In this document: positions 1 through 64,000 of the stretch, piece after piece
Position numbering within the stretch: position 1 is the first letter of the stretch
Layout: the number at the start of each line of letters is the position of its first letter
Source of the DNA: an uncultured Sphingomonadales bacterium
GTDB taxonomy: Bacteria > Pseudomonadota > Alphaproteobacteria > Sphingomonadales > Rhodothalassiaceae
Direction of reading: 5' to 3'
NCBI GenBank assembly: GCA_947499155.1
Contig: CANMND010000006.1
Coordinates: 62,001 to 126,000, forward strand
Length of the DNA stretch: 64,000 nucleotides
Translations under genes and position numbers: made by a program
Notes under the pieces: model-generated
What the model saw: the letters and a program-made list of their open reading frames with translations, nothing else
Databases searched by the model: none
What the model was told of the DNA's origin: nothing

Positions 1-647
1 CAACAGTACAGGTGAGTATAGTCGGGTCTCAGTTCCCTAATAATTTCAGGCATAATCTTGTGGCGGGAATCGGTTTGCTGCTGTCAACATTTGATGCACC
101 GAAAGAGGTGCGTCACAGAAGCCTCTTTTTCGCTCGACAATTCCAGCATAGCAATAAGGACAAAGTATACCTGCAGGTTGAATCCGGCTCTTGTCGTCTG
201 ACCATGACGTATTGCTCTATTCAAATAACAGTAATGGCCCTTCCTGTGCGCGGTTAATGCTGGTCCGTTCTGCGCGCGGTAGTTAGGGAAATCGTTTAAA
301 CGAGTGTCTTTTCACGTCAAAGAGAGAAGTACATGAATATATTAAAATATTAATTTCCAGCTTTATCGAATCATATTGGGGTGGCTCCAAAGTGTCATCG
401 CGAAATGTGAGAAGTGGCCTCCTCCTGTCATCTCGCTTCAGGTCATCTCGCAATCTCGTCCGCAGAATTCTTTCAGGCTCGACAACCATATGCGCAGTTG
501 TGGATTCACCGATCAGGTTGGAGAATGGCAGGAAGAGCAAGAGCGTGGGGAGTGGCGAAGGCGCGTTCAAGGTGCGCGAATTATTAATAGAAGGAGAGTG
601 GGGCCAAGAAACAGGCGGCATGACTGGTGTTGCAATGTGAGCCGCGC
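1..647. other. No supported gene in the first 647 bases
   Basis: Several short overlapping open frames exist on both strands here, but none reads like a protein family, none has a convincing ribosome binding site, and their composition is erratic (Arg/Ser/Pro-rich in several frames). Around 340-365 the sequence is AT-rich, which may be promoter-like DNA, but I could not fit clear -35/-10 boxes. One hairpin followed by T residues (102-130) is listed separately. Confidence 0.5.
102..130 (+). terminator. Possible Rho-independent terminator
   Basis: AAAGAGG (102-108) pairs with CCTCTTT (122-128) across a 13-nt loop and the second arm runs into a T stretch. The stem is AT-rich and weak, and the gene it would serve is off the left edge, so this is tentative. 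Confidence 0.3.
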
Positions 648-1040
648 ATGTCCCGTGACTTCTATATTGAGTGCGCATCGACAGAGCAGGCGGCAGAGGC
701 TGAACGTATTCTGTCATCCGTGAAAGCATCAGATGGCACAATGTTGTTTGATGTGGATAATCGGGGGCGCGATCTGTTTGTCATGCTGGTTTGGTCACAT
801 GACATAGGTGCGGACTATTCATATTTTGTCGGAAACCGTGCATTCGACGGGTTGCGGGATGACGTGGCGTTTGTTGCCATAAAGAATGGCCAGCATAACG
901 GGATCGGTTATTTCCTCGATACGGGGACGTCGCCTGATGCTGAGCATGCTACATTCCCGCTGGCTGACATCCCGCAAAAGGTGTGTGAGGCACTGGGCGT
1001 TTCATGGAGAGAGCGGGCGCTGTCTCGTGAGTTTGCCTGA
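648..1040 (+). CDS. Hypothetical protein, 130 aa
   Basis: I do not recognise this gene with confidence. The frame is open from 627, but the ATG at 648 (protein starting MSRDFYIECAS) is the more likely start. The product is a soluble, acidic protein of about 130 residues without signal peptide or membrane segment. A central stretch (DDVAFVAIKNGQHNGIGYFLDTG, spread over roughly residues 75-100) and the ending PLADIPQKVCEALGV resemble the C-terminal end of alkaline-phosphatase-superfamily proteins. It could therefore be the tail of a decayed larger gene rather than a complete one; no matching upstream part is visible in 1-647. The 218 bases between it and acs contain no gene I can support. Confidence 0.45.
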   Translation: MSRDFYIECASTEQAAEAERILSSVKASDGTMLFDVDNRGRDLFVMLVWSHDIGADYSYFVGNRAFDGLRDDVAFVAIKNGQHNGIGYFLDTGTSPDAEHATFPLADIPQKVCEALGVSWRERALSREFA

Positions 1041-1258
1041 ACACATCATCACTACCAGCTATACAGCCCCGGCCTGGCATATGGAAAATTGCCAGCGACG
1101 TGATCCATCATAAATCTTGGCATTCTTTTCCTCGCCCTTGCGCAGGATGCACGGACTGTGAAATGATCGTCGGTCATGTATAAAAACAAAGACCACAATG
1201 GTATGGGGAAGTTTGGTGCATGCTTGATGCACAGACCTGTTTTCTTGGGGAAAATGTG

Positions 1259-3217
1259 ATGGAAAAGTCAGAAAAGAAGCAACAGAACACACAGGTTTTC
1301 CCTGTGCCAGAGCATATCCTGAAATCCACCAGGTGCGACCGCGCAAAATACGATGAGATGTATCGCCGCTCGGTCGAGGATCCGGACGGGTTCTGGGCCG
1401 AAGAGGGTAAAAGGCTCGACTGGATCAAGCCCTACAGCATCGTCAAAAACACCAGTTTTGAGGGCGATGTCTCGATCAGGTGGTTTGAGGACGGCACGCT
1501 GAACGCCAGTGTGAACTGTATCGACCGCCATCTCCCGCACAAGGCTAATGATGTCGCCCTGATCTGGGAAGGGGATAACCCTGCCTATCATTTCTCGATT
1601 ACCTATCAGCAGCTTTATAATCATGTCTGCCGCTTTGCGAATGTCTTGAAACGCATGGGCGTGAAAAAGGGTGATCGGGTGACACTTTATCTGCCGATGA
1701 TCCCGGAGACCGCCTATGCCATGCTGGCCTGTGCCCGTATTGGTGCGACACATTCCGTAGTGTTTGGTGGATTTTCGGCCGATGCTCTCGCGGGCCGCAT
1801 CAATGATTGCGACAGCCACTGGGTTGTCACAGCCGATGAAGGCGTTCGCGCTGGCCGCTCGGTTCCTTTGAAAGCGAACCTGGACAAGGCGGCTGAGAAA
1901 TGCCCGCATCTGGAAGGCGTTCTGGTGGTTCGCCATACCGGCGGCAAGGTGGATTGGTTTGAGGACCGCGACCACTGGTACCACGAAGAAGCGCTTAATG
2001 TGGATGCCCATTGCGAGCCTGAGGAGATGAGTGCGGAAGACCCGTTGTTCATCCTTTATACCTCTGGCTCCACGGGCAAGCCCAAGGGCGTGGTTCACAC
2101 CACCGGCGGCTATCTGGCTTATGCGTCGATGACTCATGAATATGTGTTCGATTATCAGCCAGGGCAGGTTTACTGGTGTGCAGCTGATGTGGGCTGGGTG
2201 ACAGGGCACAGCTATATCATTTACGGCCCGCTTGCCAATGGTGCGACCACCCTGATGTTTGAAGGCGTGCCCACATGGCCCGGTGCGGACCGTTTCTGGC
2301 GCATTGTTGCCAAACACAAGGTGAATATCCTTTATACCGCCCCCACAGCCTTGCGCGCCCTGATGCGTGAAGGGGACGAGCCGGTGGAACGCCATGATCT
2401 GTCATCCCTGCGCATTTTGGGTTCGGTGGGCGAGCCGATTAATCCCGAAGCCTGGCTTTGGTACCATCGGGTTGTTGGCAAGGGCCGCTGCCCCATCGTG
2501 GATACCTGGTGGCAGACGGAAACCGGCGGCATGATGATCAACCCCTTGCCAGGGGCCATGGATTTAAAGCCCGGCTCGGCCACGCGCCCGTTCTTTGGGG
2601 TAAAGCCAGCGCTGGTGGCAGAGGCGGGCGATCTGGTTGAGGGTGAGGGCGAAGGCAATCTGGTGATGACCGATAGCTGGCCCGGACAGGCGCGTACGCT
2701 TTATGGCGATCACGAGCGTTTCATCGAGACCTATTTCAGCACCTATAAGGGCATGTACTTTTCAGGGGATGGCGCCCGCCGCGATGCCGATGGCGATTAT
2801 TGGGTAACCGGACGCGTCGATGACGTGATCAACGTCTCGGGCCACCGCATGGGCACGGCCGAGGTGGAAAGCGCCCTTGTCGCCCACAGGCTGGTGGCGG
2901 AAGCAGCGGTGGTTGGCTATCCCCATGATATAAAGGGGCAGGGCATTTATTGCTATGTGACGCTGAATGCGGGTCTGGTGCCGTCAGAAGACCTGGCGGA
3001 CGAATTGCGCAAATGGGTTCGCAAGGATATAGGCCCCATCGCGACGCCGGATGCAATTCAGTTCAGCCCGTCGCTGCCGAAAACCCGCTCTGGCAAGATC
3101 ATGCGGCGTATTTTGCGCAAGATAGCAGAAAACGACACCAGCAATCTGGGCGACACCAGCACACTGGCGGATCCGTCCGTAGTCCAAAGCCTGATCGACG
3201 GACGTCTGTCAGTCTAG
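1259..3217 (+). CDS. acs: Acetyl-CoA synthetase (acetate--CoA ligase)
   Basis: AMP-forming ligase converting acetate, ATP and CoA to acetyl-CoA in the cytoplasm, the usual scavenging route for acetate. At 652 aa it has the family's normal length. Visible motifs in order: the ATP-binding loop [11 protein letters not shown] near residue 267, the A5 motif WWQTETGG near residue 425, [20 protein letters not shown] with the adenylate-binding Asp and Arg near residues 500-520, and the C-terminal [12 protein letters not shown] whose Lys (about residue 613) is the catalytic lysine typically controlled by reversible acetylation. The frame is open 39 nt further upstream, but the ATG at 1259 has GGGGAA seven bases ahead. 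The gene stands alone and is followed by a strong hairpin at 3249-3281. A long open frame on the opposite strand is a shadow of its codon bias. Confidence 0.97.
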
Positions 3218-3248
3218 GACACGATCTTGGAATATGCTCAAGACACCA

Positions 3249-3281
3249 AAACGGCAGGAAGGAATAACCGACCTGCCGTTT
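3249..3281 (+). terminator. Terminator hairpin of acs
   Basis: AAACGGCAGG (3249-3258) and CCTGCCGTTT (3272-3281) form a perfect 10-bp stem 32 bases after the acs stop. The following sequence is T-rich but not a pure T run; the A arm and T arm make it potentially bidirectional. Confidence 0.6.
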
Positions 3282-3317
3282 ATCATTCTGCAACACAATT
3301 CTTTCGTCTTTCCCCAG

Positions 3318-3537
3318 CACTAGCCCAGTCACTCCCCGACACTAGCCCAGTCATTCCCCGACACTACATCAGTCATTCCCCGACACTAGCCCAGTCACTC
3401 CCCGACACTAGCCCAGTCACTCCCCGACACTAGCCCAGTCACTCCCCGACACTAGCCCAGTCATTCCCCGACACTAGCCCAGTCACTCCCCGACACTACA
3501 TCAGTCACTCCCCGACACTACATCAGTCATTCCCCGA
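3318..3537. repeat. Ten tandem 22-bp units
   Basis: Ten back-to-back 22-bp units, each running CACTAGCCCAGTCACTCCCC plus GA. Two variable spots separate the copies: TAGCCC versus TACATC, and CACTCC versus CATTCC. The last unit merges into CATTCCCCGACTTGATCGG, that is, the left arm of the REP-like palindrome described at 4871. The tandem array therefore probably arose by slippage from one arm of a REP element. Any open frame here is just the 22-bp unit read in three phases; I call no gene. Confidence 0.9.
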
Positions 3538-3553
3538 CTTGATCGGTGAATCC
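3530..3553. repeat. Degenerate REP-like palindrome
   Basis: CATTCCCCGACTTGATCGGT followed by GAATCC: same design as the REP at 4871 (arms around a CTTGA loop), with one arm mismatch (GGTG instead of GGGG). It caps the 22-bp tandem array. Confidence 0.65.
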
Positions 3554-3608
3554 ATCTCCAGGCCCATGCCAGCTCACACCCCAGCCGTCATTCCACCCCC
3601 CAGCCGTC

Positions 3609-3631
3609 ATTCCATGGCTTGACCATGGAAT
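3609..3631. repeat. REP-like palindrome, CTTGA loop
   Basis: ATTCCATGG (3609-3617), loop CTTGA, then CCATGGAAT (3623-3631): a perfect 9-bp stem flanked by GTC and CCAT as in the other copies. It pairs with the inverted copy at 3668 to form a doublet on the trailer side of the CRISPR array. Confidence 0.8.
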
Positions 3632-3667
3632 CCATATCCCAACTGCCACAGCATCGGGACAAAATGG

Positions 3668-3690
3668 ATCCCACGATCAAGTCGTGGGAT
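3668..3690. repeat. REP-like palindrome, inverted copy
   Basis: ATCCCACGA (3668-3676), loop TCAAG, TCGTGGGAT (3682-3690): perfect 9-bp stem with the loop complementary to CTTGA, so the element sits in the opposite orientation. It lies immediately beside the eroded terminal CRISPR repeat at 3704. Confidence 0.8.
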
Positions 3691-3703
3691 GACGAGGGTG
3701 GAT

Positions 3704-3748
3704 GGGGTCGTCTCGTACTTCACTGCGTTTCGCCGCTTCGCGTGACGA
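3704..3748 (-). repeat. Eroded terminal CRISPR repeat plus 13th spacer
   Basis: GGGGTCGTCTCGTAC (3704-3718) matches the last 15 bases of the CRISPR repeat with one difference, and the rest of that repeat has been replaced by REP-related sequence. Between it and the first intact repeat are exactly 30 bases (3719-3748), the spacer length of the array. Transcription is expected from the minus strand, so this is the trailer end, the usual place for a degenerate repeat. The intact repeat at 3749-3784 would supply the 5' handle, so this 13th spacer should still give a complete crRNA. Confidence 0.8.
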
Positions 3749-4576
3749 GGTGCAGTCCCCTCTCATTTAGGGGTGGTCTCGTACGTGGAAACATATGTGG
3801 ATTACGCCAACCCAACGGTGCAGTCCCCTCTCATTTAGGGGTGGTCTCGTACGAGAAGCGATAACACACCTCACAAAAACCTGGTGCAGTCCCCTCTCAT
3901 TTAGGGGTGGTCTCGTACGGGGCAGGTTTTGGAATCCGGCGCAGTGCGGTGCAGTCCCCTCTCATTTAGGGGTGGTCTCGTACCTAAGGTGTTGACAGAT
4001 TACCTGCATGCCCGGTGCAGTCCCCTCTCATTTAGGGGTGGTCTCGTACTGGTTCAGGTTTTCTAAGACAGATAGCAGTGGTGCAGTCCCCTCTCATTTA
4101 GGGGTGGTCTCGTACCGTGGTGTTCGAGCACTTGGACAATGTGGAGGTGCAGTCCCCTCTCATTTAGGGGTGGTCTCGTACGCAGACATTGAGCGGTACT
4201 GTCGCAACCAAGGTGCAGTCCCCTCTCATTTAGGGGTGGTCTCGTACCTGCATGAAGAAACCATCGTCGTCGCGACTGGTGCAGTCCCCTCTCATTTAGG
4301 GGTGGTCTCGTACAAAGAAGCCATATTGATAGCACGGTTAAGCGGTGCAGTCCCCTCTCATTTAGGGGTGGTCTCGTACAAGCACGTCTGACATTACTAA
4401 CACGCGCAGGGTGCAGTCCCCTCTCATTTAGGGGTGGTCTCGTACTGCAAAATCTGCAGGACGCGGGGTTGGACCGGTGCAGTCCCCTCTCATTTAGGGG
4501 TGGTCTCGTACCCAAGCTCCGGTGACCAAGATATGGACCTGGTGCAGTCCCCTCTCATTTAGGGGTGGTCTCGTAC
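3749..4576 (-). CRISPR. Type VI-A CRISPR array: 13 identical repeats, 12 spacers
   Basis: Thirteen 36-nt repeats start at 3749, 3817, 3883, 3948, 4014, 4080, 4146, 4212, 4278, 4344, 4410, 4476 and 4541 and look identical. On the plus strand each begins GGTGCAGTCCCCTC and ends GGGGTGGTCTCGTAC. Spacers are 30 nt, except one of 32 (3785-3816) and two of 29 (3919-3947, 4512-4540). On the minus strand the repeat reads ...CCACCCC, a nine-base loop, then GGGGACU...ACC-3', the hairpin layout known from Cas13a crRNAs (CCCC/GGGGAC stem, repeat 5' of spacer). That makes the minus strand the transcribed one, the same as cas13a 640 bases away. The leader-proximal end is therefore 4576. Complete repeat identity, including the oldest intact repeat, suggests a maintained array. 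By eye I found no match of a spacer elsewhere in the window, but I could not search systematically. Confidence 0.97.
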
Positions 4577-4736
4577 AGATGTATACATAAAGTCTTGTCA
4601 TGTATAGAAAAAAGTGCATTCTGACTCGAAAAAAAATGGGTTTTTCTGCTGTTGATTTTGCCATTTTGGTCCATTTTTTTTCAGGGTGTTCTTAATTTGT
4701 TCTGCATAATATTTATCTGATTTGGCGTATTTGCTT
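4577..4736 (-). promoter_or_regulatory. Probable CRISPR leader
   Basis: This AT-rich stretch adjoins the leader-proximal repeat and contains long A/T homopolymers (around 4610, 4632, 4672). Read on the minus strand, TATACA near 4600 preceded by GAGTCA about 15 bases upstream is the best promoter-like pair I can find, and it would start transcription about 15-20 nt before the first repeat. A short direct repeat ATGTATA occurs at about 4579 and 4602. The composition contrast with the GC-rich REP sequence beyond about 4790 supports a leader, but the boundaries are approximate. Confidence 0.5.
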
Positions 4737-4798
4737 TCTTGCCATGGCCGTCATTTTTCGTGGACTTTTCCTTCGTCGTTGATCAGCATTTTGACCAT

Positions 4799-4870
4799 CA
4801 TTCCACGAAACCACCCTTTTGTCATTCCACGAAACCACCCTTTTGTCATTCCCCGAAACCCCCCTTTTGT
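4799..4870. repeat. Three tandem 24-bp units
   Basis: Three units of 24 bp (4799-4822, 4823-4846, 4847-4870), each CATTCCACGAAACCACCCTT plus TTGT with small changes in the third. They run directly into the REP at 4871, whose first bases CATTCCCCGA they share, so they again look like amplified REP-arm sequence. Confidence 0.85.
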
Positions 4871-4896
4871 CATTCCCCGACTTGATCGGGGAATCC
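4871..4896. repeat. REP-like palindrome, CTTGA loop
   Basis: ATTCCCCGA (4872-4880), loop CTTGA, TCGGGGAAT (4886-4894): perfect 9-bp stem. First half of the REP doublet on the cas13a side of the array. Confidence 0.85.
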
Positions 4897-4930
4897 ATGG
4901 TGACTGCTGCATGGATGTTGCGGAAGATGG

Positions 4931-4953
4931 ATCCCACGGTCAAGCCGTGGGAT
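4931..4953. repeat. REP-like palindrome, inverted copy
   Basis: ATCCCACGG (4931-4939), loop TCAAG, CCGTGGGAT (4945-4953): perfect stem, inverted relative to 4871 and about 34 bases from it, mirroring the 3609/3668 doublet on the other side of the array. Confidence 0.85.
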
Positions 4954-5155
4954 GACGCGGGTATGTGATGCGTGGGATGACGGGGGTGGTTTTCGTGGGA
5001 TGACGAGTGTGGATGTTATGTGGGATGGCGTGGGTGACGCGAGTGGATGGGGCGTGTGACGAGTGTGGATGTTATATGGGATGACGGGTGTGGATGGCGC
5101 GTGTGACGATTGTGGATGTTATGTGGAATGGCGTGGGTGACGCGAGTGGATGGGG
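4945..5155. repeat. Degenerate GTGGGATGACG repeats with a 103-bp period
   Basis: A GC-rich low-complexity tract built from variants of GTGGGATGACG and GTGTGGATG, the right-hand flank of the REP element. A 45-bp segment at 5008-5052 recurs at 5111-5155 with one mismatch, and a more diverged copy lies between, giving a period of about 103 bp. No gene is visible; the open frames that cross it are repeat-derived. Confidence 0.8.
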
Positions 5156-5194
5156 CTGTCCTTGCCGACTTTTCAGAAAAGTATATTCGCTCCA

Positions 5195-5230
5195 GGTACA
5201 GCCCCTTCCTGTTTAGGGAGCGTCCGTGCC
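5195..5230 (-). repeat. Degenerate CRISPR repeat overlapping the cas13a stop codon
   Basis: This 36-base stretch matches the array repeat at 22 of 36 positions without gaps, and at about 26 with one gap near its end. On the plus strand it starts GGTACAGCCCCT and contains TTTAGGG, matching GGTGCAGTCCCC and ATTTAGGGG. It has the same orientation as the array repeats, so it is not an anti-repeat. In crRNA sense it keeps a UCCC/GGGG stem and the GGGGCUGUACC tail, but has lost the A after GGGG. It encodes the last residues of Cas13a (GTDAP) and the TAA stop, which falls in the loop where the array repeat also has UAA. The next 30 bases in crRNA sense (5194 down to 5165) occupy the spacer position. 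Confidence 0.7.
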
Positions 5231-8200
5231 ACCATTGAACAGTGTTTTTACCATACTCACATACTGCTCTCCATGCAGGGCCTCGGTAATTTTCTCACCT
5301 CCCGATTTCGTGCCCCCAAGGTGGTTAGCTTCGGCTGTCACCACGGTAGCGCATTCCAGAATATGACTTTCATTCATGGTCCATTCGATCGTCAGGCCCT
5401 CGCGCGCCAGAAGGTCTTTGATTGATTTTGACACAGCATTTTTCAGCTTGCGGTCATAGGCCATCATGATACGGGCATCATTGACCATTTGGGTGAGATC
5501 GGGTTGCTTGTCACCACGCAGCATATTGAAATGCGCGAAAATGTTGCGGAGGTTTTTTGCTGCGTTCAAATTGAATTTGTCTTTGTCTTTAATGCTGCCG
5601 AATAAGTCTGTATAGTTATCTGCCTTCTTGTTGAATGCGAACAGAATTTGTCCATTCTTTAGATATTCTATACCATCTTCCTCAAAAGCATCACTCGCCA
5701 GTGCACCCCTTTGATAAATCATAGCCAGCATGGTGAAATACAGGTCACGTTCCAGCAGGCCGGCATAATCCACCAGTCGCCCAAGAACCGCCATCATCAG
5801 CCAGTGCAAGCGGACATGATTGACAAGATATATATGTGCCGACAAATGGCGGTGTTCTGTCACTTGCTGTAATGCTTCGCGGTAATCTTTTACTTTGTTC
5901 GGATTCTTGCTATTTTTTCTAACAAGTTTCTTATGAAGGTCTTCTCTTTCTTCCTGTGCTTTGGTTATTTGTGACTTTCCGTTTGATTCCGGTTTTTCAA
6001 ATGTTTCCAGTTGCCTGACATCATCAGTTCGGACTTTGTACGCCTCATAAATTTGTTGCAGCGGCTTCATGTGGCCAAAGCGCAGGATTTCCCGTAGTCC
6101 CCGTATAGGAATGCGGCGATCATCTTCCGGCTTACCGGGCCCGTCATATTTGGATTTGTCCTTAGCGGGAGGAAAAATGTGGTCGAAATCGTCTGGATTT
6201 TCAAATAGCTTCCGAAAGTCTTCCGGCACATTTGACTGCGCTTGGTCGCTATCTACTGACAGCGCCGTGCCACCGCCTTCGAATTTGGCGTCGTGCATAT
6301 CCAGATAAAGGCTCAGGACCTCGGCAATCGGTTTTGCATCTTCGTAGTTATCCCGTCCCGGTGCGTCTTTGGCCAGCACCTGCCATTTGCGCATCTGATG
6401 CAAAAGCTTTGACACCGCATCAACGGGTGCCAGATGCAGCAGGAAATAAAGGCTGTGCTGCCAGGTTTTGGCATCTGTATCGGGTGGGGATAAATTTTCG
6501 GCCAACTTATTCAGGTTATGAAGTGGTGTCGTGCGCTTTTGCAATTTCTTTGTAATGTATTTCAGAAAAGAAAACTCCGCACTTAGCCAATCGGCAAAGG
6601 CGAGTGCCAGTATCTCGCATTTAAAGGCCTCAATTGTGTTGGCCTGGGTTTTGGCTTTTTTGCTGTCGCTTTCATATCCTTGCTGCACCCCAAAGTCGCT
6701 GGCTGTCAGGGCTGACAGTCGGAAAAAGAAATCATTGAGACTTTTATCGTCTTTGGTCAGCCCGCCGTATTTTTCTACCTTGGCGATGATGAGGTCACGT
6801 TCTGGGTTATCTTTACGTCCTCCGTTAATATTTATTGCTGCATCTGTTGCCCTTCCAGCAGCCTCGTTTATATATTTATTGAAATTCGTAATATAATAAA
6901 TCTTTAATTCATCTGCTTTCGGATTATTTGTATATTTATCGAGATGCTCACGGAATGACCGTTCATAAAGCAGTTTCAGGCAGATATACTGACAACGCAG
7001 GGCAGGGCTTTCCTCCATAATCTTGCGATTGACGGGCTTTGGCAGGGTTTTGGGACTTGTATCGTTTGCCCGTTTTATGATGCGGTTGAAACGGGGCAGG
7101 GCAAGCAGTGGAGTTGTGTCTGCGGCAAGGCTGTCGATCAGCTTTTCCGCCTGACATTCTTTCAGAAAATGCTCCACATCTGCTGCCCGCAAGGTGTCAA
7201 TCAGGCGTTGGCGTCTGCCACTCACATCCTGATTCCAAAGCCTAGCCATAGCATCGCGACCCTGATCTAATTCAGAACTTGGTGGTACGAAGAGTCTTTT
7301 ATCCGCAGGCTTTTTTGAGTTTTCCTCTACAACCCTTTTTCCTAGTACGCTTGGGTTTAATGTCTGTAGAGCGTAGCTAAAATTACCCAGCCCCTTAAAA
7401 TGAAAGGAGCCATTGCGCAAAGACGACAGACCTTTCAGCGCAGCCCATAAGATGGCTTTGCGGCTGTCATCGTTTTCGGTATTCAGGGGCAGGATAATGT
7501 CTGCACGCGATCCGAACAGCAGTTTGAATTTTTTGTTGAATGCATCACGGCGGAAGTTAACGCCTGTCACGGCCTCAATAATCTTGCTGTCAAGTATATC
7601 CTTGCCTTGTTTGTTTTCAGGATCGGCCCAGTCGGTTGCGGTTCTTTGCATCAAGGACAACACATGCCGCCATATGCGGACAAAGGCCTCGTTCCGTTTG
7701 ATTTCCGCCTGTCCGTCACTGCCCCAATAGTAGCTGTTTTCTACCTCTGCCTCGTTCGGCCAGTGGCTTATAACTGCGGCTGTTGTGTCGGCTGCGTCTG
7801 CCTGATTCCGCCCGGCCTGATAATGGATGATCTTGCCCAAACGGATCAGATGGTTAAGCTCGCGATTTTCCTGCTTTTTTTCAATGAGTTCGATGAGTTC
7901 ATCATTGTTTTTCGGCAGAATCTTTAGAATGTCTTGGCCCTTTTTATGACGTTTTAGCAGTCCTTTGTAATAGGCCTTTACAGCCTCGTGTAGGGCGAAA
8001 AGGCCTTCCTGCTTTTTGGCATCCGGTATGGAAACATTGCCAAATACATGTGCGTATTGTGCACGCAGCGCATCCATGGCGATCCCAAAGTGCTTGCCTG
8101 CGCCTTTAGTCTTTTCAGCCTCTATACCCTGATAAATTATATCGGCGATATCGCCTTTATTTTTGTAATACTTAACTTTATCAACAATCCATTGGCCTCG

Positions 8201-8782
8201 TTCCTCTTCCAGCTTTAGAACATTCTGTTCGATACTGTCTGCGCGATGTGTAATAGCGCCGGTACCTTTACGCGGCCTGTCCGGCTCAAAGGAATAGGCG
8301 TTTTTATAAAGATGCTCGTGGATTTTTTGAGCAACCTCATTGGCATCAAAATTATTGCCATTCCCTTTGCCGATAAAGACATCAAACCAGCGGCCTTCGA
8401 TTCTGGGGGGATTGTTATGGTAAGTTTTATCTTCTTTTGGATAAGGATGGATTTTGCTGTTCCACAGAACGTCTGCCTTGATCCCGTCGGGTAGATTTCC
8501 TTTCAGCAGATTATTGTCACAGATAAATGTCCAGCAGGCCTTGCCGACTTTGTCCCGTAATGCGCGTTGTTCTTTTGTCGGCTTCTTGTTGCCAATTGGC
8601 TTGCTTATGATCTTGTCGATTGTGGAAATCCACTGCGCGATCACCAGTGCATCGTGGCTTTTTGCAAAGTCTGGTACTTTCCTGCTTTCCGAGAAGTCAG
8701 GATTCAGGCACAGGATACGCCGGGGCCCTTGTTTGGTCTCATTTTTTATCCGGCTGCGGCCATAGGGTTTAATCACGCGCAT
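5213..8782 (-). CDS. cas13a: Cas13a (C2c2), type VI-A RNA-guided ribonuclease
   Basis: Single-effector CRISPR nuclease. Family members process their own pre-crRNA, bind complementary RNA, then cleave RNA in cis and trans with a composite HEPN active site. The 1189-aa product carries the two required R-x4-H motifs: RNGSFH (R456, H461) and RNIFAH (R1079, H1084). Their spacing, mid-protein and near the C-terminus, fits Cas13a rather than Cas13b. Segments such as QWISTIDKI (about 50-58), YYWGSDGQAEIK (about 351-362), GYESDSKKAK (about 702-711), LLHQMRKW (about 793-800) and MMAYDRKLKNAV (about 1106-1117) agree with the Rhodobacter capsulatus Cas13a lineage as I remember it. Unlike that protein it ends right after MVKTLFNGG, without a C-terminal extension. 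The ATG at 8782 has GGGAGA upstream, inside an inverted repeat. The gene looks more AT-rich than its neighbours, suggesting transfer. No cas1/cas2 is adjacent. Confidence 0.96.
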   Translation of the reverse strand: MRVIKPYGRSRIKNETKQGPRRILCLNPDFSESRKVPDFAKSHDALVIAQWISTIDKIISKPIGNKKPTKEQRALRDKVGKACWTFICDNNLLKGNLPDGIKADVLWNSKIHPYPKEDKTYHNNPPRIEGRWFDVFIGKGNGNNFDANEVAQKIHEHLYKNAYSFEPDRPRKGTGAITHRADSIEQNVLKLEEERGQWIVDKVKYYKNKGDIADIIYQGIEAEKTKGAGKHFGIAMDALRAQYAHVFGNVSIPDAKKQEGLFALHEAVKAYYKGLLKRHKKGQDILKILPKNNDELIELIEKKQENRELNHLIRLGKIIHYQAGRNQADAADTTAAVISHWPNEAEVENSYYWGSDGQAEIKRNEAFVRIWRHVLSLMQRTATDWADPENKQGKDILDSKIIEAVTGVNFRRDAFNKKFKLLFGSRADIILPLNTENDDSRKAILWAALKGLSSLRNGSFHFKGLGNFSYALQTLNPSVLGKRVVEENSKKPADKRLFVPPSSELDQGRDAMARLWNQDVSGRRQRLIDTLRAADVEHFLKECQAEKLIDSLAADTTPLLALPRFNRIIKRANDTSPKTLPKPVNRKIMEESPALRCQYICLKLLYERSFREHLDKYTNNPKADELKIYYITNFNKYINEAAGRATDAAININGGRKDNPERDLIIAKVEKYGGLTKDDKSLNDFFFRLSALTASDFGVQQGYESDSKKAKTQANTIEAFKCEILALAFADWLSAEFSFLKYITKKLQKRTTPLHNLNKLAENLSPPDTDAKTWQHSLYFLLHLAPVDAVSKLLHQMRKWQVLAKDAPGRDNYEDAKPIAEVLSLYLDMHDAKFEGGGTALSVDSDQAQSNVPEDFRKLFENPDDFDHIFPPAKDKSKYDGPGKPEDDRRIPIRGLREILRFGHMKPLQQIYEAYKVRTDDVRQLETFEKPESNGKSQITKAQEEREDLHKKLVRKNSKNPNKVKDYREALQQVTEHRHLSAHIYLVNHVRLHWLMMAVLGRLVDYAGLLERDLYFTMLAMIYQRGALASDAFEEDGIEYLKNGQILFAFNKKADNYTDLFGSIKDKDKFNLNAAKNLRNIFAHFNMLRGDKQPDLTQMVNDARIMMAYDRKLKNAVSKSIKDLLAREGLTIEWTMNESHILECATVVTAEANHLGGTKSGGEKITEALHGEQYVSMVKTLFNGGTDAP

Positions 8783-8784
8783 TA

Positions 8785-8814
8785 TTATTCTCCCATCAAT
8801 TAAGGCGAGAATAA
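8785..8814 (-). promoter_or_regulatory. Inverted repeat covering the cas13a ribosome binding site
   Basis: TTATTCTC (8785-8792) and GAGAATAA (8807-8814) are perfect 8-bp inverted repeats separated by 14 bases. In the minus-strand transcript the second arm (GAGAAUAA) overlaps the Shine-Dalgarno sequence GGGAGA just before the cas13a ATG, so the hairpin would occlude ribosome binding. It could equally be a DNA operator. Confidence 0.55.
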
Positions 8815-8857
8815 CACTCTGCGGTGATAAATCCAGATGTTGACTAATTTAAAACAC

Positions 8858-8887
8858 CACCCCCCGCATATTGATGTGCGAGGGGTG
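8858..8887 (-). terminator. Terminator of the fadJ-like gene
   Basis: Read on the minus strand, CACCCCTCGCA and TGCGGGGGGTG form a stem with one mismatch and an 8-nt loop, followed by GTGTTTTAAATT. It lies 11 bases past the stop of the beta-oxidation gene and isolates it from cas13a. Confidence 0.7.
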
Positions 8888-8897
8888 CAGGGTGGGT

Positions 8898-10988
8898 TCA
8901 GTCGTCGAAGCCCTTGCCTTCTTTTGCCAGCTTTTCAATCAGAGGGGCAGGGGTCCACCAGCGGGGGCCTTGTTGCGCCTGATAGTGCAGGATGCGCTCG
9001 CGCACATGCTTGAGACCCAACTGGTTTGCGTAAAACATCGGCCCACCACGCCAGCGCGGGAAGCCGTAGCCATAAAGATAGACCACATCGATGTCAGACG
9101 CCCTGACGGCAACCCCTTCTTCCAGTATCCGCGCGCCTTCGTTGATGAGGGGCAGGATGCAGCGCTCCACAATCTCTTCATCGGTGATTGTACGCTGCTT
9201 GATGCCGGCTTTTTCCGCCTCTTCCCTGGTTATCCGGGCTGTGAGAGGATCGGGAATGGGCGCGCGGTTGCCCTTTTCATAGCCGTAGATACCGGCCCCG
9301 GTTTTCTGTCCCTTGCGGCCTTGCTCTACCAGACGACTGATAACCCGATAGGCGTGGGGGTCAAAGCGGTCGGCAGGAAACTGGCTGCGCAGCATGTGGC
9401 CGATATCAAGGCCCGCCAGATCCAGCACCTGCAACGGTCCCATGGGATAGCCAAAGGCGCGGATGGCGGCGTCAATCTGTTCTGGTTTTGCGCCTTCCAG
9501 CATTAAAAGCCCGGCCTCGCGCACATAGCCTTCCAGCATGCGATTGCCGATAAAGCCGTAGCAGACCCGCGCCACAACCGCGACCTTTCGGATCGCCTTG
9601 CCAAAGGCAAGCGCCGTTGCCAGAACATCAAGGGCGGTTTCGCGTCCGCGCACGATCTCAAGCAGCTTCATGATATGGGCGGGCGAGAAGAAGTGCAGGC
9701 CCAGAACATCCGCCGGACGGCTGGTGGAGGCGGCGATTTCGTCCACATCCAGATAGCTGGTGTTGGTGGCAAGGATCGCACCTTTTTTCGCCACCCGGTC
9801 CAACTCGCGGAACACGGATTTTTTTACATCCATATTCTCAAACACCGCCTCGATAATCAGGTCGGCGTCCTTCAAAGCCGCCATATCGGTCTTGATGGTG
9901 ATGGCGTCTTTTTGCTTTTGATGAGCCGCATCATTAATGCGACCGCGAGCATGGGACGCGTCCAAAATGGATGTTACCGTGCCTTTGGCCTTATCTGCCG
10001 CCTCGTCCGACTGCTCGATCAGGGTGATGGTGAGGCCCGCCGCTGCGCACGCCAAAGCAATGCCACAGCCCATGGTGCCACCGCCAACGACGCCGATATG
10101 GGCAAAGGACCGGGGCTTGATATCGCGGCCTACATCGGGCAGGCGAGACGCCTTGCGCTCCGCAAAAAAGGCGTGTTGCATGGCTTTGGATTGCGGATCA
10201 GCGGCGCATTCGGCAAAGATTTCCCGCTCGCGCTTTATCCCTTCGGCGAAAGGCAGGGTTGCGGCAGCTTCCACCGCATCAATGGCACGCAAGGGAGCCT
10301 TGATGCCCCGTGCGGACTTTGCAACTTTTTCCCGCCATTCAGCAAAAAGAGCAGACTGGGCGTCATTGGCCGGGATCGTCATTTCGGAAATGCGGCGCGG
10401 CTGGGCTTTTTCATCCACAAGGCGCTCGCCATAGGCAAGGGCCGCTTCCACAAGGTCTGCATCCACAGGTGACACAGCATCCAGAACGCCTGCTTCAAGT
10501 GCCTTGGCGGCGGGGATCGGTTTGCCGGATGTGATCATCTGAAGGGCAGTCTCAAGTCCTGCAAGGCGAGGCAGGCGTTGGGTCCCTTCGGCACCGGGGA
10601 TAATGCCAAGATTGACCTCAGGCAGGCCAAGGACTGCATCAGCGCGTGCAATACGATAGTGACAGGCCAGTGCCAGTTCCAGACCACCACCAAGGGCGCT
10701 GCCGTGGATGGCTGCAATCATCGGCTTGTCGCTGGCCTCAAGCGCTGCAATTACATCAGCGAAATGGGGAGCCTTGGGCGGCTTGCCGAATTCAGTGATA
10801 TCAGCGCCCGCCATGAAGGTGCGGCCAGTGGCGGCGAGCACTAAAACATGAGCGCCATCATCACTGGACGCGCGTTCCAGACATTCAACGATGCCCGCAC
10901 GTACGGCGTGGGAAATAGCATTGACAGGGGGATTATTGACCAGGATCAAACCGACCCGGCCACGACGTTCAAAGCTTACTATGGACAT
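8898..10988 (-). CDS. 3-hydroxyacyl-CoA dehydrogenase / enoyl-CoA hydratase (FadJ/FadB-like)
   Basis: Bifunctional fatty-acid beta-oxidation enzyme of 696 aa, the size of FadJ/peroxisomal-type multifunctional proteins. Residues 1-190 form a crotonase domain with the oxyanion-hole stretch SALGGGLELAL and the two acidic catalytic positions (GGGLELA and LPEVNLG). A Rossmann domain begins near residue 298 (GVVGGGTMGCGIALACAAAG), followed by the dehydrogenase signature with catalytic His in LGLHFFSPAH. Two 3HCDH C-terminal domains follow; the last carries YLYGYGFPRWRGGPM. The start at 10988 is an ATG only 2 bases downstream of the UspA gene's stop, so the two are co-transcribed. The thiolase partner is not in the window. 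The exact paralogue (fadB or fadJ) cannot be decided from sequence reading alone. Confidence 0.93.
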   Translation of the reverse strand: MSIVSFERRGRVGLILVNNPPVNAISHAVRAGIVECLERASSDDGAHVLVLAATGRTFMAGADITEFGKPPKAPHFADVIAALEASDKPMIAAIHGSALGGGLELALACHYRIARADAVLGLPEVNLGIIPGAEGTQRLPRLAGLETALQMITSGKPIPAAKALEAGVLDAVSPVDADLVEAALAYGERLVDEKAQPRRISEMTIPANDAQSALFAEWREKVAKSARGIKAPLRAIDAVEAAATLPFAEGIKREREIFAECAADPQSKAMQHAFFAERKASRLPDVGRDIKPRSFAHIGVVGGGTMGCGIALACAAAGLTITLIEQSDEAADKAKGTVTSILDASHARGRINDAAHQKQKDAITIKTDMAALKDADLIIEAVFENMDVKKSVFRELDRVAKKGAILATNTSYLDVDEIAASTSRPADVLGLHFFSPAHIMKLLEIVRGRETALDVLATALAFGKAIRKVAVVARVCYGFIGNRMLEGYVREAGLLMLEGAKPEQIDAAIRAFGYPMGPLQVLDLAGLDIGHMLRSQFPADRFDPHAYRVISRLVEQGRKGQKTGAGIYGYEKGNRAPIPDPLTARITREEAEKAGIKQRTITDEEIVERCILPLINEGARILEEGVAVRASDIDVVYLYGYGFPRWRGGPMFYANQLGLKHVRERILHYQAQQGPRWWTPAPLIEKLAKEGKGFDD

Positions 10989-10990
10989 TT

Positions 10991-11434
10991 TTACGGTACC
11001 AACACAACAGGTCTATCAGAGATATAAGCGACGGAATTGGCAACAGAGCCAAGGAGCAGGTCTGTAAAACTTGAATGACCACGCCTGCCGACGATGATCA
11101 TTTCGGCCCCGCGTTCTTTCGCCAGCTTTTTCAGCTCACGAGCGGGGTTACCCCATGTGTGATACGTTTCCACCTCAGATGCACCCTTTTTTTTGGCTAA
11201 ATCCGACAGTGGGGCAAGAACATTTTCGATTGCCAGACGCTCCTCCTCTTTTTTATGAAGGGGGCGGTTCATCATTTCTTCCAAAGACAAAGGCGTAAAA
11301 CCCGACCAGTGGATAACATTGGCCAACAGCAACTTGTGCCCGCCATAGGCTGCTTGCTTTACGGCAAATTCCACGGCGCGTCGGCTGCAGTCGCTACCGT
11401 CGACCCCGACGACATAAAGATTTGTCCCGGTCAT
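10991..11434 (-). CDS. Universal stress protein, UspA family
   Basis: Single-domain Usp of 147 aa, a cytoplasmic nucleotide-binding protein usually linked to stress or energy limitation. The N-terminus shows the beta1 strand with the conserved Asp (YVVGVDGSDCSRRAVEF). The C-terminus carries the ATP-binding signature G-2x-G-9x-G-S (GRRGHSSFTDLLLGSVANSV), so it probably binds ATP. It lies immediately upstream of the beta-oxidation gene with a 2-base gap, which suggests common transcription. Its target is unknown. Confidence 0.9.
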   Translation of the reverse strand: MTGTNLYVVGVDGSDCSRRAVEFAVKQAAYGGHKLLLANVIHWSGFTPLSLEEMMNRPLHKKEEERLAIENVLAPLSDLAKKKGASEVETYHTWGNPARELKKLAKERGAEMIIVGRRGHSSFTDLLLGSVANSVAYISDRPVVLVP

Positions 11435-11508
11435 GTACGTCCCCTTCTACTGCGCTGTTACCAATTCCATAATATGTGAATACAGTGAAGCGCAGCAATG
11501 GGGTAGGA

Positions 11509-13017
11509 TCAAGTCCTCATGGTATTATTTCTTTTTTTGGCCCGCACTCGCCTTATCTGAACGAACCAGCCAAAAATTGTTGTGCCAAGTATCATGGAGA
11601 CAAAAAACATAATGAGAAGATCACGCTTTTTCTGCCCGATCCAATCCATGAACTGCCATTTGTGAAGATTGCTGAAGGTCATGCCTTCAAACAGATCCCC
11701 ATTGGTGACGTGAGCGGACACTACGCCGTCTACTGTATCGATAAAATAACGGGGTTCGCCTGGCCCATCTGTTGCGATCCGCCACACCGGAAGGCGTTTG
11801 AACAAAAAACCGTATTCGCTGGTGAAGCCGGTGACTGGTGTAATGGAGCGGATAGAGTCCAGTGAGACACCGGCGGCGTTGACCGCTATGGCGCTTGCCA
11901 CGGCTTTTGGTCCGCCTTCATACATATGGCCTGTTCCAGCCTTGATCCACATAACCTGGGGACCATTGTTTGCGTTAGTAGCGCCGGCGCCATGATGGGC
12001 GTGGGGGCCATGGTCGGCGGCCATTGTTTGAGATGAGTCGGCTGAAAATGCAAGGCGCATCAAAGGCTCTTCATCAGGGCCGCGTATGGCGGTGATCATG
12101 TCAAGTACTTGTCCGTCTCCCAGATGCATCGAAAGAGAATTGCCGGTCACGGCAAGTTCGTCAGCCGTTAGCGGTTTGGGAACGTATGCGGCTGCCTCGC
12201 TGTTGGTGAGTGAGGCATTATAAAGCAGGTGAAACAGGCCTGACGATGTGAATGTCAGTGCAGGTATCACAGCCACATAGGCTAGAAGGCGATGCCATTT
12301 ACGCCCGCCCTTGCGCTTTGGCGTGCGCTTGAGAAACACCAGCAGGCCAAGACCCAGGATAGCGGCCGCAAGAATACTGCCAACCATGGTCAGGATGATG
12401 GCGACCCGGATCCATTCCACTTCCAGGGGCAGATAGGCGAGGGTGTGGACATTGGTAAAGATACCGGTCATGACATTGCGGATCTTGTTATCGATTGTGG
12501 CGAGCCTGCCACTGCCACTGTCCACATAAGCAGTCAGATTGTCGGCCCTGTCGAAGGTAACGCTCCATACAGGAAGAAGACTGTTGTTATTGGGGTAATC
12601 TGGCGTGTGGTCTGTGAGGTAACGGGCTTCACGTATTGCTTCATCGGGAAGTCCGGTATAGTGGCGGGCAAGGGCGATGGCGCGCGCGCGGTCGCCGTCT
12701 TTTATTTCCGTACCGGTCTTGAGATCGAAAAGGCGCCTTGGATCATTGGCACCTTCGCGTAACAAAAGGGCGGTGCGCGTACCGTCCGAGACGATACGCG
12801 CTTCACTGACAGTCTCGATACCTGCATGCCTCATGATATCACCAGCAGCAAGACCATCGGTTACGTCGATGGACCAGGCTGGTGGTGCAAAGGCAGCCGG
12901 ACTTGGAGACAGCCAGACCATCACCGGGTGTGACAGCCCCGAAAGACCCCAGAGGAGGGCTGCGATACCGGCAATCCAGGCCACCCGGTGATGCCATTTG
13001 AAAAGCCGTGCACTCAT
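11509..13017 (-). CDS. PepSY-domain inner-membrane protein (PiuB-like)
   Basis: Membrane protein of 502 aa with PepSY-associated architecture: an N-terminal membrane helix (WIAGIAALLWGLSGLSHPVMVW), a periplasmic region, two close helices near residues 205-265 (ILTMVGSILAAAILGLGLLV and VAVIPALTFTSSGLFHLLY), a second periplasmic part, and a C-terminal helix (DLLIMFFVSMILGTTIFGWF). A His-rich stretch (AADHGPHAHHGAGA, near residue 340) could bind metal. PepSY proteins of this kind commonly accompany TonB-dependent metal receptors and are thought to act in reductive release or passage of iron or copper. Only 2 bases separate it from the receptor gene, so they form one operon. Substrate unknown. 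Confidence 0.85.
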   Translation of the reverse strand: MSARLFKWHHRVAWIAGIAALLWGLSGLSHPVMVWLSPSPAAFAPPAWSIDVTDGLAAGDIMRHAGIETVSEARIVSDGTRTALLLREGANDPRRLFDLKTGTEIKDGDRARAIALARHYTGLPDEAIREARYLTDHTPDYPNNNSLLPVWSVTFDRADNLTAYVDSGSGRLATIDNKIRNVMTGIFTNVHTLAYLPLEVEWIRVAIILTMVGSILAAAILGLGLLVFLKRTPKRKGGRKWHRLLAYVAVIPALTFTSSGLFHLLYNASLTNSEAAAYVPKPLTADELAVTGNSLSMHLGDGQVLDMITAIRGPDEEPLMRLAFSADSSQTMAADHGPHAHHGAGATNANNGPQVMWIKAGTGHMYEGGPKAVASAIAVNAAGVSLDSIRSITPVTGFTSEYGFLFKRLPVWRIATDGPGEPRYFIDTVDGVVSAHVTNGDLFEGMTFSNLHKWQFMDWIGQKKRDLLIMFFVSMILGTTIFGWFVQIRRVRAKKRNNTMRT

Positions 13018-13019
13018 GA

Positions 13020-15113
13020 TCAGAACTCCGCTTTGATGCCTGCAAAGACGCCGAAACCATCACCTGGATAAAAGATGTTGAGATTGGTTCCCGGATCTTG
13101 AGCTGAAATGATGGCGGCAAAATTGGATGCATATTTTTTGTCAGCCAGATTTTGCATATCTACATAAGCGGTGATACCTGGCATGAGGGTCACGCCCGCG
13201 CTGACGCCCAATATGGCATAGTCAGATGACCGCATGGTGTTGGCATAATCGACAAAAGGCCCCTTGGGAACCCACTCAAGGGAGAGAGCTACATGGAATC
13301 TGTCATTTTGTTCGTAACGCAGTTCGGTATTCATGACATGGCGTGGGACCACAGGCAGGATATTGTTTCCAAACTGTGCGTCACCATCAAACTTGAAGTC
13401 GTTGAAGCTGTACGCTCCGTTTAGCGTCAGTCTGTCTCCGCCCGATGCTGTCCTGTCCTTCAGCATTGTCAGGTGAAATCCAGCCTCCAGGCCCTGGTGG
13501 ATTGTATCGTCGGCATTGAATGTGGACGCAGGGATATTGGTGTCGGTGGAGAATTGCAGCATCTCGCCATCGATCCAGGCGCGGAATATGGTGATGTCCC
13601 ATGCAAGTACACCTCTGGCTCCACGCGTTCCAAGTTCCGCGGTCCAGGCGTCCTGACTGGCGATATCGACAAAGCCGGGAATGGGAGCCTGGCTAAGATC
13701 GCCGAATGTGGGGGCTTCCTTGGCACGAGTGATATTCGCCCATGCCTGAATCTCCGGTGTTGGGTCCCACAAAATACCGAATTTGGGATTGATGGCCTCG
13801 AATGTTTCAGACCCTTCCCGGCTGGCATCTGAAGGGTCGATGATTTCACGTCGGGCAGAAAAGGCCTGTACAGCAAGATCAAGGGCAAATGTATCGGTCA
13901 GGTAAATCTGGTCCGAGACGTAAGCCTGAAGGGTATTGGCACGCTGGACACTGTCACGGATTTGAAAGCCGCGTTTGCCGCCTTGATTGACGAACCAGTC
14001 ATCATTGGTGCGGCTGGCACGACCGTTGATACCGGCTGCGATCTGGTGGGTCATGCCTGCAATTTGCGCTGTTGTTGTATAGCGCGCAAAGCCACCATAG
14101 TCCGTTGTTTCATCATCGATAAAAACGAAGATGGGGTGATCAAGGTCACGGATGGTGAAATAGGCTCCAAGATCAAGCTGGCTTTCGGTTCCCACTCGGA
14201 TGCTGGTCTTGTTGGAAAAGCGCAGGGACCGAATGTCGCGGGCATTGTCATTGATGACCTGTTCGTCCACAGCTTGCGAGGGCCGGTCGGCGATCTGGGC
14301 AAGTGACAATGTGCCAGGAATTTCCTGGTCGATATGATTGGCTGTCAGATAAAAGCGTGTCTCAACCCGGTCTGAAACCTGCAGGCCCATATTGCCGGTA
14401 AAGCGATATGTTTCCTGATCGCTGTGGTCCCGGAACTGGCTGGAGTGAATGGTGCTGAGCCCGGTGAAAAAGTCCCAGCCTTCGCCGGCCCGAGCCATTG
14501 TCGCTGTTCCGCGTATCGTACCAAAGCTGCCGCCCTCAACAATCAGGCTGTTCCTGGCTGTGGCTGTTCGTCCAGTGGGTGTGACGACATTAATCGCGCC
14601 ACCAAGGGACGCAGCACCATATTCAAGGCCGTTCCCGCCCTTGAAAACAGTGAGATAGCGTGAAAGGCGGGAGTCTATTTCCTGAAAGTCACCAGTGCCG
14701 TCCGCCAATGTGATCGGAACGCCATCCATGAGCAGTTCAATACCGCGAACATGGAAGCTGCGGGAAATGCCTGACCCGCGAATGGACAGTCGGATTTCTT
14801 CTGCGTAGCGCTTTTGTGCAAATACTCCAGGAGTAAAGCTCAACATGTCTCCAAGATTTTCTGCATAAATCTTGGAGAAGCTTTCGGCATCTACCAGAGC
14901 GACACTGCCGGGAATGCGGGTCATTTTCTGGCGAATATCTTCGATCCCTGGAGCGGTTGCCGAACCGGTACGATCCCCGGTAACAACGATTTCCTCCAAC
15001 AAAGACCGATTGTCCACATCTTCTGCGTGAGCGGAAGATAGGGAAATTATGCCAAGGCCAACAGGCGCAAGAACGCATGCCATGGCCAAATGGCTGACAG
15101 TAAAAGAAGACAT
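13020..15113 (-). CDS. TonB-dependent outer-membrane receptor
   Basis: Outer-membrane beta-barrel transporter (697 aa from the chosen start). The frame is open from 15146, but the ATG at 15113 gives a clean signal peptide (MSSFTVSHLAMACVLAPVGL... cleaved after SSAHA). A plug domain follows with typical sequences (LGDMLSFTPGVFAQ, RLSIRGSGISRSFHVRG, YGAASLGGAINVVTPTG), then the barrel, ending in the terminal Phe (GIKAEF) needed for assembly. It is sandwiched between a DUF2946-like protein and the PepSY protein. That combination suggests uptake of iron chelates or copper; the ligand cannot be read from the sequence. Confidence 0.93.
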   Translation of the reverse strand: MSSFTVSHLAMACVLAPVGLGIISLSSAHAEDVDNRSLLEEIVVTGDRTGSATAPGIEDIRQKMTRIPGSVALVDAESFSKIYAENLGDMLSFTPGVFAQKRYAEEIRLSIRGSGISRSFHVRGIELLMDGVPITLADGTGDFQEIDSRLSRYLTVFKGGNGLEYGAASLGGAINVVTPTGRTATARNSLIVEGGSFGTIRGTATMARAGEGWDFFTGLSTIHSSQFRDHSDQETYRFTGNMGLQVSDRVETRFYLTANHIDQEIPGTLSLAQIADRPSQAVDEQVINDNARDIRSLRFSNKTSIRVGTESQLDLGAYFTIRDLDHPIFVFIDDETTDYGGFARYTTTAQIAGMTHQIAAGINGRASRTNDDWFVNQGGKRGFQIRDSVQRANTLQAYVSDQIYLTDTFALDLAVQAFSARREIIDPSDASREGSETFEAINPKFGILWDPTPEIQAWANITRAKEAPTFGDLSQAPIPGFVDIASQDAWTAELGTRGARGVLAWDITIFRAWIDGEMLQFSTDTNIPASTFNADDTIHQGLEAGFHLTMLKDRTASGGDRLTLNGAYSFNDFKFDGDAQFGNNILPVVPRHVMNTELRYEQNDRFHVALSLEWVPKGPFVDYANTMRSSDYAILGVSAGVTLMPGITAYVDMQNLADKKYASNFAAIISAQDPGTNLNIFYPGDGFGVFAGIKAEF

Positions 15114-15212
15114 AAGTACAGATTCCTGATTTTCCAGAGCGCACACCCACCCTGTTCATGGGCGCGACATTACAAACTCGTCCGCACCTTGCTGTGCGGA
15201 AAAAAGGAAGAG

Positions 15213-15656
15213 TCAGGAATAAAGGGGAGGAGCACGTACGCTGGGTATACCAAGCGCAGCACAATTGGGGCGCTTTTCATCGACGGGGGCCACCCGATTG
15301 CGGATCGACGGCCACAGAGAAAGGAGAAAACCGAGAAAGACAAAGGCGACAGCAATGGCTGCCATAGCTGCAAAGATACAGGGCGTGTTATTATGCAGGC
15401 TCTGATCGCCATGGCCCTGAAGGTCGGAGTTGTGATTGGCATGCTCGGCGAAAACTGCTTCCAGAAACGTCCCTTCTACGAGCCCTTCAAGTCCTGTGGG
15501 GCAGATAATGAGAAGAGAGGTGCCACGCTCGAGCGATGACGTATCCAGCATGTAGCCTACTGGAATGAGTGCACGTAACATGAGGCCAGCGAAAAGGAGC
15601 CATTGTCCCATCCTGCTCAATTGCCTTGCTGTTATTATGCGCTTCATGTGTCTCAT
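15213..15656 (-). CDS. DUF2946-like small membrane protein with His-rich loop
   Basis: Protein of 147 aa with an N-terminal membrane helix (MGQWLLFAGLMLRALIPVGYML), a loop containing ICPTGLEG, a His-rich stretch (HANHNSDLQGHGDQSLHNN followed by a Cys), and a second helix (IFAAMAAIAVAFVFLGFLLSL). The helix ending in RALIPVGYML and the Cys/His loop fit DUF2946 proteins, which are often found next to copper- or TonB-related genes. A second ATG at 15647 is a possible alternative start. It precedes the TonB receptor by 99 bases on the same strand, so it is probably the first gene of the operon. The metal-binding role is inference from the His/Cys content. Confidence 0.7.
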   Translation of the reverse strand: MRHMKRIITARQLSRMGQWLLFAGLMLRALIPVGYMLDTSSLERGTSLLIICPTGLEGLVEGTFLEAVFAEHANHNSDLQGHGDQSLHNNTPCIFAAMAAIAVAFVFLGFLLSLWPSIRNRVAPVDEKRPNCAALGIPSVRAPPLYS

Positions 15657-15662
15657 TCAAAA

Positions 15663-15691
15663 ATGATGTGTGCAAGCTTGTAAATGGTCAA
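15663..15691 (-). promoter_or_regulatory. Possible promoter of the TonB/PepSY operon
   Basis: On the minus strand TTGACC (15691-15686) and CATCAT (15668-15663) are 17 bases apart. The -35 is good and the -10 is weak. The predicted start would fall close to the ATG codons, giving a very short leader. Confidence 0.3.
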
Positions 15692-15771
15692 GTGTCATGA
15701 GGTCACAGACCCGTGATCATGTGCCGCAGCCCATATTAACGCGTATTGGGTAGTAAGAAAAATATCAGATT

Positions 15772-18273
15772 CTAAGATGGACAAAATCCCGTAAGCCTTT
15801 GAATTTCTTGAGCAAGATTCTGTAATTGGATCGGCTTTGTCAGGTGACTGTTCATTCCGGCTTCAGTTAATCTGGAGTCAGTTGTGTCTTCTGAATGTGA
15901 TGTCAGGGCAATAATCGGAATGCTAGATGACTGACATGTTAGTGCGCGAATTGCGCGAGTCGCTTCGATGCCGTCCATTTCCGGCATGTGGGTGTCCATC
16001 AAGATCATGTCATACTGGGAATCCTGCTGTACTTTATCAAGAGCCTTTGCCCCATTGTCTACGATGTCATACCGAATATTCCATCCGGATAAAATGGCGC
16101 ATATAAGCTGCTGGCTGACAATATTGTCCTCTGCGACGAGAATATAGGGCTGGCTTGCAGTGTTTTGTTTTATGACAGGGGACTTTTCTGGCTGAGCTGT
16201 ATTTGCCGTACGGTATCCATCTATAGCTTTTACAGGGATGCGAAACCAGAACCGGCTCCCTTCGCCCTCATCACTTTCAAAGCCAATCTGACCGTCCAGT
16301 CTGAGACATAATTGTCGGCAGATATGCAGGCCAAGGCCGGTTCCTCTGATGCCGCCTATTGATCCAATTCTGCCATGATTATATTGCTCAAAAAGTGTCT
16401 CTTTCATATTTTCAGGAATGCCTGGTCCTGTGTCTGATACTTCAAAATGCAGGTATATAATGCGTGATTTGGGAGTGCTATCGGGATGCGGGACGGCATT
16501 CACAAGAACCCGCACTGCACCTTTCTCCGTATATTTAATGGCGTTGGCAATTAGATTGAAAAGAATCTGCTGAATGCGGTTAGGGTCACCGAAAACCGTA
16601 TCAGGAACGAGGGAATCTACCGTAATGTCGAATTTCAGGCCCTTCTTTATGGCATTGGGTTCCCACAGGTCGTGGTAGCCATCAGCCAAGGTCCGGATGC
16701 TGAAATCGCGCGGTTCCAGCTCTACCCGTCCGGCTTCGATCTTTGCTATATCCAACAGGTCATTGAGGATGGTCAGCAAGGCGTCTCCTGCCTGGTATAT
16801 GGCACGTACTTGCCTGCTTTGTTCATTTGTCAGGTTTGAAGTCATCAGAATTTGGGCCATGCCCAATATGCCATTGAGTGGGGTGCGAACCTCATGACTT
16901 GTAGCCGCCAAAAGATCCGTTTTAGCTTTGTTAGCTTTTGCCAGCTCGTTTTTGGTGCGGATTAATTCTTTCGCTTTTGCAGATGTGGCTTTTCGCGCCA
17001 AAATGTTACTACGTAACAAAACGACCAGCCCAGCGATGATTAAAATCATTATTCCAAGGCCGGTTGCCGTTAATTGTCGTAATGACTGTTCACGAATGAG
17101 CTGGAGTTTTTGAATATGCTGATCCCTTGTCAGAAGGGCGATCTGATGCTCTTTTTCAGTCAGTCCGAATTCCGCCCGCAGTAAGGACAGCCTGCGCATG
17201 CTTTCACGTCTGAAGATTTCGTTCTTCAGTTTTAAGTGAGTTTCCAGAAGGCTTAATGCCTCATCAGGATTGCCTGCAGCCTTGGCGATCTGACTCAATA
17301 AAAGATGAGCATCCCTTATGCGGACATTGTCTTCGATTTGACGTGCTATGGCTATAAACGCATCTGCACCCGCCTTGGCACCATTCAGATCGTTTCGGGC
17401 GAGCGCGATCTTTGCCAGGCTTTCGTGGCTGTCGGCGAGAATAGTCTGGACCGATAACTCTTTGGCCAATTCATAACTTTGCTTTAGGAATGGCTCAGCT
17501 TCGTTATAGCGTCCAAGATTGGTCAAGGCTGCGCCAGTATTGAGGAAACTGTGCGCCATGAACAAGCGGCTGTTGTCTGCGATGGCAAGTTGTCGGGCTT
17601 CTTCCAGAACAATCAGCGCTTTTTCGGATGCCCCGGCCCTGATTAAGACCTGCGACTTGTTAATCAGGATGCGACTTAGGGATATGGACGCGCCAAAGGA
17701 CCGGGCTCTTTTCTCCACACGGCTGAAATGTTCGAGGGCACGGTCTAATTGTCCAGATAATCCGTTTAGGGTCGCTATGTTGGCCATTGATGCAAGGATA
17801 TCCTCCTCAAGACCAAGGTCAGTTCGAGCTTTCAAGGCTCTTTCAAACGCCAGATACGCCACATCAATATGGCCCAGACCAAATTGCGCGACGCCAAGCG
17901 CATCTTCCGCGTCTGCATAATAAACGCCGAAAATCTGTTCGGCTGTGGCGATATCTGTTGCTTTTACTCCGAAGTGTAGGGCCTCTTGATAGTTTCCCAG
18001 GCGAGCATGAGCACGGGCAATGATCCCTAGTGCTTTCAAGTGCAGGTTAGGGCTTGTGTCGTCAGTGGCAAGGTCCAGTGCCTGTGACGCCAGTATGATG
18101 GCTTGCGCGGGCTCCTTGTCTCGCGCAAGTAATGCTTCATGGATCAGGTCATCCACAGTTGATGGTGCCGCATTACCATCATGGAACGGCAGTAAAACAA
18201 GGGTAAAAAGTACGAGAAGCATGGAAAGCGTGCCATGCCGTCTGGATGCACCCTGAATGTTGTCCTTGATCAC
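15772..18273 (-). CDS. TPR-containing hybrid sensor histidine kinase
   Basis: Membrane-bound hybrid kinase of 833 aa with a GTG start (18273). A signal/anchor helix (residues about 15-35) leads into a periplasmic helical-repeat region of TPR type to about residue 370. Then come a coiled coil, a membrane helix (LTATGLGIMILIIAGLVVLL), a second coiled coil, and HisKA with the H-box ATSHEVRTPLNGILGM. HATPase_c has N, G1 and G2 boxes (NLIANAIKYTEKG, DTGPGIPENMKE, GTGLGLHICRQL), followed by a C-terminal receiver domain with the phospho-acceptor Asp in YDMILMDTHMPEMDG. No response regulator lies nearby, so the phosphate probably passes to an unlinked phosphotransfer protein. Signal unknown; the TPR sensor suggests protein or peptide binding in the periplasm. 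Confidence 0.92.
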   Translation of the reverse strand: MIKDNIQGASRRHGTLSMLLVLFTLVLLPFHDGNAAPSTVDDLIHEALLARDKEPAQAIILASQALDLATDDTSPNLHLKALGIIARAHARLGNYQEALHFGVKATDIATAEQIFGVYYADAEDALGVAQFGLGHIDVAYLAFERALKARTDLGLEEDILASMANIATLNGLSGQLDRALEHFSRVEKRARSFGASISLSRILINKSQVLIRAGASEKALIVLEEARQLAIADNSRLFMAHSFLNTGAALTNLGRYNEAEPFLKQSYELAKELSVQTILADSHESLAKIALARNDLNGAKAGADAFIAIARQIEDNVRIRDAHLLLSQIAKAAGNPDEALSLLETHLKLKNEIFRRESMRRLSLLRAEFGLTEKEHQIALLTRDQHIQKLQLIREQSLRQLTATGLGIMILIIAGLVVLLRSNILARKATSAKAKELIRTKNELAKANKAKTDLLAATSHEVRTPLNGILGMAQILMTSNLTNEQSRQVRAIYQAGDALLTILNDLLDIAKIEAGRVELEPRDFSIRTLADGYHDLWEPNAIKKGLKFDITVDSLVPDTVFGDPNRIQQILFNLIANAIKYTEKGAVRVLVNAVPHPDSTPKSRIIYLHFEVSDTGPGIPENMKETLFEQYNHGRIGSIGGIRGTGLGLHICRQLCLRLDGQIGFESDEGEGSRFWFRIPVKAIDGYRTANTAQPEKSPVIKQNTASQPYILVAEDNIVSQQLICAILSGWNIRYDIVDNGAKALDKVQQDSQYDMILMDTHMPEMDGIEATRAIRALTCQSSSIPIIALTSHSEDTTDSRLTEAGMNSHLTKPIQLQNLAQEIQRLTGFCPS

Positions 18274-18410
18274 GTAATTGAAGCCTTGTCGCCGCTGGAT
18301 TTATTTTATTCTGAAGAGTCGCAGCGGGGGGTTTCGAAAGCTTTAACAAGGCAGAGGAATTTCAACTATCAGGTGATTAAGTCTCTTTTTCCATTATGAA
18401 TGGAGCTAAA

Positions 18411-18447
18411 GCATGGGGCTTTCCGGATTTAATCCAGTGCCCCATGC
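18411..18447 (-). terminator. Stem-loop after the M2 peptidase gene
   Basis: GCATGGGGC (18411-18419) pairs perfectly with GCCCCATGC (18439-18447) around a 19-nt loop. It lies 22 bases beyond the peptidase stop and is followed on the minus strand by TTTAGC, so the T tract is weak. Confidence 0.5.
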
Positions 18448-18468
18448 CGATATGTTTGATTAATTCGT

Positions 18469-20367
18469 TTACCAACCGCAGCTACGGTCGGCGTTTTGTT
18501 CATCAAGCCATGTCTTCAATGGTGCGAAATAGCTTTGGATTGCGGTGGCGTCAGCCTCACCTTTGCCGGTGAAGGCAGCCAGAGCTTCTTGCCATGTATG
18601 CGACGCACCCATTTCCATCATTTCATTGAACTTTTCACCAACGGCTTCGTTGCCATAGATTGAACAGCGGTGAAGTGGCCCTTCCCAACCAGCCAAATCG
18701 CAAGCAGCCTTTTGGAACTGGAACTGGAAAATATGGGCAAGGAAATAGCGCATATAAGGTGTATTGCCGGGGATATGGAATTTTGCACCCGGATCAAAAG
18801 CATCCACAGGACGGGTGTCCGGAGCCCCTACACCCTGATATTCCTCACGGAGTTTCCACCATCCAGCATTATAGTCTGCAGGTGTCAGCTCTCCGGAAAA
18901 GACTTGCCAGCGCCATTTGTCAACCATGAGTCCAAAGGGTAGAAAAGCAACTTTGTCCATGGCTTGCCTTAGCAGAATACCAAGGTCTGCATCTTCGGGC
19001 GGCAAGGTCTCCAGAAGGCCGATTTCCTGGAGATACCCTGGTGTGATTGACAGGGCAATCATGTCACCAATGGCTTCATGGAAACCGTCATTGGGGTCAC
19101 CACGGAACAGGGGATCCTGAATGGAATAGGCACGTTGATAGATATTGTGGCCGATTTCATGATGGACGGTCTGGAAGTCTTCCGCATCCACCTTGATACA
19201 CATTTTAATGCGGATATCGTCCTTGTCGTCGAGGTTCCAGGCAGATGCATGGCAGACCACGTCACGGTCAGCGGGCTTTAGGAACAAGGAGCGCTCGTAA
19301 AAAGTTTCGGGCAGGGCGTCAAAACCAAGGGACGTGAAAAACGTCTCAGCGGTTTTTACCATGTCCATGGCGTCATAGCCTTTGGCATTCAGCAACGCGG
19401 TGAGGTCATAACCGCTGGCCATGGTGTCCGGCGCGACAAGATCATATATATTGCCCCATTGTTGCGCCCACATGTTCCCCAGAAGATGCGCTGGAATGGG
19501 CTGGTCCAATGGAACCACGTCATTGCCATAAGTTTCATTCAGCTTTGCCCGAACATGACACTGCAAGGCGTTATAAAGGGGTTTCACTTCTCCCCACAGC
19601 CTGTCCACATCCTCGGCAAAGGCATCCGCTTCCATATCATAATTGGACCGCCACATCGCTCCGACATCAGCAAAGCCCAATCCTTCTGCCCCTGCATTGG
19701 CGATTTCCACCATGCGGGCATATTTGGGAGCCATAGGCACGGATACGGTCCGCCAGCCTTCCCATGCTTCCAGAAGTTCACCGGGATTACGCGATGAGGT
19801 GATGACTGCTTCCAGTTCAGTCAGGGACAAACAGCCATCTTCGCGGGCGTAGGATTGAAGCAGAGAGCCATCCCCTTCAGGACAGTATTTTCCCTTGCCG
19901 TAAGATGCTTCAAGATCCGTTGTGATCTGGGCGAGTTCTGCTGTTGCTTTCGTATCGCCTTGAGGCGCAGGCAGGGTGAGGCCAAGCCGCAAAAGCTTGA
20001 TCTTGCGGGCGACGTCGTCAGGTAAATCCAGGTCACGATAAGTACTGGCTTCCTGCGCAAGGTCCACACCCAGCGTCGTCATTTTTTCGGAACTTTTTGC
20101 TGCCAGCCAATTTGTGTCATAGGAAATGAAATTGGCATTGACCCAGGCCGTTCGTGCTGCCGCCTCTGATTCACGTGCCAGAGTTTCTTCTGCGCGGGCT
20201 ACAAAGGCGGTGGCATCGGCCACGGTTGGCGCTGCTTCCTCCTTGTCCATTTCCACATTCACGCTTGTGTCACAGGCGGATATTGCAAAAATGGCGGCTG
20301 CACCAAGCACGATAAGTGATGCGTTCCCCAGTTGTCTCTTCATTGGTCCCAAGCTCCATGCTTTCAT
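18469..20367 (-). CDS. M2-family zinc metallopeptidase lipoprotein (ACE-like)
   Basis: Peptidyl-dipeptidase A family enzyme of 632 aa, comparable to bacterial ACE homologues. It is exported as a lipoprotein: the signal ends in a lipobox with Cys at about residue 32 (FAISAC), and mature residues are acidic. The gluzincin zinc site HEIGH lies near residue 400 (TVHHEIGHNIYQRAY), with the third ligand Glu in GFHEAIGDMIALS about 25 residues later, as the family requires. The ATG at 20367 has AGAGGG upstream; an internal ATG at 20343 would also give a signal peptide. The gene is monocistronic and divergent from uvrB. The product probably trims dipeptides from peptides in the periplasm. Confidence 0.93.
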   Translation of the reverse strand: MKAWSLGPMKRQLGNASLIVLGAAAIFAISACDTSVNVEMDKEEAAPTVADATAFVARAEETLARESEAAARTAWVNANFISYDTNWLAAKSSEKMTTLGVDLAQEASTYRDLDLPDDVARKIKLLRLGLTLPAPQGDTKATAELAQITTDLEASYGKGKYCPEGDGSLLQSYAREDGCLSLTELEAVITSSRNPGELLEAWEGWRTVSVPMAPKYARMVEIANAGAEGLGFADVGAMWRSNYDMEADAFAEDVDRLWGEVKPLYNALQCHVRAKLNETYGNDVVPLDQPIPAHLLGNMWAQQWGNIYDLVAPDTMASGYDLTALLNAKGYDAMDMVKTAETFFTSLGFDALPETFYERSLFLKPADRDVVCHASAWNLDDKDDIRIKMCIKVDAEDFQTVHHEIGHNIYQRAYSIQDPLFRGDPNDGFHEAIGDMIALSITPGYLQEIGLLETLPPEDADLGILLRQAMDKVAFLPFGLMVDKWRWQVFSGELTPADYNAGWWKLREEYQGVGAPDTRPVDAFDPGAKFHIPGNTPYMRYFLAHIFQFQFQKAACDLAGWEGPLHRCSIYGNEAVGEKFNEMMEMGASHTWQEALAAFTGKGEADATAIQSYFAPLKTWLDEQNADRSCGW

Positions 20368-20497
20368 GTCGCCCTCTTAAGACGGGCTTTGTGTCGCCAC
20401 AGTGGAAACCCTTGGCAGGGCTCTTGTCAACGGATAGAGGGAAAATTCATGATAGGCTCGACTTCACAAGTCGTGGCGCCGTCCCCATAATGTAGGC

Positions 20498-22693
20498 ATG
20501 TCCATGTCCATCAGCCGTCATAATACTACAGAATCCTTGTCCCGTCTTCGCCGACCTGCACTGCCGGAAAAGTCAGAAGGCGGTATCGCGTTTGAATTGG
20601 AGTCTGAATATCAACCTTCAGGTGACCAGCCCAATGCGATTGCGGCTCTGGTGGAAGGGGTGAATGACAAGGAAGATAGCCAGGTCCTGCTCGGAGTTAC
20701 AGGATCAGGCAAGACCTTTACCATGGCGCAGATTATCGCCAGGACCCAACGGCCCACGCTCATTCTTGCGCCCAATAAAACCCTGGCAGCCCAGCTTTAT
20801 GGGGAATTCAAAAGCTTCTTTCCCAATAATGCGGTGGAATATTTCGTCAGCTACTATGATTATTACCAACCGGAAGCCTATGTGCCCCGGACCGACACCT
20901 ACATTGAAAAAGAATCAGCGATCAACGAACAGATCGACCGTATGCGCCACTCCGCCACGCGGGCCTTGCTTGAACGTGACGATGTGATCATCGTGGCATC
21001 GGTGTCATGCATTTATGGTATCGGGTCTGTTGAGACCTATTCCAACATGACATTAAAAATTTCTGTGGGCGATGTGGTTGATAATCGGGCCTTGCTACGA
21101 CAGCTTGTAGCTCTTCAGTATAAACGAAATGACCAGGCATTTCAGCGCGGGACTTTCCGGGTACGTGGCGACCTGATCGAAGTTTTCCCGTCCCATCTGG
21201 AAGACCGTGCCTGGCGCTTGTCCATGTTTGGGGATGATGTGGAAAGCATTCAGGAATTTGACCCCCTGACCGGTGAGAGATACCGGGCGATGGAAGAGGT
21301 TAAACTCTACGCCAATTCTCACTATGTAACGCCGAAGCCGACGCTGGATCAGGCGATCAAGCACATAAAAATTGATCTGGTTGAGCAGATAAAAGCATTT
21401 GAAAAAGTTGATAAACTGCTTGAGGCACAACGGATTGAGCAGCGCACCCGCTTTGACCTGGAAATGATGGCGGCAACCGGTGCCTGTCCTGGGATCGAGA
21501 ACTATTCCCGCTATCTGTCCGGGCGCAATCCGGGCGAGCCGCCACCGACATTATTTGAATATCTGCCGGACAACGCCTTGTTATTCGTTGATGAAAGCCA
21601 TGTGACAGTGCCGCAACTGGGTGGAATGGCGCGAGGCGACCTGAAGCGCAAGGCGACACTGGCTGAATTCGGATTTCGCTTGCCTGCGTGCGTTGATAAC
21701 CGTCCTTTGCGCTTTGAAGAATGGAACGCCATGCGTCCACAATCCTTGTTTGTGTCGGCGACACCAGGGCCGTGGGAGTTGGAGCAGACCGGTGGCGTTT
21801 TTGTCGAACAAGTGATCCGTCCCACAGGGCTTGTTGATCCGCCGGTGGAAATCCGCCCGGTGGAATATCAGGTGGATGACCTGATGGCGGAAGCGCGCCT
21901 GATGGCCAAAAAGGGCATGCGGGTTCTGGTCACCACTTTGACAAAGCGCATGGCGGAAGATCTTACCGAATATCTGCATGAAAATGGTGTTCGTGTCCGA
22001 TATATGCATTCTGATATCGATACAGTGGAGCGCATAGAACTGATCCGCGATCTGCGGCTTGGCGTTTATGATGTGCTGGTTGGAATCAACCTGTTACGGG
22101 AAGGGCTGGATATCCCGGAATGCGGGCTTGTCGCCATATTGGATGCGGACAAGGAAGGATTCTTGCGGTCTGAAACGTCGCTTATCCAGACCATCGGCCG
22201 GGCTGCACGTAATGTGGATGGCCGGGTCATTCTTTATGCGGACAAACGTACCGGCTCGATCGACCGAGCCTTGTCAGAAACCGAACGGCGCAGAACCAAA
22301 CAACTGGCCTATAATAAAGAGCATAACATTACACCACAATCCATCAAGCGGGGCATCTCCGATGTTATGGCTCATGTGGCCAATGCGGATTATATGACGA
22401 TTGGTACGGGCGTGGATGACAGCCTGAACCGTACTGGCGACAATCTGAATACAGTAATTGCCGACCTTGAAAAGCGCATGCGCGAGGCTGCCGGAAATCT
22501 TGAGTTTGAGGAGGCAGCGCGTCTTCGTGATGAACTGAAACGTCTGGAAGATGCAGATATTGGCATTTTGTCTGGTGCCTTGACGAAAATGCGCCCGCGT
22601 GACAACCGGCCTTCACAAACAGGCAAAGGCCGCTCAACAGCCGGCCGCCCCGGCACCCGCACCTACAATGCCAAAGCCAAACCAAAATGGTGA
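20498..22693 (+). CDS. uvrB: UvrABC excinuclease subunit B
   Basis: DNA damage-recognition helicase of nucleotide excision repair, loaded by UvrA and recruiting UvrC. Length 731 aa. Motifs: Walker [14 protein letters not shown] near residue 67, the beta-hairpin region with [20 protein letters not shown], helicase motif [12 protein letters not shown], motifs V/VI ([32 protein letters not shown]), and a C-terminal UVR domain ([27 protein letters not shown]) for UvrC contact. A basic, Pro/Thr-rich tail follows, common in alphaproteobacterial UvrB. No SOS box was evident by eye upstream. Confidence 0.97.
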
Positions 22694-22723
22694 GGTAACG
22701 GGCTGTTTTTTAAAGCCGCCGTC

Positions 22724-22746
22724 ATTTCATGGCTTGACCATGGAAT
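22724..22746. repeat. REP-like palindrome, CTTGA loop
   Basis: ATTTCATGG (22724-22732), loop CTTGA, CCATGGAAT (22738-22746), flanked by GTC and CCAT. It is the same family as the elements around the CRISPR array, with one mismatch in the stem. It is single, lying downstream of uvrB. Confidence 0.75.
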
Positions 22747-22828
22747 CCATCTACACGAATGGCGGGCTTGAAAAGCTCGCATCAGTAAGTCATTCTTTTA
22801 TTGACAGACACTTAGCGCCGAAGAACAG

Positions 22829-22845
22829 ATCAGGTCACACCTGAT
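22829..22845. promoter_or_regulatory. Palindrome upstream of the VOC gene, possible operator
   Basis: ATCAGGT-CAC-ACCTGAT, a perfect 7-bp inverted repeat with a 3-bp centre, about 100 bases before the VOC start. TTGACA at 22801-22806 could be a -35 box, but no good -10 lies at the right distance. Confidence 0.35.
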
Positions 22846-22941
22846 TTGCTGACATGATAATCCATCCAGCCTTTATCGCGGTGTCGCACCCGAATGGCCT
22901 GCGTACAGGCTAGCATAAAAGTAATAAAAGGATTTTTTCTC

Positions 22942-23322
22942 ATGATCGGCTATGTGACAATTGGCACCAACGATCTGCAAAAGGCAGCGGCATTTTTTGA
23001 TGATTTGCTGTCTATGGTCGGGGCAACCCGGACGATGAGTACGGAGAGGTTCATCGCGTGGGGCAAGGGACGGAAAGATACCGGGCTTGGTGTGACCATG
23101 CCATTCGACGGCAATCCAGCGACTGTAGGCAATGGCGTTATGGTCGCCCTGGAAGCACTGGGTCGCCCACAAGTGGATGCAGTTTACAAAAAGGCACTGG
23201 CGCTCGGGGCGACAGATGAAGGTGCGCCGGGTCTGCGTGAAGATGGGCCGCCTAATTTTTATGCCGGATATTTCCGCGATCTTGACGGAAACAAATTCAA
23301 TATTTTCACGATGGCTGCCTGA
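22942..23322 (+). CDS. VOC-family (glyoxalase/bleomycin-resistance fold) protein
   Basis: Small cytoplasmic protein of 126 aa with the betaalphabetabetabeta layout of one VOC subunit: MIGYVTIGTNDLQKAAAFFDDLLSM at the N-terminus and YFRDLDGNKFNIF at the C-terminus, where a conserved Glu/Asp-type ligand position lies. The frame is open 48 bases further up, but ATG 22942 has AAAGG ten bases ahead and starts directly at the first VOC strand. Family members include dioxygenases, lyases and resistance proteins; nothing here identifies the substrate. Confidence 0.85.
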   Translation: MIGYVTIGTNDLQKAAAFFDDLLSMVGATRTMSTERFIAWGKGRKDTGLGVTMPFDGNPATVGNGVMVALEALGRPQVDAVYKKALALGATDEGAPGLREDGPPNFYAGYFRDLDGNKFNIFTMAA

Positions 23323-23396
23323 AAATCCTCGTATTTTGACAAGACAGATAAACCTGTGACTTGACAGCGAGTGTGAGGAGCGGCTTTGTCTTTGTC

Positions 23397-24311
23397 ATGC
23401 TGGAACAAGTGAAAACACCGGACAGTGTTGTGGGCTGGGTGGGGCGAATGCCGCGCCCGGTTCGTCCTTATCTTCGTCTCATACGTGCCGACCGGCCTGC
23501 TGGTTTCTGGCTGTTGCTGTGGCCGTGCCTTTGGTCTGTTGCCTTCGCAATTTCTCCTGATCATTTTGATTTTTGGCGTTTTTGTGCGCTGTTTTTTATA
23601 GGCGCCATCCTGATGCGCGGGGCAGGCTGCACCTGGAATGACATTGTTGACCGCAAAATGGATGCCGCTGTTGCACGGACCGCCATGCGCCCCATACCGG
23701 CAGGTGAAGTCAGTGTTGTGCAGGCCTTGTTGTTTGCTGTCGGGTTAAGCCTTGCAGGACTTCTTGTCCTGCTGGCGTTCAACAGTTTCACAATCTGGCT
23801 TGGTATCTTGTCCCTTGTGCCGGTTGCCATTTACCCCTTCGCCAAGCGCGTTACCAACTGGCCGCAAGCGGTGCTGGGGCTTACTTTCAACTGGGGTGCG
23901 CTGATGGGCTGGGCCGCAGTATATGGCAGCCTGTCTGCTGCTCCTTTGGTTTTATATGCGGCTGCGTTTTTTTGGACGCTTGGATATGACACCATCTATG
24001 CCCATCAGGATAAGGAAGATGATGCGATAATCGGCGTAAAGTCCACGGCCTTGAAACTGGGCCATAGGACAAAGCCGTGGCTGGTCGGATTTTATGGCGT
24101 GTTCTTGGGTGGCGCCCTGATTGCGGGTTTGTTGGCCGGTTTGGGTTGGGGCTATTACGTTGGTCTCATTTTTCTTGCCCTTCATCTGTTGTGGCAGATA
24201 AAGGCCGTGGCTATCGACGATCCTGCCCGGTGCCTGCTGGTCTTTCGCTCCAACAGCATCATTGGCTGGATTGTCTTTTTGTCAGCTATTGCAGGTCAAT
24301 TGACAGCCTAA
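23397..24311 (+). CDS. ubiA: 4-hydroxybenzoate polyprenyltransferase
   Basis: Integral membrane prenyltransferase attaching the polyprenyl tail to 4-hydroxybenzoate in ubiquinone synthesis. From the ATG at 23397 it is 304 aa; upstream TTG (23361) and GTG (23373) codons in frame are alternatives, and GAGGAG at 23375 is rather far from the ATG. The first Asp-rich motif (NDIVDRKMDAAVARTAMRP) and the second (DTIYAHQDKEDD) that bind Mg-diphosphate are intact, and 8-9 hydrophobic helices are visible. The protein opens with VRPYLRLIRADRPAGFWLLLWP, typical of UbiA rather than of haem or chlorophyll homologues. Confidence 0.93.
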   Translation: MLEQVKTPDSVVGWVGRMPRPVRPYLRLIRADRPAGFWLLLWPCLWSVAFAISPDHFDFWRFCALFFIGAILMRGAGCTWNDIVDRKMDAAVARTAMRPIPAGEVSVVQALLFAVGLSLAGLLVLLAFNSFTIWLGILSLVPVAIYPFAKRVTNWPQAVLGLTFNWGALMGWAAVYGSLSAAPLVLYAAAFFWTLGYDTIYAHQDKEDDAIIGVKSTALKLGHRTKPWLVGFYGVFLGGALIAGLLAGLGWGYYVGLIFLALHLLWQIKAVAIDDPARCLLVFRSNSIIGWIVFLSAIAGQLTA

Positions 24312-24442
24312 TCATCAAAGTCTGGCCTATTTATCCTGATTTAACAGTGGAAAGGAGATTTTCGTCCTTGTCGCAGTGCAGCATCAGGGGTAGAGCATGG
24401 CCCATTGTTGCTTTGTGACGCTAAGCTGAATGGAGTTGAGTC

Positions 24443-24970
24443 ATGGATATATCGAAAATTTCATTGGGTAAAAATCCGCCCTGGGATGTGAATGTGATTG
24501 TTGAGGTCCCAGTCGGATCTGAGCCGGTAAAATATGAAATGGATAAAGACTCCGGCGCTCTTTATGTAGACCGCATATTACATACAGCCATGCGGTATCC
24601 ATGCAATTACGGCTTTATCCCGCACACGCTGGCTGAAGATAATGACCCGGTTGATGTGTTAATCGCTAATCGTACGCCGATTATGCCAGGTGCTGTTGTG
24701 CGTTGTCGCCCAATCGGTGTCCTTGAAATGGAAGATGATGGCGGTATCGATGCCAAGATTTTGGCACTGCCGGATGACCGGCTTACACCTTTCTACAAAG
24801 GTACAAAGTGCTATTCGGAGTTGCCGCAGATTCTGTTAGACCAGATTTCTCACTTTTTTGAGCATTATAAAGATCTGGAAAGTGAGAAATGGACGAAAAT
24901 CAAGGGCTGGAAGGGCGCTGATGTGGCGGCACAAACAATCGCTGAAGCCATTGCCCGCTATAATGCCTGA
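24443..24970 (+). CDS. ppa: Inorganic pyrophosphatase
   Basis: Soluble family I pyrophosphatase, 175 aa, hydrolysing PPi from biosynthetic reactions. The metal-binding signature appears as EDNDPVDVL near residue 66, together with [14 protein letters not shown] and the Lys/Tyr residues of the C-terminal half ([12 protein letters not shown]). A good ribosome site (GGAG) precedes the ATG, and a strong terminator follows at 24981, so it is transcribed alone or as the end of a unit with ubiA. Confidence 0.96.
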
Positions 24971-24980
24971 GTGAAACAAG

Positions 24981-25010
24981 GCCTGCCCTTTAGGGGGGCG
25001 GGCTTTTCTT
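24981..25010 (+). terminator. Rho-independent terminator of ppa
   Basis: GCCTGCCC (24981-24988) pairs with GGGCGGGC (24996-25003) with one G-T pair, then TTTTCTT. It lies 10 bases after the ppa stop. Confidence 0.85.
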
Positions 25011-25063
25011 CTGAAGTGGAATGTTCTGGCGTATTGTGAGGCAGACCTCATCTGGTTTTGTGA

Positions 25064-25810
25064 TCAGTCGTCTGATGGCGGCATCAGGTGCCATCCCTCT
25101 GCGCTAAGGCGCTCCAGCGGAGAAAATTGGCGCTTATAAGCCATTTTGGGACTGCTTTTGATCCAGTAACCGAGATAGAGATTACGCAGATTAAGACTGG
25201 TTGTCCGCTGTACATGGTCCAGTATCATGTGGGTTCCAAGTGAGCGCCTTTTGTCTTCTGGATCATAAAAGCTGTAAACCATTGACAAGCCATCGGACAT
25301 GACGTCGGTCAGAGCAACCCCGACCAGTCGCCCAGCGGTTTCGCTATCTTCTTGGGGCAGTCGGTATTCTATCAGAATAGTGGGGACAGGACTGTTTTCC
25401 ACCATCTCACCATAATCGGTATAGGTCATGTCAGCCATACCGCCAGACTTGTGTCTTGCCATTAGATATCTGTTAAGCAACTGGTACTGTTCTTCTGTAA
25501 TTGTCGTGCTGCAAACGGTAGCAATCAAGTCACGATTGCGGTTCACAATCCGACGCATGCTTCTGCTCATTTGAAACTGGTCGGCGACGACGCGGACTGA
25601 AATACAGGCATTGCACTGATCACAGGCAGGGCGGTAGGTGACCGACTGGCTACGACGAAATCCAACACGTGACAGGGCTTCATTGAGTGCCGCTGCGTCC
25701 ATTCCATTGAGATGGGTGAAGACCTTGCGCTCCATCCGATTGTCCAGATAGGGGCAGGCCGTTGGTGCGGTCACATAAAATTGCGGAAACTGTTGAAATT
25801 GGTCGGTCAC
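25064..25810 (-). CDS. bpt: Aspartate/glutamate leucyltransferase (bacterial Ate/Bpt)
   Basis: Leucyl/arginyl-tRNA-protein transferase of 248 aa that adds a destabilising N-terminal residue to proteins beginning with Asp or Glu, feeding them to the ClpS-ClpAP N-end-rule pathway. Hallmarks: CPYLDNRMERKVFTHL, the Cys pair in YRPACDQCNACISVRV, SMVYSFYDPEDKRRSLGTHM and YLGYWIKSSPKMAYK. The start is GTG (25810). Alphaproteobacterial members are usually annotated arginyltransferase, although the Bpt clade uses leucyl-tRNA; I cannot decide the aminoacyl specificity. Confidence 0.92.
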   Translation of the reverse strand: MTDQFQQFPQFYVTAPTACPYLDNRMERKVFTHLNGMDAAALNEALSRVGFRRSQSVTYRPACDQCNACISVRVVADQFQMSRSMRRIVNRNRDLIATVCSTTITEEQYQLLNRYLMARHKSGGMADMTYTDYGEMVENSPVPTILIEYRLPQEDSETAGRLVGVALTDVMSDGLSMVYSFYDPEDKRRSLGTHMILDHVQRTTSLNLRNLYLGYWIKSSPKMAYKRQFSPLERLSAEGWHLMPPSDD

Positions 25811-25854
25811 AAATTATGCCTGTTCAATTCTGGTTGGGTCCGTGCCATGCGCGC

Positions 25855-27717
25855 TTAAGCCATACCATAATACCATGCAGCTATAGCTGTGAATGCCACC
25901 CACATAATAATAGATAAAGGCACGCCAGCCTTGACGAAATCCCGGAACTTGTAGTGCCCTGGCCCCATGACCAAAAGATTGGTCTGATAGCCAAATGGTG
26001 TCGCAAACGAGCATTTTGATGCAAAGATCAAGGCAATGGCAAATAATTCAGGTGGAGCGTCGATCTGATAAGCGATGGAGATTGCAATCGGTGTGAACAA
26101 TATGGCGGTAGCATTATTCGAAAGCAGATTGGTGAGAACAGCAACCATAAGAAAAAAGCTTGAGATCACCACCAAGTCCGATGCGCCACCCAGGAATCCG
26201 AGCATGGTATCTGCTATATAGGCTGCGCCGCCGGTCCCGGCCATGGCATGACCCATGGCGATGGCAGCGGCAATGATCATGATGACTTTCTGATCAATGG
26301 CGCGCGCTGCTTGTCTTATGTTGATGCAACCTGTCGCTACCATAGCCAATGACCCGCAAAGAGCAGCGACTGTGATCGGAAGCAGTCCGAAACCGGCAGC
26401 CGCTATGGTGGCTGCAAAAATGGTGATAGCAACAGCACTGTTGCGTTCCACAGGAAAGTCAGATGCGGACCATTCCAGCAAGAGTAAATCGCGGTTACCG
26501 CGCAGGCCGTGGATGTCTTTACGTCGACCAAGCAACAGCAGGACGTCACCCGGTTCCAGAACCAGTTTGGCTGTATGGGACCGGATCATGCGGGAGCGAC
26601 GCTGGATTCCCAGAACGACACAATTGGTCAACGACCTGAATCCTACTTGTTCCAATGTGCGTCCCTGAAGGCGAGAGGCCGGCGCAATCATGATTTCTGC
26701 CATCATGCTTTCACTGCCAGGATGCGGTCCGTTCTGGCTGTCTGACGTGCCACCGACGCCCCCCTTGGACCACGCCCCACTTAGCAGCTCAGGCGATTTT
26801 TTCAGCATGTCGGTCAGACTTTGCCTGGTTGCGGCGACAACCAGTGTATCTCCTTGCCTGAGCGTAATGTCATGAAAGGGTGGCAGCAGCACATCTTCAT
26901 TGCGACGAATAGCGCGGATGCTCACGTCCGTCAGACCGGGGAACAGGCCAGATATGGCAGTCAGCCCCTGAAGTGCCCCGCCTTCTGATACCTCAAGCTG
27001 GACAAGAAACTGTTTGGAAGAACCACCGCCAAATTGCGTGGATAAAGTCGCACGATCAGGCAGTAGTTTTGGGGCTATGAATGCCACATAGAAGAACCCG
27101 GCAAAACCAAGCATGATGCCAGGGATAGTAATTTGGAAGAAACTTAGATGTGAACCAGTGATTTGTGCATAGCCACTGGCGACCAGAAGGTTTGCACTGG
27201 AGCCGATCAGGGTGAGGTTTCCGCCGAGAATTGCCGCATAGGACAAGGGAATCATAACCCGGCTGGGGTTCATGTTCATCCGTCCCGCAAGCGCGTTTAA
27301 TATCGGAATGAAGATTGCAACAATCGGGGTGTTATTCAAAAAGCCTGATGAAATAAGGACAATGGCAAGAACACCGAACAGCACTAGCAGGGGAGACGAT
27401 TGCGCAGGGCCAACCAGACGCCGTACCGGCTCGTCGAGAGCGCCTGATACGGTCAGCGCCTGACCCATAACCATCAGACTAAGGATAGCAAGAAGGGCGG
27501 GGTCGGCAAAGCCAGCGATCAAGTCGCGAACACTGGCAAGGTCCTTGCCCGTCTCGGGATCAATCATCGGGAATAACTGGAACGTCAAAAGCAGGCCAAC
27601 GATGATGGCGAGCGACGTCAGTTCCATGGATATGCGGTCAATGGCATAAAGCACCATACCCCCTGCAATTACAGCAAAGGTTATCCACATTTGAATGTTG
27701 GGGTCGATTGATGTCAT
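25855..27717 (-). CDS. SLC13-family permease with two RCK_C domains
   Basis: Inner-membrane transporter of 620 aa in the divalent anion:Na+ symporter superfamily. About five N-terminal membrane helices, including the conserved SGFLNNTPIVAIFIPIL, are followed by a cytoplasmic insert with two TrkA-C/RCK_C-like domains (about residues 210-290 and 330-410). A second set of helices contains NLLSNNATAILFTPIAI, the matching inverted-repeat motif. Homologues move sulfate, phosphate or dicarboxylates, and the soluble insert may sense a ligand. No neighbouring gene hints at the substrate. Confidence 0.88.
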   Translation of the reverse strand: MTSIDPNIQMWITFAVIAGGMVLYAIDRISMELTSLAIIVGLLLTFQLFPMIDPETGKDLASVRDLIAGFADPALLAILSLMVMGQALTVSGALDEPVRRLVGPAQSSPLLVLFGVLAIVLISSGFLNNTPIVAIFIPILNALAGRMNMNPSRVMIPLSYAAILGGNLTLIGSSANLLVASGYAQITGSHLSFFQITIPGIMLGFAGFFYVAFIAPKLLPDRATLSTQFGGGSSKQFLVQLEVSEGGALQGLTAISGLFPGLTDVSIRAIRRNEDVLLPPFHDITLRQGDTLVVAATRQSLTDMLKKSPELLSGAWSKGGVGGTSDSQNGPHPGSESMMAEIMIAPASRLQGRTLEQVGFRSLTNCVVLGIQRRSRMIRSHTAKLVLEPGDVLLLLGRRKDIHGLRGNRDLLLLEWSASDFPVERNSAVAITIFAATIAAAGFGLLPITVAALCGSLAMVATGCINIRQAARAIDQKVIMIIAAAIAMGHAMAGTGGAAYIADTMLGFLGGASDLVVISSFFLMVAVLTNLLSNNATAILFTPIAISIAYQIDAPPELFAIALIFASKCSFATPFGYQTNLLVMGPGHYKFRDFVKAGVPLSIIMWVAFTAIAAWYYGMA

Positions 27718-27836
27718 AAAGCGGAAAACCGGTTCCCTTCGTGGCCAAGCCGCCGAATATAGAGCCTGAGACAGCTCTGAACCAGATAGATTATCAGATA
27801 ATCTGAAGAGATGATCGATTTGGTGTGTAAATTTCG

Positions 27837-28751
27837 TCAGCGTCGACCTGATGCTGATGGGGCAACAACCGGGGCCTCGCGCAGCACAAGTATGGTGATA
27901 CGGCGGTTTTCAGCACGGGTAGAATCTGTTGGATAAAGTGGCTCTGTCGCAGCCTTTCCGGTTGCCTCCGAGAAGCGATCACTGCTGACTCCGCTGCGGG
28001 AGAGATGCCGCCTGGATGTATTTGCCCTATCGGCGGAAAGCTCCCAATTGGTGTAATCACTTCCTTTGCCGAACGCACTGGAATCCGTATGGCCCTTGAT
28101 GGCGATGCGGTTGGGAAGTGTTGCGATAATAGCCCCGAACTCGCGCAGAAGGCGTTGTGCATAGCCATAAAGTTCAGCGGTACCGTCGCGGAACATCGAC
28201 CGGCCGTCCTTGTCAGTAATCTGAATGCGTACTCCCTCTGGTGTCTGCTCAATCAGTATCTGGTCCTTGTGCCGGGCAAGCTCAGGGGACTCCTGTACCG
28301 CTTGGCGCAAGGTATTTTCCAGTGCATTAAGAGCCTGGTCGTCCTCTTTGCGCAGCTTGTCTTCAAACTGGGCTTGTGGTGTATCGGAGCTGTCCTTGGC
28401 GCGAGCGATATTGTCTGTGTCATTAACTGCCGTGGGAGGTGGTCCCTGAATGCGGGTGATGGAAGCGCTTGCTCCCATGGTACCGCTTGAGTCCATGGCG
28501 GTGCCGGCCAAAGGCTTGCCGGAACCAGAACTTCCACTGACACTTGCCGATGTGGGGGTAAAGTAATCGGCCAGACCGTCAAGCGTTTCCTTGTCGGTAA
28601 CATTCAACAGCCAAAGCAGCATGAAAAACGCCATCATCGCTGTTGTGAAATCGGCATAGGCGACTTTCCATGCACCGCCGTGATGGCCGCCACCACCGCC
28701 TTTTTTCACCTTTTTGATGATGATCGGTTTTTCATTGTCCTTTTTTGCCAC
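27837..28751 (-). CDS. motB: Flagellar motor protein MotB (OmpA/MotB family)
   Basis: Stator protein with one N-terminal membrane helix carrying the proton-channel Asp in VAYADFTTAMMAFFMLLW (about residue 34 from the chosen start), a plug region, and a C-terminal OmpA-like peptidoglycan-binding domain (IKGHTDSSAF, ELSADRANTSRRHL, RRITILV). The frame opens at a GTG at 28784, but a second GTG at 28751 has GGAG close by and starts at the usual basic IIIKKVKK segment, so I prefer it. motA and the other flagellar genes are not adjacent, so this stator gene is an orphan in the window. The HHGGAWKVAYADF context is typical of alphaproteobacterial MotB. Confidence 0.9.
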   Translation of the reverse strand: MAKKDNEKPIIIKKVKKGGGGGHHGGAWKVAYADFTTAMMAFFMLLWLLNVTDKETLDGLADYFTPTSASVSGSSGSGKPLAGTAMDSSGTMGASASITRIQGPPPTAVNDTDNIARAKDSSDTPQAQFEDKLRKEDDQALNALENTLRQAVQESPELARHKDQILIEQTPEGVRIQITDKDGRSMFRDGTAELYGYAQRLLREFGAIIATLPNRIAIKGHTDSSAFGKGSDYTNWELSADRANTSRRHLSRSGVSSDRFSEATGKAATEPLYPTDSTRAENRRITILVLREAPVVAPSASGRR

Positions 28752-28828
28752 CGACTGCTCCGACTGATGGGCCAATACAGCCACAAGCCTGTCACAACAG
28801 CGTTAATATTCTCTTGCGGCTATGGTGC

Positions 28829-31231
28829 TTATTCGCCCCTCTTGGGTACAAGGGTGAGCCGATTGCCTGACCGCTCGTCGGGTATGGTGCTTTTGATAGC
28901 GATAGAACGGCCTTCCAGCCACAAGGGCAGCATGTCGCGATAATGCCTGGAAAACATTATGCCCGATTGCCCTGTGGGAATGATGTAACGCGAGGCATCA
29001 AGGTCGGCGAGATCATAAACCACTCGATAGCTGGGACCATGGGTGAAGCTGTAGGGGTCGACTGCCCCGAAATTTGGTCCTGCCACATTGACAGTGTAGG
29101 TTCCTCCGGGTGCGCCGTTTCGGCTTTCAAAGAATGAGGCAAGTGCTGGCACCTGCGAGAATGGCCGATGTTCCTGTACTGCCTGATGAAGACTGTCCCA
29201 GCGCCATTTTTCCCATGTAGTTGTCCCCAATCGTCCGGCCACATCATCAAGTGCATCTTTTAGGGCACGCTGTACCATTTCTGAACAGGTTTCAGTGACA
29301 GGGGTTGTCACATCATTGCACCAGCGCGCCTTGCCATTCTCGTCGGAAAGAACACCACGCAGGAACTCAACCTTTGACCCCTGATAACGGAAAAACTTGT
29401 CGGCCAATTCATCGGCATAGATGTGTTTGCCCAAGGCCCTATGCCAGGCGGTGAAAATGAGGGGCTGAGGTTTGTCGCCCACCATTTCCAGATCCCAGTC
29501 GGACATGGCGTCAAGTACAGCCTTAAGCCGCGTATCATCAGTGCCTTTTGAATGCATGAGCATGAGCGGTAAAAGATCAGCAGCCACACCTGAATGCACA
29601 TCCATCTGTATGGCAGTCATGCTGGCTGTGTCGTGGGGTGCACGTTCAGCGATCAGTTGACGTATGCGATCGCCACGATAGGGGAGCGCCCATTCGCTGG
29701 TCAGATAATGTGGGTAGCTGTCATCGATGATTTTTTCATTGGCAGTGGCGATCACACCATTGTCGGGATTGTATATGCGCGGCAATTCTGAATAGGGAAT
29801 TGTGCCTGTCCAGTCATAGCCTGCCTTCCAGCCCGGTGCAGGCACAAGCCCATATGTGTCATTTAGAGGACTGCGAACAGGGACACGTCCCGGTGCGTAA
29901 TAGCCGATATTTCCCCTGGTATCGGCGACAACCATATTTTGCTCGGGCGCGATATAATGCTGCATGGCTTCAACAAAATCTTCAAAGCTTTTGGCGCCAA
30001 AGATTTCAGGTCCCATGCTTGCAGTGGTGTCATCGTCGTCAAGCGCGGTCCAGCGCAAGGCGATAACAGCATTCTCAGGTATATTCGATCTGATATCGGC
30101 CCGTCCGTCTGAGATCACCGGGCCATGGCGGGTTTCGCGTACGGTGATGGTCACCGGTGGCGCGTCCTTTACATGGATGATTTCTTCACGCGTTATGAAG
30201 GGCTCTGGTCCGTCCGGCGTGAGATAGGCGGTGCCATCGTCCGTCAGTTTTTCCAGATAAAGATCCTGTACATCAGGGTTTACATTGGTAAAGCCCCAGG
30301 CAATCGAGGAATTGCGGCCAAGGACGATATAGGGAGAGCCGGGCATGCTGGCTCCAATTATATCCTCGTCGCCGACTTTCATGTGGGCAAGGTACCAAAG
30401 GGACGGTGTGGTCAGGCCAAGATGGGGATCATTGGCAAGAAGGGGCAGGCCGCTTTTGGTGTGGGCACCTGATACCACCCAGTTGTTGGAGCCAAGTCCC
30501 CGGGGTTTCCCGATATCAGTTGCAGCCGTGCGTATGGTGGAGAGATCAAGCCCATCATAAAGCTGATCCAGATCGGGCAAGGGATGCGGCGCGTCTCCGG
30601 GATAGGGCGGGTAAAAATCAGCCAGTTGCTGCGGGTCAAGGGTGCGTGACAGATCAAACCGGGCCAGTTCCATCCAGTAATTGCCGCCAAGGTCCATCGC
30701 CATGATCTTCAGCCAGCCCAGTGTATCTATAGGTGTCCATGGTTCGGGGCGGATTCCGGTCAGCAAAAATTCAGGTGGCAAGGCTCCGCGTCTGGTTTCA
30801 AGATAGGCATTGACGCCATTGGCATAGGCAATAAGGCCGGCGCGTGCATCCGGTGTCTGATGAGGCCATGCTTTTCTGGCGCGGTCATAAAGGGAAAGTG
30901 TCCGCAGAAAAATATCGGAAGAAAGGGCCGCCTCGCCCGCCACTTCTGCCAGACGACCGGAGGCGATGCGCCGATGCATTTCCATTTGCCACAAACGATC
31001 CTGGGCATGGGCAAAGCCGATGGCGTAAAAAGCATCTTCGCGAGTCTCAGCCTCAATATGAGGAACACCATTGGAATCGCGGGTGATGTGAACTTCAGTC
31101 TGAAGGTTGGGCAGTGTGATGGAGCCACGAATTATTGGCTCAGCACTTTTAAGCCAAAACCAGCCAATAATGAGCAGCAGAATTACCGCCAATAAGAGTA
31201 TCAGTGCGATCCGTCCTAATATCCGAGCCAT
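28829..31231 (-). CDS. Penicillin acylase family (Ntn-hydrolase) protein
   Basis: Periplasmic or membrane-anchored amidase precursor of 800 aa. An N-terminal hydrophobic helix (IALILLLAVILLLIIGWFWL) is followed by the alpha chain, and the autocatalytic cleavage site leaves Ser of GSNNWVVSG (about residue 246) as the nucleophile. The beta chain keeps NDPHLGL, SIAWGFTNVNPDVQDLYLEK and the oxyanion/catalytic Asn region. An upstream in-frame TTG at 31246 is less likely than ATG 31231, which has GGGGAAG before it. The family includes penicillin G acylases, acyl-homoserine-lactone acylases and related amidases; the substrate is not readable. It stands alone on the minus strand. Confidence 0.9.
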   Translation of the reverse strand: MARILGRIALILLLAVILLLIIGWFWLKSAEPIIRGSITLPNLQTEVHITRDSNGVPHIEAETREDAFYAIGFAHAQDRLWQMEMHRRIASGRLAEVAGEAALSSDIFLRTLSLYDRARKAWPHQTPDARAGLIAYANGVNAYLETRRGALPPEFLLTGIRPEPWTPIDTLGWLKIMAMDLGGNYWMELARFDLSRTLDPQQLADFYPPYPGDAPHPLPDLDQLYDGLDLSTIRTAATDIGKPRGLGSNNWVVSGAHTKSGLPLLANDPHLGLTTPSLWYLAHMKVGDEDIIGASMPGSPYIVLGRNSSIAWGFTNVNPDVQDLYLEKLTDDGTAYLTPDGPEPFITREEIIHVKDAPPVTITVRETRHGPVISDGRADIRSNIPENAVIALRWTALDDDDTTASMGPEIFGAKSFEDFVEAMQHYIAPEQNMVVADTRGNIGYYAPGRVPVRSPLNDTYGLVPAPGWKAGYDWTGTIPYSELPRIYNPDNGVIATANEKIIDDSYPHYLTSEWALPYRGDRIRQLIAERAPHDTASMTAIQMDVHSGVAADLLPLMLMHSKGTDDTRLKAVLDAMSDWDLEMVGDKPQPLIFTAWHRALGKHIYADELADKFFRYQGSKVEFLRGVLSDENGKARWCNDVTTPVTETCSEMVQRALKDALDDVAGRLGTTTWEKWRWDSLHQAVQEHRPFSQVPALASFFESRNGAPGGTYTVNVAGPNFGAVDPYSFTHGPSYRVVYDLADLDASRYIIPTGQSGIMFSRHYRDMLPLWLEGRSIAIKSTIPDERSGNRLTLVPKRGE

Positions 31232-31374
31232 GACTTTCTTCCCCAATTAATCGTGACCAGATCCGCACAAGGTTCGCGTTGGCGATTGCGGGTCTGCCAG
31301 GCTGGACAGGTCGGTCTCTTTTATGCTTACCGTCTTGCCTGTCTTATCAGGATTTATAAAGTAACGGTGAAATC

Positions 31375-32256
31375 ATGTCCCGCAACCTCACATTTTTGGG
31401 ATTAGGCGTAATGGGCTATCCCATGGCCGGTCATCTTGCCCGCAATGGGCATCGTGTCACGGTCTATAACCGCACGACGGAAAAGGCGGAGCGCTGGCTT
31501 GAGGATTATGGCGCAAGTGGCGACCATGGCATGGCCACAACACCTGCAAAGGCCGTCAAAGATGCGGACATGGTCTTTGCATGCGTTGGCGCAGACAAGG
31601 ATGTGCGTGCGGTGTGCACGGGTGTGGAGGGCGCCTTTGCTGCCATGAAGGCTGGCGCAATATTTGTGGACCATACAACGGCATCTGCAGGCTGTGCCCG
31701 TGACATGGCCAAAGAGGCGGCCAAACTGGGTCTGTCTTTTCTGGATGCGCCTGTTTCAGGCGGTGAGGCAGGAGCCGTGGCTGGAAAACTCACCATCATG
31801 ACAGGTGGCGATCGTGCGGCCTTTGAAAAGGCGGAGCCGGTGATGCAAGCCTATGGCCACATGATCCGTCTTTTGGGTGAAGCGGGCGCGGGCCAGACTG
31901 CCAAAATGGTCAACCAGATTTGTATCGCCGGTACCTTGCAAGGACTGTCGGAAGCCCTTCATTTTTGTATGGAGGCGGGGCTTGATTCGGATGCTGTCGT
32001 GGATGTGATCTCGAAAGGGGCGGCTCAAAGCTGGCAGATGGAAAACCGGGCGGCAACAATGGCGAAGGGCGAATTTGATTTCGGTTTTGCCGTTGACTGG
32101 ATGCGCAAGGATCTGGGTATCGTCCTGGAAGAGGCCCGGCGCATGAATATCTCCCTGCCGGTCACAGCCCTTGTTGACCAGTTTTATGCCGATGTTGTGG
32201 CCATGGGCGGCTCGCGGAATGATACATCAAGCCTGATCCGGCGCTTTCGCAAATAA
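31375..32256 (+). CDS. NAD(P)-dependent beta-hydroxyacid dehydrogenase (HIBADH family)
   Basis: Cytoplasmic oxidoreductase of 293 aa. The N-terminal Rossmann fold has the family signature LGLGVMGYPMAGHLARNGH. The substrate-binding signature DAPVSGGEAGAVAGKLTIMTGG lies near residue 125, and the catalytic Lys sits in AKMVNQICIAG near residue 178. Members act on 3-hydroxyisobutyrate, tartronate semialdehyde or related short beta-hydroxyacids. No valine or glycolate genes flank it, so specificity is open. Confidence 0.9.
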   Translation: MSRNLTFLGLGVMGYPMAGHLARNGHRVTVYNRTTEKAERWLEDYGASGDHGMATTPAKAVKDADMVFACVGADKDVRAVCTGVEGAFAAMKAGAIFVDHTTASAGCARDMAKEAAKLGLSFLDAPVSGGEAGAVAGKLTIMTGGDRAAFEKAEPVMQAYGHMIRLLGEAGAGQTAKMVNQICIAGTLQGLSEALHFCMEAGLDSDAVVDVISKGAAQSWQMENRAATMAKGEFDFGFAVDWMRKDLGIVLEEARRMNISLPVTALVDQFYADVVAMGGSRNDTSSLIRRFRK

Positions 32257-32303
32257 GAGCCGCAGGTTTTGCAGATAATGCCTGGTGTACGCGCACTGTT
32301 TGC

Positions 32304-32331
32304 TTGACCTTGCGCCTCTCCTCGCTATAGT
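32304..32331 (+). promoter_or_regulatory. Promoter of rpsD
   Basis: TTGACC (32304-32309) and TATAGT (32326-32331) with a 16-bp spacer, about 130 bases ahead of rpsD: a good sigma70-type match. Confidence 0.65.
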
Positions 32332-32345
32332 CCGCGTTCTTCGAA

Positions 32346-32372
32346 CGGGTGGCAGATTTAGTCCGCCACCCG
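32346..32372 (+). promoter_or_regulatory. Hairpin in the rpsD leader
   Basis: CGGGTGGC (32346-32353) pairs perfectly with GCCACCCG (32365-32372) over an 11-nt loop, just downstream of the predicted start of transcription and about 85 bases before the rpsD ATG. It has no T tract, so it is a leader structure rather than a terminator. Confidence 0.5.
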
Positions 32373-32457
32373 CGTGGGTGCCTGATGTCTGCCAATTGGT
32401 GATATTAGGGGACGATAGGCGTCCGACCCATGGCGCAATGAAAGGACGCGGTTCGAC

Positions 32458-33069
32458 ATGAGCAAGCGTATCAGTGCAAAGCACAAAATCGATCGCCGCA
32501 TGGGCGAAAACATTTGGGGTCGTGCCAAAAGCCCCGTAAATACCCGTTCATATGGTCCAGGTGAACATGGTCAGCGCCGTAAAGGCAAGCTGTCCGATTT
32601 CGGAACCCAGCTTCGCGCCAAGCAGAAGCTGAAGGGCTATTATGGATCTATCACCGAAAAGCAGTTCCATGGTTATTATATGCTTGCGTCCCGTAAGAGG
32701 GGCGATACGGGTGAAAACCTGATCGGTATTTTGGAGCGTCGCCTGGATGCGGTCGTTTACCGGGCAAAATTTGTTCCAACAGTTTTTGCCGCCCGTCAGT
32801 TTGTGAGCCACGCTCATGTCCTGGTCAATGGCAAGCGCGTTAACGTACCCAGCTATCTGGTGAAAGAAGGCGACGTCATCGAAGTGCGTGAAAAGTCACG
32901 CCAGATGCCGATGGTCCTGGAAGCCGCCCAGAACCCTGAGCGCGACGTGCCTGAGTACATCACGGTCGAAGGTACGAAAGCGACTTATGGCCGGGTGCCA
33001 ACACTGGACGAGGTGCCTTATCCCGTTCGGATGGAACCCAATCTGGTGGTCGAGTTCTACTCACGTTAA
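32458..33069 (+). CDS. rpsD: 30S ribosomal protein S4
   Basis: Primary 16S rRNA-binding protein, 203 aa. It begins [30 protein letters not shown] in the alphaproteobacterial style and has the S4 RNA-binding domain around residues 90-155 ([47 protein letters not shown]). It ends in the conserved [16 protein letters not shown] ten bases upstream is the ribosome site. It is monocistronic here, with its own promoter and terminator, as is common in Alphaproteobacteria where rpsD lies outside the alpha operon. Confidence 0.98.
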
Positions 33070-33092
33070 TCCGGATTGAGACTTGCCATGAA

Positions 33093-33124
33093 AGCGCCGC
33101 AGGGGCATCCTTGCGGCGCTTTTT
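33093..33124 (+). terminator. Terminator of rpsD
   Basis: AGCGCCGCA (33093-33101) and TGCGGCGCT (33112-33120) form a 9-bp stem with a 10-nt loop followed by a T run. Confidence 0.9.
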
Positions 33125-33156
33125 GTATGGGAATGTGAATTTGGCAGGATGAAGCG

Positions 33157-33666
33157 GTGACGGCAATTCCAAATAGAAGTGGGGTGGGTGAGATTGATAT
33201 CCGGTTTGGGCGAGATGATGATTCCGATGGCGTGATCGCCCTGGTCGACCAGTGCTTTTCCGCATATCCGGGCTGCGTGTTAGACCTGCCGGGCCTTGAT
33301 GCAGACCTGCCCAGGATTGCACAGAACTTCAAGGCTCAGGGTGGTCTCTTTTGGGTGGCGGAAGAGCGCGGCGAGATTGTTGGTATGATCGGCTACGCGC
33401 CGCTTGGAGACGACGTTATCGAACTGAAGCGCCTTTATGTTTCCCCTATGAAGCGCCGGGCAGGCCTTGCCACACGTCTCCTTCATCTGGTGACTGACAG
33501 TGCTCTGAAAATTGGGGCTCGCAGGATCGATCTTTGGTCAGATGCGCGATTTCTGGAAGCCCATGCCTTTTATATGAGGCACGGATTTTTTCGCCCAGGC
33601 GATACCCGCTATCTGAATGACCCTTCAGAGACAACCGAGCATCTTTTTCGGCGAGATTTGTGCTAA
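33157..33666 (+). CDS. GNAT-family N-acetyltransferase
   Basis: Acetyl-CoA-dependent N-acetyltransferase of 169 aa with a GTG start preceded by AGGA. The acetyl-CoA loop (motif A) is LKRLYVSPMKRRAGLATRLLHL, followed by the beta4-alpha4 region GARRIDLWSDARFLEAHAFYMRHGFF. The substrate cannot be predicted. It lies just after rpsD but is separated from it by the terminator. Confidence 0.88.
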   Translation: MTAIPNRSGVGEIDIRFGRDDDSDGVIALVDQCFSAYPGCVLDLPGLDADLPRIAQNFKAQGGLFWVAEERGEIVGMIGYAPLGDDVIELKRLYVSPMKRRAGLATRLLHLVTDSALKIGARRIDLWSDARFLEAHAFYMRHGFFRPGDTRYLNDPSETTEHLFRRDLC

Positions 33667-33697
33667 AAGTCCCGTTAACGATACATTTTGCTTTAAA

Positions 33698-33712
33698 TTA
33701 ACGAAAATTTAA
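33698..33712 (+). promoter_or_regulatory. Candidate CtrA-binding site
   Basis: TTAA (33698-33701), seven bases, TTAA (33709-33712): an exact match to the TTAA-N7-TTAA core bound by the alphaproteobacterial cell-cycle regulator CtrA. TACAAT directly after it (33713-33718) could be the -10 box of the gene starting at 33804. The region is AT-rich, so chance occurrence is possible. Confidence 0.4.
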
Positions 33713-33803
33713 TACAATATTTCCCGAATTGGGGCCGTCTTTCGGATGCGCCTTGCAGGTCTGTTGTCAGGGTGGATGGTGACAAGACGGGGGGGGTAAA
33801 GTA

Positions 33804-34412
33804 ATGCTGGGTGCTATTTTTCCAGTTATATTGGGACTGGCGGTCAGTGGGGACGTGGGCCACCAGTGGGACCATGACTACACGCCATCAGAGCAATGTG
33901 CTTTTTCTGATATGTCACAGACACTAGCGATGCAGGAAGAGTGGCATGACCTGTCCTATAGTGTCATAAAGAATCCAGAAGTTGCGTCAGAACTTATGCG
34001 CGTCATGCCTGATTATAGGCTGGCCTTTGTTCATGCGGACCATTCAGGTGTTTTGCTCGTCGGCGGGCAAAGGCTTGAAGGCGCCACTCCATCCTCGTCA
34101 CAACAGGGTAAATACTGGATGGATACGGCTGATGGCGTACGTCTTGCTTGTCAAAGCGAAGATGTGCGCTGCGATGTCGATGTGTTTGATGATGCTCCCT
34201 ATGGCATTCGTGCAAGTACGCGCTTTGAAAGTGGAACTGGTCTCATGCGACGTGAAACACTTGCTTTCATGGACAGGGATCGGTGCATTTATTCCATACA
34301 GTTTAATTCCCATGAGGCAGAAATTACGGAAAAAGCCTGGCAGGATGTCGGCGATATCCTGATGACACTCCGCAACATTGTCGGTGGTATCACGCGACCG
34401 AACGCGGGCTGA
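33804..34412 (+). CDS. Hypothetical exported protein, 202 aa
   Basis: Not a family I recognise. The N-terminus (MLGAIFPVILGLAVSGDVGHQ) is a plausible short signal peptide or anchor, and the remainder is acidic and soluble with two Cys pairs (CAFSDM..., CQSEDVRCDVDVFDD) that may form disulfides in the periplasm. A ribosome-like GGGGGGG tract lies 14-20 bases before the ATG. A candidate CtrA site lies 90 bases upstream. It is followed by another exported protein gene on the same strand. Confidence 0.7.
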   Translation: MLGAIFPVILGLAVSGDVGHQWDHDYTPSEQCAFSDMSQTLAMQEEWHDLSYSVIKNPEVASELMRVMPDYRLAFVHADHSGVLLVGGQRLEGATPSSSQQGKYWMDTADGVRLACQSEDVRCDVDVFDDAPYGIRASTRFESGTGLMRRETLAFMDRDRCIYSIQFNSHEAEITEKAWQDVGDILMTLRNIVGGITRPNAG

Positions 34413-34506
34413 GTATTGCTTTCTTGCCGTTTCGTGTTTTGTGTTCTGCTGCGTTTGCCTTTAAGCTCGATGGTTGTCGTGGGTGAGGGCAAAGGATGTG
34501 GATTGA

Positions 34507-35058
34507 ATGATGCGATTTTTGATTCTCATATTTGTTATAGGGTGTACGGCTGTTACATGCTCCTTGCGTGCTCAGGAAGCGTCTCAGGTGGATATTGCTC
34601 CACAGCCGGATGATGCGCTTGAGCGCGGCCTCGCCCTTCTGGAAAGTGATAAGTCTGGGGACTGGGAGGCGGCGATTGGACTTCTTGAGGTGGCAGCATC
34701 ACAAGGTGCACCGGTTTATCTGTTAATTGCCGATAGCTGGCGGCAGGGCTTTGGGGTAGCGAGGAACCCTGGGAACGCCGAAAAATGGTATAAAATAGGT
34801 GCGGAAACCGGGGATGGATTTGCACAATTCGAACTCGGCCATATGTATCTTCATGGTGAAGAAATCCCGCAAGATATGGTGCAAGCGGTCTTTTATTTGC
34901 AGCTTTCCGTTGATCGGCTGCAAGATCCGATAATGAAAAGGCATGCGGAAACCGCCTTGTCCCGAGCCCGATTGGGGGCAGGGTGGGAAGACTGGCAGAA
35001 AGCTCGTGCTTTGATAAAAGAGTGGAAGCCCAAAAGCCTGACGGACCTTATAAACTGA
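34507..35058 (+). CDS. Exported Sel1-like repeat protein, 183 aa
   Basis: A signal peptide (MMRFLILIFVIGCTAVTCSL, cleaved near RAQ) precedes about four short alpha-hairpins of the Sel1/TPR type. The clearest is GDGFAQFELGHMYLHGEEIPQDMVQAVFYLQ, with the alternating Ala/Gly/Leu pattern, after an earlier DSWRQGFGVARNPGNAEKWYKIGAE unit. Such repeats mediate protein-protein contacts in the periplasm. The partner is unknown. Confidence 0.8.
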   Translation: MMRFLILIFVIGCTAVTCSLRAQEASQVDIAPQPDDALERGLALLESDKSGDWEAAIGLLEVAASQGAPVYLLIADSWRQGFGVARNPGNAEKWYKIGAETGDGFAQFELGHMYLHGEEIPQDMVQAVFYLQLSVDRLQDPIMKRHAETALSRARLGAGWEDWQKARALIKEWKPKSLTDLIN

Positions 35059-35070
35059 TGGTGCCAATGG

Positions 35071-35382
35071 TCACGCGGTGGGTCTGATTGTAATACCGTC
35101 TGGCGACAGGGGTTTGTCGCCATCCAGAGTCACAGAGGTAACCTTGTCCACTTGGGAAAAGGCCGGCCCGTTCCTTCATTTGGCAGTCATGATATCGAGT
35201 TTTTTGCCGGGGCCAACAAGCACGGCTTCAACCGACCCGTTATGCCTGTTCCGCACCCAGCCGTTCAGGCCAAGCTCTTGGGCTTCGCGGGCAAGCCATG
35301 CGCGATAGCCAACTCCTTGAACAAGACCTGTGATAAAAAGGTGACGATGTTCAGATTTATTTAATACACTTTTTTCTTGCAT
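35071..35382 (-). pseudogene. Acylphosphatase interrupted by an in-frame TGA
   Basis: The frame starts at ATG 35382 and shows the acylphosphatase active site: [14 protein letters not shown] (phosphate-binding Arg) and [13 protein letters not shown] (catalytic Asn). It meets a TGA at 35178-35176 after only 68 codons, but the same frame then continues with family-like sequence (RNGPAFSQVDKVTSVTLDGD ... ITIRPTA) to a normal stop at 35071. Without the TGA the protein would be about 103 aa, the expected size for this family. The TGA replaces a position that is often Cys in homologues (…AC-RRGP…), so a single TGC/TGT to TGA change explains it. The N-terminal 68 residues alone lack the last strand and helix. 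Confidence 0.8.
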
Positions 35383-35480
35383 AAATTTCTGTTTTCCTTA
35401 TGGAATTGTCATGGCCTGTGGCTGTCAAACGCCCCTTGTGGTTTTGTTGCCCTCGTAGAAATAGCTGAAAGGATACCCTC

Positions 35481-36140
35481 ATGAGCCTTTATTCACAAAC
35501 CTGGATTCATCTTATGCTTTTTGGTTTTTGGATTGGAACTCATGTGGCGGTTGTTGCCCTGATGTGGCAGATGCGTTTCGCCGAAGGGCATGAGGAAGGA
35601 CAAAAACGTCTGACCGGTGCCATGGAATCTGTCGAGCGCCTGTCAAGGACAGCTTTTGTCTTGATGCTGCCAATGGGCCTGCAGCTTGCAGAAAATATGG
35701 GGCTGTTTCAGCTTGGCGGGATGGGAGCACTTGGCGTCTGGATCATCGCCATAATTTGGCTCATTGGCCTTTGGACGCAACCTCGGGGTACCAGAACCGA
35801 TATGGCCGTAGGCTTACGGGCTGCGCAAAGGGTTTTGATGGTAAGTGTTGGTCTGATCATGATCGGTACAGCCGCACTTTCCCTGTTGAATGGCAGTCCC
35901 ATTGCTCATGACTGGTTGTCAGGAAAGTTTGCACTTTATGGTGCGGCCCTGTTGCTTGTATTCGGAATTGAGTATGTCACCCAGCCCATACTGTATTCAG
36001 CAGCAGGTCCAGGTCTGCGACCGACTCGTCCTCTTGCGGAAGCGGTTAGTATCGCACTTCCAAAAGCGACTATCCTGTCAGTGCTGCTTTTGATCTGCCT
36101 GGGTGCTGCCAGCTATTTGGGCCTTGTTCAGCCGACCTGA
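35481..36140 (+). CDS. Integral membrane protein, 219 aa
   Basis: Unrecognised inner-membrane protein with six hydrophobic segments (for example IHLMLFGFWIGTHVAVVALM, GVWIIAIIWLIGLW, LMVSVGLIMIGTAALSLL, FALYGAALLLVFGIEYV, ATILSVLLLICLGAASYLGL). A His near the first helix (THVAVV) and the overall size resemble DUF2269/CopD-like membrane proteins, but no firm signature is present. The ribosome site GAAAGGA precedes the ATG. No functional neighbour. Confidence 0.75.
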   Translation: MSLYSQTWIHLMLFGFWIGTHVAVVALMWQMRFAEGHEEGQKRLTGAMESVERLSRTAFVLMLPMGLQLAENMGLFQLGGMGALGVWIIAIIWLIGLWTQPRGTRTDMAVGLRAAQRVLMVSVGLIMIGTAALSLLNGSPIAHDWLSGKFALYGAALLLVFGIEYVTQPILYSAAGPGLRPTRPLAEAVSIALPKATILSVLLLICLGAASYLGLVQPT

Positions 36141-36499
36141 TGAAATAATGGCGGTTGGCCTTATGGGGCCTCCTGTTACATCATTTATCCAGAATAAAAA
36201 AAGCGGCCCTGTCAGTAAGCAGGAGCCGCTTTATAAGTTTGCGGGGCCATCCTCAGGCAGAATGGACCCAGATGTCTCATCGAACATCAGGCATATCTGA
36301 CAAGACAATGTTCTGGACTGCACGCCCCATGCCAGATTTACAGAATGGCAGAAATCATACAGATATTGATATGCTCGGGCCGGATCTGCGTGCATCTGTC
36401 CCAAATCATGGCAGGCCTGGCGACCGGTTCTGGAACAATTGTTTCAAATTGAAACGGCTTCCCTTTGCCCCCAGCGTGGGATATCCACCGAACGCCTTA
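36141..36499. other. Intergenic region with a convergent terminator
   Basis: Apart from the hairpin at 36200-36232, I see nothing here. The open frame that runs rightwards from 36155 overlaps the real minus-strand gene and has no family resemblance. Confidence 0.5.
36200..36232. terminator. Bidirectional terminator between convergent genes
   Basis: AAAGCGGC (36200-36207) pairs with GCCGCTTT (36225-36232), and CCTG/CAGG extend the stem with one bulged A. A tract on the left and T tract on the right suit termination in both directions. Confidence 0.7.
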
Positions 36500-37198
36500 T
36501 CAGATATCCTCAGGCTCTATTTGTCGATAAGTCAGCTTTTCGCCCTTATGGGTCATAATATTGGCCTCGACCAGATATCCTGCATCATCCACCCAGAACT
36601 CATGGCTAAGCTCACCTGTCTTCAGGTCAATGATCTGATAATAGCGGGTGTCGTAGGCTTGGTCATTCATGAGATGATTTCGGCGGCCTTCATAGTAGAG
36701 ACGGGACTCATGCAAGTTCCCTGACAGGGTATCGAGAAGAGTGAAATCCTTGGTTCCAGAAGAAATCCAGAAGTCAGGCATGGTGAAACTGCTGGGGGCA
36801 ATATTGTCTGGGACTTTTATGACGCCCTTTATGGTGTTGACTATATATTGGCCATCAGAAACACGCACTTCGACTTCTTTGGTTTTGCTGTTTTCCCGGG
36901 TGAAACTGTCCATTTTTACCAGGCGTCCATTGTGCCATTCTTCGTGGGCATTATGGTCCAGTCTGAACAATGTAATAAATACCAGCTTCACACGAATTTT
37001 CGCGGTTATATCGACCAAAATAGTCCCAGATTTTTCCGGTCCGAAACTGACGGTATGGGTGCCGATGGACGAACCCTTTCGAATGATTTCGTATGTCAGA
37101 CTTGTAATGTCCGGAGCCTTGTCTACAGCCTGGGCAGGAAGGCCAAGAAGCAATAGTACAGACAGCACTATCTTCTTTAAATGATGAGTGTGAAGCAA
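36500..37198 (-). CDS. DUF6134-like periplasmic protein
   Basis: Exported beta-rich protein of 232 aa. The N-terminus (LKKIVLSVLLLLGLPAQA) is a signal peptide cleaved before VDKAPD. The mature part alternates hydrophobic and polar residues in the manner of the DUF6134/DUF3108 beta-sheet family (LTYEIIRKGSSIGTHTVSFG near the start, FWVDDAGYLVEANI near the end). The annotated start is a TTG (37198), and I see no better in-frame ATG. Function unknown; family members are thought to sit in the periplasm. Confidence 0.7.
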   Translation of the reverse strand: MLHTHHLKKIVLSVLLLLGLPAQAVDKAPDITSLTYEIIRKGSSIGTHTVSFGPEKSGTILVDITAKIRVKLVFITLFRLDHNAHEEWHNGRLVKMDSFTRENSKTKEVEVRVSDGQYIVNTIKGVIKVPDNIAPSSFTMPDFWISSGTKDFTLLDTLSGNLHESRLYYEGRRNHLMNDQAYDTRYYQIIDLKTGELSHEFWVDDAGYLVEANIMTHKGEKLTYRQIEPEDI

Positions 37199-37381
37199 AG
37201 GCGGTACCGTTTCTAAAATACGCCGTCAACACATGACAACTGGTTCAAAGTGGAGGTCAATTCCTATTTTACAAACACAGGATAGCGAATTATGGCAGTA
37301 TACTCCAGTAAGAACGAGCAATCTTTTATCATAAGATCAAGGACGACTATAGGACGAGCGATCGACACTTATTGGTGTTAT

Positions 37382-38428
37382 TTAATCGCTTGTTTTGGCT
37401 GTTGTGGTACTTTCGCTTTCGCAATTGGAGGGCATAAGCATTTTTGACAATGCAAGGGAACAGGTCCCTTTTGCATCAGTTGAGCCTATGTTCGCGATTG
37501 AATATCCTGGTCGACTGGGGGCCAGATCCAGATGATCGAAGTCTTCAAGGTTATTGCCACGAATGACCTGCTTTACATCGTGAACATAAGCTTCCCTTCT
37601 TTCAGAATACTGTATGAGCGTCGGGGCAAGCGCTTGGCCTGTGATAGGGCGCTCCTCTGCTTTGAGGGAGGCCCTGCGTAGTCTCAGATCCGTATAAACA
37701 GGATTTCGATTGAGGTTGAGCATATAAACGCGAACGGAATCGATCAGATAGTCAAACGCCCTTACTCTGTGCCTGAGGCCTTCCTCTCGGCCTTCGGGAA
37801 CGATGCCCTTATGACTGTTGCTCCAGGTCCACTGTCCATAAAGGGCGTTCCCTTCCCGTGCAAAGCGTGAGGTCCCCCAGCCACTTTCGATGGCTGCCTG
37901 TGCCAGCGCAAGACTGGGCGGGATTTTATCAACACGCCTTAAAAGGATATCAAAGTCGATATCCCTCACAGAATGGATGTCTTTCATGCCATACCGTTGT
38001 GCGATTTCACGCACCCAGCGCCTTTCCATCGGGCTTAGATGTGCGCCGCGTTCACGACGGCTGATCAGCGAAATAAGGCGTTCCCGGTCTTGCTCAATCA
38101 GTTCATTTGCCCGCAAAATCAATGGCAGGAGACTCGCGATGAATACACGTTTTTTCTCAGACGTCTTGGCCACATCGCCAATACCGGAAGGCAGTCTTGC
38201 CAAAAATGTACGCGGAACAGAGGCATTGGATGCTCGGATATCTGGAAGGCTGTACCCCAGAACCTGTTCAAGCCCATCACTGGCAGGCGGCGGTGTAAAA
38301 TGTCGGCTATAGGTGATTCGTTGCGCAAACAGGGCGCGCTCCATTGCCTTCTGGACCAGGAGATAGGCACCTCCAAAGGTCCCCGTTAGCAAGGCCGCAA
38401 GGCAAAACGCAGGAATAAAACGATGCAT
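37382..38428 (-). CDS. Bax-like glucosaminidase-domain protein
   Basis: Peptidoglycan hydrolase-type protein of 348 aa with an N-terminal membrane anchor (FIPAFCLAALLTGTFGGAYLL). The C-terminal half is a GH73/Bax glucosaminidase domain with the catalytic Glu in ALAQAAIESGWGTSRFAREGNALYGQWTW and downstream FDYLIDSVRVYMLNLN. It probably cleaves or remodels peptidoglycan in the periplasm. The gene is divergent from mipZ, with 147 bases between them. Confidence 0.85.
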   Translation of the reverse strand: MHRFIPAFCLAALLTGTFGGAYLLVQKAMERALFAQRITYSRHFTPPPASDGLEQVLGYSLPDIRASNASVPRTFLARLPSGIGDVAKTSEKKRVFIASLLPLILRANELIEQDRERLISLISRRERGAHLSPMERRWVREIAQRYGMKDIHSVRDIDFDILLRRVDKIPPSLALAQAAIESGWGTSRFAREGNALYGQWTWSNSHKGIVPEGREEGLRHRVRAFDYLIDSVRVYMLNLNRNPVYTDLRLRRASLKAEERPITGQALAPTLIQYSERREAYVHDVKQVIRGNNLEDFDHLDLAPSRPGYSIANIGSTDAKGTCSLALSKMLMPSNCESESTTTAKTSD

Positions 38429-38575
38429 GAGCCAATCCGTTGTTCAGTTACGGTGCCTGACATGTGCTGATTGGAGACTTTATGTCAATGCCTGGCGGAC
38501 ATGGCACTGCCTGTATTGACAGCACACCATAAGGCTCGCCACAAAGGGGCCACAAATCATGAGCGGGAGGATGTC

Positions 38576-39433
38576 GTGTTGACACGGCCAGCGGGCAAGG
38601 GAGCACATATCATTGTGCTTGGAAATGAAAAGGGCGGGTCGGGGAAATCGACGACTGCCATGCATATCATTATGGGATTAGTGGAGCAGGGGAGGTCTGT
38701 TGCCGCTATCGACCTGGATTCAAGGCAGCGCACTCTTTCTCGCTATCTGGAGAACAGAAATGCCCATGCACTGGAAAAGAGCCTTGATCTTGCCTTGCCA
38801 TTGATCCGAACGCTTCATAAGTCCAAGGCCAATCTTATAGATTCTGCGGAAGCCGAAGAACGTGCCAATTTCACAGAAACGCTTGCCGAGCTTAGTGTAG
38901 CCCACGATGTGGTGGTGATCGATTGTCCCGGTAGTGACACATATATGGCGCGGCTGGCCCATTCAGTGGCCGACACCATTGTAACGCCACTGAATGACAG
39001 TTTTGTTGATCTAGACTTGTTGGCACGGGTCAATCGGGACAGCTATGAAGTGGAAACCCCCAGCCTTTATGCAGAAATGGTGTGGGAGGCACGTAAACGC
39101 CGCGCCATGGCTGATCGGGGCCAGATAGACTGGATCGTTATGCGCAACAGGGTCGCAACGCTTAATGCGCGCAACAAGGCACGGGTTGAGAAGGTATTGG
39201 CAAAGTTGGCGCGGCGCATCGGTTTTCGGTTTGTACCGGGCTTAAGTGAGCGGGTGGTTTATCGTGAGATGTTTTTAAAGGGTCTAACCCTGGTGGATTT
39301 GCGCCAGAAGCCAAATACCAAAGGAGGCCTGACCATGAGTGAGGTTGCCGCCCGACAGGAGCTTCGCCAGCTTGTCATGGCACTAAACCTTCCGCCTGTG
39401 AAGGAACCCATGGAACTGGTGCAAGAGGCGTAA
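38576..39433 (+). CDS. mipZ: Division-plane positioning ATPase MipZ
   Basis: ParA/MinD-type P-loop ATPase, 285 aa. In Alphaproteobacteria MipZ binds the ParB-origin complex and inhibits FtsZ polymerisation near the poles, placing the Z ring at midcell. The deviant Walker A is VLGNEKGGSGKSTTAMHI, Walker B/switch regions are IDLDSRQRT and VVVIDCPGSDT, and the MipZ-specific ending includes FVPGLSERVVYREMFLKGLTL. The frame is open from 38471, but the GTG at 38576 (or TTG 38579) directly follows GGGAGG and matches the short N-terminus usual for MipZ. It stands alone, with no parAB nearby. Confidence 0.92.
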   Translation: MLTRPAGKGAHIIVLGNEKGGSGKSTTAMHIIMGLVEQGRSVAAIDLDSRQRTLSRYLENRNAHALEKSLDLALPLIRTLHKSKANLIDSAEAEERANFTETLAELSVAHDVVVIDCPGSDTYMARLAHSVADTIVTPLNDSFVDLDLLARVNRDSYEVETPSLYAEMVWEARKRRAMADRGQIDWIVMRNRVATLNARNKARVEKVLAKLARRIGFRFVPGLSERVVYREMFLKGLTLVDLRQKPNTKGGLTMSEVAARQELRQLVMALNLPPVKEPMELVQEA

Positions 39434-39437
39434 GAAA

Positions 39438-39470
39438 AAGGCCGTGAGCAGTTTATCCTGCCACGGCCTT
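39438..39470 (-). terminator. Terminator between mipZ and the CTERM gene
   Basis: AAGGCCGTG (39438-39446) and CACGGCCTT (39462-39470) form a 9-bp stem. On the minus strand it is followed by TTTTTCTTA, ending the CTERM gene; on the plus strand it may also stop mipZ transcripts. Confidence 0.75.
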
Positions 39471-39499
39471 ATCAGCCTTGAGTTTCAGAATGCAAAGTA

Positions 39500-40093
39500 T
39501 CAGGCTGCGTCAGTCCGACGACGCATGAAGGCTGCCAGCCCAAGTCCAAATCCGAAAATCAGGATAGTCGCGGGCAGGGGTATGTCTGTGACTGTGGAAA
39601 TCACATCAAGTTCGATACGAAAATCCCAGGTTCCGCCAAAACCGGAGCGGCTGGCTTGGTAGAACTGTCGGTATGTACCTTCAGTCCAGTTCAGACCATT
39701 TAAAGACATAGTTTGCACAGTCTCTGCGAGCCAGTTGACAGTAGCGGTTGTTGCCATAAGCGATGGTTCATCGAGACCACGGAGTATAGTCGCGCTGGTC
39801 CATGATGCAGGAGGTGCTGCTTCGAAAGACAGATTGCCAAACGTGTAGCGATAATTGACCAGCTCTGTACCGGCCTGAATATTGAAGACAAAGTCAGAAA
39901 CTGAGAAACATCCGACTTTGCTTGTCCAGCAATCGCTGCCTTCAATGATATTCGTGCCGACTCCCAAATCAAGCGGCGTACTGGCATTCAGCGGTCCATC
40001 AATATCTTCTACATAGTGAATGGGCGTGGCGCTGACGCCCGCGGGCATTGCAGCAAAGAGGATAATGGAAACAACTGCACTTAGGGTTTTCAT
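39500..40093 (-). CDS. VPLPA-CTERM-type exported protein (copy 1)
   Basis: Exported protein of 197 aa with ATG at 40093, preceded by AGAGGAAAAACC. It has a signal peptide (MKTLSAVVSIILFAAMPAGVSA). A beta-rich body opens PIHYVEDIDGPLNASTPLDLGVG and has a Cys pair (SDCWTSKVGC). The C-terminal sorting signal is IPLPATILIFGFGLGLAAFM followed by RRR. The PLPA motif, helix and Arg cluster match the exosortase-dependent VPLPA-CTERM class. A paralogue lies directly upstream on the same strand. No exosortase is in the window. Function unknown, presumably a surface or matrix protein. Confidence 0.82.
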   Translation of the reverse strand: MKTLSAVVSIILFAAMPAGVSATPIHYVEDIDGPLNASTPLDLGVGTNIIEGSDCWTSKVGCFSVSDFVFNIQAGTELVNYRYTFGNLSFEAAPPASWTSATILRGLDEPSLMATTATVNWLAETVQTMSLNGLNWTEGTYRQFYQASRSGFGGTWDFRIELDVISTVTDIPLPATILIFGFGLGLAAFMRRRTDAA

Positions 40094-40290
40094 GGTTTTT
40101 CCTCTGATCATCTTACTTGTTCTTATTCAAGCAATTAACGCGCCACATTATTTTGATGTTTAATATCAACGTGTTACGCTAATTCTGAATTAAGCCTCTT
40201 AAGGGTTTGTATAAATTTCTTACAGTTTTTACTGCAAACAGAAGCGAACAATCTCTTCATTGCCGCCTCTGGCTGCTCGATTGCATCAAG

Positions 40291-40896
40291 TCATGCTTTT
40301 ATACAGGTCATGCGTCGGCGTGCCAGTCCCATAAGGCCAAGGCCCATTCCAAAGAACAGAATAGTTGCAGGGAGCGGAATTTCGGCAAGGGCGGGTGCTA
40401 TATCAAGTTCAATCCGGAAGTCCCAGGATCCAAAAACACCTGTTCGCGAGCCTATGACAAACTGGCGATAATAGCCCGAGCCCAGAGGGGCAAGAAGATC
40501 AACAGCCAGTGTCTGCTCCTGACCAAGTAGCCAGTCACCAACATTGGAAATATTTAACCCCGGCTTGCCCATGCGTTTAATGGCAACCATGCCTTGCCAT
40601 CTGGGGAAGCTATGCCAGTAAAGAGTATCAACATCGCCGATGATGTAACGATAACCGGTCATTTGCATGTTTTCGGGAATTTCAAAGGCAAAATTCGTGA
40701 GTGTGTTACAGCCGATAATCGGAATGCCCCAACAACCGGTTCCCGTGACAATATTGGTCCCAGAGCCCATAACCAGCGGAGTGGAAGCTGAAAGTCGGCC
40801 GTCAACAGCTTCATGATAGGTAATAGGCGCAGCCTCAGCTTTCCCAGACAGACCCACACATAAAGCTACGGCAATCAAAATTCCCAAGATTCTCAT
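40291..40896 (-). CDS. VPLPA-CTERM-type exported protein (copy 2)
   Basis: Paralogue of the downstream gene, 201 aa. Signal peptide MRILGILIAVALCVGLSGKAEA, then PITYHEAVDGRLSASTPLVMGSG, the corresponding Cys pair (TGCWGIPIIGC), the motif SRTGVFGSWDFRIELDI shared with copy 1, and the C-terminal IPLPATILFFGMGLGLMGLA followed by RRR. The two genes share ends and the Cys spacing but have a diverged centre, which suggests an old tandem duplication. 197 bases separate them, so each may have its own promoter. Confidence 0.82.
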   Translation of the reverse strand: MRILGILIAVALCVGLSGKAEAAPITYHEAVDGRLSASTPLVMGSGTNIVTGTGCWGIPIIGCNTLTNFAFEIPENMQMTGYRYIIGDVDTLYWHSFPRWQGMVAIKRMGKPGLNISNVGDWLLGQEQTLAVDLLAPLGSGYYRQFVIGSRTGVFGSWDFRIELDIAPALAEIPLPATILFFGMGLGLMGLARRRMTCIKA

Positions 40897-41064
40897 TTCT
40901 GGCCCTCATGCAACTGATATTTCGACTACATATAAGCACAAGCTATGCCAGATGAATTTTCATTTGTTTAATAAGGGCTTATGGTGTAATTGAAAATCAC
41001 TCAAGAAGAGTTGTAAATATAACCAACAGCCACTGTCCGATTTTGGAACAGTTGTATACGTAAC

Positions 41065-43359
41065 TTATTTCTTTTTGCGGCGGCCCTTTGATTTTTTGCT
41101 TTTACCCGAAACGCCTGCGCTTCCTTTTCGCCCTTTCGGCAATGGGGCGCGTGGTGGAGTGCGTCTCCCCTTTTTAGCGGGCGACCGCTCATCCACAAGT
41201 TCCAGCTTCAGTCCACCTGAGACAGGCTGGGCTTCGACAAGACGCACGTCCACAATATCCCCCAGGCGATAGATTCGACCGTGGCGCTGGCCTATCAGGG
41301 CGTGACGGTGTTCTTCGAATACATAGTAATCGCTCCCCATGCTGGACATGGGAACCAGACCATCGCCGCCGGATGGCAGCAGGCTGACAAACAGGCCAAA
41401 GCGGGTAACGCCTGAGATAGTCCCCTTGAACTGTTCTCCCACGCGAGCTGCCAGAAATCCCGCCAGATAGCGGTCAACGGAATCCCGTTCAGCGGCCATG
41501 GCGCGACGTTCCATGTCTGACAGGCTCTCACCGAGTTCTGTCATCTGGGCCATATCCGTATCGGTCAGGCCATCCTTGCCAAGCCCCAGGGCGCGGATGA
41601 GACCACGGTGAACAAGGATATCTGCATAACGCCGGATGGGAGAGGTGAAATGTGCATAGCGATCAAGAGACAGGCCGAAATGCCCCTTGTTATCAGGACT
41701 GTAGCAGGCCTGAGTTTGGGTGCGCAGGACAATTTGGTTGATCAGTACTGAATGCGGAGTGTTGGAAAAATGTTCAAGAACCTTATTGAACATCCGTGGA
41801 GTGACCCGCTGCGCACGGGCCAGCCTGAAGTCCAGTGTATCCAGGAATTCCTGTAAAGACTCCACCCTGTCAGCCGCCGGTTCTTCATGAACGCGGTACA
41901 AACAGGGCGTGTGCTTTGCTTCCAGTGTTTCAGCAGCACAGACATTGGCGGCAATCATGTAATCTTCGATTACCCGGTGTGCCCTTAAGGCTGTACGTGA
42001 GATGATATCTACCACATGGCCCTGATCATCCAGCAGGATCCTCTTTTCATCGGATGTGATATTGAGAGGACCGCGGGCGCTACGCGCTTTATCCAGTGCG
42101 TCATGGGCTGCAAACAATGGTTTTAACACCGAGTCCAGCAGAGGCTTTGCCGCTGAAGACGGGTTGCCATCAATCGCGCCTTGCACCTCTTCATAAGAAA
42201 GATTGCCCGCCGAGCGCATAAGCGCCCGTGAAAAGCGATGACGGCGCTTGTTGCCCTTGGCATCAATCCAGATGTGACAGGCCATGATCGCGCGATCCTC
42301 ACCGGGCATAAGCGAACACAGGTCTGTTGAAAGCGTTTCCGGCAGCATGGGAACGACGCGATCAGGAAAATAGGCGGAATTTCCGCGCAGCCGGGCATCT
42401 TTGTCGATGGCGCCGCCGGGTCGGACATAATGTGCCACATCAGCAATAGCGACGATTATATGCCAGCCACCGGGATTATCTGGGTCTGTGTCACTTTCGG
42501 CAAAGACTGCATCATCATGGTCCCGCGCATCAGACGGATCGATTGTGATCAATGAGACATCGCGCAGATCTTCACGGCCTTCAAGAGTGGCAGGCTTTGC
42601 TTTTTCCGCTTCAGCTATGGCTTCCTCAGAAAAATCCGTTGGCAGGCCATATTGATGAATGGCTATAAGCGAGATATGGCGGACATCGGAGACATCGCCA
42701 TAATGTTCGATAATCCGCGAAGGCTTAAGACCCATGACCCGGTCATGACGGAGCGACAATAATTCAGCCAGCACCAGTTCGCCGTCTTTAGCGCCACCTT
42801 CATGACCTGCATTGACCAGAAGTTCGGCACGCTCTTTTTTGTCTACCGGGACAACACGGCCACCTGACGGCCCGCCATGAAAAATGCCCAGAAGCCTGCG
42901 GTTCGTTTTTTCCAGGGTTTTGATGATTGTCGCACTGTAGCTGATCTTGTCGTCATTTTTTTGTAACCGGACAAGTGCCCGGTCGCCACGACCAAGGGCA
43001 GGAACCTTGCTATGTCCCTTGGCCGCTCCAAGGTGGATCTTGGGCGGTGGAGTATCACTTTTCCAATTCAGGGGCTTGAGCAAGAGATCGCCAAAGGCGT
43101 CCGGGCCTTCGACTTCGATCATGGTGACAGAAGGCAGGTCCCCTGTGATACGCAGGGCCTTGGAGCGGTCACGTTCGACCGTTCCTTCGTCTTCCATTTC
43201 CCGTAACAGGCGCTTCAGCGCGATCCGGTCAGCACCTTTAATGGAAAAGGCGCGGGCCAGTTCGCGTCTTGTGACCTTGTCGGTGGCCTGTTCCATGAAC
43301 TCCAGAATATCAGCCTTGGAGGGTAAGGAGCCGGCATATTTTGTCGGGGGCTTTGTCAC
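41065..43359 (-). CDS. rnr: Ribonuclease R
   Basis: Processive 3'-5' exoribonuclease of the RNB family, 764 aa, GTG start. In order: N-terminal winged-helix region, cold-shock domains, the RNB catalytic domain with the Asp cluster ITIDPSDARDHDDAVFAESD near residue 280, and an S1 domain (EQFKGTISGVTRFGLFVSLL) near residue 640. A Lys/Arg/Pro-rich tail (residues about 720-764) is typical of RNase R and helps unwind structured RNA. It follows topA by 36 bases and is the last gene of the pyrB-to-rnr operon. Confidence 0.96.
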   Translation of the reverse strand: MTKPPTKYAGSLPSKADILEFMEQATDKVTRRELARAFSIKGADRIALKRLLREMEDEGTVERDRSKALRITGDLPSVTMIEVEGPDAFGDLLLKPLNWKSDTPPPKIHLGAAKGHSKVPALGRGDRALVRLQKNDDKISYSATIIKTLEKTNRRLLGIFHGGPSGGRVVPVDKKERAELLVNAGHEGGAKDGELVLAELLSLRHDRVMGLKPSRIIEHYGDVSDVRHISLIAIHQYGLPTDFSEEAIAEAEKAKPATLEGREDLRDVSLITIDPSDARDHDDAVFAESDTDPDNPGGWHIIVAIADVAHYVRPGGAIDKDARLRGNSAYFPDRVVPMLPETLSTDLCSLMPGEDRAIMACHIWIDAKGNKRRHRFSRALMRSAGNLSYEEVQGAIDGNPSSAAKPLLDSVLKPLFAAHDALDKARSARGPLNITSDEKRILLDDQGHVVDIISRTALRAHRVIEDYMIAANVCAAETLEAKHTPCLYRVHEEPAADRVESLQEFLDTLDFRLARAQRVTPRMFNKVLEHFSNTPHSVLINQIVLRTQTQACYSPDNKGHFGLSLDRYAHFTSPIRRYADILVHRGLIRALGLGKDGLTDTDMAQMTELGESLSDMERRAMAAERDSVDRYLAGFLAARVGEQFKGTISGVTRFGLFVSLLPSGGDGLVPMSSMGSDYYVFEEHRHALIGQRHGRIYRLGDIVDVRLVEAQPVSGGLKLELVDERSPAKKGRRTPPRAPLPKGRKGSAGVSGKSKKSKGRRKKK

Positions 43360-43395
43360 GCTTTGCTTTCTACCTGCGCCGCCCCGGATACGGGG

Positions 43396-46020
43396 TCAGG
43401 CGCTGCTTTTGGGTGTCGCTTTAGCCGCAGCTTTCTTTTTCGGCGTTGCTTTTTTAGGTGCCGCTTTTTTAGGCGCTGCCTTTTTCGTTGCAGTCTTTTT
43501 AGCGGGGCCTTTTTTGGACGGGCTCTTTTCTTCTTTGGCCTTCAAAAGGGCGAGAGCGCTATCCATGTCGATAGTCAGGGGGTCGCTGCCTTTGGGCAGG
43601 GTCGCATTTGTTTTTACATGATTTACATAAGGGCCGTACCGTCCGTCCATAACACGGACAGGCTTGCCCGTCTCGGGATGTTCACCAAGATCCTTCAGGA
43701 CACTTTTGGATGCGCTGCGTCCTTTGGCCTTTTCCGCTAGGGCTGCAACCGCCCGATTCATGCCTACAGTGAAAACTTCTTCCGTTGAACTCAGCTTGCC
43801 ATAGGTTTTTTCATGCTGAACATAAGGGCCATAGCGGCCGATATTGGCGGTCACTGGTTGGCCGGTTTCAGGGTGCGTTCCCACAAGACGTGGCAGCGAT
43901 AACAGCCGGAGTGCCGTAGCCAGGTCCACATCATTGGCGTTCATGTCTTTTGGAATTGATGCTCGTGGCGGCTTCTCACCCTTTTGTGCTGCTTCACCCC
44001 GTTGCAGATAGGGACCAAAGCGTCCGGTTCTAAGGGTGATCTCTTCGTTGCTGTCCGGGTCCTGTCCCAAAACTTTTGGGCCATCATTCAGAGCTGCTGC
44101 GTCTTCGCCATTGTCGGAGAATTGCCGTGTAAAGCGACATTCCGGATAGTTGGAACAGCCGATAAATGCGCCAAAGCGTCCAGTCTTCAATGACAGTTTG
44201 CCATCGGTACAGGAGGGGCATTTACGTGGATCGTCGCCATTTTCGGACTTGAAGATAAAGGGTCCAAGGAATTCGTTGAGAGTTTCCAGAATATCCGTGT
44301 TGCGGATAGCCAGAACCTCTTCGGTACGAGGCTTGAATTCGGTCCAAAATGCGCGAAGAACTTCTTTCCAGTCCTCTTTTCCAGCGGATATGTCATCAAG
44401 CCGTTCTTCCAGATTGGCTGTAAAGTCATATTCAACATAGCGGGCAAAGAAACTTTCCAGAAACGCAGTGACAAGACGGCCCTTGTCTTCGGGATGAAAG
44501 CGCTTTTTCTCAAGCCGGACATAATTGCGCGCACCAAGCACGTCCAATATGGATGCGTAGGTTGACGGACGTCCGATGCCCAGTTCCTCGAGACGCTTGA
44601 CAAGGCTTGCCTCCGAAAAGCGAGGTGGCGGCTCGGTGAAGTGCTGGTTCGGCGTCACGGTGCCTGTGGTCAGCTCTTCACCCTCTTTCACCCGAGGCAA
44701 CCGGGCTTCGGCCTCTTCTTCCTCGTCGTCGCGTCCCTCTTGATAAAGGGTAAGGAACCCATCAAAGGTTATGACTGTCCCAGTGGCGCGCAGGGCCACA
44801 TCGCCTGAGCGTGAGGAGAGGTCAATGCTGGTGCGTTCTACAAGGGCGCTTTGCATCTGGCTTGCAATGGTGCGCTTCCAGATCAGGTCATAAAGCCTAT
44901 ATTCGTCGTCATTAAGAGTCGCGCGCAGCTTTGAGGGCAGCAGCCCCGGATCGGTCGGACGAATGGCCTCATGGGCTTCCTGGGCATTTTTAGCCTTGTT
45001 TTTATAGGTGCGCGGGGCAGGCGGCACATAGGCACCACCATAGCGCTGTTCGATGGTCTTGCGGGAGCTGCTGATAGCGTCCGACGCCAGTGTCACGCTG
45101 TCGGTACGCATATAGGTGATAAGACCCATGGTCTCGCCGCCGACAGTCTTGCCTTCATAAAGCGATTGGGCAATGCGCATGGTATGTGATGCGCCAAAGC
45201 CCAGTTTGCGAGCGGCTTCCTGTTGCAATGTTGACGTGGTGAAGGGGGGCTGAGGATGGCGCTTGCCCGGCTTTTTCTCCACAGAGCTGATGGTGAAGTC
45301 CCGGCTTTTGATTGCTGAGACCGCATCGAGCGCCAATGCTTCGGAATTGATATCGAAGCGATCCAGCTTTTTGCCGTCCAGAGTAACCAGACGTGCCGTC
45401 AAACTGTTGCCACTGCTTGTATTAAACTGGCCATCGATGGACCAGTATTCGCGAGCGATGAAGCGTTCAATCTCCAACTCACGTTCGCAGACTAGACGCA
45501 GTGCAACAGATTGCACACGGCCCGCAGATTTGGCGCCGGGCAGTTTGCGCCACAAGACGGGTGATAAGGTAAAACCAACCAGATAATCCAGCGCACGTCG
45601 GGCAAGATATGCGTCCACCATCTCCTGATCAATATCACGAGGGGACTGCATTGCCGCTTCAACTGCGCGTTTGGTGATTTCGTTGAACACCACGCGCTTG
45701 ATGTCCACGTCTTTTAGTACGCGCTTTTTTTTCAGGACATCAAGAACATGCCAGGAAATGGCCTCACCCTCGCGGTCGGGGTCAGTGGCAAGATAAAGCC
45801 GCTCAGCGCCCTTGACCGCGTCGGCAATGTCCTTAAGACGCTTTTGTGATGACCGGTCCACTTCCCAGATCATGGCGAAGTCTTCGTCTGGCAGCACGGA
45901 TCCGTCTTTGGAAGGCAGGTCGCGGACATGCCCGTAGGAGGCGAGAACCTTGTAATTTCCGCCGAGATATTTGTTTATGGTTTTAGCCTTGGCAGGCGAC
46001 TCGACAATAACAACGTCCAT
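43396..46020 (-). CDS. topA: DNA topoisomerase I
   Basis: Type IA topoisomerase, 874 aa, relaxing negative supercoils. The TOPRIM domain begins MDVVIVESPAKAKTINKYLGG (catalytic Glu8) and has ATDPDREGEAISWH. The active-site Tyr lies in GLITYMRTDSVTL near residue 310. One Cys4 zinc module is visible (CPSCTDGKL ... CSNYPEC), followed by three topoisomerase C-terminal repeats of the RYGPYV type. The C-terminal 50 residues are a Lys/Ala/Pro-rich tail with repeated KKAAPKKA units, likely DNA-binding. It is in the same operon as dprA and rnr. Confidence 0.97.
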   Translation of the reverse strand: MDVVIVESPAKAKTINKYLGGNYKVLASYGHVRDLPSKDGSVLPDEDFAMIWEVDRSSQKRLKDIADAVKGAERLYLATDPDREGEAISWHVLDVLKKKRVLKDVDIKRVVFNEITKRAVEAAMQSPRDIDQEMVDAYLARRALDYLVGFTLSPVLWRKLPGAKSAGRVQSVALRLVCERELEIERFIAREYWSIDGQFNTSSGNSLTARLVTLDGKKLDRFDINSEALALDAVSAIKSRDFTISSVEKKPGKRHPQPPFTTSTLQQEAARKLGFGASHTMRIAQSLYEGKTVGGETMGLITYMRTDSVTLASDAISSSRKTIEQRYGGAYVPPAPRTYKNKAKNAQEAHEAIRPTDPGLLPSKLRATLNDDEYRLYDLIWKRTIASQMQSALVERTSIDLSSRSGDVALRATGTVITFDGFLTLYQEGRDDEEEEAEARLPRVKEGEELTTGTVTPNQHFTEPPPRFSEASLVKRLEELGIGRPSTYASILDVLGARNYVRLEKKRFHPEDKGRLVTAFLESFFARYVEYDFTANLEERLDDISAGKEDWKEVLRAFWTEFKPRTEEVLAIRNTDILETLNEFLGPFIFKSENGDDPRKCPSCTDGKLSLKTGRFGAFIGCSNYPECRFTRQFSDNGEDAAALNDGPKVLGQDPDSNEEITLRTGRFGPYLQRGEAAQKGEKPPRASIPKDMNANDVDLATALRLLSLPRLVGTHPETGQPVTANIGRYGPYVQHEKTYGKLSSTEEVFTVGMNRAVAALAEKAKGRSASKSVLKDLGEHPETGKPVRVMDGRYGPYVNHVKTNATLPKGSDPLTIDMDSALALLKAKEEKSPSKKGPAKKTATKKAAPKKAAPKKATPKKKAAAKATPKSSA

Positions 46021-46096
46021 GATGCTCTTTCCATCAGCAGATGCCTTGATCCTAGCTTTGGGCTAATGGCATGGCGCCTTGCTGTCAATGGCGCTC

Positions 46097-47269
46097 TCAA
46101 TCAGACGTGTCAATTGGCCCATTGATCAGACAGACCCGTCCGCCGGGTAGTCGTTCCACGGATCCTGCCAGTTCCAGTTCCAGCAAGATGGTCAAAACAA
46201 CACCAATATCAAGGTCTGTATCATAAACCAGATCGTCAATCCGGGTGGGTGTAGGCGACAGGCGCGAGCGCAGAAAAGTGCGTGTATCCATGCTGATATC
46301 CTGCGTAGATACTGTGTGGAGGGTGGAATATGACCGTTGATCCGGCTCTGATAATGGTGGCCGCATCGACTGCAGGTTTTCCAGAATATCCTGGCTGCTT
46401 TCTATCAGGGTAGCACCGGATTTGATCAGGTGGTTGGCACCTTTGGCCCGGGGATCAAGGGGGGAGCCTGGTATGGCAAAAACCTCGCGCCCCTGTTCTG
46501 CGGCAAGGCGTGCTGTGATTAACGAGCCAGAACGTTGGGCCGCCTCAACTACCAGAATCCCCATGGATAAGCCGGAAATAATACGGTTCCGTTTTGGAAA
46601 GTGCCGCGCCTGAGGCTGAACGCCCAGTGGTTCGTCACTGACCAGCAGGCCTTGTTCGGCAATGGCCCGTTGCAGGGCCTCGTTCTCTCGCGGATAAAAG
46701 ACATCAAGACCCCCGGCGACAACCGCAACGGTCCCGCCTGACAGTGCGCCATTATGGGCGGCAGTATCAATTCCGCGCGCAAGGCCAGAGATGATCGTGA
46801 CGCCCGCTTGTGAAAGCTCTGCCGCTATTTGGTGAGCCTGTTTGCGTCCGATGGTGCTGGCATTGCGGGCACCGACGATCCCGATGGTTGGGCGATCAAC
46901 CAGATGACTGGCGCCCTTTGCAATAAGTACGGGTGGCGCATCTTCGATATGGGCAAGGAGCGATGGATAGGCACGATCACCCAGAATAAGCGCCCGTGCG
47001 CCATAGGCATCAATGGCTGCAAGTTCGCGTTCAGCCTGTGCTTTGGGTGGAATTTTTAATGCTTTTTTGCGTCCGCCACGCCGTGCCAGATCGGGGATGT
47101 TTGATATCGCCTCATCAGCGGATCCGAACCGGGCAATCAGAGCCTTAAACGTGGTTGGCCCCACAGTCTCGGTACGAATGAGCCGCAGACGAGCTATTTT
47201 TTCATGTGTGGACAGAGACGTGCCTGATTCGGCCGACCCCGCAAGTGGAAACTGTGCTTGACCTTTCAT
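46097..47269 (-). CDS. dprA: DNA-processing protein DprA
   Basis: Cytoplasmic single-strand-DNA binding protein that loads RecA during natural transformation and is kept in many non-competent bacteria. The frame opens at TTG 47308; I prefer ATG 47269, which has AGGA ahead and gives 390 aa. A SAM-like N-terminal helical domain (KIARLRLIRTETVGPTTFKALI) is followed by the Rossmann domain with GARNASTIGRKQAHQIAAEL, ISGLARGIDTAAHNGAL, VAGGLDVFYPREN and GSLITARLAAEQGREVFAIPG. A C-terminal winged-helix-like domain completes it. Between plsY and topA. Confidence 0.94.
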   Translation of the reverse strand: MKGQAQFPLAGSAESGTSLSTHEKIARLRLIRTETVGPTTFKALIARFGSADEAISNIPDLARRGGRKKALKIPPKAQAERELAAIDAYGARALILGDRAYPSLLAHIEDAPPVLIAKGASHLVDRPTIGIVGARNASTIGRKQAHQIAAELSQAGVTIISGLARGIDTAAHNGALSGGTVAVVAGGLDVFYPRENEALQRAIAEQGLLVSDEPLGVQPQARHFPKRNRIISGLSMGILVVEAAQRSGSLITARLAAEQGREVFAIPGSPLDPRAKGANHLIKSGATLIESSQDILENLQSMRPPLSEPDQRSYSTLHTVSTQDISMDTRTFLRSRLSPTPTRIDDLVYDTDLDIGVVLTILLELELAGSVERLPGGRVCLINGPIDTSD

Positions 47270-47332
47270 GCGCACATCCTGATGGGGTATGGCAGATTGG
47301 TCAATCAAAAGGTGTTTGGTTAAATATTTTTT

Positions 47333-47950
47333 CTATTGATGCGGGGTGTTTTTGTCGATGTCCCGCTTGCCAATACGCGGCTCGGTACCTTTAAGAAGGC
47401 GTCGGATATTGGCTTCATGCTTGATAAAAATGGCAATGGCGAGTGCGCCAGTCAGGATAACTGTGGGGCTGTCGGCGAAGATCCAGGCATAAAGGGGTGC
47501 CAAGGCTGCAGCCATTAACCCAGAGAGAGAGGACATACGCCAAAGAACAAGAGCAAGACACCAGGTCGCAGCCCATAAAAGGCCAACTGGCCAGGCCATG
47601 GCAAGGAGAAGCCCGCCGAAAGTCGCCACGCCCTTGCCGCCCTTGAACCCCAGATAAATCGGGTAGAGATGACCGAGAAAAGCAGCGGCCCCTGCAAGTG
47701 GCGCGAGTTCAGGATTGATCTTGTAAGCAACAAGATAGGCGACTGCTCCTTTAGCGCCATCAAGAATAAGAGTGACAAGAGCAAGCGCTTTATTCCCGGT
47801 CCGCAGTACGTTGGTTGCGCCAATATTCCCTGACCCGATTTTTCGTACGTCTCCCAATCCCGCCATTCGGGTGAGCAGCACACCAAAGGGGATGGAGCCA
47901 AGCAGGTAACCTGCAAGCAATACCAGAATGGCCGTGAGGTCCGGTGTCAT
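47333..47950 (-). CDS. plsY: Glycerol-3-phosphate acyltransferase PlsY
   Basis: Inner-membrane enzyme of 205 aa that transfers acyl from acyl-phosphate to glycerol-3-phosphate, the first step of phospholipid synthesis. The three loop motifs are present: SIPFGVLL at the start, GSGNIGATNVLRTGNKALA, and GHLYPIYLGFKGGKGVAT. The usual five membrane helices are visible. Its ATG overlaps the stop of the dihydroorotase-like gene by 4 bases, implying translational coupling. Confidence 0.95.
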   Translation of the reverse strand: MTPDLTAILVLLAGYLLGSIPFGVLLTRMAGLGDVRKIGSGNIGATNVLRTGNKALALVTLILDGAKGAVAYLVAYKINPELAPLAGAAAFLGHLYPIYLGFKGGKGVATFGGLLLAMAWPVGLLWAATWCLALVLWRMSSLSGLMAAALAPLYAWIFADSPTVILTGALAIAIFIKHEANIRRLLKGTEPRIGKRDIDKNTPHQ

Positions 47951-49197
47951 TGGTCTTTGTCCTCATATACGGTGCGCCCGGCAAGAACAGTGCGCAGGAC
48001 CCGACCCTGAACAGCATGGCCATCAAAGGGTGTGTTCTGGGTTTCACTGGAAAATTCTTCCGGATCGATTCGCCAGGGCTGGTCAAGGTCAAAAATGACG
48101 AGATCTGCCGGGCGCCCCACTTCAAGCCTGCCGCATTCCAGACCCAAAAGCTCCGATGGCTTCACGGTTAGCATAGCCAGTACCTGCATCAGGGGTATGT
48201 CATAAGCGTGATAAAGCGTCAGGCTAAGTGCCAGCAAGGTTTCGTAGCCGACACTGCCCGGTGCTGCATCTGCAAAGGGCAGGCGTTTTGCATCCTGGTC
48301 ACGTGGCTCATGTGCAGAACAGATCACATCAATGACGCCGGTTCGAATAGCTTCAACCACTGCATGCCGGTCTGCTTCCGATCGCAGGGGTGGCGAGAGT
48401 TTGGCGAAGGTGCGATAGTCTCCCACAGATGTTTCATTGAGAATAAAATACTGGGGAGAGACACCGCAGGTCATGGGCAGGCCGCGCTTTTTTGCCCCCG
48501 CCATCGCGTCGATTCCTTCAATACAGGAAATCTGGGCGTGGTGCAGCCGTGCGCCGGTCAGTGCCACAAGACGGGCGTCACGCTCGATCATGATGGCTTC
48601 GGCCGCCGTGGGAATGCCCGACAGGCCAAGACGAGTTGCGATTTCGCTTTCGTTCATCGCGCCGTTTGCAGCAAGGGTCGGCTCTTCTGCGTGCTGAACC
48701 ACAAGGCGGTCCAGATTACGGGCATAATCCAGAATTCTCCGCATGATCCGGGCGCTGGCTATGGTCTTCCTGCCATCGGTGAAGCCCACAGCGCCGGCTT
48801 TTGTCATCAGGCCGATTTCCGCCATGGCCTCGCCCTCAGTGCCTTGAGTCGCAGCACCCATGGGGTGGACTCGCACCAGCGAGCCATCTGAACCGGTCCG
48901 GACCTTTTGTGCAATCATGGCTGCGTCATCAAGGGGCGGGGACTGGTCGGGCATTAGAATAACGGAGGTAATTCCCCCGGCAGCGGCCGCTTTTTCGTCA
49001 ATCGAAAAACTGCGCATATCAACAAGACCAGGGGCAAGAATGTGGCCCTTGCAATCAATCACTGTTGCCTGTTTGGGCACCGTGATGCCGTGTCCCAATG
49101 CGGAAATGCGCCCATCTTCCACGATAAGCGTTCCTGCTTCATCACGTCCGCTGGCCGGGTCTATTAATCGGGCATTGGTGAAGGCCTTTATGGTCAT
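47947..49197 (-). CDS. Dihydroorotase homologue, probably non-catalytic (PyrX type)
   Basis: Amidohydrolase-fold protein of 416 aa encoded directly after pyrB with a 4-base overlap. Active dihydroorotases bind zinc through an HxH motif followed by REPG. Here the equivalent segment reads [19 protein letters not shown]: both His are gone and about 15 residues are missing before AAAAGG. The usual metal-binding Asp segment (TDHAPH type) is replaced by SAHEPRD. Two His-containing strands ([15 protein letters not shown]) remain. By analogy to the inactive PyrC-like partner of aspartate carbamoyltransferase (PyrX/PyrC') in pseudomonads, it may be a structural subunit of ATCase, with a true dihydroorotase elsewhere. 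The catalytic loss is seen; the role is inference. Confidence 0.88.
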
Positions 49198-50204
49198 TGA
49201 TCCGCCTCTGTCTGGTCGTGAAGATGGCGGGTGAGAACATCAAGACACCCCATGCGCACGGCGACTCCCATTTCCACCTGTTCTTCGATAGCTGAATGCT
49301 GAAGATTGTCAGCAACAGACGTGGCGATTTCCACGCCCCGGTTCATGGGGCCAGGATGCATCACCAGCACATCGGGTTTTGCTGGCTTCAGCTTGTCTTC
49401 TGTCAGACCATAAAAATGAAAGAATTCCCGTTCGCTGGGAAGGAAGGCCCCTTGCATGCGTTCTTTTTGCAGGCGCAGCATCATCACCACATCACAGCCT
49501 TTAAGGCCGTCTTCCATATTGGTGAAGACTTCAGCACCCAAACGCATGCACTCATAGGGCAGCAGGGTGGGCGGGGCGACAACACGCACCCGCGCCCCCA
49601 TGGCGGACAGCAGGTGGATATTGGACCGGGCAACCCGTGAGTGGAGGATGTCGCCGCAGATGGCGATGGTCAGGCCATGGATTCGGCCCTTGCGGCGGCG
49701 GATGGTGAGCGCATCCAGCAGGGCTTGGGTCGGATGTTCATGTTGCCCGTCGCCGGCATTGATAACGGCACAATTCATCTTTTGCGCCAGAAGGGAGACC
49801 GCGCCTGACCGGCCATGCCGTACCACCAGTACATCGGGGCGCATGGCGTTCAGCGTTTGCGCGGTGTCCAGGAGGGTTTCGCCTTTTTTGATCGAGGAAG
49901 TGTCCACTGAGAATGACACCGTATCCATACCCAGTCGCTTTCCGGCGATTTCAAAGGACATGAGGGTACGGGTGGACGCCTCGAAAAACAGGTTGATCTG
50001 GGTCAGGCCGCGTAGCTTCGGGCGAAACTGCCGCGAGCGCTGGGCGGCGGCATAGCCTTCTGCAACATCCAGAAGATATTGGATCTGTTCGGGGGGCAGG
50101 CCCTCAATGCCAAGGAGATGGCGCTGGGGAAATGGATTACCGCCGGGCGGATCGATCATCGCCCGGAGATAGGGTTCGCGCTCTGGCACAGATTCATTGG
50201 TCAT
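49194..50204 (-). CDS. pyrB: Aspartate carbamoyltransferase catalytic subunit
   Basis: Commits carbamoyl phosphate and aspartate to pyrimidine synthesis. 336 aa. The carbamoyl-phosphate loop reads [20 protein letters not shown], the [14 protein letters not shown] loop is intact, and [12 protein letters not shown] near the C-terminus closes the active site. No pyrI regulatory gene follows; instead the pyrC-like gene overlaps its end, as in organisms with a dodecameric ATCase. It is first of the operon pyrB - pyrC-like - plsY - dprA - topA - rnr. Confidence 0.96.
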
Positions 50205-50214
50205 TAAAATCGGG

Positions 50215-50243
50215 CTTATAAAAGCCTTGGGCCTTTAGGGCAA
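50215..50243 (-). promoter_or_regulatory. Possible promoter of the pyrB operon
   Basis: On the minus strand TTGCCC (50243-50238) and TATAAG (50220-50215) lie 17 bases apart, 11 bases before the pyrB start codon. Fair match; it would give an almost leaderless transcript. Confidence 0.3.
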
Positions 50244-50356
50244 GGGTGACGTTAGCAGAATCAAGATGAACGCACGATAACAGGAGGGTTCAGAACCCAT
50301 TCAAAGGCTGCTTGGCAGTATGGCGATCCTGATTGCAGATGAAGAGGAGAGCATAG

Positions 50357-50785
50357 ATGCCAAATCCATGGATCAAAGCGGCCATTTTGGCAAGTATACT
50401 GATTCTTCCCGTCCAGGCCATGGCCCAGGCTGGAAATCGAAATGCTTATGCATCTGATAGGATAACCGTTGCATCCCATGATGGGCACAATCGTGGCTCG
50501 CACTATGACAGACGCGACCAGCGCCGCGATTATCGTTATGACCACCAAAATCACAAGCGCGACAAGCCGCATAAACTGCGCAAGCACAAAAAGAAATCGG
50601 CCAAAGCCTATAACAAGGGCTATAGGCACGGGGTGCGCGATAGCAGAAGGCCCTATCGCCACCATTATCGCAGCCGTGATCGTCATTATGCCGGTTATGC
50701 CCATGGATACAGGCCTCGTCGGGTGGCGCCGCATTATCACCAAGGCCCATGGGGCTGGTATCCGTGCAGTGTCTTTCATCGCTAA
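50357..50785 (+). CDS. Exported His/Arg/Tyr-rich basic protein, 142 aa
   Basis: A clear signal peptide (MPNPWIKAAILASILILPVQ, cleavage after AMA) precedes a very basic mature protein rich in His, Arg, Tyr and Lys, with clusters such as RRDQRRDYRYDHQNHKRDK and HYAGYAHGYRPRR, and a C-terminal WGWYPCSVFHR. It has the general look of RcnB-like or other metal- or polyanion-binding periplasmic proteins, but lacks a signature I can name. Divergent from pyrB. Confidence 0.75.
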   Translation: MPNPWIKAAILASILILPVQAMAQAGNRNAYASDRITVASHDGHNRGSHYDRRDQRRDYRYDHQNHKRDKPHKLRKHKKKSAKAYNKGYRHGVRDSRRPYRHHYRSRDRHYAGYAHGYRPRRVAPHYHQGPWGWYPCSVFHR

Positions 50786-50839
50786 GAAGAACCGGACATA
50801 ACCTGCAAGACTTCCAGGCAGGCATTGAGCCATATATCC

Positions 50840-50866
50840 GCCCCCGGTGCATCTGTTGCCGGGGGC
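50840..50866 (+). terminator. Stem-loop after the basic exported protein
   Basis: GCCCCCGG (50840-50847) and CCGGGGGC (50859-50866) form a perfect 8-bp GC stem with an 11-nt loop, 55 bases past the stop. No T tract follows, so it may be a weak or Rho-assisted terminator. Confidence 0.5.
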
Positions 50867-50891
50867 ATGTGCCGTTGGACACTCAAAAGGC

Positions 50892-50921
50892 TTGACGACA
50901 CCGCCTTTCGCTCCCTATATC
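50892..50921 (+). promoter_or_regulatory. Promoter of the tRNA-Met gene
   Basis: TTGACG (50892-50897) and TATATC (50916-50921) with 18 bases between (17 if CTATAT is taken), about 95 bases before the tRNA. Confidence 0.55.
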
Positions 50922-51015
50922 AGCGCCCTCGACAGAACAGCATGTTCCAGACATGGGACATGGGCTAAGATGTTCTTGTCGCAGCCCATGCCCATATGTA
51001 ATAGGGGCCGTCTGG

Positions 51016-51092
51016 GGCGGAGTAGCTCAGCTGGTTAGAGCAGCGGAATCATAATCCGCGTGTCGGGGGTTCAAGTCCCTCCTCCGCTACCA
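51016..51092 (+). tRNA. tRNA-Met (CAT), elongator type
   Basis: A 77-nt cloverleaf can be folded: acceptor GGCGGAG pairs with CTCCGCT (first pair G-T), D arm GCTCAGCTGGTTAGAGC, anticodon stem GCGGA/TCCGC with loop ATCATAA (anticodon CAT), T arm GGGGGTTCAAGTCCCTC, discriminator A and encoded CCA at 51090-51092. The loop and stem match alphaproteobacterial elongator tRNA-Met rather than tRNA-Ile2 or initiator tRNA (no run of three G-C pairs in the anticodon stem). The prophage begins just downstream, so the 3' half is a candidate attachment site. Confidence 0.95.
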
Positions 51093-51226
51093 TACTTATC
51101 TAAAACCAATGATCAGATAGAATCTTGATGACTGTTTATGGTATGTAGCCCGGCGGGATTTTTTGGACGGTTCAGCAAAATATTTTAGACGCAGCTTTCT
51201 CCCTCATTCAGCTTTTCGCGAGTAAA

Positions 51227-51246
51227 TCGGCGGTCAGTGCCGCCGA
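51227..51246 (-). terminator. Possible terminator of the prophage tail operon
   Basis: TCGGCGG and CCGCCGA form a 7-bp stem with a 6-nt loop, 12 bases beyond the last tail-operon stop. TTTACT follows on the minus strand. Confidence 0.4.
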
Positions 51247-51258
51247 CAGATCATGGCG

Positions 51259-51477
51259 CTATTTCCGAGCCTCGTCCTTCTTCTGCTGGCCCGCCTTAGG
51301 TCGATCTTGCGCCCGCTGGATTTCTGTCAACTGCTCGATCAGGCGTCCGAGGCGAAAGGGGTTCGTAACCTCGAGTTCGATCTTGACCGTGCTATTCGGG
51401 CCGCGATTAGACATGGAGACCGACTTTAGACGCCCTTCACCCTCGCCCCAAGAGAAGAAATGGTACTCATCCGTCAT
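51259..51477 (-). CDS. Small prophage protein, 72 aa
   Basis: Last gene of the tail operon, product unrecognised. Short, polar protein with a central stretch STVKIELEVTNPFRLGRLIEQL and a Lys/Arg-rich C-terminus. It starts 1 base after the stop of the preceding gene, so translation is probably coupled. No membrane segment. Confidence 0.6.
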   Translation of the reverse strand: MTDEYHFFSWGEGEGRLKSVSMSNRGPNSTVKIELEVTNPFRLGRLIEQLTEIQRAQDRPKAGQQKKDEARK

Positions 51478-51478
51478 A

Positions 51479-51961
51479 TCACGCCTCCGGGCTTTGGGGT
51501 TGGGATTGGGATTGGAATACGTCGGCGACTTTGGTCACGCGATCGCTGACTTCGGCCATGCAATCTAGCTCGCTACCCTTGGCGCGATGTGGCAGACGGA
51601 CTGTGCCTGTATCTACATCCGCCCGGAATTGTGCGGTGAGGGCAGCGAAGGCCTCGGCGGCAGCGCGCATTTCGGCCAGACTTTGCGCTTTGGATAAGCC
51701 GTCCGCCATGACAGCCATGTGGTACAGCATCAGCGCGGCCGCATCGGCCGTCGTGCCCAGCAGGGTTTCCGTATCGCCTGCGGTGTTCGCAATGGTCGCG
51801 CGATATCGCCGACGCAGTGCCTCCGCTTCGTAGTTGGCAAGGTCCGTTTCGTCGATGCTCAGCCGCGATGGCTCGACCCCGATCTCACGCGCCAGCGGCG
51901 CGATATCATCTGGCCGCGAAAGATATGTGACAATTTGTGTGTCCAGGTACACGCGTAGCAT
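51479..51961 (-). CDS. Prophage protein of unknown function, 160 aa
   Basis: Located directly after the putative fibre gene, where tail-fibre assembly chaperones often lie, but I cannot see a chaperone signature. Mostly helical and Ala-rich (residues 50-125), with a Ser/Gln/Pro-rich end (QSQSQPQSPEA). A start ATG follows the fibre gene by 12 bases. Confidence 0.6.
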   Translation of the reverse strand: MLRVYLDTQIVTYLSRPDDIAPLAREIGVEPSRLSIDETDLANYEAEALRRRYRATIANTAGDTETLLGTTADAAALMLYHMAVMADGLSKAQSLAEMRAAAEAFAALTAQFRADVDTGTVRLPHRAKGSELDCMAEVSDRVTKVADVFQSQSQPQSPEA

Positions 51962-51973
51962 GATGGCGCTCCT

Positions 51974-52777
51974 TCAGATGGATGGGACAGGGTGTGTGTG
52001 GACCGGCAAGAGCACTTTGGCAGCGTAGAAGACAGGCATTGCCACCTGCACTTGAGCGCCTTCCTGCGCGTAGATGCCCGGCTCGAAGTCGAATAAATAG
52101 CCACGCCCGCCGGAATTGCTCACGCCTGCCACATGAAACCAGCCATCGGCCGGACTCGGCACCCAATGGCCCTCTTGATCAATACCATTGATCGCCAGCT
52201 CCGCGAGATGCCGGATAAGGACTGAACCAGTGATCAGCCGCGCCCAGACGGCGAAGCTTGTATGTTTGCCATGGCCTGAAATGCTGTCTCTGGACGGTCT
52301 GAACATGCCGTAATGGCTGTTGACGCCCGCAAACACTGTACCTGCCCCCATCGTAAATTCTGCGACATAGAACTCACGGCCGAATATTGCGCTGTCTGCT
52401 GTTCTCCCTGTCGCGTTTATAAGGTCTGCCACAGTCTGGTTCAATTCGGCACCTGAGCCTCCGAAAGTCGAATTGCCGTGAATGAACTTTCCTGCCTCTA
52501 CCGGCGGCGGGGTACCATTGGCCGTGGAGAATTGTGACGCGTCGAATACACCGGTCAGAATTTTGTCGTGTGGATCCTGTGCGACGTCCGTAAACCGTCC
52601 GCTGTCCCTAAGCAGATTGATGTAAGGATAGCCGCCTGCAGCCGCCGCAATGAAGCTGTCCATTTCCTGCTTGGCCGATGCCACACGCGCATCGATGTCG
52701 GCGATCTTGGTGCTGACTGTGGTTGTTAAATCCGTAGCGGCCTGTGTCAGGCTGCCGATTTGGTCTTCGAGTGACAT
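51974..52777 (-). CDS. Putative tail fibre / receptor-binding protein
   Basis: 267 aa. Begins with a coiled-coil segment (LEDQIGSLTQAATDLTTTVSTKIADIDARV) that would trimerise, followed by a Gly/aromatic-rich beta domain (GGYPYINLLRDSGRFTDVAQ, SHYGMFRPSRDSISGHGKHT). Position after the DUF3751-type fibre gene and this layout suggest the distal tail fibre or a receptor-binding tip. No homologue recognised, as expected for fast-evolving fibres. Confidence 0.6.
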   Translation of the reverse strand: MSLEDQIGSLTQAATDLTTTVSTKIADIDARVASAKQEMDSFIAAAAGGYPYINLLRDSGRFTDVAQDPHDKILTGVFDASQFSTANGTPPPVEAGKFIHGNSTFGGSGAELNQTVADLINATGRTADSAIFGREFYVAEFTMGAGTVFAGVNSHYGMFRPSRDSISGHGKHTSFAVWARLITGSVLIRHLAELAINGIDQEGHWVPSPADGWFHVAGVSNSGGRGYLFDFEPGIYAQEGAQVQVAMPVFYAAKVLLPVHTHPVPSI

Positions 52778-52780
52778 TTA

Positions 52781-53293
52781 CTATGCCTCCTGTTGAGCAA
52801 ATTTGAGTTGGAGCACCAAATTCATGGCGGTGATGGCGGCGGCGCTGGATTGGGCAAGCGGGCCTGCAAGGAACAGGTTCAGGGGTGGGCCGCTGGTTGT
52901 GATAGTGATCGACCCGGCGTCCACGCGGTCGAAGACGAGATCAAATGCCGGTGTGAAGGTGCCGCCAGCCACTTTCTGTCCCAATATTTTTGCAGGGTCC
53001 GACCATATGGCAAACAGCGTGCCGTCATCTAAAAAGACACCCGCCTCAGACACCAGATAGGCACTATCGCCATCGGCCAGGCCAGCGACACGGATATGAT
53101 CGTTGCCGATGGTTTCGCTGTCCGAAATCGGGAAACGCTGACGTTCATTTGCCAGTTGCGTGCGCGCGAAATCCGGCGTGTATGTCCCATCGCCGAGCGC
53201 CATATGGGTCATGGAGACGGTGGCCCCGACACGTACCGCATTGGCAATCTTTTGCATGCCGATATCGGTTATTTTCATCACGAAGCTTGTCAT
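52781..53293 (-). CDS. Phage tail-collar fibre protein (gpH N-terminal type)
   Basis: 170 aa corresponding to the N-terminal, baseplate-attaching part of P2 gpH-like fibres (DUF3751): KITDIGMQKIANAVRVGATVSMTHMALGDG is the diagnostic opening, followed by NERQRFPISD and YLVSEAGVFLDDGTLFAIWSD. P2 gpH is far longer; here the distal part is probably a separate polypeptide, encoded next (51974-52777). Overlaps the gpI stop by 4 bases. Confidence 0.85.
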   Translation of the reverse strand: MTSFVMKITDIGMQKIANAVRVGATVSMTHMALGDGTYTPDFARTQLANERQRFPISDSETIGNDHIRVAGLADGDSAYLVSEAGVFLDDGTLFAIWSDPAKILGQKVAGGTFTPAFDLVFDRVDAGSITITTSGPPLNLFLAGPLAQSSAAAITAMNLVLQLKFAQQEA

Positions 53294-54039
53294 CGCGCTG
53301 TGGTCTCCATGGTGGCAAAAATCGTTGTATGTGCGGTTAAAGCGGTACCAGCTTTAAGCATGACGTTCATCTTTGCCGGACGTGGTGCGGTGGGCATTTG
53401 TGCACCAAAATGATGGTGCGGGCTGACCGCGCCTGCGGCCATCAGACCCACAGCCAGATCGGCCGGGCGCGGCGTGCCGGCCATCTTGGCGCCCATATGG
53501 CTCGATGGACTCAGCGCACCGCCCAGACAAAGAGCGCCTGAGAATTCTACTGCCAGAATAAGGTCGTAGGTGACGCTGGCGCGCTTGGACGCATTGATCA
53601 ATCGTATGGCCCGCGACAGCGTTTTATCGTTCAAAACCGGTTGGCCGGTGTTTGCGTCCAGATTTTCTTTGACGAATGCCGTCACCCGGAACGTGTAGGG
53701 CTGGCCGGTGCCGCCGTGTTCATGCCATTCGACGATTTGAGCGCGGATACCGGCGACGCTTAGCGCTTCTTCGACTGCGAACCGACTGCCGCGAAAGCGG
53801 TGCAGCAGCAGGCCCCTTTTGAGCAGGCGGCGCACGGCGACGTCCGGCATATCGTCGCTGGTAAATTCGGTCAGCGCGTATTGTTCGATTAAGTGCGGCA
53901 GGGCAGATGCGGGCACGCTGTCGAAGTGATTGACCAGCAAAGGCACCAGATTGAGCGTGCCGGGACCGTCCATTAACTGGGCCAGAATACGGGCGCGTTC
54001 GTCGTCAATGCCGGGTGGGATCAAGCGGGTATCAGCCAT
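53290..54039 (-). CDS. Phage tail protein I (baseplate)
   Basis: P2 gpI family baseplate wedge component, 249 aa. The N-terminal half is characteristic: DERARILAQLMDG, HLIEQYALTEF, VAVRRLLKRGLLLHRFRGSRFAVEEALSVAG. The C-terminal third has three Gly/His-rich repeats (SPSSHMGAKMAGTPRPADLA, SPHHHFGAQMPTAPRPAKM) that may extend toward the fibre. Coupled to gpJ (54032) by an 8-base overlap. Confidence 0.88.
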   Translation of the reverse strand: MADTRLIPPGIDDERARILAQLMDGPGTLNLVPLLVNHFDSVPASALPHLIEQYALTEFTSDDMPDVAVRRLLKRGLLLHRFRGSRFAVEEALSVAGIRAQIVEWHEHGGTGQPYTFRVTAFVKENLDANTGQPVLNDKTLSRAIRLINASKRASVTYDLILAVEFSGALCLGGALSPSSHMGAKMAGTPRPADLAVGLMAAGAVSPHHHFGAQMPTAPRPAKMNVMLKAGTALTAHTTIFATMETTAR

Positions 54040-55150
54040 TTTCCACCCCCGTGACAGTGACGTTTACATTCGTTAAATCCGCAAATTGCCGGGTATTGAG
54101 CGACTGGCCCGCCGGGCTTGTCAGCGTGATGGAATGGACGCCCTTCACCGCGCTGGCAGCGGCGATGATTTGCGATTGGACGATATCCGCGCCCAGCCTT
54201 GTGCGCCAACGCGCGCCCAAAGCCTCAATCGCGGCGTGGATGGCCTCAACAGCGGCGGTCTGGTCCGTGCCATCCAGTAAGATGACTTGCGCCTCAACGC
54301 TGAAGGGGATGGCTGTTGCTGCCAGCACATTTACATAATCGCCGATGGGCCGTGTCTTGCTGTCCGATAGGGCGTTGCCCACCAGAGAGAGGATTTCCAC
54401 GCCGGGTATACCGGATTTGGTCAGCACCACGATGTCGATTTGGCCCGGAACGCCGTGATCTTCGGGGCCTAAAACCGCAATGTCGGTGATATCGGGATGC
54501 GCGCGAAGGCCGAAACTGCGATAGCTGCCCGCCGGACCTGCGACACTGAAGGCGTGCGGGGCTTCCATGATGCGCGCGCGCAGGCGATCGTCACTTTCCG
54601 CATCAGACCCGCCTGCCGTCACGCTTACACTAATGGCGGTGGCAACAAAGGCGAGCGGATCAAGAAGCGTGGAGACTTCACCCGCCAGAAAGCCGTTGGC
54701 GGCGGCGCCCGGATCTATGGCGGTCGCAAGGATATCGCCCGTCAATTCGCCCGCCTTGATGGCAAGCGGTGCATCGGTTGTGAAAATCGTCTGGCCGTTT
54801 TTCGCGGCGATGCGGGTGGCGACGGGGATGACAATATCGGTGGGCTGGGGAGCTATCAGCCTAAAGCGAATGGTTGTGCGCGCGCTTGCGGCGTGCAAGC
54901 GTGAAATACCGACCATTTCCCCTAAATAATCCAGCATCGGCGCGCGAGCAAACCGGACAAGATTTTGCTGGGCTGCGTCCTGAATGGCCGCACGTTGCAG
55001 GCCGCCTTCATAGGCCATCAGGTCAATCATCAGGCGTTCGACTTGCGCAGGGTGAAGCTTGCGGCCTGCCATGGCTTCATAGCTCGCCACCAGATCGGCG
55101 GTCAGGTGTGCGGGGTCGTTCGTCACAAAAACGGGCGGGGTGAGGCTCAT
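54032..55150 (-). CDS. Baseplate assembly protein J
   Basis: gpJ/gp47 family, 372 aa, which links wedges around the hub of contractile tails. Family stretches: RAAIQDAAQQNLVRFARAPMLDYLGEMVGISRL near residue 55 and DRLRARIMEAPHAFSVAGPAGSYRSFGLRAHPDI near residue 190. Overlaps gpW by 4 bases. Confidence 0.92.
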   Translation of the reverse strand: MSLTPPVFVTNDPAHLTADLVASYEAMAGRKLHPAQVERLMIDLMAYEGGLQRAAIQDAAQQNLVRFARAPMLDYLGEMVGISRLHAASARTTIRFRLIAPQPTDIVIPVATRIAAKNGQTIFTTDAPLAIKAGELTGDILATAIDPGAAANGFLAGEVSTLLDPLAFVATAISVSVTAGGSDAESDDRLRARIMEAPHAFSVAGPAGSYRSFGLRAHPDITDIAVLGPEDHGVPGQIDIVVLTKSGIPGVEILSLVGNALSDSKTRPIGDYVNVLAATAIPFSVEAQVILLDGTDQTAAVEAIHAAIEALGARWRTRLGADIVQSQIIAAASAVKGVHSITLTSPAGQSLNTRQFADLTNVNVTVTGVENG

Positions 55151-55518
55151 AACTGCACCTCGCTTGTGCGGGGCGCCGGGCTGCCCGCCAGCCGCCAGCT
55201 TGTGCGGATGGTAAGGCGACCCTGTTCTGCATCCTGGCTTGCGACGTCAACAGCATCGACAATAATGCGCGGCTCATTGGTTCGCAGGGCATCAATTGTC
55301 GCCCGGCGGATTTTGAGCGTCGCATCCGGGATGGGTTTATCCAGATGGCGCCAGATATCGCTGCCGAAGTCCGGGCGATGCGGCACGCTGCCTTTGGGCG
55401 TGGCCAGGATAATGGCAATGCATTGCTCAATATCGTCCAAATCCTCAACGATCGCACCATGATCGTGCAAGGCGGGCTGCCAGTCGGTGGCGGTGATATC
55501 GTGAACATCTTGCGTCAT
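55147..55518 (-). CDS. GPW/gp25-family baseplate protein
   Basis: 123 aa, lysozyme-fold-like wedge protein (P2 gpW). Signature: DLDDIEQCIAIILATPKGSVPHRPDFGSDIWRHLDKPI. Between V and J in the operon. Confidence 0.92.
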   Translation of the reverse strand: MTQDVHDITATDWQPALHDHGAIVEDLDDIEQCIAIILATPKGSVPHRPDFGSDIWRHLDKPIPDATLKIRRATIDALRTNEPRIIVDAVDVASQDAEQGRLTIRTSWRLAGSPAPRTSEVQL

Positions 55519-55583
55519 GCAGTGACACTTTCACGTTTAGCTATGGCGGATGAGCTGAACCGCTTCAGACGCAGCGGCCGGCG

Positions 55584-56150
55584 CTACTCCATTTTCTGTG
55601 TCGCTTCAGGTCCGCTGCCGTGGATATGGCTGTTATAGATATTCCGCATCTCCTGTATCGATGACGTTGCATCGCTGATGTCGCCGGTGGCGCTGATACT
55701 GCCGTTCACAAGCGCGTCGCCATTGATCGTCACACCGCCGTCCTGCGCATTGATCAAACAGCCGCCGTTGACATTGAGCGTTACGCCGCCCGGTGCGGTG
55801 ATGTTGAGCGTCCCGCCTTCGGGCAGGATGATCGCCATGGTTTTGGTGGCGCGGTCATATTCAGCACTTGCACCGCCATCCCATGCCAAATGCGCCTTAT
55901 CGGCGTTTTGGGCAGGCGGGGTATCGGCCATTGAATAGAGCGCGCCAAGGACGCATCCGGCTTCGCCATGCTCATCTAAAAGGCAGGCGACATGTTCGCC
56001 TATGTCCGGCATCCAATAAGCCTTGTCCTTGTGGGTTTTGGGAAACAGTACTTCCAGCCACCAGCTAACCAGACCTTCCCGGTCGGGGAAGCGCACGCGA
56101 ACAACGGCGCGTGCGGCGTTGATTTCCTGCACGATACCCCTACGATACAC
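55584..56150 (-). CDS. Baseplate assembly protein V (tail spike)
   Basis: P2 gpV-like central spike, 188 aa, GTG start. N-terminal OB fold (GIVQEINAARAVVRVRFPDREGLVSWWLEVL), then a beta-helix-like needle with repeated short strands (LNITAPGGVTLNVNGGCLINAQDGGVTINGDALVNGSISATGDIS), and a His-containing tip (YNSHIHGSG), the likely metal-binding apex. Overlaps gpD by 11 bases. Confidence 0.92.
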   Translation of the reverse strand: MYRRGIVQEINAARAVVRVRFPDREGLVSWWLEVLFPKTHKDKAYWMPDIGEHVACLLDEHGEAGCVLGALYSMADTPPAQNADKAHLAWDGGASAEYDRATKTMAIILPEGGTLNITAPGGVTLNVNGGCLINAQDGGVTINGDALVNGSISATGDISDATSSIQEMRNIYNSHIHGSGPEATQKME

Positions 56151-57123
56151 GGCGAACCTCCAGCATGGTTTTGTAGCCCGATGATTTTGTGATTATGTGG
56201 GTGCTTTTCTGGATTAAGTAATTGCCGGATAAGCGGTCATAATCGGCCAGTTCCACGATATTGCCTGCCAATAGGCGCGGGTCTCCGGGCACTTCGATAT
56301 TGCCTTGCGCCAGCCCGCGATTGGCCTGAGCCAGAGCCGTTCGGGCGCGGGTGATGGCCTGCGCCTGAGTCTCCACCCGGTCTTTGATCATCAGCGTATC
56401 GCCTGTTTCAATAGCGGTGGCGTCTTCGCGGTGGGTCAGGGTTTCCTTGGTTCTGGGGTCCAGATAGCTGATTTCGGCGGCCTTATAGATGCGGCGGGTG
56501 CGATCCTTCAAGCGCAGGCTTAAGATATCATGGCGCATGAGTTTCGTGACGGCCGGATGCATTTCCAATGCGCCAAGATCATGAAATATCAGGGTCTTAT
56601 CCTGAATACGCACTGCCGCGCCTTCCTGTTCGGCAAGGCGATTTAAAAACGCTAGGTCGGTTTCATCCGATTGGGTGACGCGCTCATATTGCCGTGCTGG
56701 CACGTCGCCAAACAGCACAAGACCGTGGTTCATCGCTATCTTTTGTGCGATTTGGCTTAGGCTTTGCGCCTCAAAGGCCGTGTTGCGGCTGGTGCGTAAA
56801 TCAAGCGTGATGGCGGCGGACAGGCCGCGTAAGGACACCACATCGGGCTTTGATGAAAATTCAAATTCATCCAATAAAAAGGTGCCCGCCCGCACATGCG
56901 GCCCGCCTGCATAGCCGATATCAAGCTGCACAGTATCGCCCTTGGCAGGATACCAGAGATCGCGCCACCGGCCTTCGGCATCCTGAAGCCTGAGTTCAAT
57001 ACTATCCGACTTCCCGGTCAGATAGTCGGTATAGGTGACGTTCGTATACTGCCCCAGCAAATCGCGGCTGATATCAACGCCCTGATAAGTGAGCCGCCAG
57101 TCGGGTCTGCGCAAAGTCGTCAT
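56140..57123 (-). CDS. Late control protein D (baseplate hub)
   Basis: P2 gpD/gp27-like hub protein, 327 aa, forming the ring on the central spike. Recognisable stretches: WRLTYQGVDISRDLLGQYTNVTYTDYLTGKSDSIELRLQD, FLNRLAEQEGAAVRIQDKTLIFHD and the C-terminal DYDRLSGNYLIQKSTHII. A ribosome site GAGG lies in front. The 132 bases before it contain two hairpins (57124-57255). Confidence 0.92.
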   Translation of the reverse strand: MTTLRRPDWRLTYQGVDISRDLLGQYTNVTYTDYLTGKSDSIELRLQDAEGRWRDLWYPAKGDTVQLDIGYAGGPHVRAGTFLLDEFEFSSKPDVVSLRGLSAAITLDLRTSRNTAFEAQSLSQIAQKIAMNHGLVLFGDVPARQYERVTQSDETDLAFLNRLAEQEGAAVRIQDKTLIFHDLGALEMHPAVTKLMRHDILSLRLKDRTRRIYKAAEISYLDPRTKETLTHREDATAIETGDTLMIKDRVETQAQAITRARTALAQANRGLAQGNIEVPGDPRLLAGNIVELADYDRLSGNYLIQKSTHIITKSSGYKTMLEVRRVS

Positions 57124-57255
57124 TTTTTATTTAACCTCAAGCGCCGGGCGGGCGCATCCGCGCCCTTGGCTTACGCGCGAAAAGTCGCGCGGGCTGAAAA
57201 CGGCCAGTTATTTTTCGTACTTTTCCACGTTGGGTAAGATGTCCGGGCGTTAGGG
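57124..57255 (-). other. Structured gap between tail genes X and D
   Basis: An otherwise closely packed operon leaves 132 bases here. On the minus strand two consecutive inverted repeats are visible: CGCGCGACTTTTCGCGCG and GGGCGC-GGAT-GCGCCC, both GC-rich and not followed by T tracts. I see no gene. They could set mRNA stability or translation of gpD. Confidence 0.5.
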
Positions 57256-57483
57256 TCATGGGCGCCGCCTTTTCCACGGCGGCAGGTCACTGTCGCGCAG
57301 TTGCTTTTCCAGACTTTCGACGGGGATACTGAGTTTCAGGCCGCCCGGTAAAATCGCCTGAATGGGCGCATGCGGGTTCATCGCTATCAGGTCCGGGTAA
57401 CGGTGCGCATCGCTTAAGTAACGGTGGGCGATTTGGTCCCATCTGTCGCCATCCAGCGTGGTATGGATAATGAATTGGGCCAT
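57256..57483 (-). CDS. Tail protein X
   Basis: P2 gpX family, 75 aa, with a LysM-like fold: TTLDGDRWDQIAHRYLSDAHRYPDLIAMNPHA, then LPGGLKLSIPV. Essential small tail protein; here between U and D as in P2. Confidence 0.9.
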   Translation of the reverse strand: MAQFIIHTTLDGDRWDQIAHRYLSDAHRYPDLIAMNPHAPIQAILPGGLKLSIPVESLEKQLRDSDLPPWKRRRP

Positions 57484-57486
57484 GGT

Positions 57487-58029
57487 TTAAGCACCTTCAT
57501 CAAAGGGTGTAACAATATCGTCCACTTCCGGTGGCAATGGGCTGCGGATAACGGTTGTTGCATCGCTGTGCGGTGATGGTGGGGGCTGTGATGGTGCCAA
57601 AGGACGGTTTTGCCTTGGCGCCGTCGTGAATATGGGGGTAAGCGCACCGGCATCACCCGCCCATTCCTTCAGTTCAAGCTCCAGCCGGATCAGGATGGGG
57701 TGGCCTTGCGGATCCGTCTTAATCAGATTTTTGGTGATGCGTTTGATGATGAAGTCACCTTCATCGCGGCCCGATCGCCACACCACATCCACCACGCGGC
57801 GCGCACGCTGGGCCTGACTAAGACGATCACTTAACGTCTGCGGGTCGCCAAAGCGGGCGTAAAGCTTCGCCGATATCGTCAGGGTGCGCAGGCCGTCGCC
57901 TGTGTCCTGCAATTTGGGTTGAGCTTCCAGAACGTCATGTTCAGGGAATTGAATGTCCAGCTCATCCTGAAAGCCGTGCAGTGCTACGACTTCCAATTCC
58001 ACGCCGCCGATGGTCAATATGCCGCTCAT
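57487..58029 (-). CDS. Phage tail protein U
   Basis: P2 gpU family tail-completion/terminator protein, 180 aa. Core sequence LHGFQDELDIQFPEHDVLEAQPKLQDTGDG and LTISAKLYARFGDPQTLSDRLSQA, then VVWRSGRDEGDFIIKRI. A Pro/Ser-rich C-terminal extension of about 50 residues is longer than in P2. Overlaps the tape-measure stop by 4 bases. Confidence 0.85.
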   Translation of the reverse strand: MSGILTIGGVELEVVALHGFQDELDIQFPEHDVLEAQPKLQDTGDGLRTLTISAKLYARFGDPQTLSDRLSQAQRARRVVDVVWRSGRDEGDFIIKRITKNLIKTDPQGHPILIRLELELKEWAGDAGALTPIFTTAPRQNRPLAPSQPPPSPHSDATTVIRSPLPPEVDDIVTPFDEGA

Positions 58030-60881
58030 GCAAAATCGCTCCGGGCATCCGTGTCCATGGCATCGCGGATCAGGGCGAGCAGTTCCTGATCATGGTCACG
58101 CAGCGCGCGCATGATTTGGTCTTTCAGGCCCTCGTCGCCGCTCTCCCCATCAATTGCGCCTGCATGGATGGTCACTTGCGGCTTATAGGCGATTTGCACG
58201 GTGACGGGTTGCGCCCCGCTATGGCTGCTTCGCCCTTCGGCCGGTAGCGATGCGATTTGCGGGGCCTGTACAATACTTGCCTGCGGCACAATGGGCACAG
58301 CCAATGCGGCCCCACTGGCGGCAAGCGTCACGCCTGTCGCCGCCACCGCCCCGCGCACGGCATTAACAAGGGGCGCAGGGGTTATTGTTTCAGCGACGGT
58401 TTCAATAAGGCGGATCCGGTTCAGGTCACGCAGCGGCCCCACTTTCGCCGGGCTGAAGGGCAGGAAGTTGCGGACGTTTTGGACGATTTCTTCAATGGTT
58501 TCGATCGGCTTTGATGCAAAAGCTTTCATGCCTTCCCACAAGGAAGAGATGATTTTGCTGCCTGCTTCGAACAGGTTGATACCGAAGACGAATTGAAACA
58601 GCGCATTAAAGCTGCGCGCCAAAAGCGCAAGCGGGTTGAAGCTTAAGAGAATGCGACCAATGCCGACCAGAAAGCCATCCGCAAATATCGCCTTGATGGT
58701 CTCGATAAGACTGCCGAAAAAGCCGGTAATGCGGGACCATATCTGCCCAATACCACTGAACAGTGCGCCCACCATATTGGCGACAAAGCCGATGAGCCGG
58801 ACGGGCAGCAGGACAGTCCAGCTTAGGATCGTGCCAAACACCCGGCCAAAGCTGTGGCCCAATTGGGTAGCGCCCTCGCTTGCCTCATGTGCAGGGGTGA
58901 GTAAGTCTGCAATAAAGCCGCCAATGGCGCGGATGGGAGCAAGAATGGCGCTGAACACCTGTCCCAGCACGGCAAAGGCGGGGGCGAGTGGTGCCAATCC
59001 TTCGCGTAGCCCGCTAAAAACGCCCTGGAAGAACGATTTAATCGGTCCCCAAAACCGGAAAATCAGCAATGCGGCCCCTGCGATAACGGCGACGGCCAGA
59101 CCGACAGGGTTGGCGGCCAGCGCCAGCCCGATGGCACGAATGCCGCCCCCCACCAGCCTTAAACCGCCCGCAAGTCGGGTGAGCAGGCCACCCGCCATGG
59201 AGCGAAAAGCCGTGAACGATGAAAAGGCCGCTCGTATGTTGGCAAGAAAGGCCAATGTATTTACATGCAGGGCAAGGGTGAGTGCTGTAATGCGTGCAGG
59301 CAGGCCAATAATTGCCCCCATGCCCGCTTGACGTAAGGAAAGCGCCCAGGCCCGCGCCCCCGTTGCCGCCGCTTGCAGACCCAGACTGGCGCGTAGGGCC
59401 TGAAATTGCAAAAACGCGCCCAGTCCGCCACGAAATGCCACAGCCTCCATGGCTGACAATATGGCTCCGCGTAATGCGCCAAAGGCGTGGACGGGGCCGC
59501 TAACCAGCGCTTGTCCAAAGATGGACAACCCGCCGCGCACCACTGCCATTTGTCCGCCCATGAAGACAAGCGCCCGGCCAACCCCTGCGGCACCAATGCC
59601 GACATAGCCGAAGGTGGTGGACAAAAGTCCAACGGCCAGCAGCACCGGCGCCACAATGGCCAGCAACCCGCCAAGGGACGCAATGGTGACAAGCAGGCCT
59701 TCGCTTAAAACCGGATGCGCCTGCGCCCAGCTGTCCAGCCAGCCAATCAGGTCACGAGCGGTTTCATTGAGCGCAATCAGCATCGGCTCAAGCTGATCGC
59801 CAAGCGTGATGAACAGGCTTTCCGTCGCGCTTTTTAGCTCTAAAAACGAGCCTGTTAAATTATCGCCCATGATGCGCGCCGTACGGGCGGCCAAATCATT
59901 CACGTCTTTGAGGCTGTCAAAATACTCACCAAGTGCGCCGTTACCCGCCTGCTTTATCAGCGCATCCGCCGCACTGGCGACTTCAAGGCCGAAAACTTCC
60001 TGAAGTTTTGCAGCCTTGAAGGCCTCATCACCGTTGCGGGCCAAGCCAGCATCCAGGTCTTTCAGGATATCCAGAATGGGACGAAACTGGCGCGTTGCCG
60101 CGTCAAATGCCGTGACGCCAAGGCTGGCCAAAGCCGCTTGCGCCTCACCCGTAGGCGCTGCAAGACGGCTTATGATTGCATTCAGCGATGTGCCCGCGCG
60201 GCTGCCTTTAATGCCGGCATCACTTAGCTTTGCGACCAAGCCTACGGTTTCAGCCAGACTGATATTATTGCGATGCGCCGTTAGACCGGCAAAGCTTACC
60301 GCCGACCCTAAATCACGCAACCCGGTGGCCGATGATGTGAAGCCTGCGGTGAGAAGATCGCCGATATTGCCGAATTGCCCCGCCTGAAGCCCAAAGCTTT
60401 TCATGATCGCAGCGGTAATTTCGACTGTGTCTGAAAGCCCCACATTCGCCGCTTTGGCAAGGTCGAGGGCAGGCGGCATGGCGGACAGAATTTCATTGGT
60501 TTTAAAGCCCGCAAGACCGAATTCTTTCATCGCCCCTGCGGCCTGGCTGGCGCTGAATTGGGTTGTTGCACCCAATTCCCGCGCTTGCCCGCGCAGCTTT
60601 GCCAGGTCTTCACCCGATGCTTGGGTGACAGCCTGAACGGAGGCCATAGCCTCGCTGAAATTCGCCGACGCTTTGACCGGGGCCGCAAGCGCTCCCGTGA
60701 TACCTGCCGCCGACGCGCCCAATAACGCGCCTGCCGCTGCCGCACCCTGTCCCCATTTAACAAGCCCGCGTGCGGCACCGGCCACGCGGTCCAGCCCCTG
60801 CACCGCCTGTTGCATTTGACGGATGGGGCCGGACAATTGGTCGATGGCCTGAACCAGAACGGAAAGCTTGAACAATGACAT
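58026..60881 (-). CDS. Tail tape measure protein
   Basis: 951 aa from the ATG at 60881 (MSLFKLSVLVQAIDQLSGPIRQMQQAVQGL), which has AGAGGTG upstream; the frame is open to 60971. It shows the P2 gpT/TP901 layout: a coiled-coil N-terminus, the conserved TP901 core (FSEAMASVQAVTQASGEDLAKLRGQARELGATTQFSASQAA at about residues 85-125), several long hydrophobic stretches in the centre (residues about 400-650), and a Pro-rich C-terminal segment. Its length sets tail length, predicting a medium tail of roughly P2 size. Confidence 0.93.
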   Translation of the reverse strand: MSLFKLSVLVQAIDQLSGPIRQMQQAVQGLDRVAGAARGLVKWGQGAAAAGALLGASAAGITGALAAPVKASANFSEAMASVQAVTQASGEDLAKLRGQARELGATTQFSASQAAGAMKEFGLAGFKTNEILSAMPPALDLAKAANVGLSDTVEITAAIMKSFGLQAGQFGNIGDLLTAGFTSSATGLRDLGSAVSFAGLTAHRNNISLAETVGLVAKLSDAGIKGSRAGTSLNAIISRLAAPTGEAQAALASLGVTAFDAATRQFRPILDILKDLDAGLARNGDEAFKAAKLQEVFGLEVASAADALIKQAGNGALGEYFDSLKDVNDLAARTARIMGDNLTGSFLELKSATESLFITLGDQLEPMLIALNETARDLIGWLDSWAQAHPVLSEGLLVTIASLGGLLAIVAPVLLAVGLLSTTFGYVGIGAAGVGRALVFMGGQMAVVRGGLSIFGQALVSGPVHAFGALRGAILSAMEAVAFRGGLGAFLQFQALRASLGLQAAATGARAWALSLRQAGMGAIIGLPARITALTLALHVNTLAFLANIRAAFSSFTAFRSMAGGLLTRLAGGLRLVGGGIRAIGLALAANPVGLAVAVIAGAALLIFRFWGPIKSFFQGVFSGLREGLAPLAPAFAVLGQVFSAILAPIRAIGGFIADLLTPAHEASEGATQLGHSFGRVFGTILSWTVLLPVRLIGFVANMVGALFSGIGQIWSRITGFFGSLIETIKAIFADGFLVGIGRILLSFNPLALLARSFNALFQFVFGINLFEAGSKIISSLWEGMKAFASKPIETIEEIVQNVRNFLPFSPAKVGPLRDLNRIRLIETVAETITPAPLVNAVRGAVAATGVTLAASGAALAVPIVPQASIVQAPQIASLPAEGRSSHSGAQPVTVQIAYKPQVTIHAGAIDGESGDEGLKDQIMRALRDHDQELLALIRDAMDTDARSDFA

Positions 60882-60962
60882 GCGCGCAGCACCTCTCAAT
60901 TTTGAGAAGCATTGCGCGTTGGCGGATGATTTTATGAGGTGAAGTGGTTCATTGAATAAAAA

Positions 60963-60982
60963 GCCCGCCATTGCTGACGGGC
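60963..60982 (-). terminator. Terminator-like hairpin between E' and the tape measure gene
   Basis: On the minus strand GCCCG and CGGGC pair around a 10-nt loop and run into TTTTTATTC. It lies 3 bases after the E' stop and 80 bases before the tape-measure start, inside the operon. Confidence 0.65.
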
Positions 60983-60985
60983 CTT

Positions 60986-61395
60986 TTATCCTTCCATCTC
61001 CGCCTGCATCGCAGTGCGGCGCTCACGCCGGTAATCGCTGTAGGCTTCAATCTCGACCAACAGTTCATCCCACGCCATGTCCATCAGTTCGGCGTGGGTG
61101 AAGCCGCCGTTTATTCTTAGTTCAGCGAAATGGCTTTCAGTGAGGATGTGCCGTTTCCCATGACCGCCCCTTGCAGGGCCAAGACGTCGGCTAACTCCAT
61201 TTCGCCCACCTCTTCATAGGTGACAGGCGCACCGTCGATGGTGGCGAGGATCGAGACAAGCGCCTGCCCAATGCCCATGGGATCGTCCGCGCCAGCCAGA
61301 CGCGCGGCCTGTCGCAGGTGCTTGCCCTTCGCCGTCGCGATGGCGACCTTTTTGCCGGACGGCAGGGTGAGTTCGGTCTTGTCAGCTTTCGTCAT
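60986..61395 (-). CDS. Tail assembly chaperone fusion E-E' by -1 frameshift
   Basis: P2 makes an extended form of gpE by a -1 ribosomal slip. Here gene E (61395-61117) contains the classic heptamer GGGAAAC at 61159-61153 in the right phase (ATG GGA AAC). After a -1 shift the frame stays open through RHILTESHFAELRINGGFTH, AELMDMAWDELLVEIEAYSD, YRRERRTAMQAEMEG to TAA at 60986. The E' part resembles the GpE tail protein family. The fusion would be about 136 aa. Slippage efficiency is not visible from sequence. Confidence 0.8.
61117..61395 (-). CDS. Phage tail assembly protein E
   Basis: Unshifted product of 92 aa, P2 gpE-like chaperone for the tape measure protein: TELTLPSGKKVAIATAKGKHLRQAARLAGADDP at the start and EVGEMELADVLALQGAVMGNG near the end. 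It contains the slippery site four residues beyond GAV. The ATG overlaps the stop of the upstream Gp49-like gene (ATGA). Confidence 0.88.
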   Translation of the reverse strand: MTKADKTELTLPSGKKVAIATAKGKHLRQAARLAGADDPMGIGQALVSILATIDGAPVTYEEVGEMELADVLALQGAVMGNGTSSLKAISLN

Positions 61396-61658
61396 GACTG
61401 GTTCCTTTGATGAAGTTGTTCACGTAGCAGGTAGCCTTCCAATGGCCAGACTTCGTTGATTGCGTTTTTGCGGGCGATACGGTGGCCCAGCTCTGCGTCA
61501 TAATTGGCCGGGTCGGCGCAGCCGGATTTCCCAGTGACTTGATACCCATTGGACAGCGTTAAAATGCAAATGGTGAGCATGCCTTGGGTGACGTAGTTTT
61601 CAGCCACAACCTTAGCTTCAATGTCATCCAGCGTAATGCGTGTCGCCGTACTCATCAT
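61392..61658 (-). CDS. N4 Gp49 / Sf6 Gp66-family phage protein
   Basis: 88 aa, small conserved phage protein of unknown role. The family core is visible: VTGKSGCADPANYDAELGHRIARKNAINEVWPLEGYLL. It overlaps the tube gene's stop and the E start by 4 bases each, so it is translationally coupled within the tail operon. Confidence 0.8.
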   Translation of the reverse strand: MMSTATRITLDDIEAKVVAENYVTQGMLTICILTLSNGYQVTGKSGCADPANYDAELGHRIARKNAINEVWPLEGYLLREQLHQRNQS

Positions 61659-62176
61659 GCCCGCCCCTGATTGCTGCGCATTTGCGCAAATTTATCGACG
61701 CCGTTCACCTCATACACATTGCTGAACAGGTCGTATTTCAAATGCGTGGTACTGCCGATTTTAAGCTCAAGCCGGTAAACCTGCATTTCGTCTTCCATGC
61801 TGCCAATCGGCTTTGCCCGCTCAATCGCGCCCAGCGTGGTCTTCGAAAACTGGACACTGGCGAGGACAACCGCCGGTTCCTCGCTCACGCGCCCCGTTTG
61901 GTCATAGGTCTCAAGGTTGCCGCGAATTTGAATGGCGGTGGTTTTGTGAAAGTCGAGGCGATGCTTTAGTGCATCGGGATAAAAGGACTTCCACGCAAGT
62001 TTAATCACCATCTTCTTCAAGCCGGTAGGTACGTCGAATTCCGAGACCATGCCCAGCCCTGCCATTGCTTCCATGGTGGGCTCAATGTCCGGCAAGGTGA
62101 CTCTCTCGACCTTGCCAATCAGGTCGCCCGTGCCGTCCAGATAAACATTGGCATTTGAGATCGTATTGATGCTCAT
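61655..62176 (-). CDS. Major tail tube protein (FII)
   Basis: P2 gpFII family, 173 aa, forming the inner tube of the contractile tail. Conserved stretches: NANVYLDGTGDLIGKVERVTLPDIEPTMEAMAGLGMVSEFDVPTGLKKM and YRLELKIGSTTHLKYDLFSNVYEVNGVD. Directly after the sheath gene. Confidence 0.95.
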   Translation of the reverse strand: MSINTISNANVYLDGTGDLIGKVERVTLPDIEPTMEAMAGLGMVSEFDVPTGLKKMVIKLAWKSFYPDALKHRLDFHKTTAIQIRGNLETYDQTGRVSEEPAVVLASVQFSKTTLGAIERAKPIGSMEDEMQVYRLELKIGSTTHLKYDLFSNVYEVNGVDKFAQMRSNQGRA

Positions 62177-62187
62177 TGATAAGCTCC

Positions 62188-63639
62188 TTAAGACGCGACC
62201 TGCGCCGCCACATTGTCGTAAAGTCGGATATCGATTTGCGCTTCATGCGTGATGCGTTCGGCAGGGGTTGGGGCCATATAGCGGCGGTTAATCGTCAAAT
62301 GACCGTTCGCCAGTTCGGTCGCGGGATTGTTCGATGCTTCGAAAAAGGCGACAGAGCCGGGCAGCAGGCTGCCGCGCGCGATTTGCCGGTCAAGAAAGGC
62401 GTTGACGCTAACTACCAGAGCATCAATCAGTGCTGCCGTAATCGGCTTATCCTGAAAATCGGACGCAATGCGTTCAATGCTTTCATCAATGATGGCGAAG
62501 GTGCGGTTGATCGCCTCAAAGGTAGTTGCAGCACTTGAATTCGGGAAGCTGGAAGACCGGTTGCCGAAGGTGCGAAAGCCCGTGCCATGCGCGTTCAGCG
62601 CCGTTAGAATACCCGCCGCGTTTAACAGATTGGCTTCCGAATTGGGGTCGCGACGATTGGCATAGACGGGGACTTCGAGGCCAACGACACCCGGCAGAAC
62701 CTGATTTGAAATGGACACGTGATAGCCTTCTTCCCGGTCCACCCGCGCCCGCACACCGGCCAAACGCGCTGACATGCCCTCAAGCATCGTACCGCCTTTG
62801 CCATCATCAACGCGGACATGCGGCCATGTCAGCACTGCATTGTCGCTTGAAATGTTGAAGTTGATCGTGCCTGCCGGACCGCGCCCTGTAAGGGCGGCCT
62901 GAAATGACGTGCCCAAGGGCGCATCGATGAAGGCTTCCGCATCAAAGCTTTCCGCACTGGCGACCATGGCGGTGGCGACCGTGGGTAAGGTGCAATAGCC
63001 GGGTGCGATGATGATCTTAGGCGTGAAGCCGTAGAGCGCCTCCACGTCCTTCAAGGCTTGCAGGCCCGTGCGCTTGCCGTTTGCATCCACCCCGCCGATG
63101 ATATCGGACGACGTGATCAGGGACATGTCTGCATAGTCATAATCAACGGCTAATGTGGAATTGGCGGCAATTGCACCGGATGTGAGGCGCGTGATTGTGC
63201 CCGTGGCTTTATCGAGCGTGTAATCCGTTCCTGCAACATAGGTCGTATCGCCCGTTTGGTTTTTGACCACCGCGCTTATCACTTGTGCGTTCGCCAATTG
63301 CATGGCATCGCCGTCCAATGTCACGGCTTCGGCATTAACGCTTTGCTTATGGCTGGCGGGGTCAAAGACATTGACCATGATGACGATTTGCGCTGCCTGC
63401 GCATAAATGCCGCGAAAAGCCTGAGGGCCGGTGAAGCCGGGCGCATCAGGGCCGCAAAATTCGGCCACATTGCGCAGGCTGGTGATAAGCCTGGGTGTGT
63501 TCACCGATTGATTGTCTGCATCCAGCAAGTGGACAGGGGCCGTGCAGACAAGGCCGATGATGGCGGTCGCCACCACATTGACCGGCACGGGGCTGTTATC
63601 GATGCGGCGGGTCTCAACGCCATGGAAGAAGTCTGTCAT
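62188..63639 (-). CDS. Phage tail sheath protein (FI)
   Basis: Contractile tail sheath of 483 aa, P2 gpFI family. It starts FFHGVETRRIDNSPVPVNVVATAIIGLVCTAP. A middle insertion domain follows, then the C-terminal sheath domain with VSISNQVLPGVVGLEVPVYANRRDPNSEANLLNAAG, GFRTFGNRSSS, INRTFAIIDESIERI and the terminal NHLTINRRYMAPTPAERITH-type strand. First structural tail gene in the window order. Confidence 0.95.
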   Translation of the reverse strand: MTDFFHGVETRRIDNSPVPVNVVATAIIGLVCTAPVHLLDADNQSVNTPRLITSLRNVAEFCGPDAPGFTGPQAFRGIYAQAAQIVIMVNVFDPASHKQSVNAEAVTLDGDAMQLANAQVISAVVKNQTGDTTYVAGTDYTLDKATGTITRLTSGAIAANSTLAVDYDYADMSLITSSDIIGGVDANGKRTGLQALKDVEALYGFTPKIIIAPGYCTLPTVATAMVASAESFDAEAFIDAPLGTSFQAALTGRGPAGTINFNISSDNAVLTWPHVRVDDGKGGTMLEGMSARLAGVRARVDREEGYHVSISNQVLPGVVGLEVPVYANRRDPNSEANLLNAAGILTALNAHGTGFRTFGNRSSSFPNSSAATTFEAINRTFAIIDESIERIASDFQDKPITAALIDALVVSVNAFLDRQIARGSLLPGSVAFFEASNNPATELANGHLTINRRYMAPTPAERITHEAQIDIRLYDNVAAQVAS

Positions 63640-63828
63640 TTAACCCTCCTGTGTTAGATGATTGGATGCGATCAGGCGCTGGACAGCCGCATCATTAACG
63701 GGCAAGTCGAGCGTCACATTGTGGCAAAGCAGCTTTTCCATGCCGCCCTCCAAAATCAGGCCCGTTGTCGGCCCTCGATAGCGGAAAAGCACTGTATCGC
63801 TTGTGTTTTTTGCGGATTTACGAGCCAC
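63640..63828 (-). CDS. Small prophage protein upstream of the sheath gene
   Basis: About 62 aa, unrecognised. The frame runs from a TTG at 63846, but the GTG at 63828 follows GAGGAGG by ten bases and is the better start (protein VARKSAKNTSDTVLFRYRGP...). Its stop adjoins the sheath ATG. Probably a small tail or neck accessory protein, judged only by position. Confidence 0.6.
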   Translation of the reverse strand: MARKSAKNTSDTVLFRYRGPTTGLILEGGMEKLLCHNVTLDLPVNDAAVQRLIASNHLTQEG

Positions 63829-63832
63829 GGGT

Positions 63833-64000
63833 TCAGGCCTCCTCAACTGTGGTTTGGCGAAGGATGGGGCCGGTGTCGCTGTCCAAAGCCCCTATGTGAC
63901 TGGTTTGCATCCGAAACACCTGATCAAAGCGCCAGACGCTGCCCATGCGTTTGACCAGCCCTTCGGACACCGGGTAGGTGCGCTGGCAGGCGGAAAAGCG
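63833..64000 (-). CDS. C-terminal end of a prophage protein (cut by the window edge)
   Basis: The last 55 codons of an open frame entering from the right edge (…RFSACQRTYPVSEGLVKRMG, WRFDQVFRMQTSHIG, LDSDTGPILRQTTVEEA) ending in TGA at 63833. Codon use and close spacing to the next gene support coding. The family cannot be told from this fragment; a neck or tail-completion protein would be expected here. Confidence 0.55.
   Translation of the reverse strand, partial: RFSACQRTYPVSEGLVKRMGSVWRFDQVFRMQTSHIGALDSDTGPILRQTTVEEA

Follow-up and report, generated by a model that had tools for sequence, protein, structure and literature searches.

An acylphosphatase gene interrupted by one TGA at a near-invariant cysteine codon in an uncultured Sphingomonadales bacterium, probably a young pseudogene

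The window analysed here, a 64,000-nucleotide stretch of a draft genome of an uncultured Sphingomonadales bacterium, contains an acylphosphatase gene, acyP, whose reading frame holds a single internal TGA (Table 1). This raises the question of whether the TGA ends the protein, is an error in the sequence, or is read as an amino acid. As described below, acyP most likely encoded a dispensable enzyme and is a unitary pseudogene of recent date, disabled by a real single nonsense codon.

Extent of the frame and the residue at the stop site

The frame begins with the ATG at 35382-35380 and ends with a final TGA at 35073-35071 on the minus strand, and it is unbroken on both sides of codon 69. An earlier note on this DNA had reported a single in-frame TGA at 35178-35176, with a continuous frame and a fit to the family on either side. 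These positions proved exact, within a frame of 104 codons, and the Pfam model PF00708 (Acylphosphatase) matched residues 14-86 across the stop with 77.9 bits when the TGA was read as Cys (cut-off 22.5 bits). When the whole 2.8 Mb genome was searched with PF00708 reading through stops, the acyP locus scored 75.7 bits with one TGA inside, and no other match, and hence no second acylphosphatase, was found. The closest NCBIfam model, NF010996, gave 92.4 bits, below its cut-off of 98. Among solved structures, 29 distinct sequences matched acyP at E <= 0.001, the best being 2w4d and 1v3z. An acylphosphatase frame with one internal TGA is present here far beyond chance.

Table 1. Positions of the interrupted gene, its parts and its neighbours in the window
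Feature	Coordinates	Strand	Remarks
acyP, interrupted acylphosphatase gene	35071..35382	-	104 codons including internal and final TGA
Internal TGA, codon 69	35176..35178	-	aligned with Cys in 104/108 relatives
Pre-stop segment, 68 codons	35179..35382	-	VQGVGYR and GWVRN motifs, catalytic Arg and Asn
Post-stop segment, 34 codons	35074..35175	-	in frame, family resemblance retained; Ile at position 97
Divergent neighbour, 219 aa, hydrophobic by eye (membrane protein)	35481..36140	+	adjoins acyP in G004 and G005
Sel1-repeat protein, neighbour on other side	34507..35058	+	present in both genus-mates

Acylphosphatase catalysis depends on an Arg and an Asn. Arg27 and Asn45 of acyP, which we take to be these catalytic residues, are both retained, and each is present in 108 of 108 relatives. 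The gene resembles other members of its family in matching PF00708 across the TGA and in keeping the VQGVGYR loop and the GWVRN motif, but it differs from them in its interruption, and an active enzyme is not expected. The frame is not open through the whole acylphosphatase domain, as the TGA stands at codon 69. As in a unitary pseudogene, the gene is disabled, is present in a single copy and has no intact paralogue.

Residues aligned to codon 69 were compared in 108 relatives, comprising 28 from the same order and 80 from named genomes. The set was drawn from 109 loci (L003-L111), with L024 excluded as it does not have the VQGV motif; the 29 order loci were the best-scoring ones and the 80 others the best among the matches listed, and both groups are biased to conserved sequences. 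The site was occupied by Cys in 104, Ala in 2, Tyr in 1 and Met in 1, and the earlier remark that homologues often have Cys here was an understatement. Codons were counted in 112 frames (TGC 86, TGT 20, other 6), a count that includes three duplicate loci (L130, L131 and L133) and one stray frame of L066, all of which were dropped from the set of 108. Both Cys codons, TGC and TGT, are a single base away from TGA. The earlier note had proposed comparing the codon in close relatives; the two genus-mates, G001 and G002, offer no acylphosphatase in which to read it, and within the family it is TGC (Cys) in G003 and G005 and GCC (Ala) in G004. Since Ala also occupies the aligned position in the solved structure 2w4d, as it does in G004, the Cys at this site is conserved but not catalytic, and selenium there would therefore serve no evident purpose.

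Decoding of the TGA

Selenoprotein genes are typically recognised by a TGA that replaces a near-invariant Cys codon and is flanked by conserved sequence, as is the case here. The genome was searched for the selenocysteine machinery: selA had no match, the best selB match reached 112.3 bits against a cut-off of 242.25, as other translation GTPases would give, and the best selD match reached 64.1 bits against a cut-off of 125. A search for tRNA-Sec, with scores computed for 150 of 374 first-look candidates, returned two matches barely above the 47-bit cut-off (48.4 and 48.2). Both were rejected as tRNA-Sec, as ARAGORN called them tRNA-Ser with anticodons TGA and CGA, and the remaining six of the eight loci read as tRNA-Ser, -Leu, -Tyr and -Gly. 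The tRNA-Sec RNA family had matches in all 14 control genomes; cut-offs were passed there by 5 genomes for tRNA-Sec, 1 for selA, 2 for selB and 2 for selD. The cut-off for tRNA-Sec is probably loose enough to admit other tRNAs. RNA starting at the TGA did not fold better than shuffled sequences, whether 60 nt (z 0.95; 167 of 200 shuffles folded at least as well) or 40 nt (z 0.62; 141 of 200) were taken. The earlier note had seen no clear selenocysteine hairpin, which the shuffles bear out, and the search for selA, selB and selC that it proposed came back negative, the tRNA-Sec matches above the cut-off being tRNA-Ser. On the outcome of these gene and tRNA searches and of the folding comparison, selenocysteine at codon 69 was rejected as far as the draft is complete.

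We also considered whether TGA might be read by another tRNA. The genome contains 45 tRNA matches, 44 of which ARAGORN also called as tRNAs; TCA was not among their anticodons, and the one remaining match is truncated at the start of a contig. As tRNA-Ile (GAT) and tRNA-Ala (TGC) were not among the called tRNAs, a few tRNA genes are absent from the draft and the list is incomplete; the missing genes probably sit in unassembled rRNA operons. Release factor RF2 (prfB) was found with 517.4 bits (cut-off 370). Genome-wide reassignment of TGA was rejected on RF2 together with the tRNA set, in which no TCA anticodon occurs at the 44 called places. The base 3' of the TGA in acyP is A rather than the C that makes UGA leaky.

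Gene order in relatives and loss across the order

Neither of the two genus-mates, G001 (100% complete) and G002 (98%), had an acylphosphatase match by protein or by profile, and neither had a match to the 219-aa membrane protein that is the divergent neighbour of acyP. Of 14 window genes tested, 12 were found in both genomes in the same order, and acyP and the membrane gene were the two missing. No remnant of either gene was detected between sel1 and DUF6134 in these genomes, where the best DNA match in the interval was 21 bases long (E 0.002) and lay outside both genes. The interval holds instead a Crp/Fnr-type regulator, identified by Pfam on the G001 copy, to which the corresponding stretch of G002 is 71% identical over 631 bases. 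This regulator had no match in the window, and it stands beside the block in G001, G002, G004 and G005.

G005, of the same family and 64% complete, carries parA, bax, DUF6134, crp, the membrane gene and acyP, and G004 carries crp, the membrane gene and acyP; acyP is open, with no stop, in both. The membrane protein, which has no Pfam or NCBIfam match, is 57% identical in G005 and 34-35% in G004. Since these two genomes share the arrangement crp - membrane gene - acyP with acyP open, having acyP next to the membrane gene appears to be the earlier arrangement. The pairing is not constant within the family, as some 37 kb separate the two genes in G003, and G006 (89% complete) had no acylphosphatase match. 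The simplest history would start from an ancestral block of crp, membrane gene and acyP: the genus-mates would have lost the last two of these genes, and the lineage of the window would have lost first crp at this position and later a functional acyP.

Acylphosphatase was also missing from much of the order. In a sample of 246 genomes, 113 had a match at E <= 0.001 (112 above the cut-off) and 133 had none; among the good genomes the corresponding figures were 101 and 122 of 223. Some of the matches sit in frames of 743 to 803 codons, presumably HypF, and free-standing acylphosphatases are therefore rarer still. Among the matches listed, a stop inside the match occurred only in the genome under study (G000) and in G228, from another family of the order (L201, 486-614). 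The latter has its stop where relatives have Trp and a His in place of the catalytic Arg, and it is an independently wrecked copy.

Signs of decay and the explanation of the stop

If acyP were no longer under selection, changes might have accumulated in it. No closely related intact copy that could be used for a selection test was found, and acyP was compared with the 108 relatives, among them its homologues in G003, G004 and G005. At positions conserved in at least 80% of the 108 relatives, the window matched 24 of 26 before the stop (exceptions 48 and 62) and 4 of 5 after it; the exception, position 97, is Ile in the window, Phe in 107 relatives and Leu in one. At least two violations before the stop, the count of the window, were seen in 45 of 108 relatives, and at least one after the stop in 13 of 108. 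Identity to G005, G003 and G004 was 29, 26 and 33 of 55 positions before the stop, and these three shared 27, 28 and 30 of 55 among themselves. After the stop, the window was identical to them at 8, 10 and 9 of 31 positions (26-32%), and they to one another at 14, 15 and 22 of 31 (45-71%).

When other relatives served as outgroups, the window had on average 4.7, 6.7 and 6.4 unique changes after the stop versus 3.8 in G005, 2.8 in G003 and 3.5 in G004; before the stop the means were 6.9, 3.9 and 5.9 versus 5.5, 8.3 and 5.0, respectively. The post-stop segment agreed with the wider consensus at 12 of 34 positions, and agreement was no better in 16 of 28 relatives from the order and in 45 of all 108. 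The terminal branch of the window ranked 11th of 109 and its root-to-tip distance 70th of 109. Codon scores, expressed per codon, were 0.25 in the pre-stop and 0.06 in the post-stop segment, the latter falling at the 10th-25th percentile of 35-codon pieces from long frames. No second stop or frameshift was present in the frame, a test to which 34 post-stop codons give little power. These results are mixed and leave two readings, a recent mutation or a segment too short for decay to be visible.

We propose that an ordinary bacterial acylphosphatase gene took one nonsense change at a Cys codon, which to judge from the relatives would have been TGC or TGT. Translation should stop after 68 residues, leaving out the end of a small domain, and from what is known of the fold the truncated protein would not be expected to work as an enzyme. 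The stop would be real in the living strain, with no product made. Both genus-mates are without acyP and the divergent neighbour is gone from them as well, which argues that the enzyme is dispensable in this lineage. There are 29 single-base routes to a stop in the frame and just one of them falls at the Cys codon, a mild coincidence under nonsense mutation. The earlier suggestion of a fresh nonsense mutation or a sequencing error fits this evidence, the checks for recoding having been negative.

The main rival is the second of these, a sequencing or assembly error in a gene that is really intact and has a sense codon at the site. A change of one base would suffice, as the rest of the frame is intact, and the genome is assembled as a draft, in 25 contigs; but the site has no long homopolymer, completeness is 100 and contamination 0.09, and real loss is made plausible by the departure at position 97 and by the absence of acyP from the genus-mates and much of the order. 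That absence, in the genus-mates and in 133 of 246 order genomes, shifts the balance from error to real loss, and we regard an error as unlikely. According to PMC2277376, most interrupted coding sequences correspond to authentic mutations. Read-through, by which a suppressor or variant tRNA that reads TGA as Cys or Trp, or a near-cognate leak, would yield some full-length enzyme, is less probable still. Basal UGA read-through is conceivable from the sequence alone, and PMC7609411 describes anaerobic bacteria, Proteobacteria among them, that have selC*-type tRNA-Cys, in some cases with the anticodon UCA; set against this are the 44 called tRNAs, RF2 and the A that follows the TGA.

A selenoprotein, with the TGA read as selenocysteine at a Cys/Sec site, would account for a TGA that falls at a near-invariant Cys between conserved flanks, a codon that random nonsense would strike by only that one of its 29 paths. 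In this respect acyP does resemble bacterial selenoproteins with Cys homologues. It differs from them in that its genome has no selA, selB or selD above cut-off and no true tRNA-Sec, that the RNA after the TGA forms no hairpin better than shuffles and that the Cys is not catalytic; moreover, among the matches listed, the only other stop, in G228, lies at a different position. As far as the draft is complete, we consider a selenoprotein very unlikely. It is scarcely more probable that some route hidden from view in the draft decodes UGA as Cys, Trp or Sec, so that acylphosphatase would be made at a low level or under regulation through the UGA. In archaea, a fusion of a SelD-like protein with an acylphosphatase-like domain is described in PMC4210487.

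The young pseudogene that we favour resembles other bacterial unitary pseudogenes and interrupted coding sequences in having an in-frame stop in a single-copy gene that is dispensable in relatives. It differs from those described in PMC2277376 in that there is no intact allele in a sister strain with which to compare it; a table in the same source includes an acylphosphatase among the interrupted genes of the M. tuberculosis complex. The locus would show the loss of an enzyme gene in progress, in a genus in which the two other species examined are already without it, and no new mechanism is needed to explain it. It also carries a warning, as a TGA at a near-invariant Cys resembles a selenoprotein, yet no part of the known machinery was found in the genome.

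When the window was scanned for coding frames interrupted by a single stop, two pairs came up, at 58515-58823 and 60336-60722, and both were taken as spurious because they are antisense to a phage tape-measure gene. At its threshold the scan missed acyP; its sensitivity is therefore low, and little can be concluded from it on further genes of this kind. Phage tail genes occupy 57487-61395 on the minus strand and include the tape-measure protein of 981 aa. Two adjacent PEP-CTERM proteins are encoded at 39500-40111 and 40291-40896 (Pfam 22.5 and 20.9 bits, cut-off 20.7), and both match the same place in the G001 and G002 stretches, so that one copy is present there.
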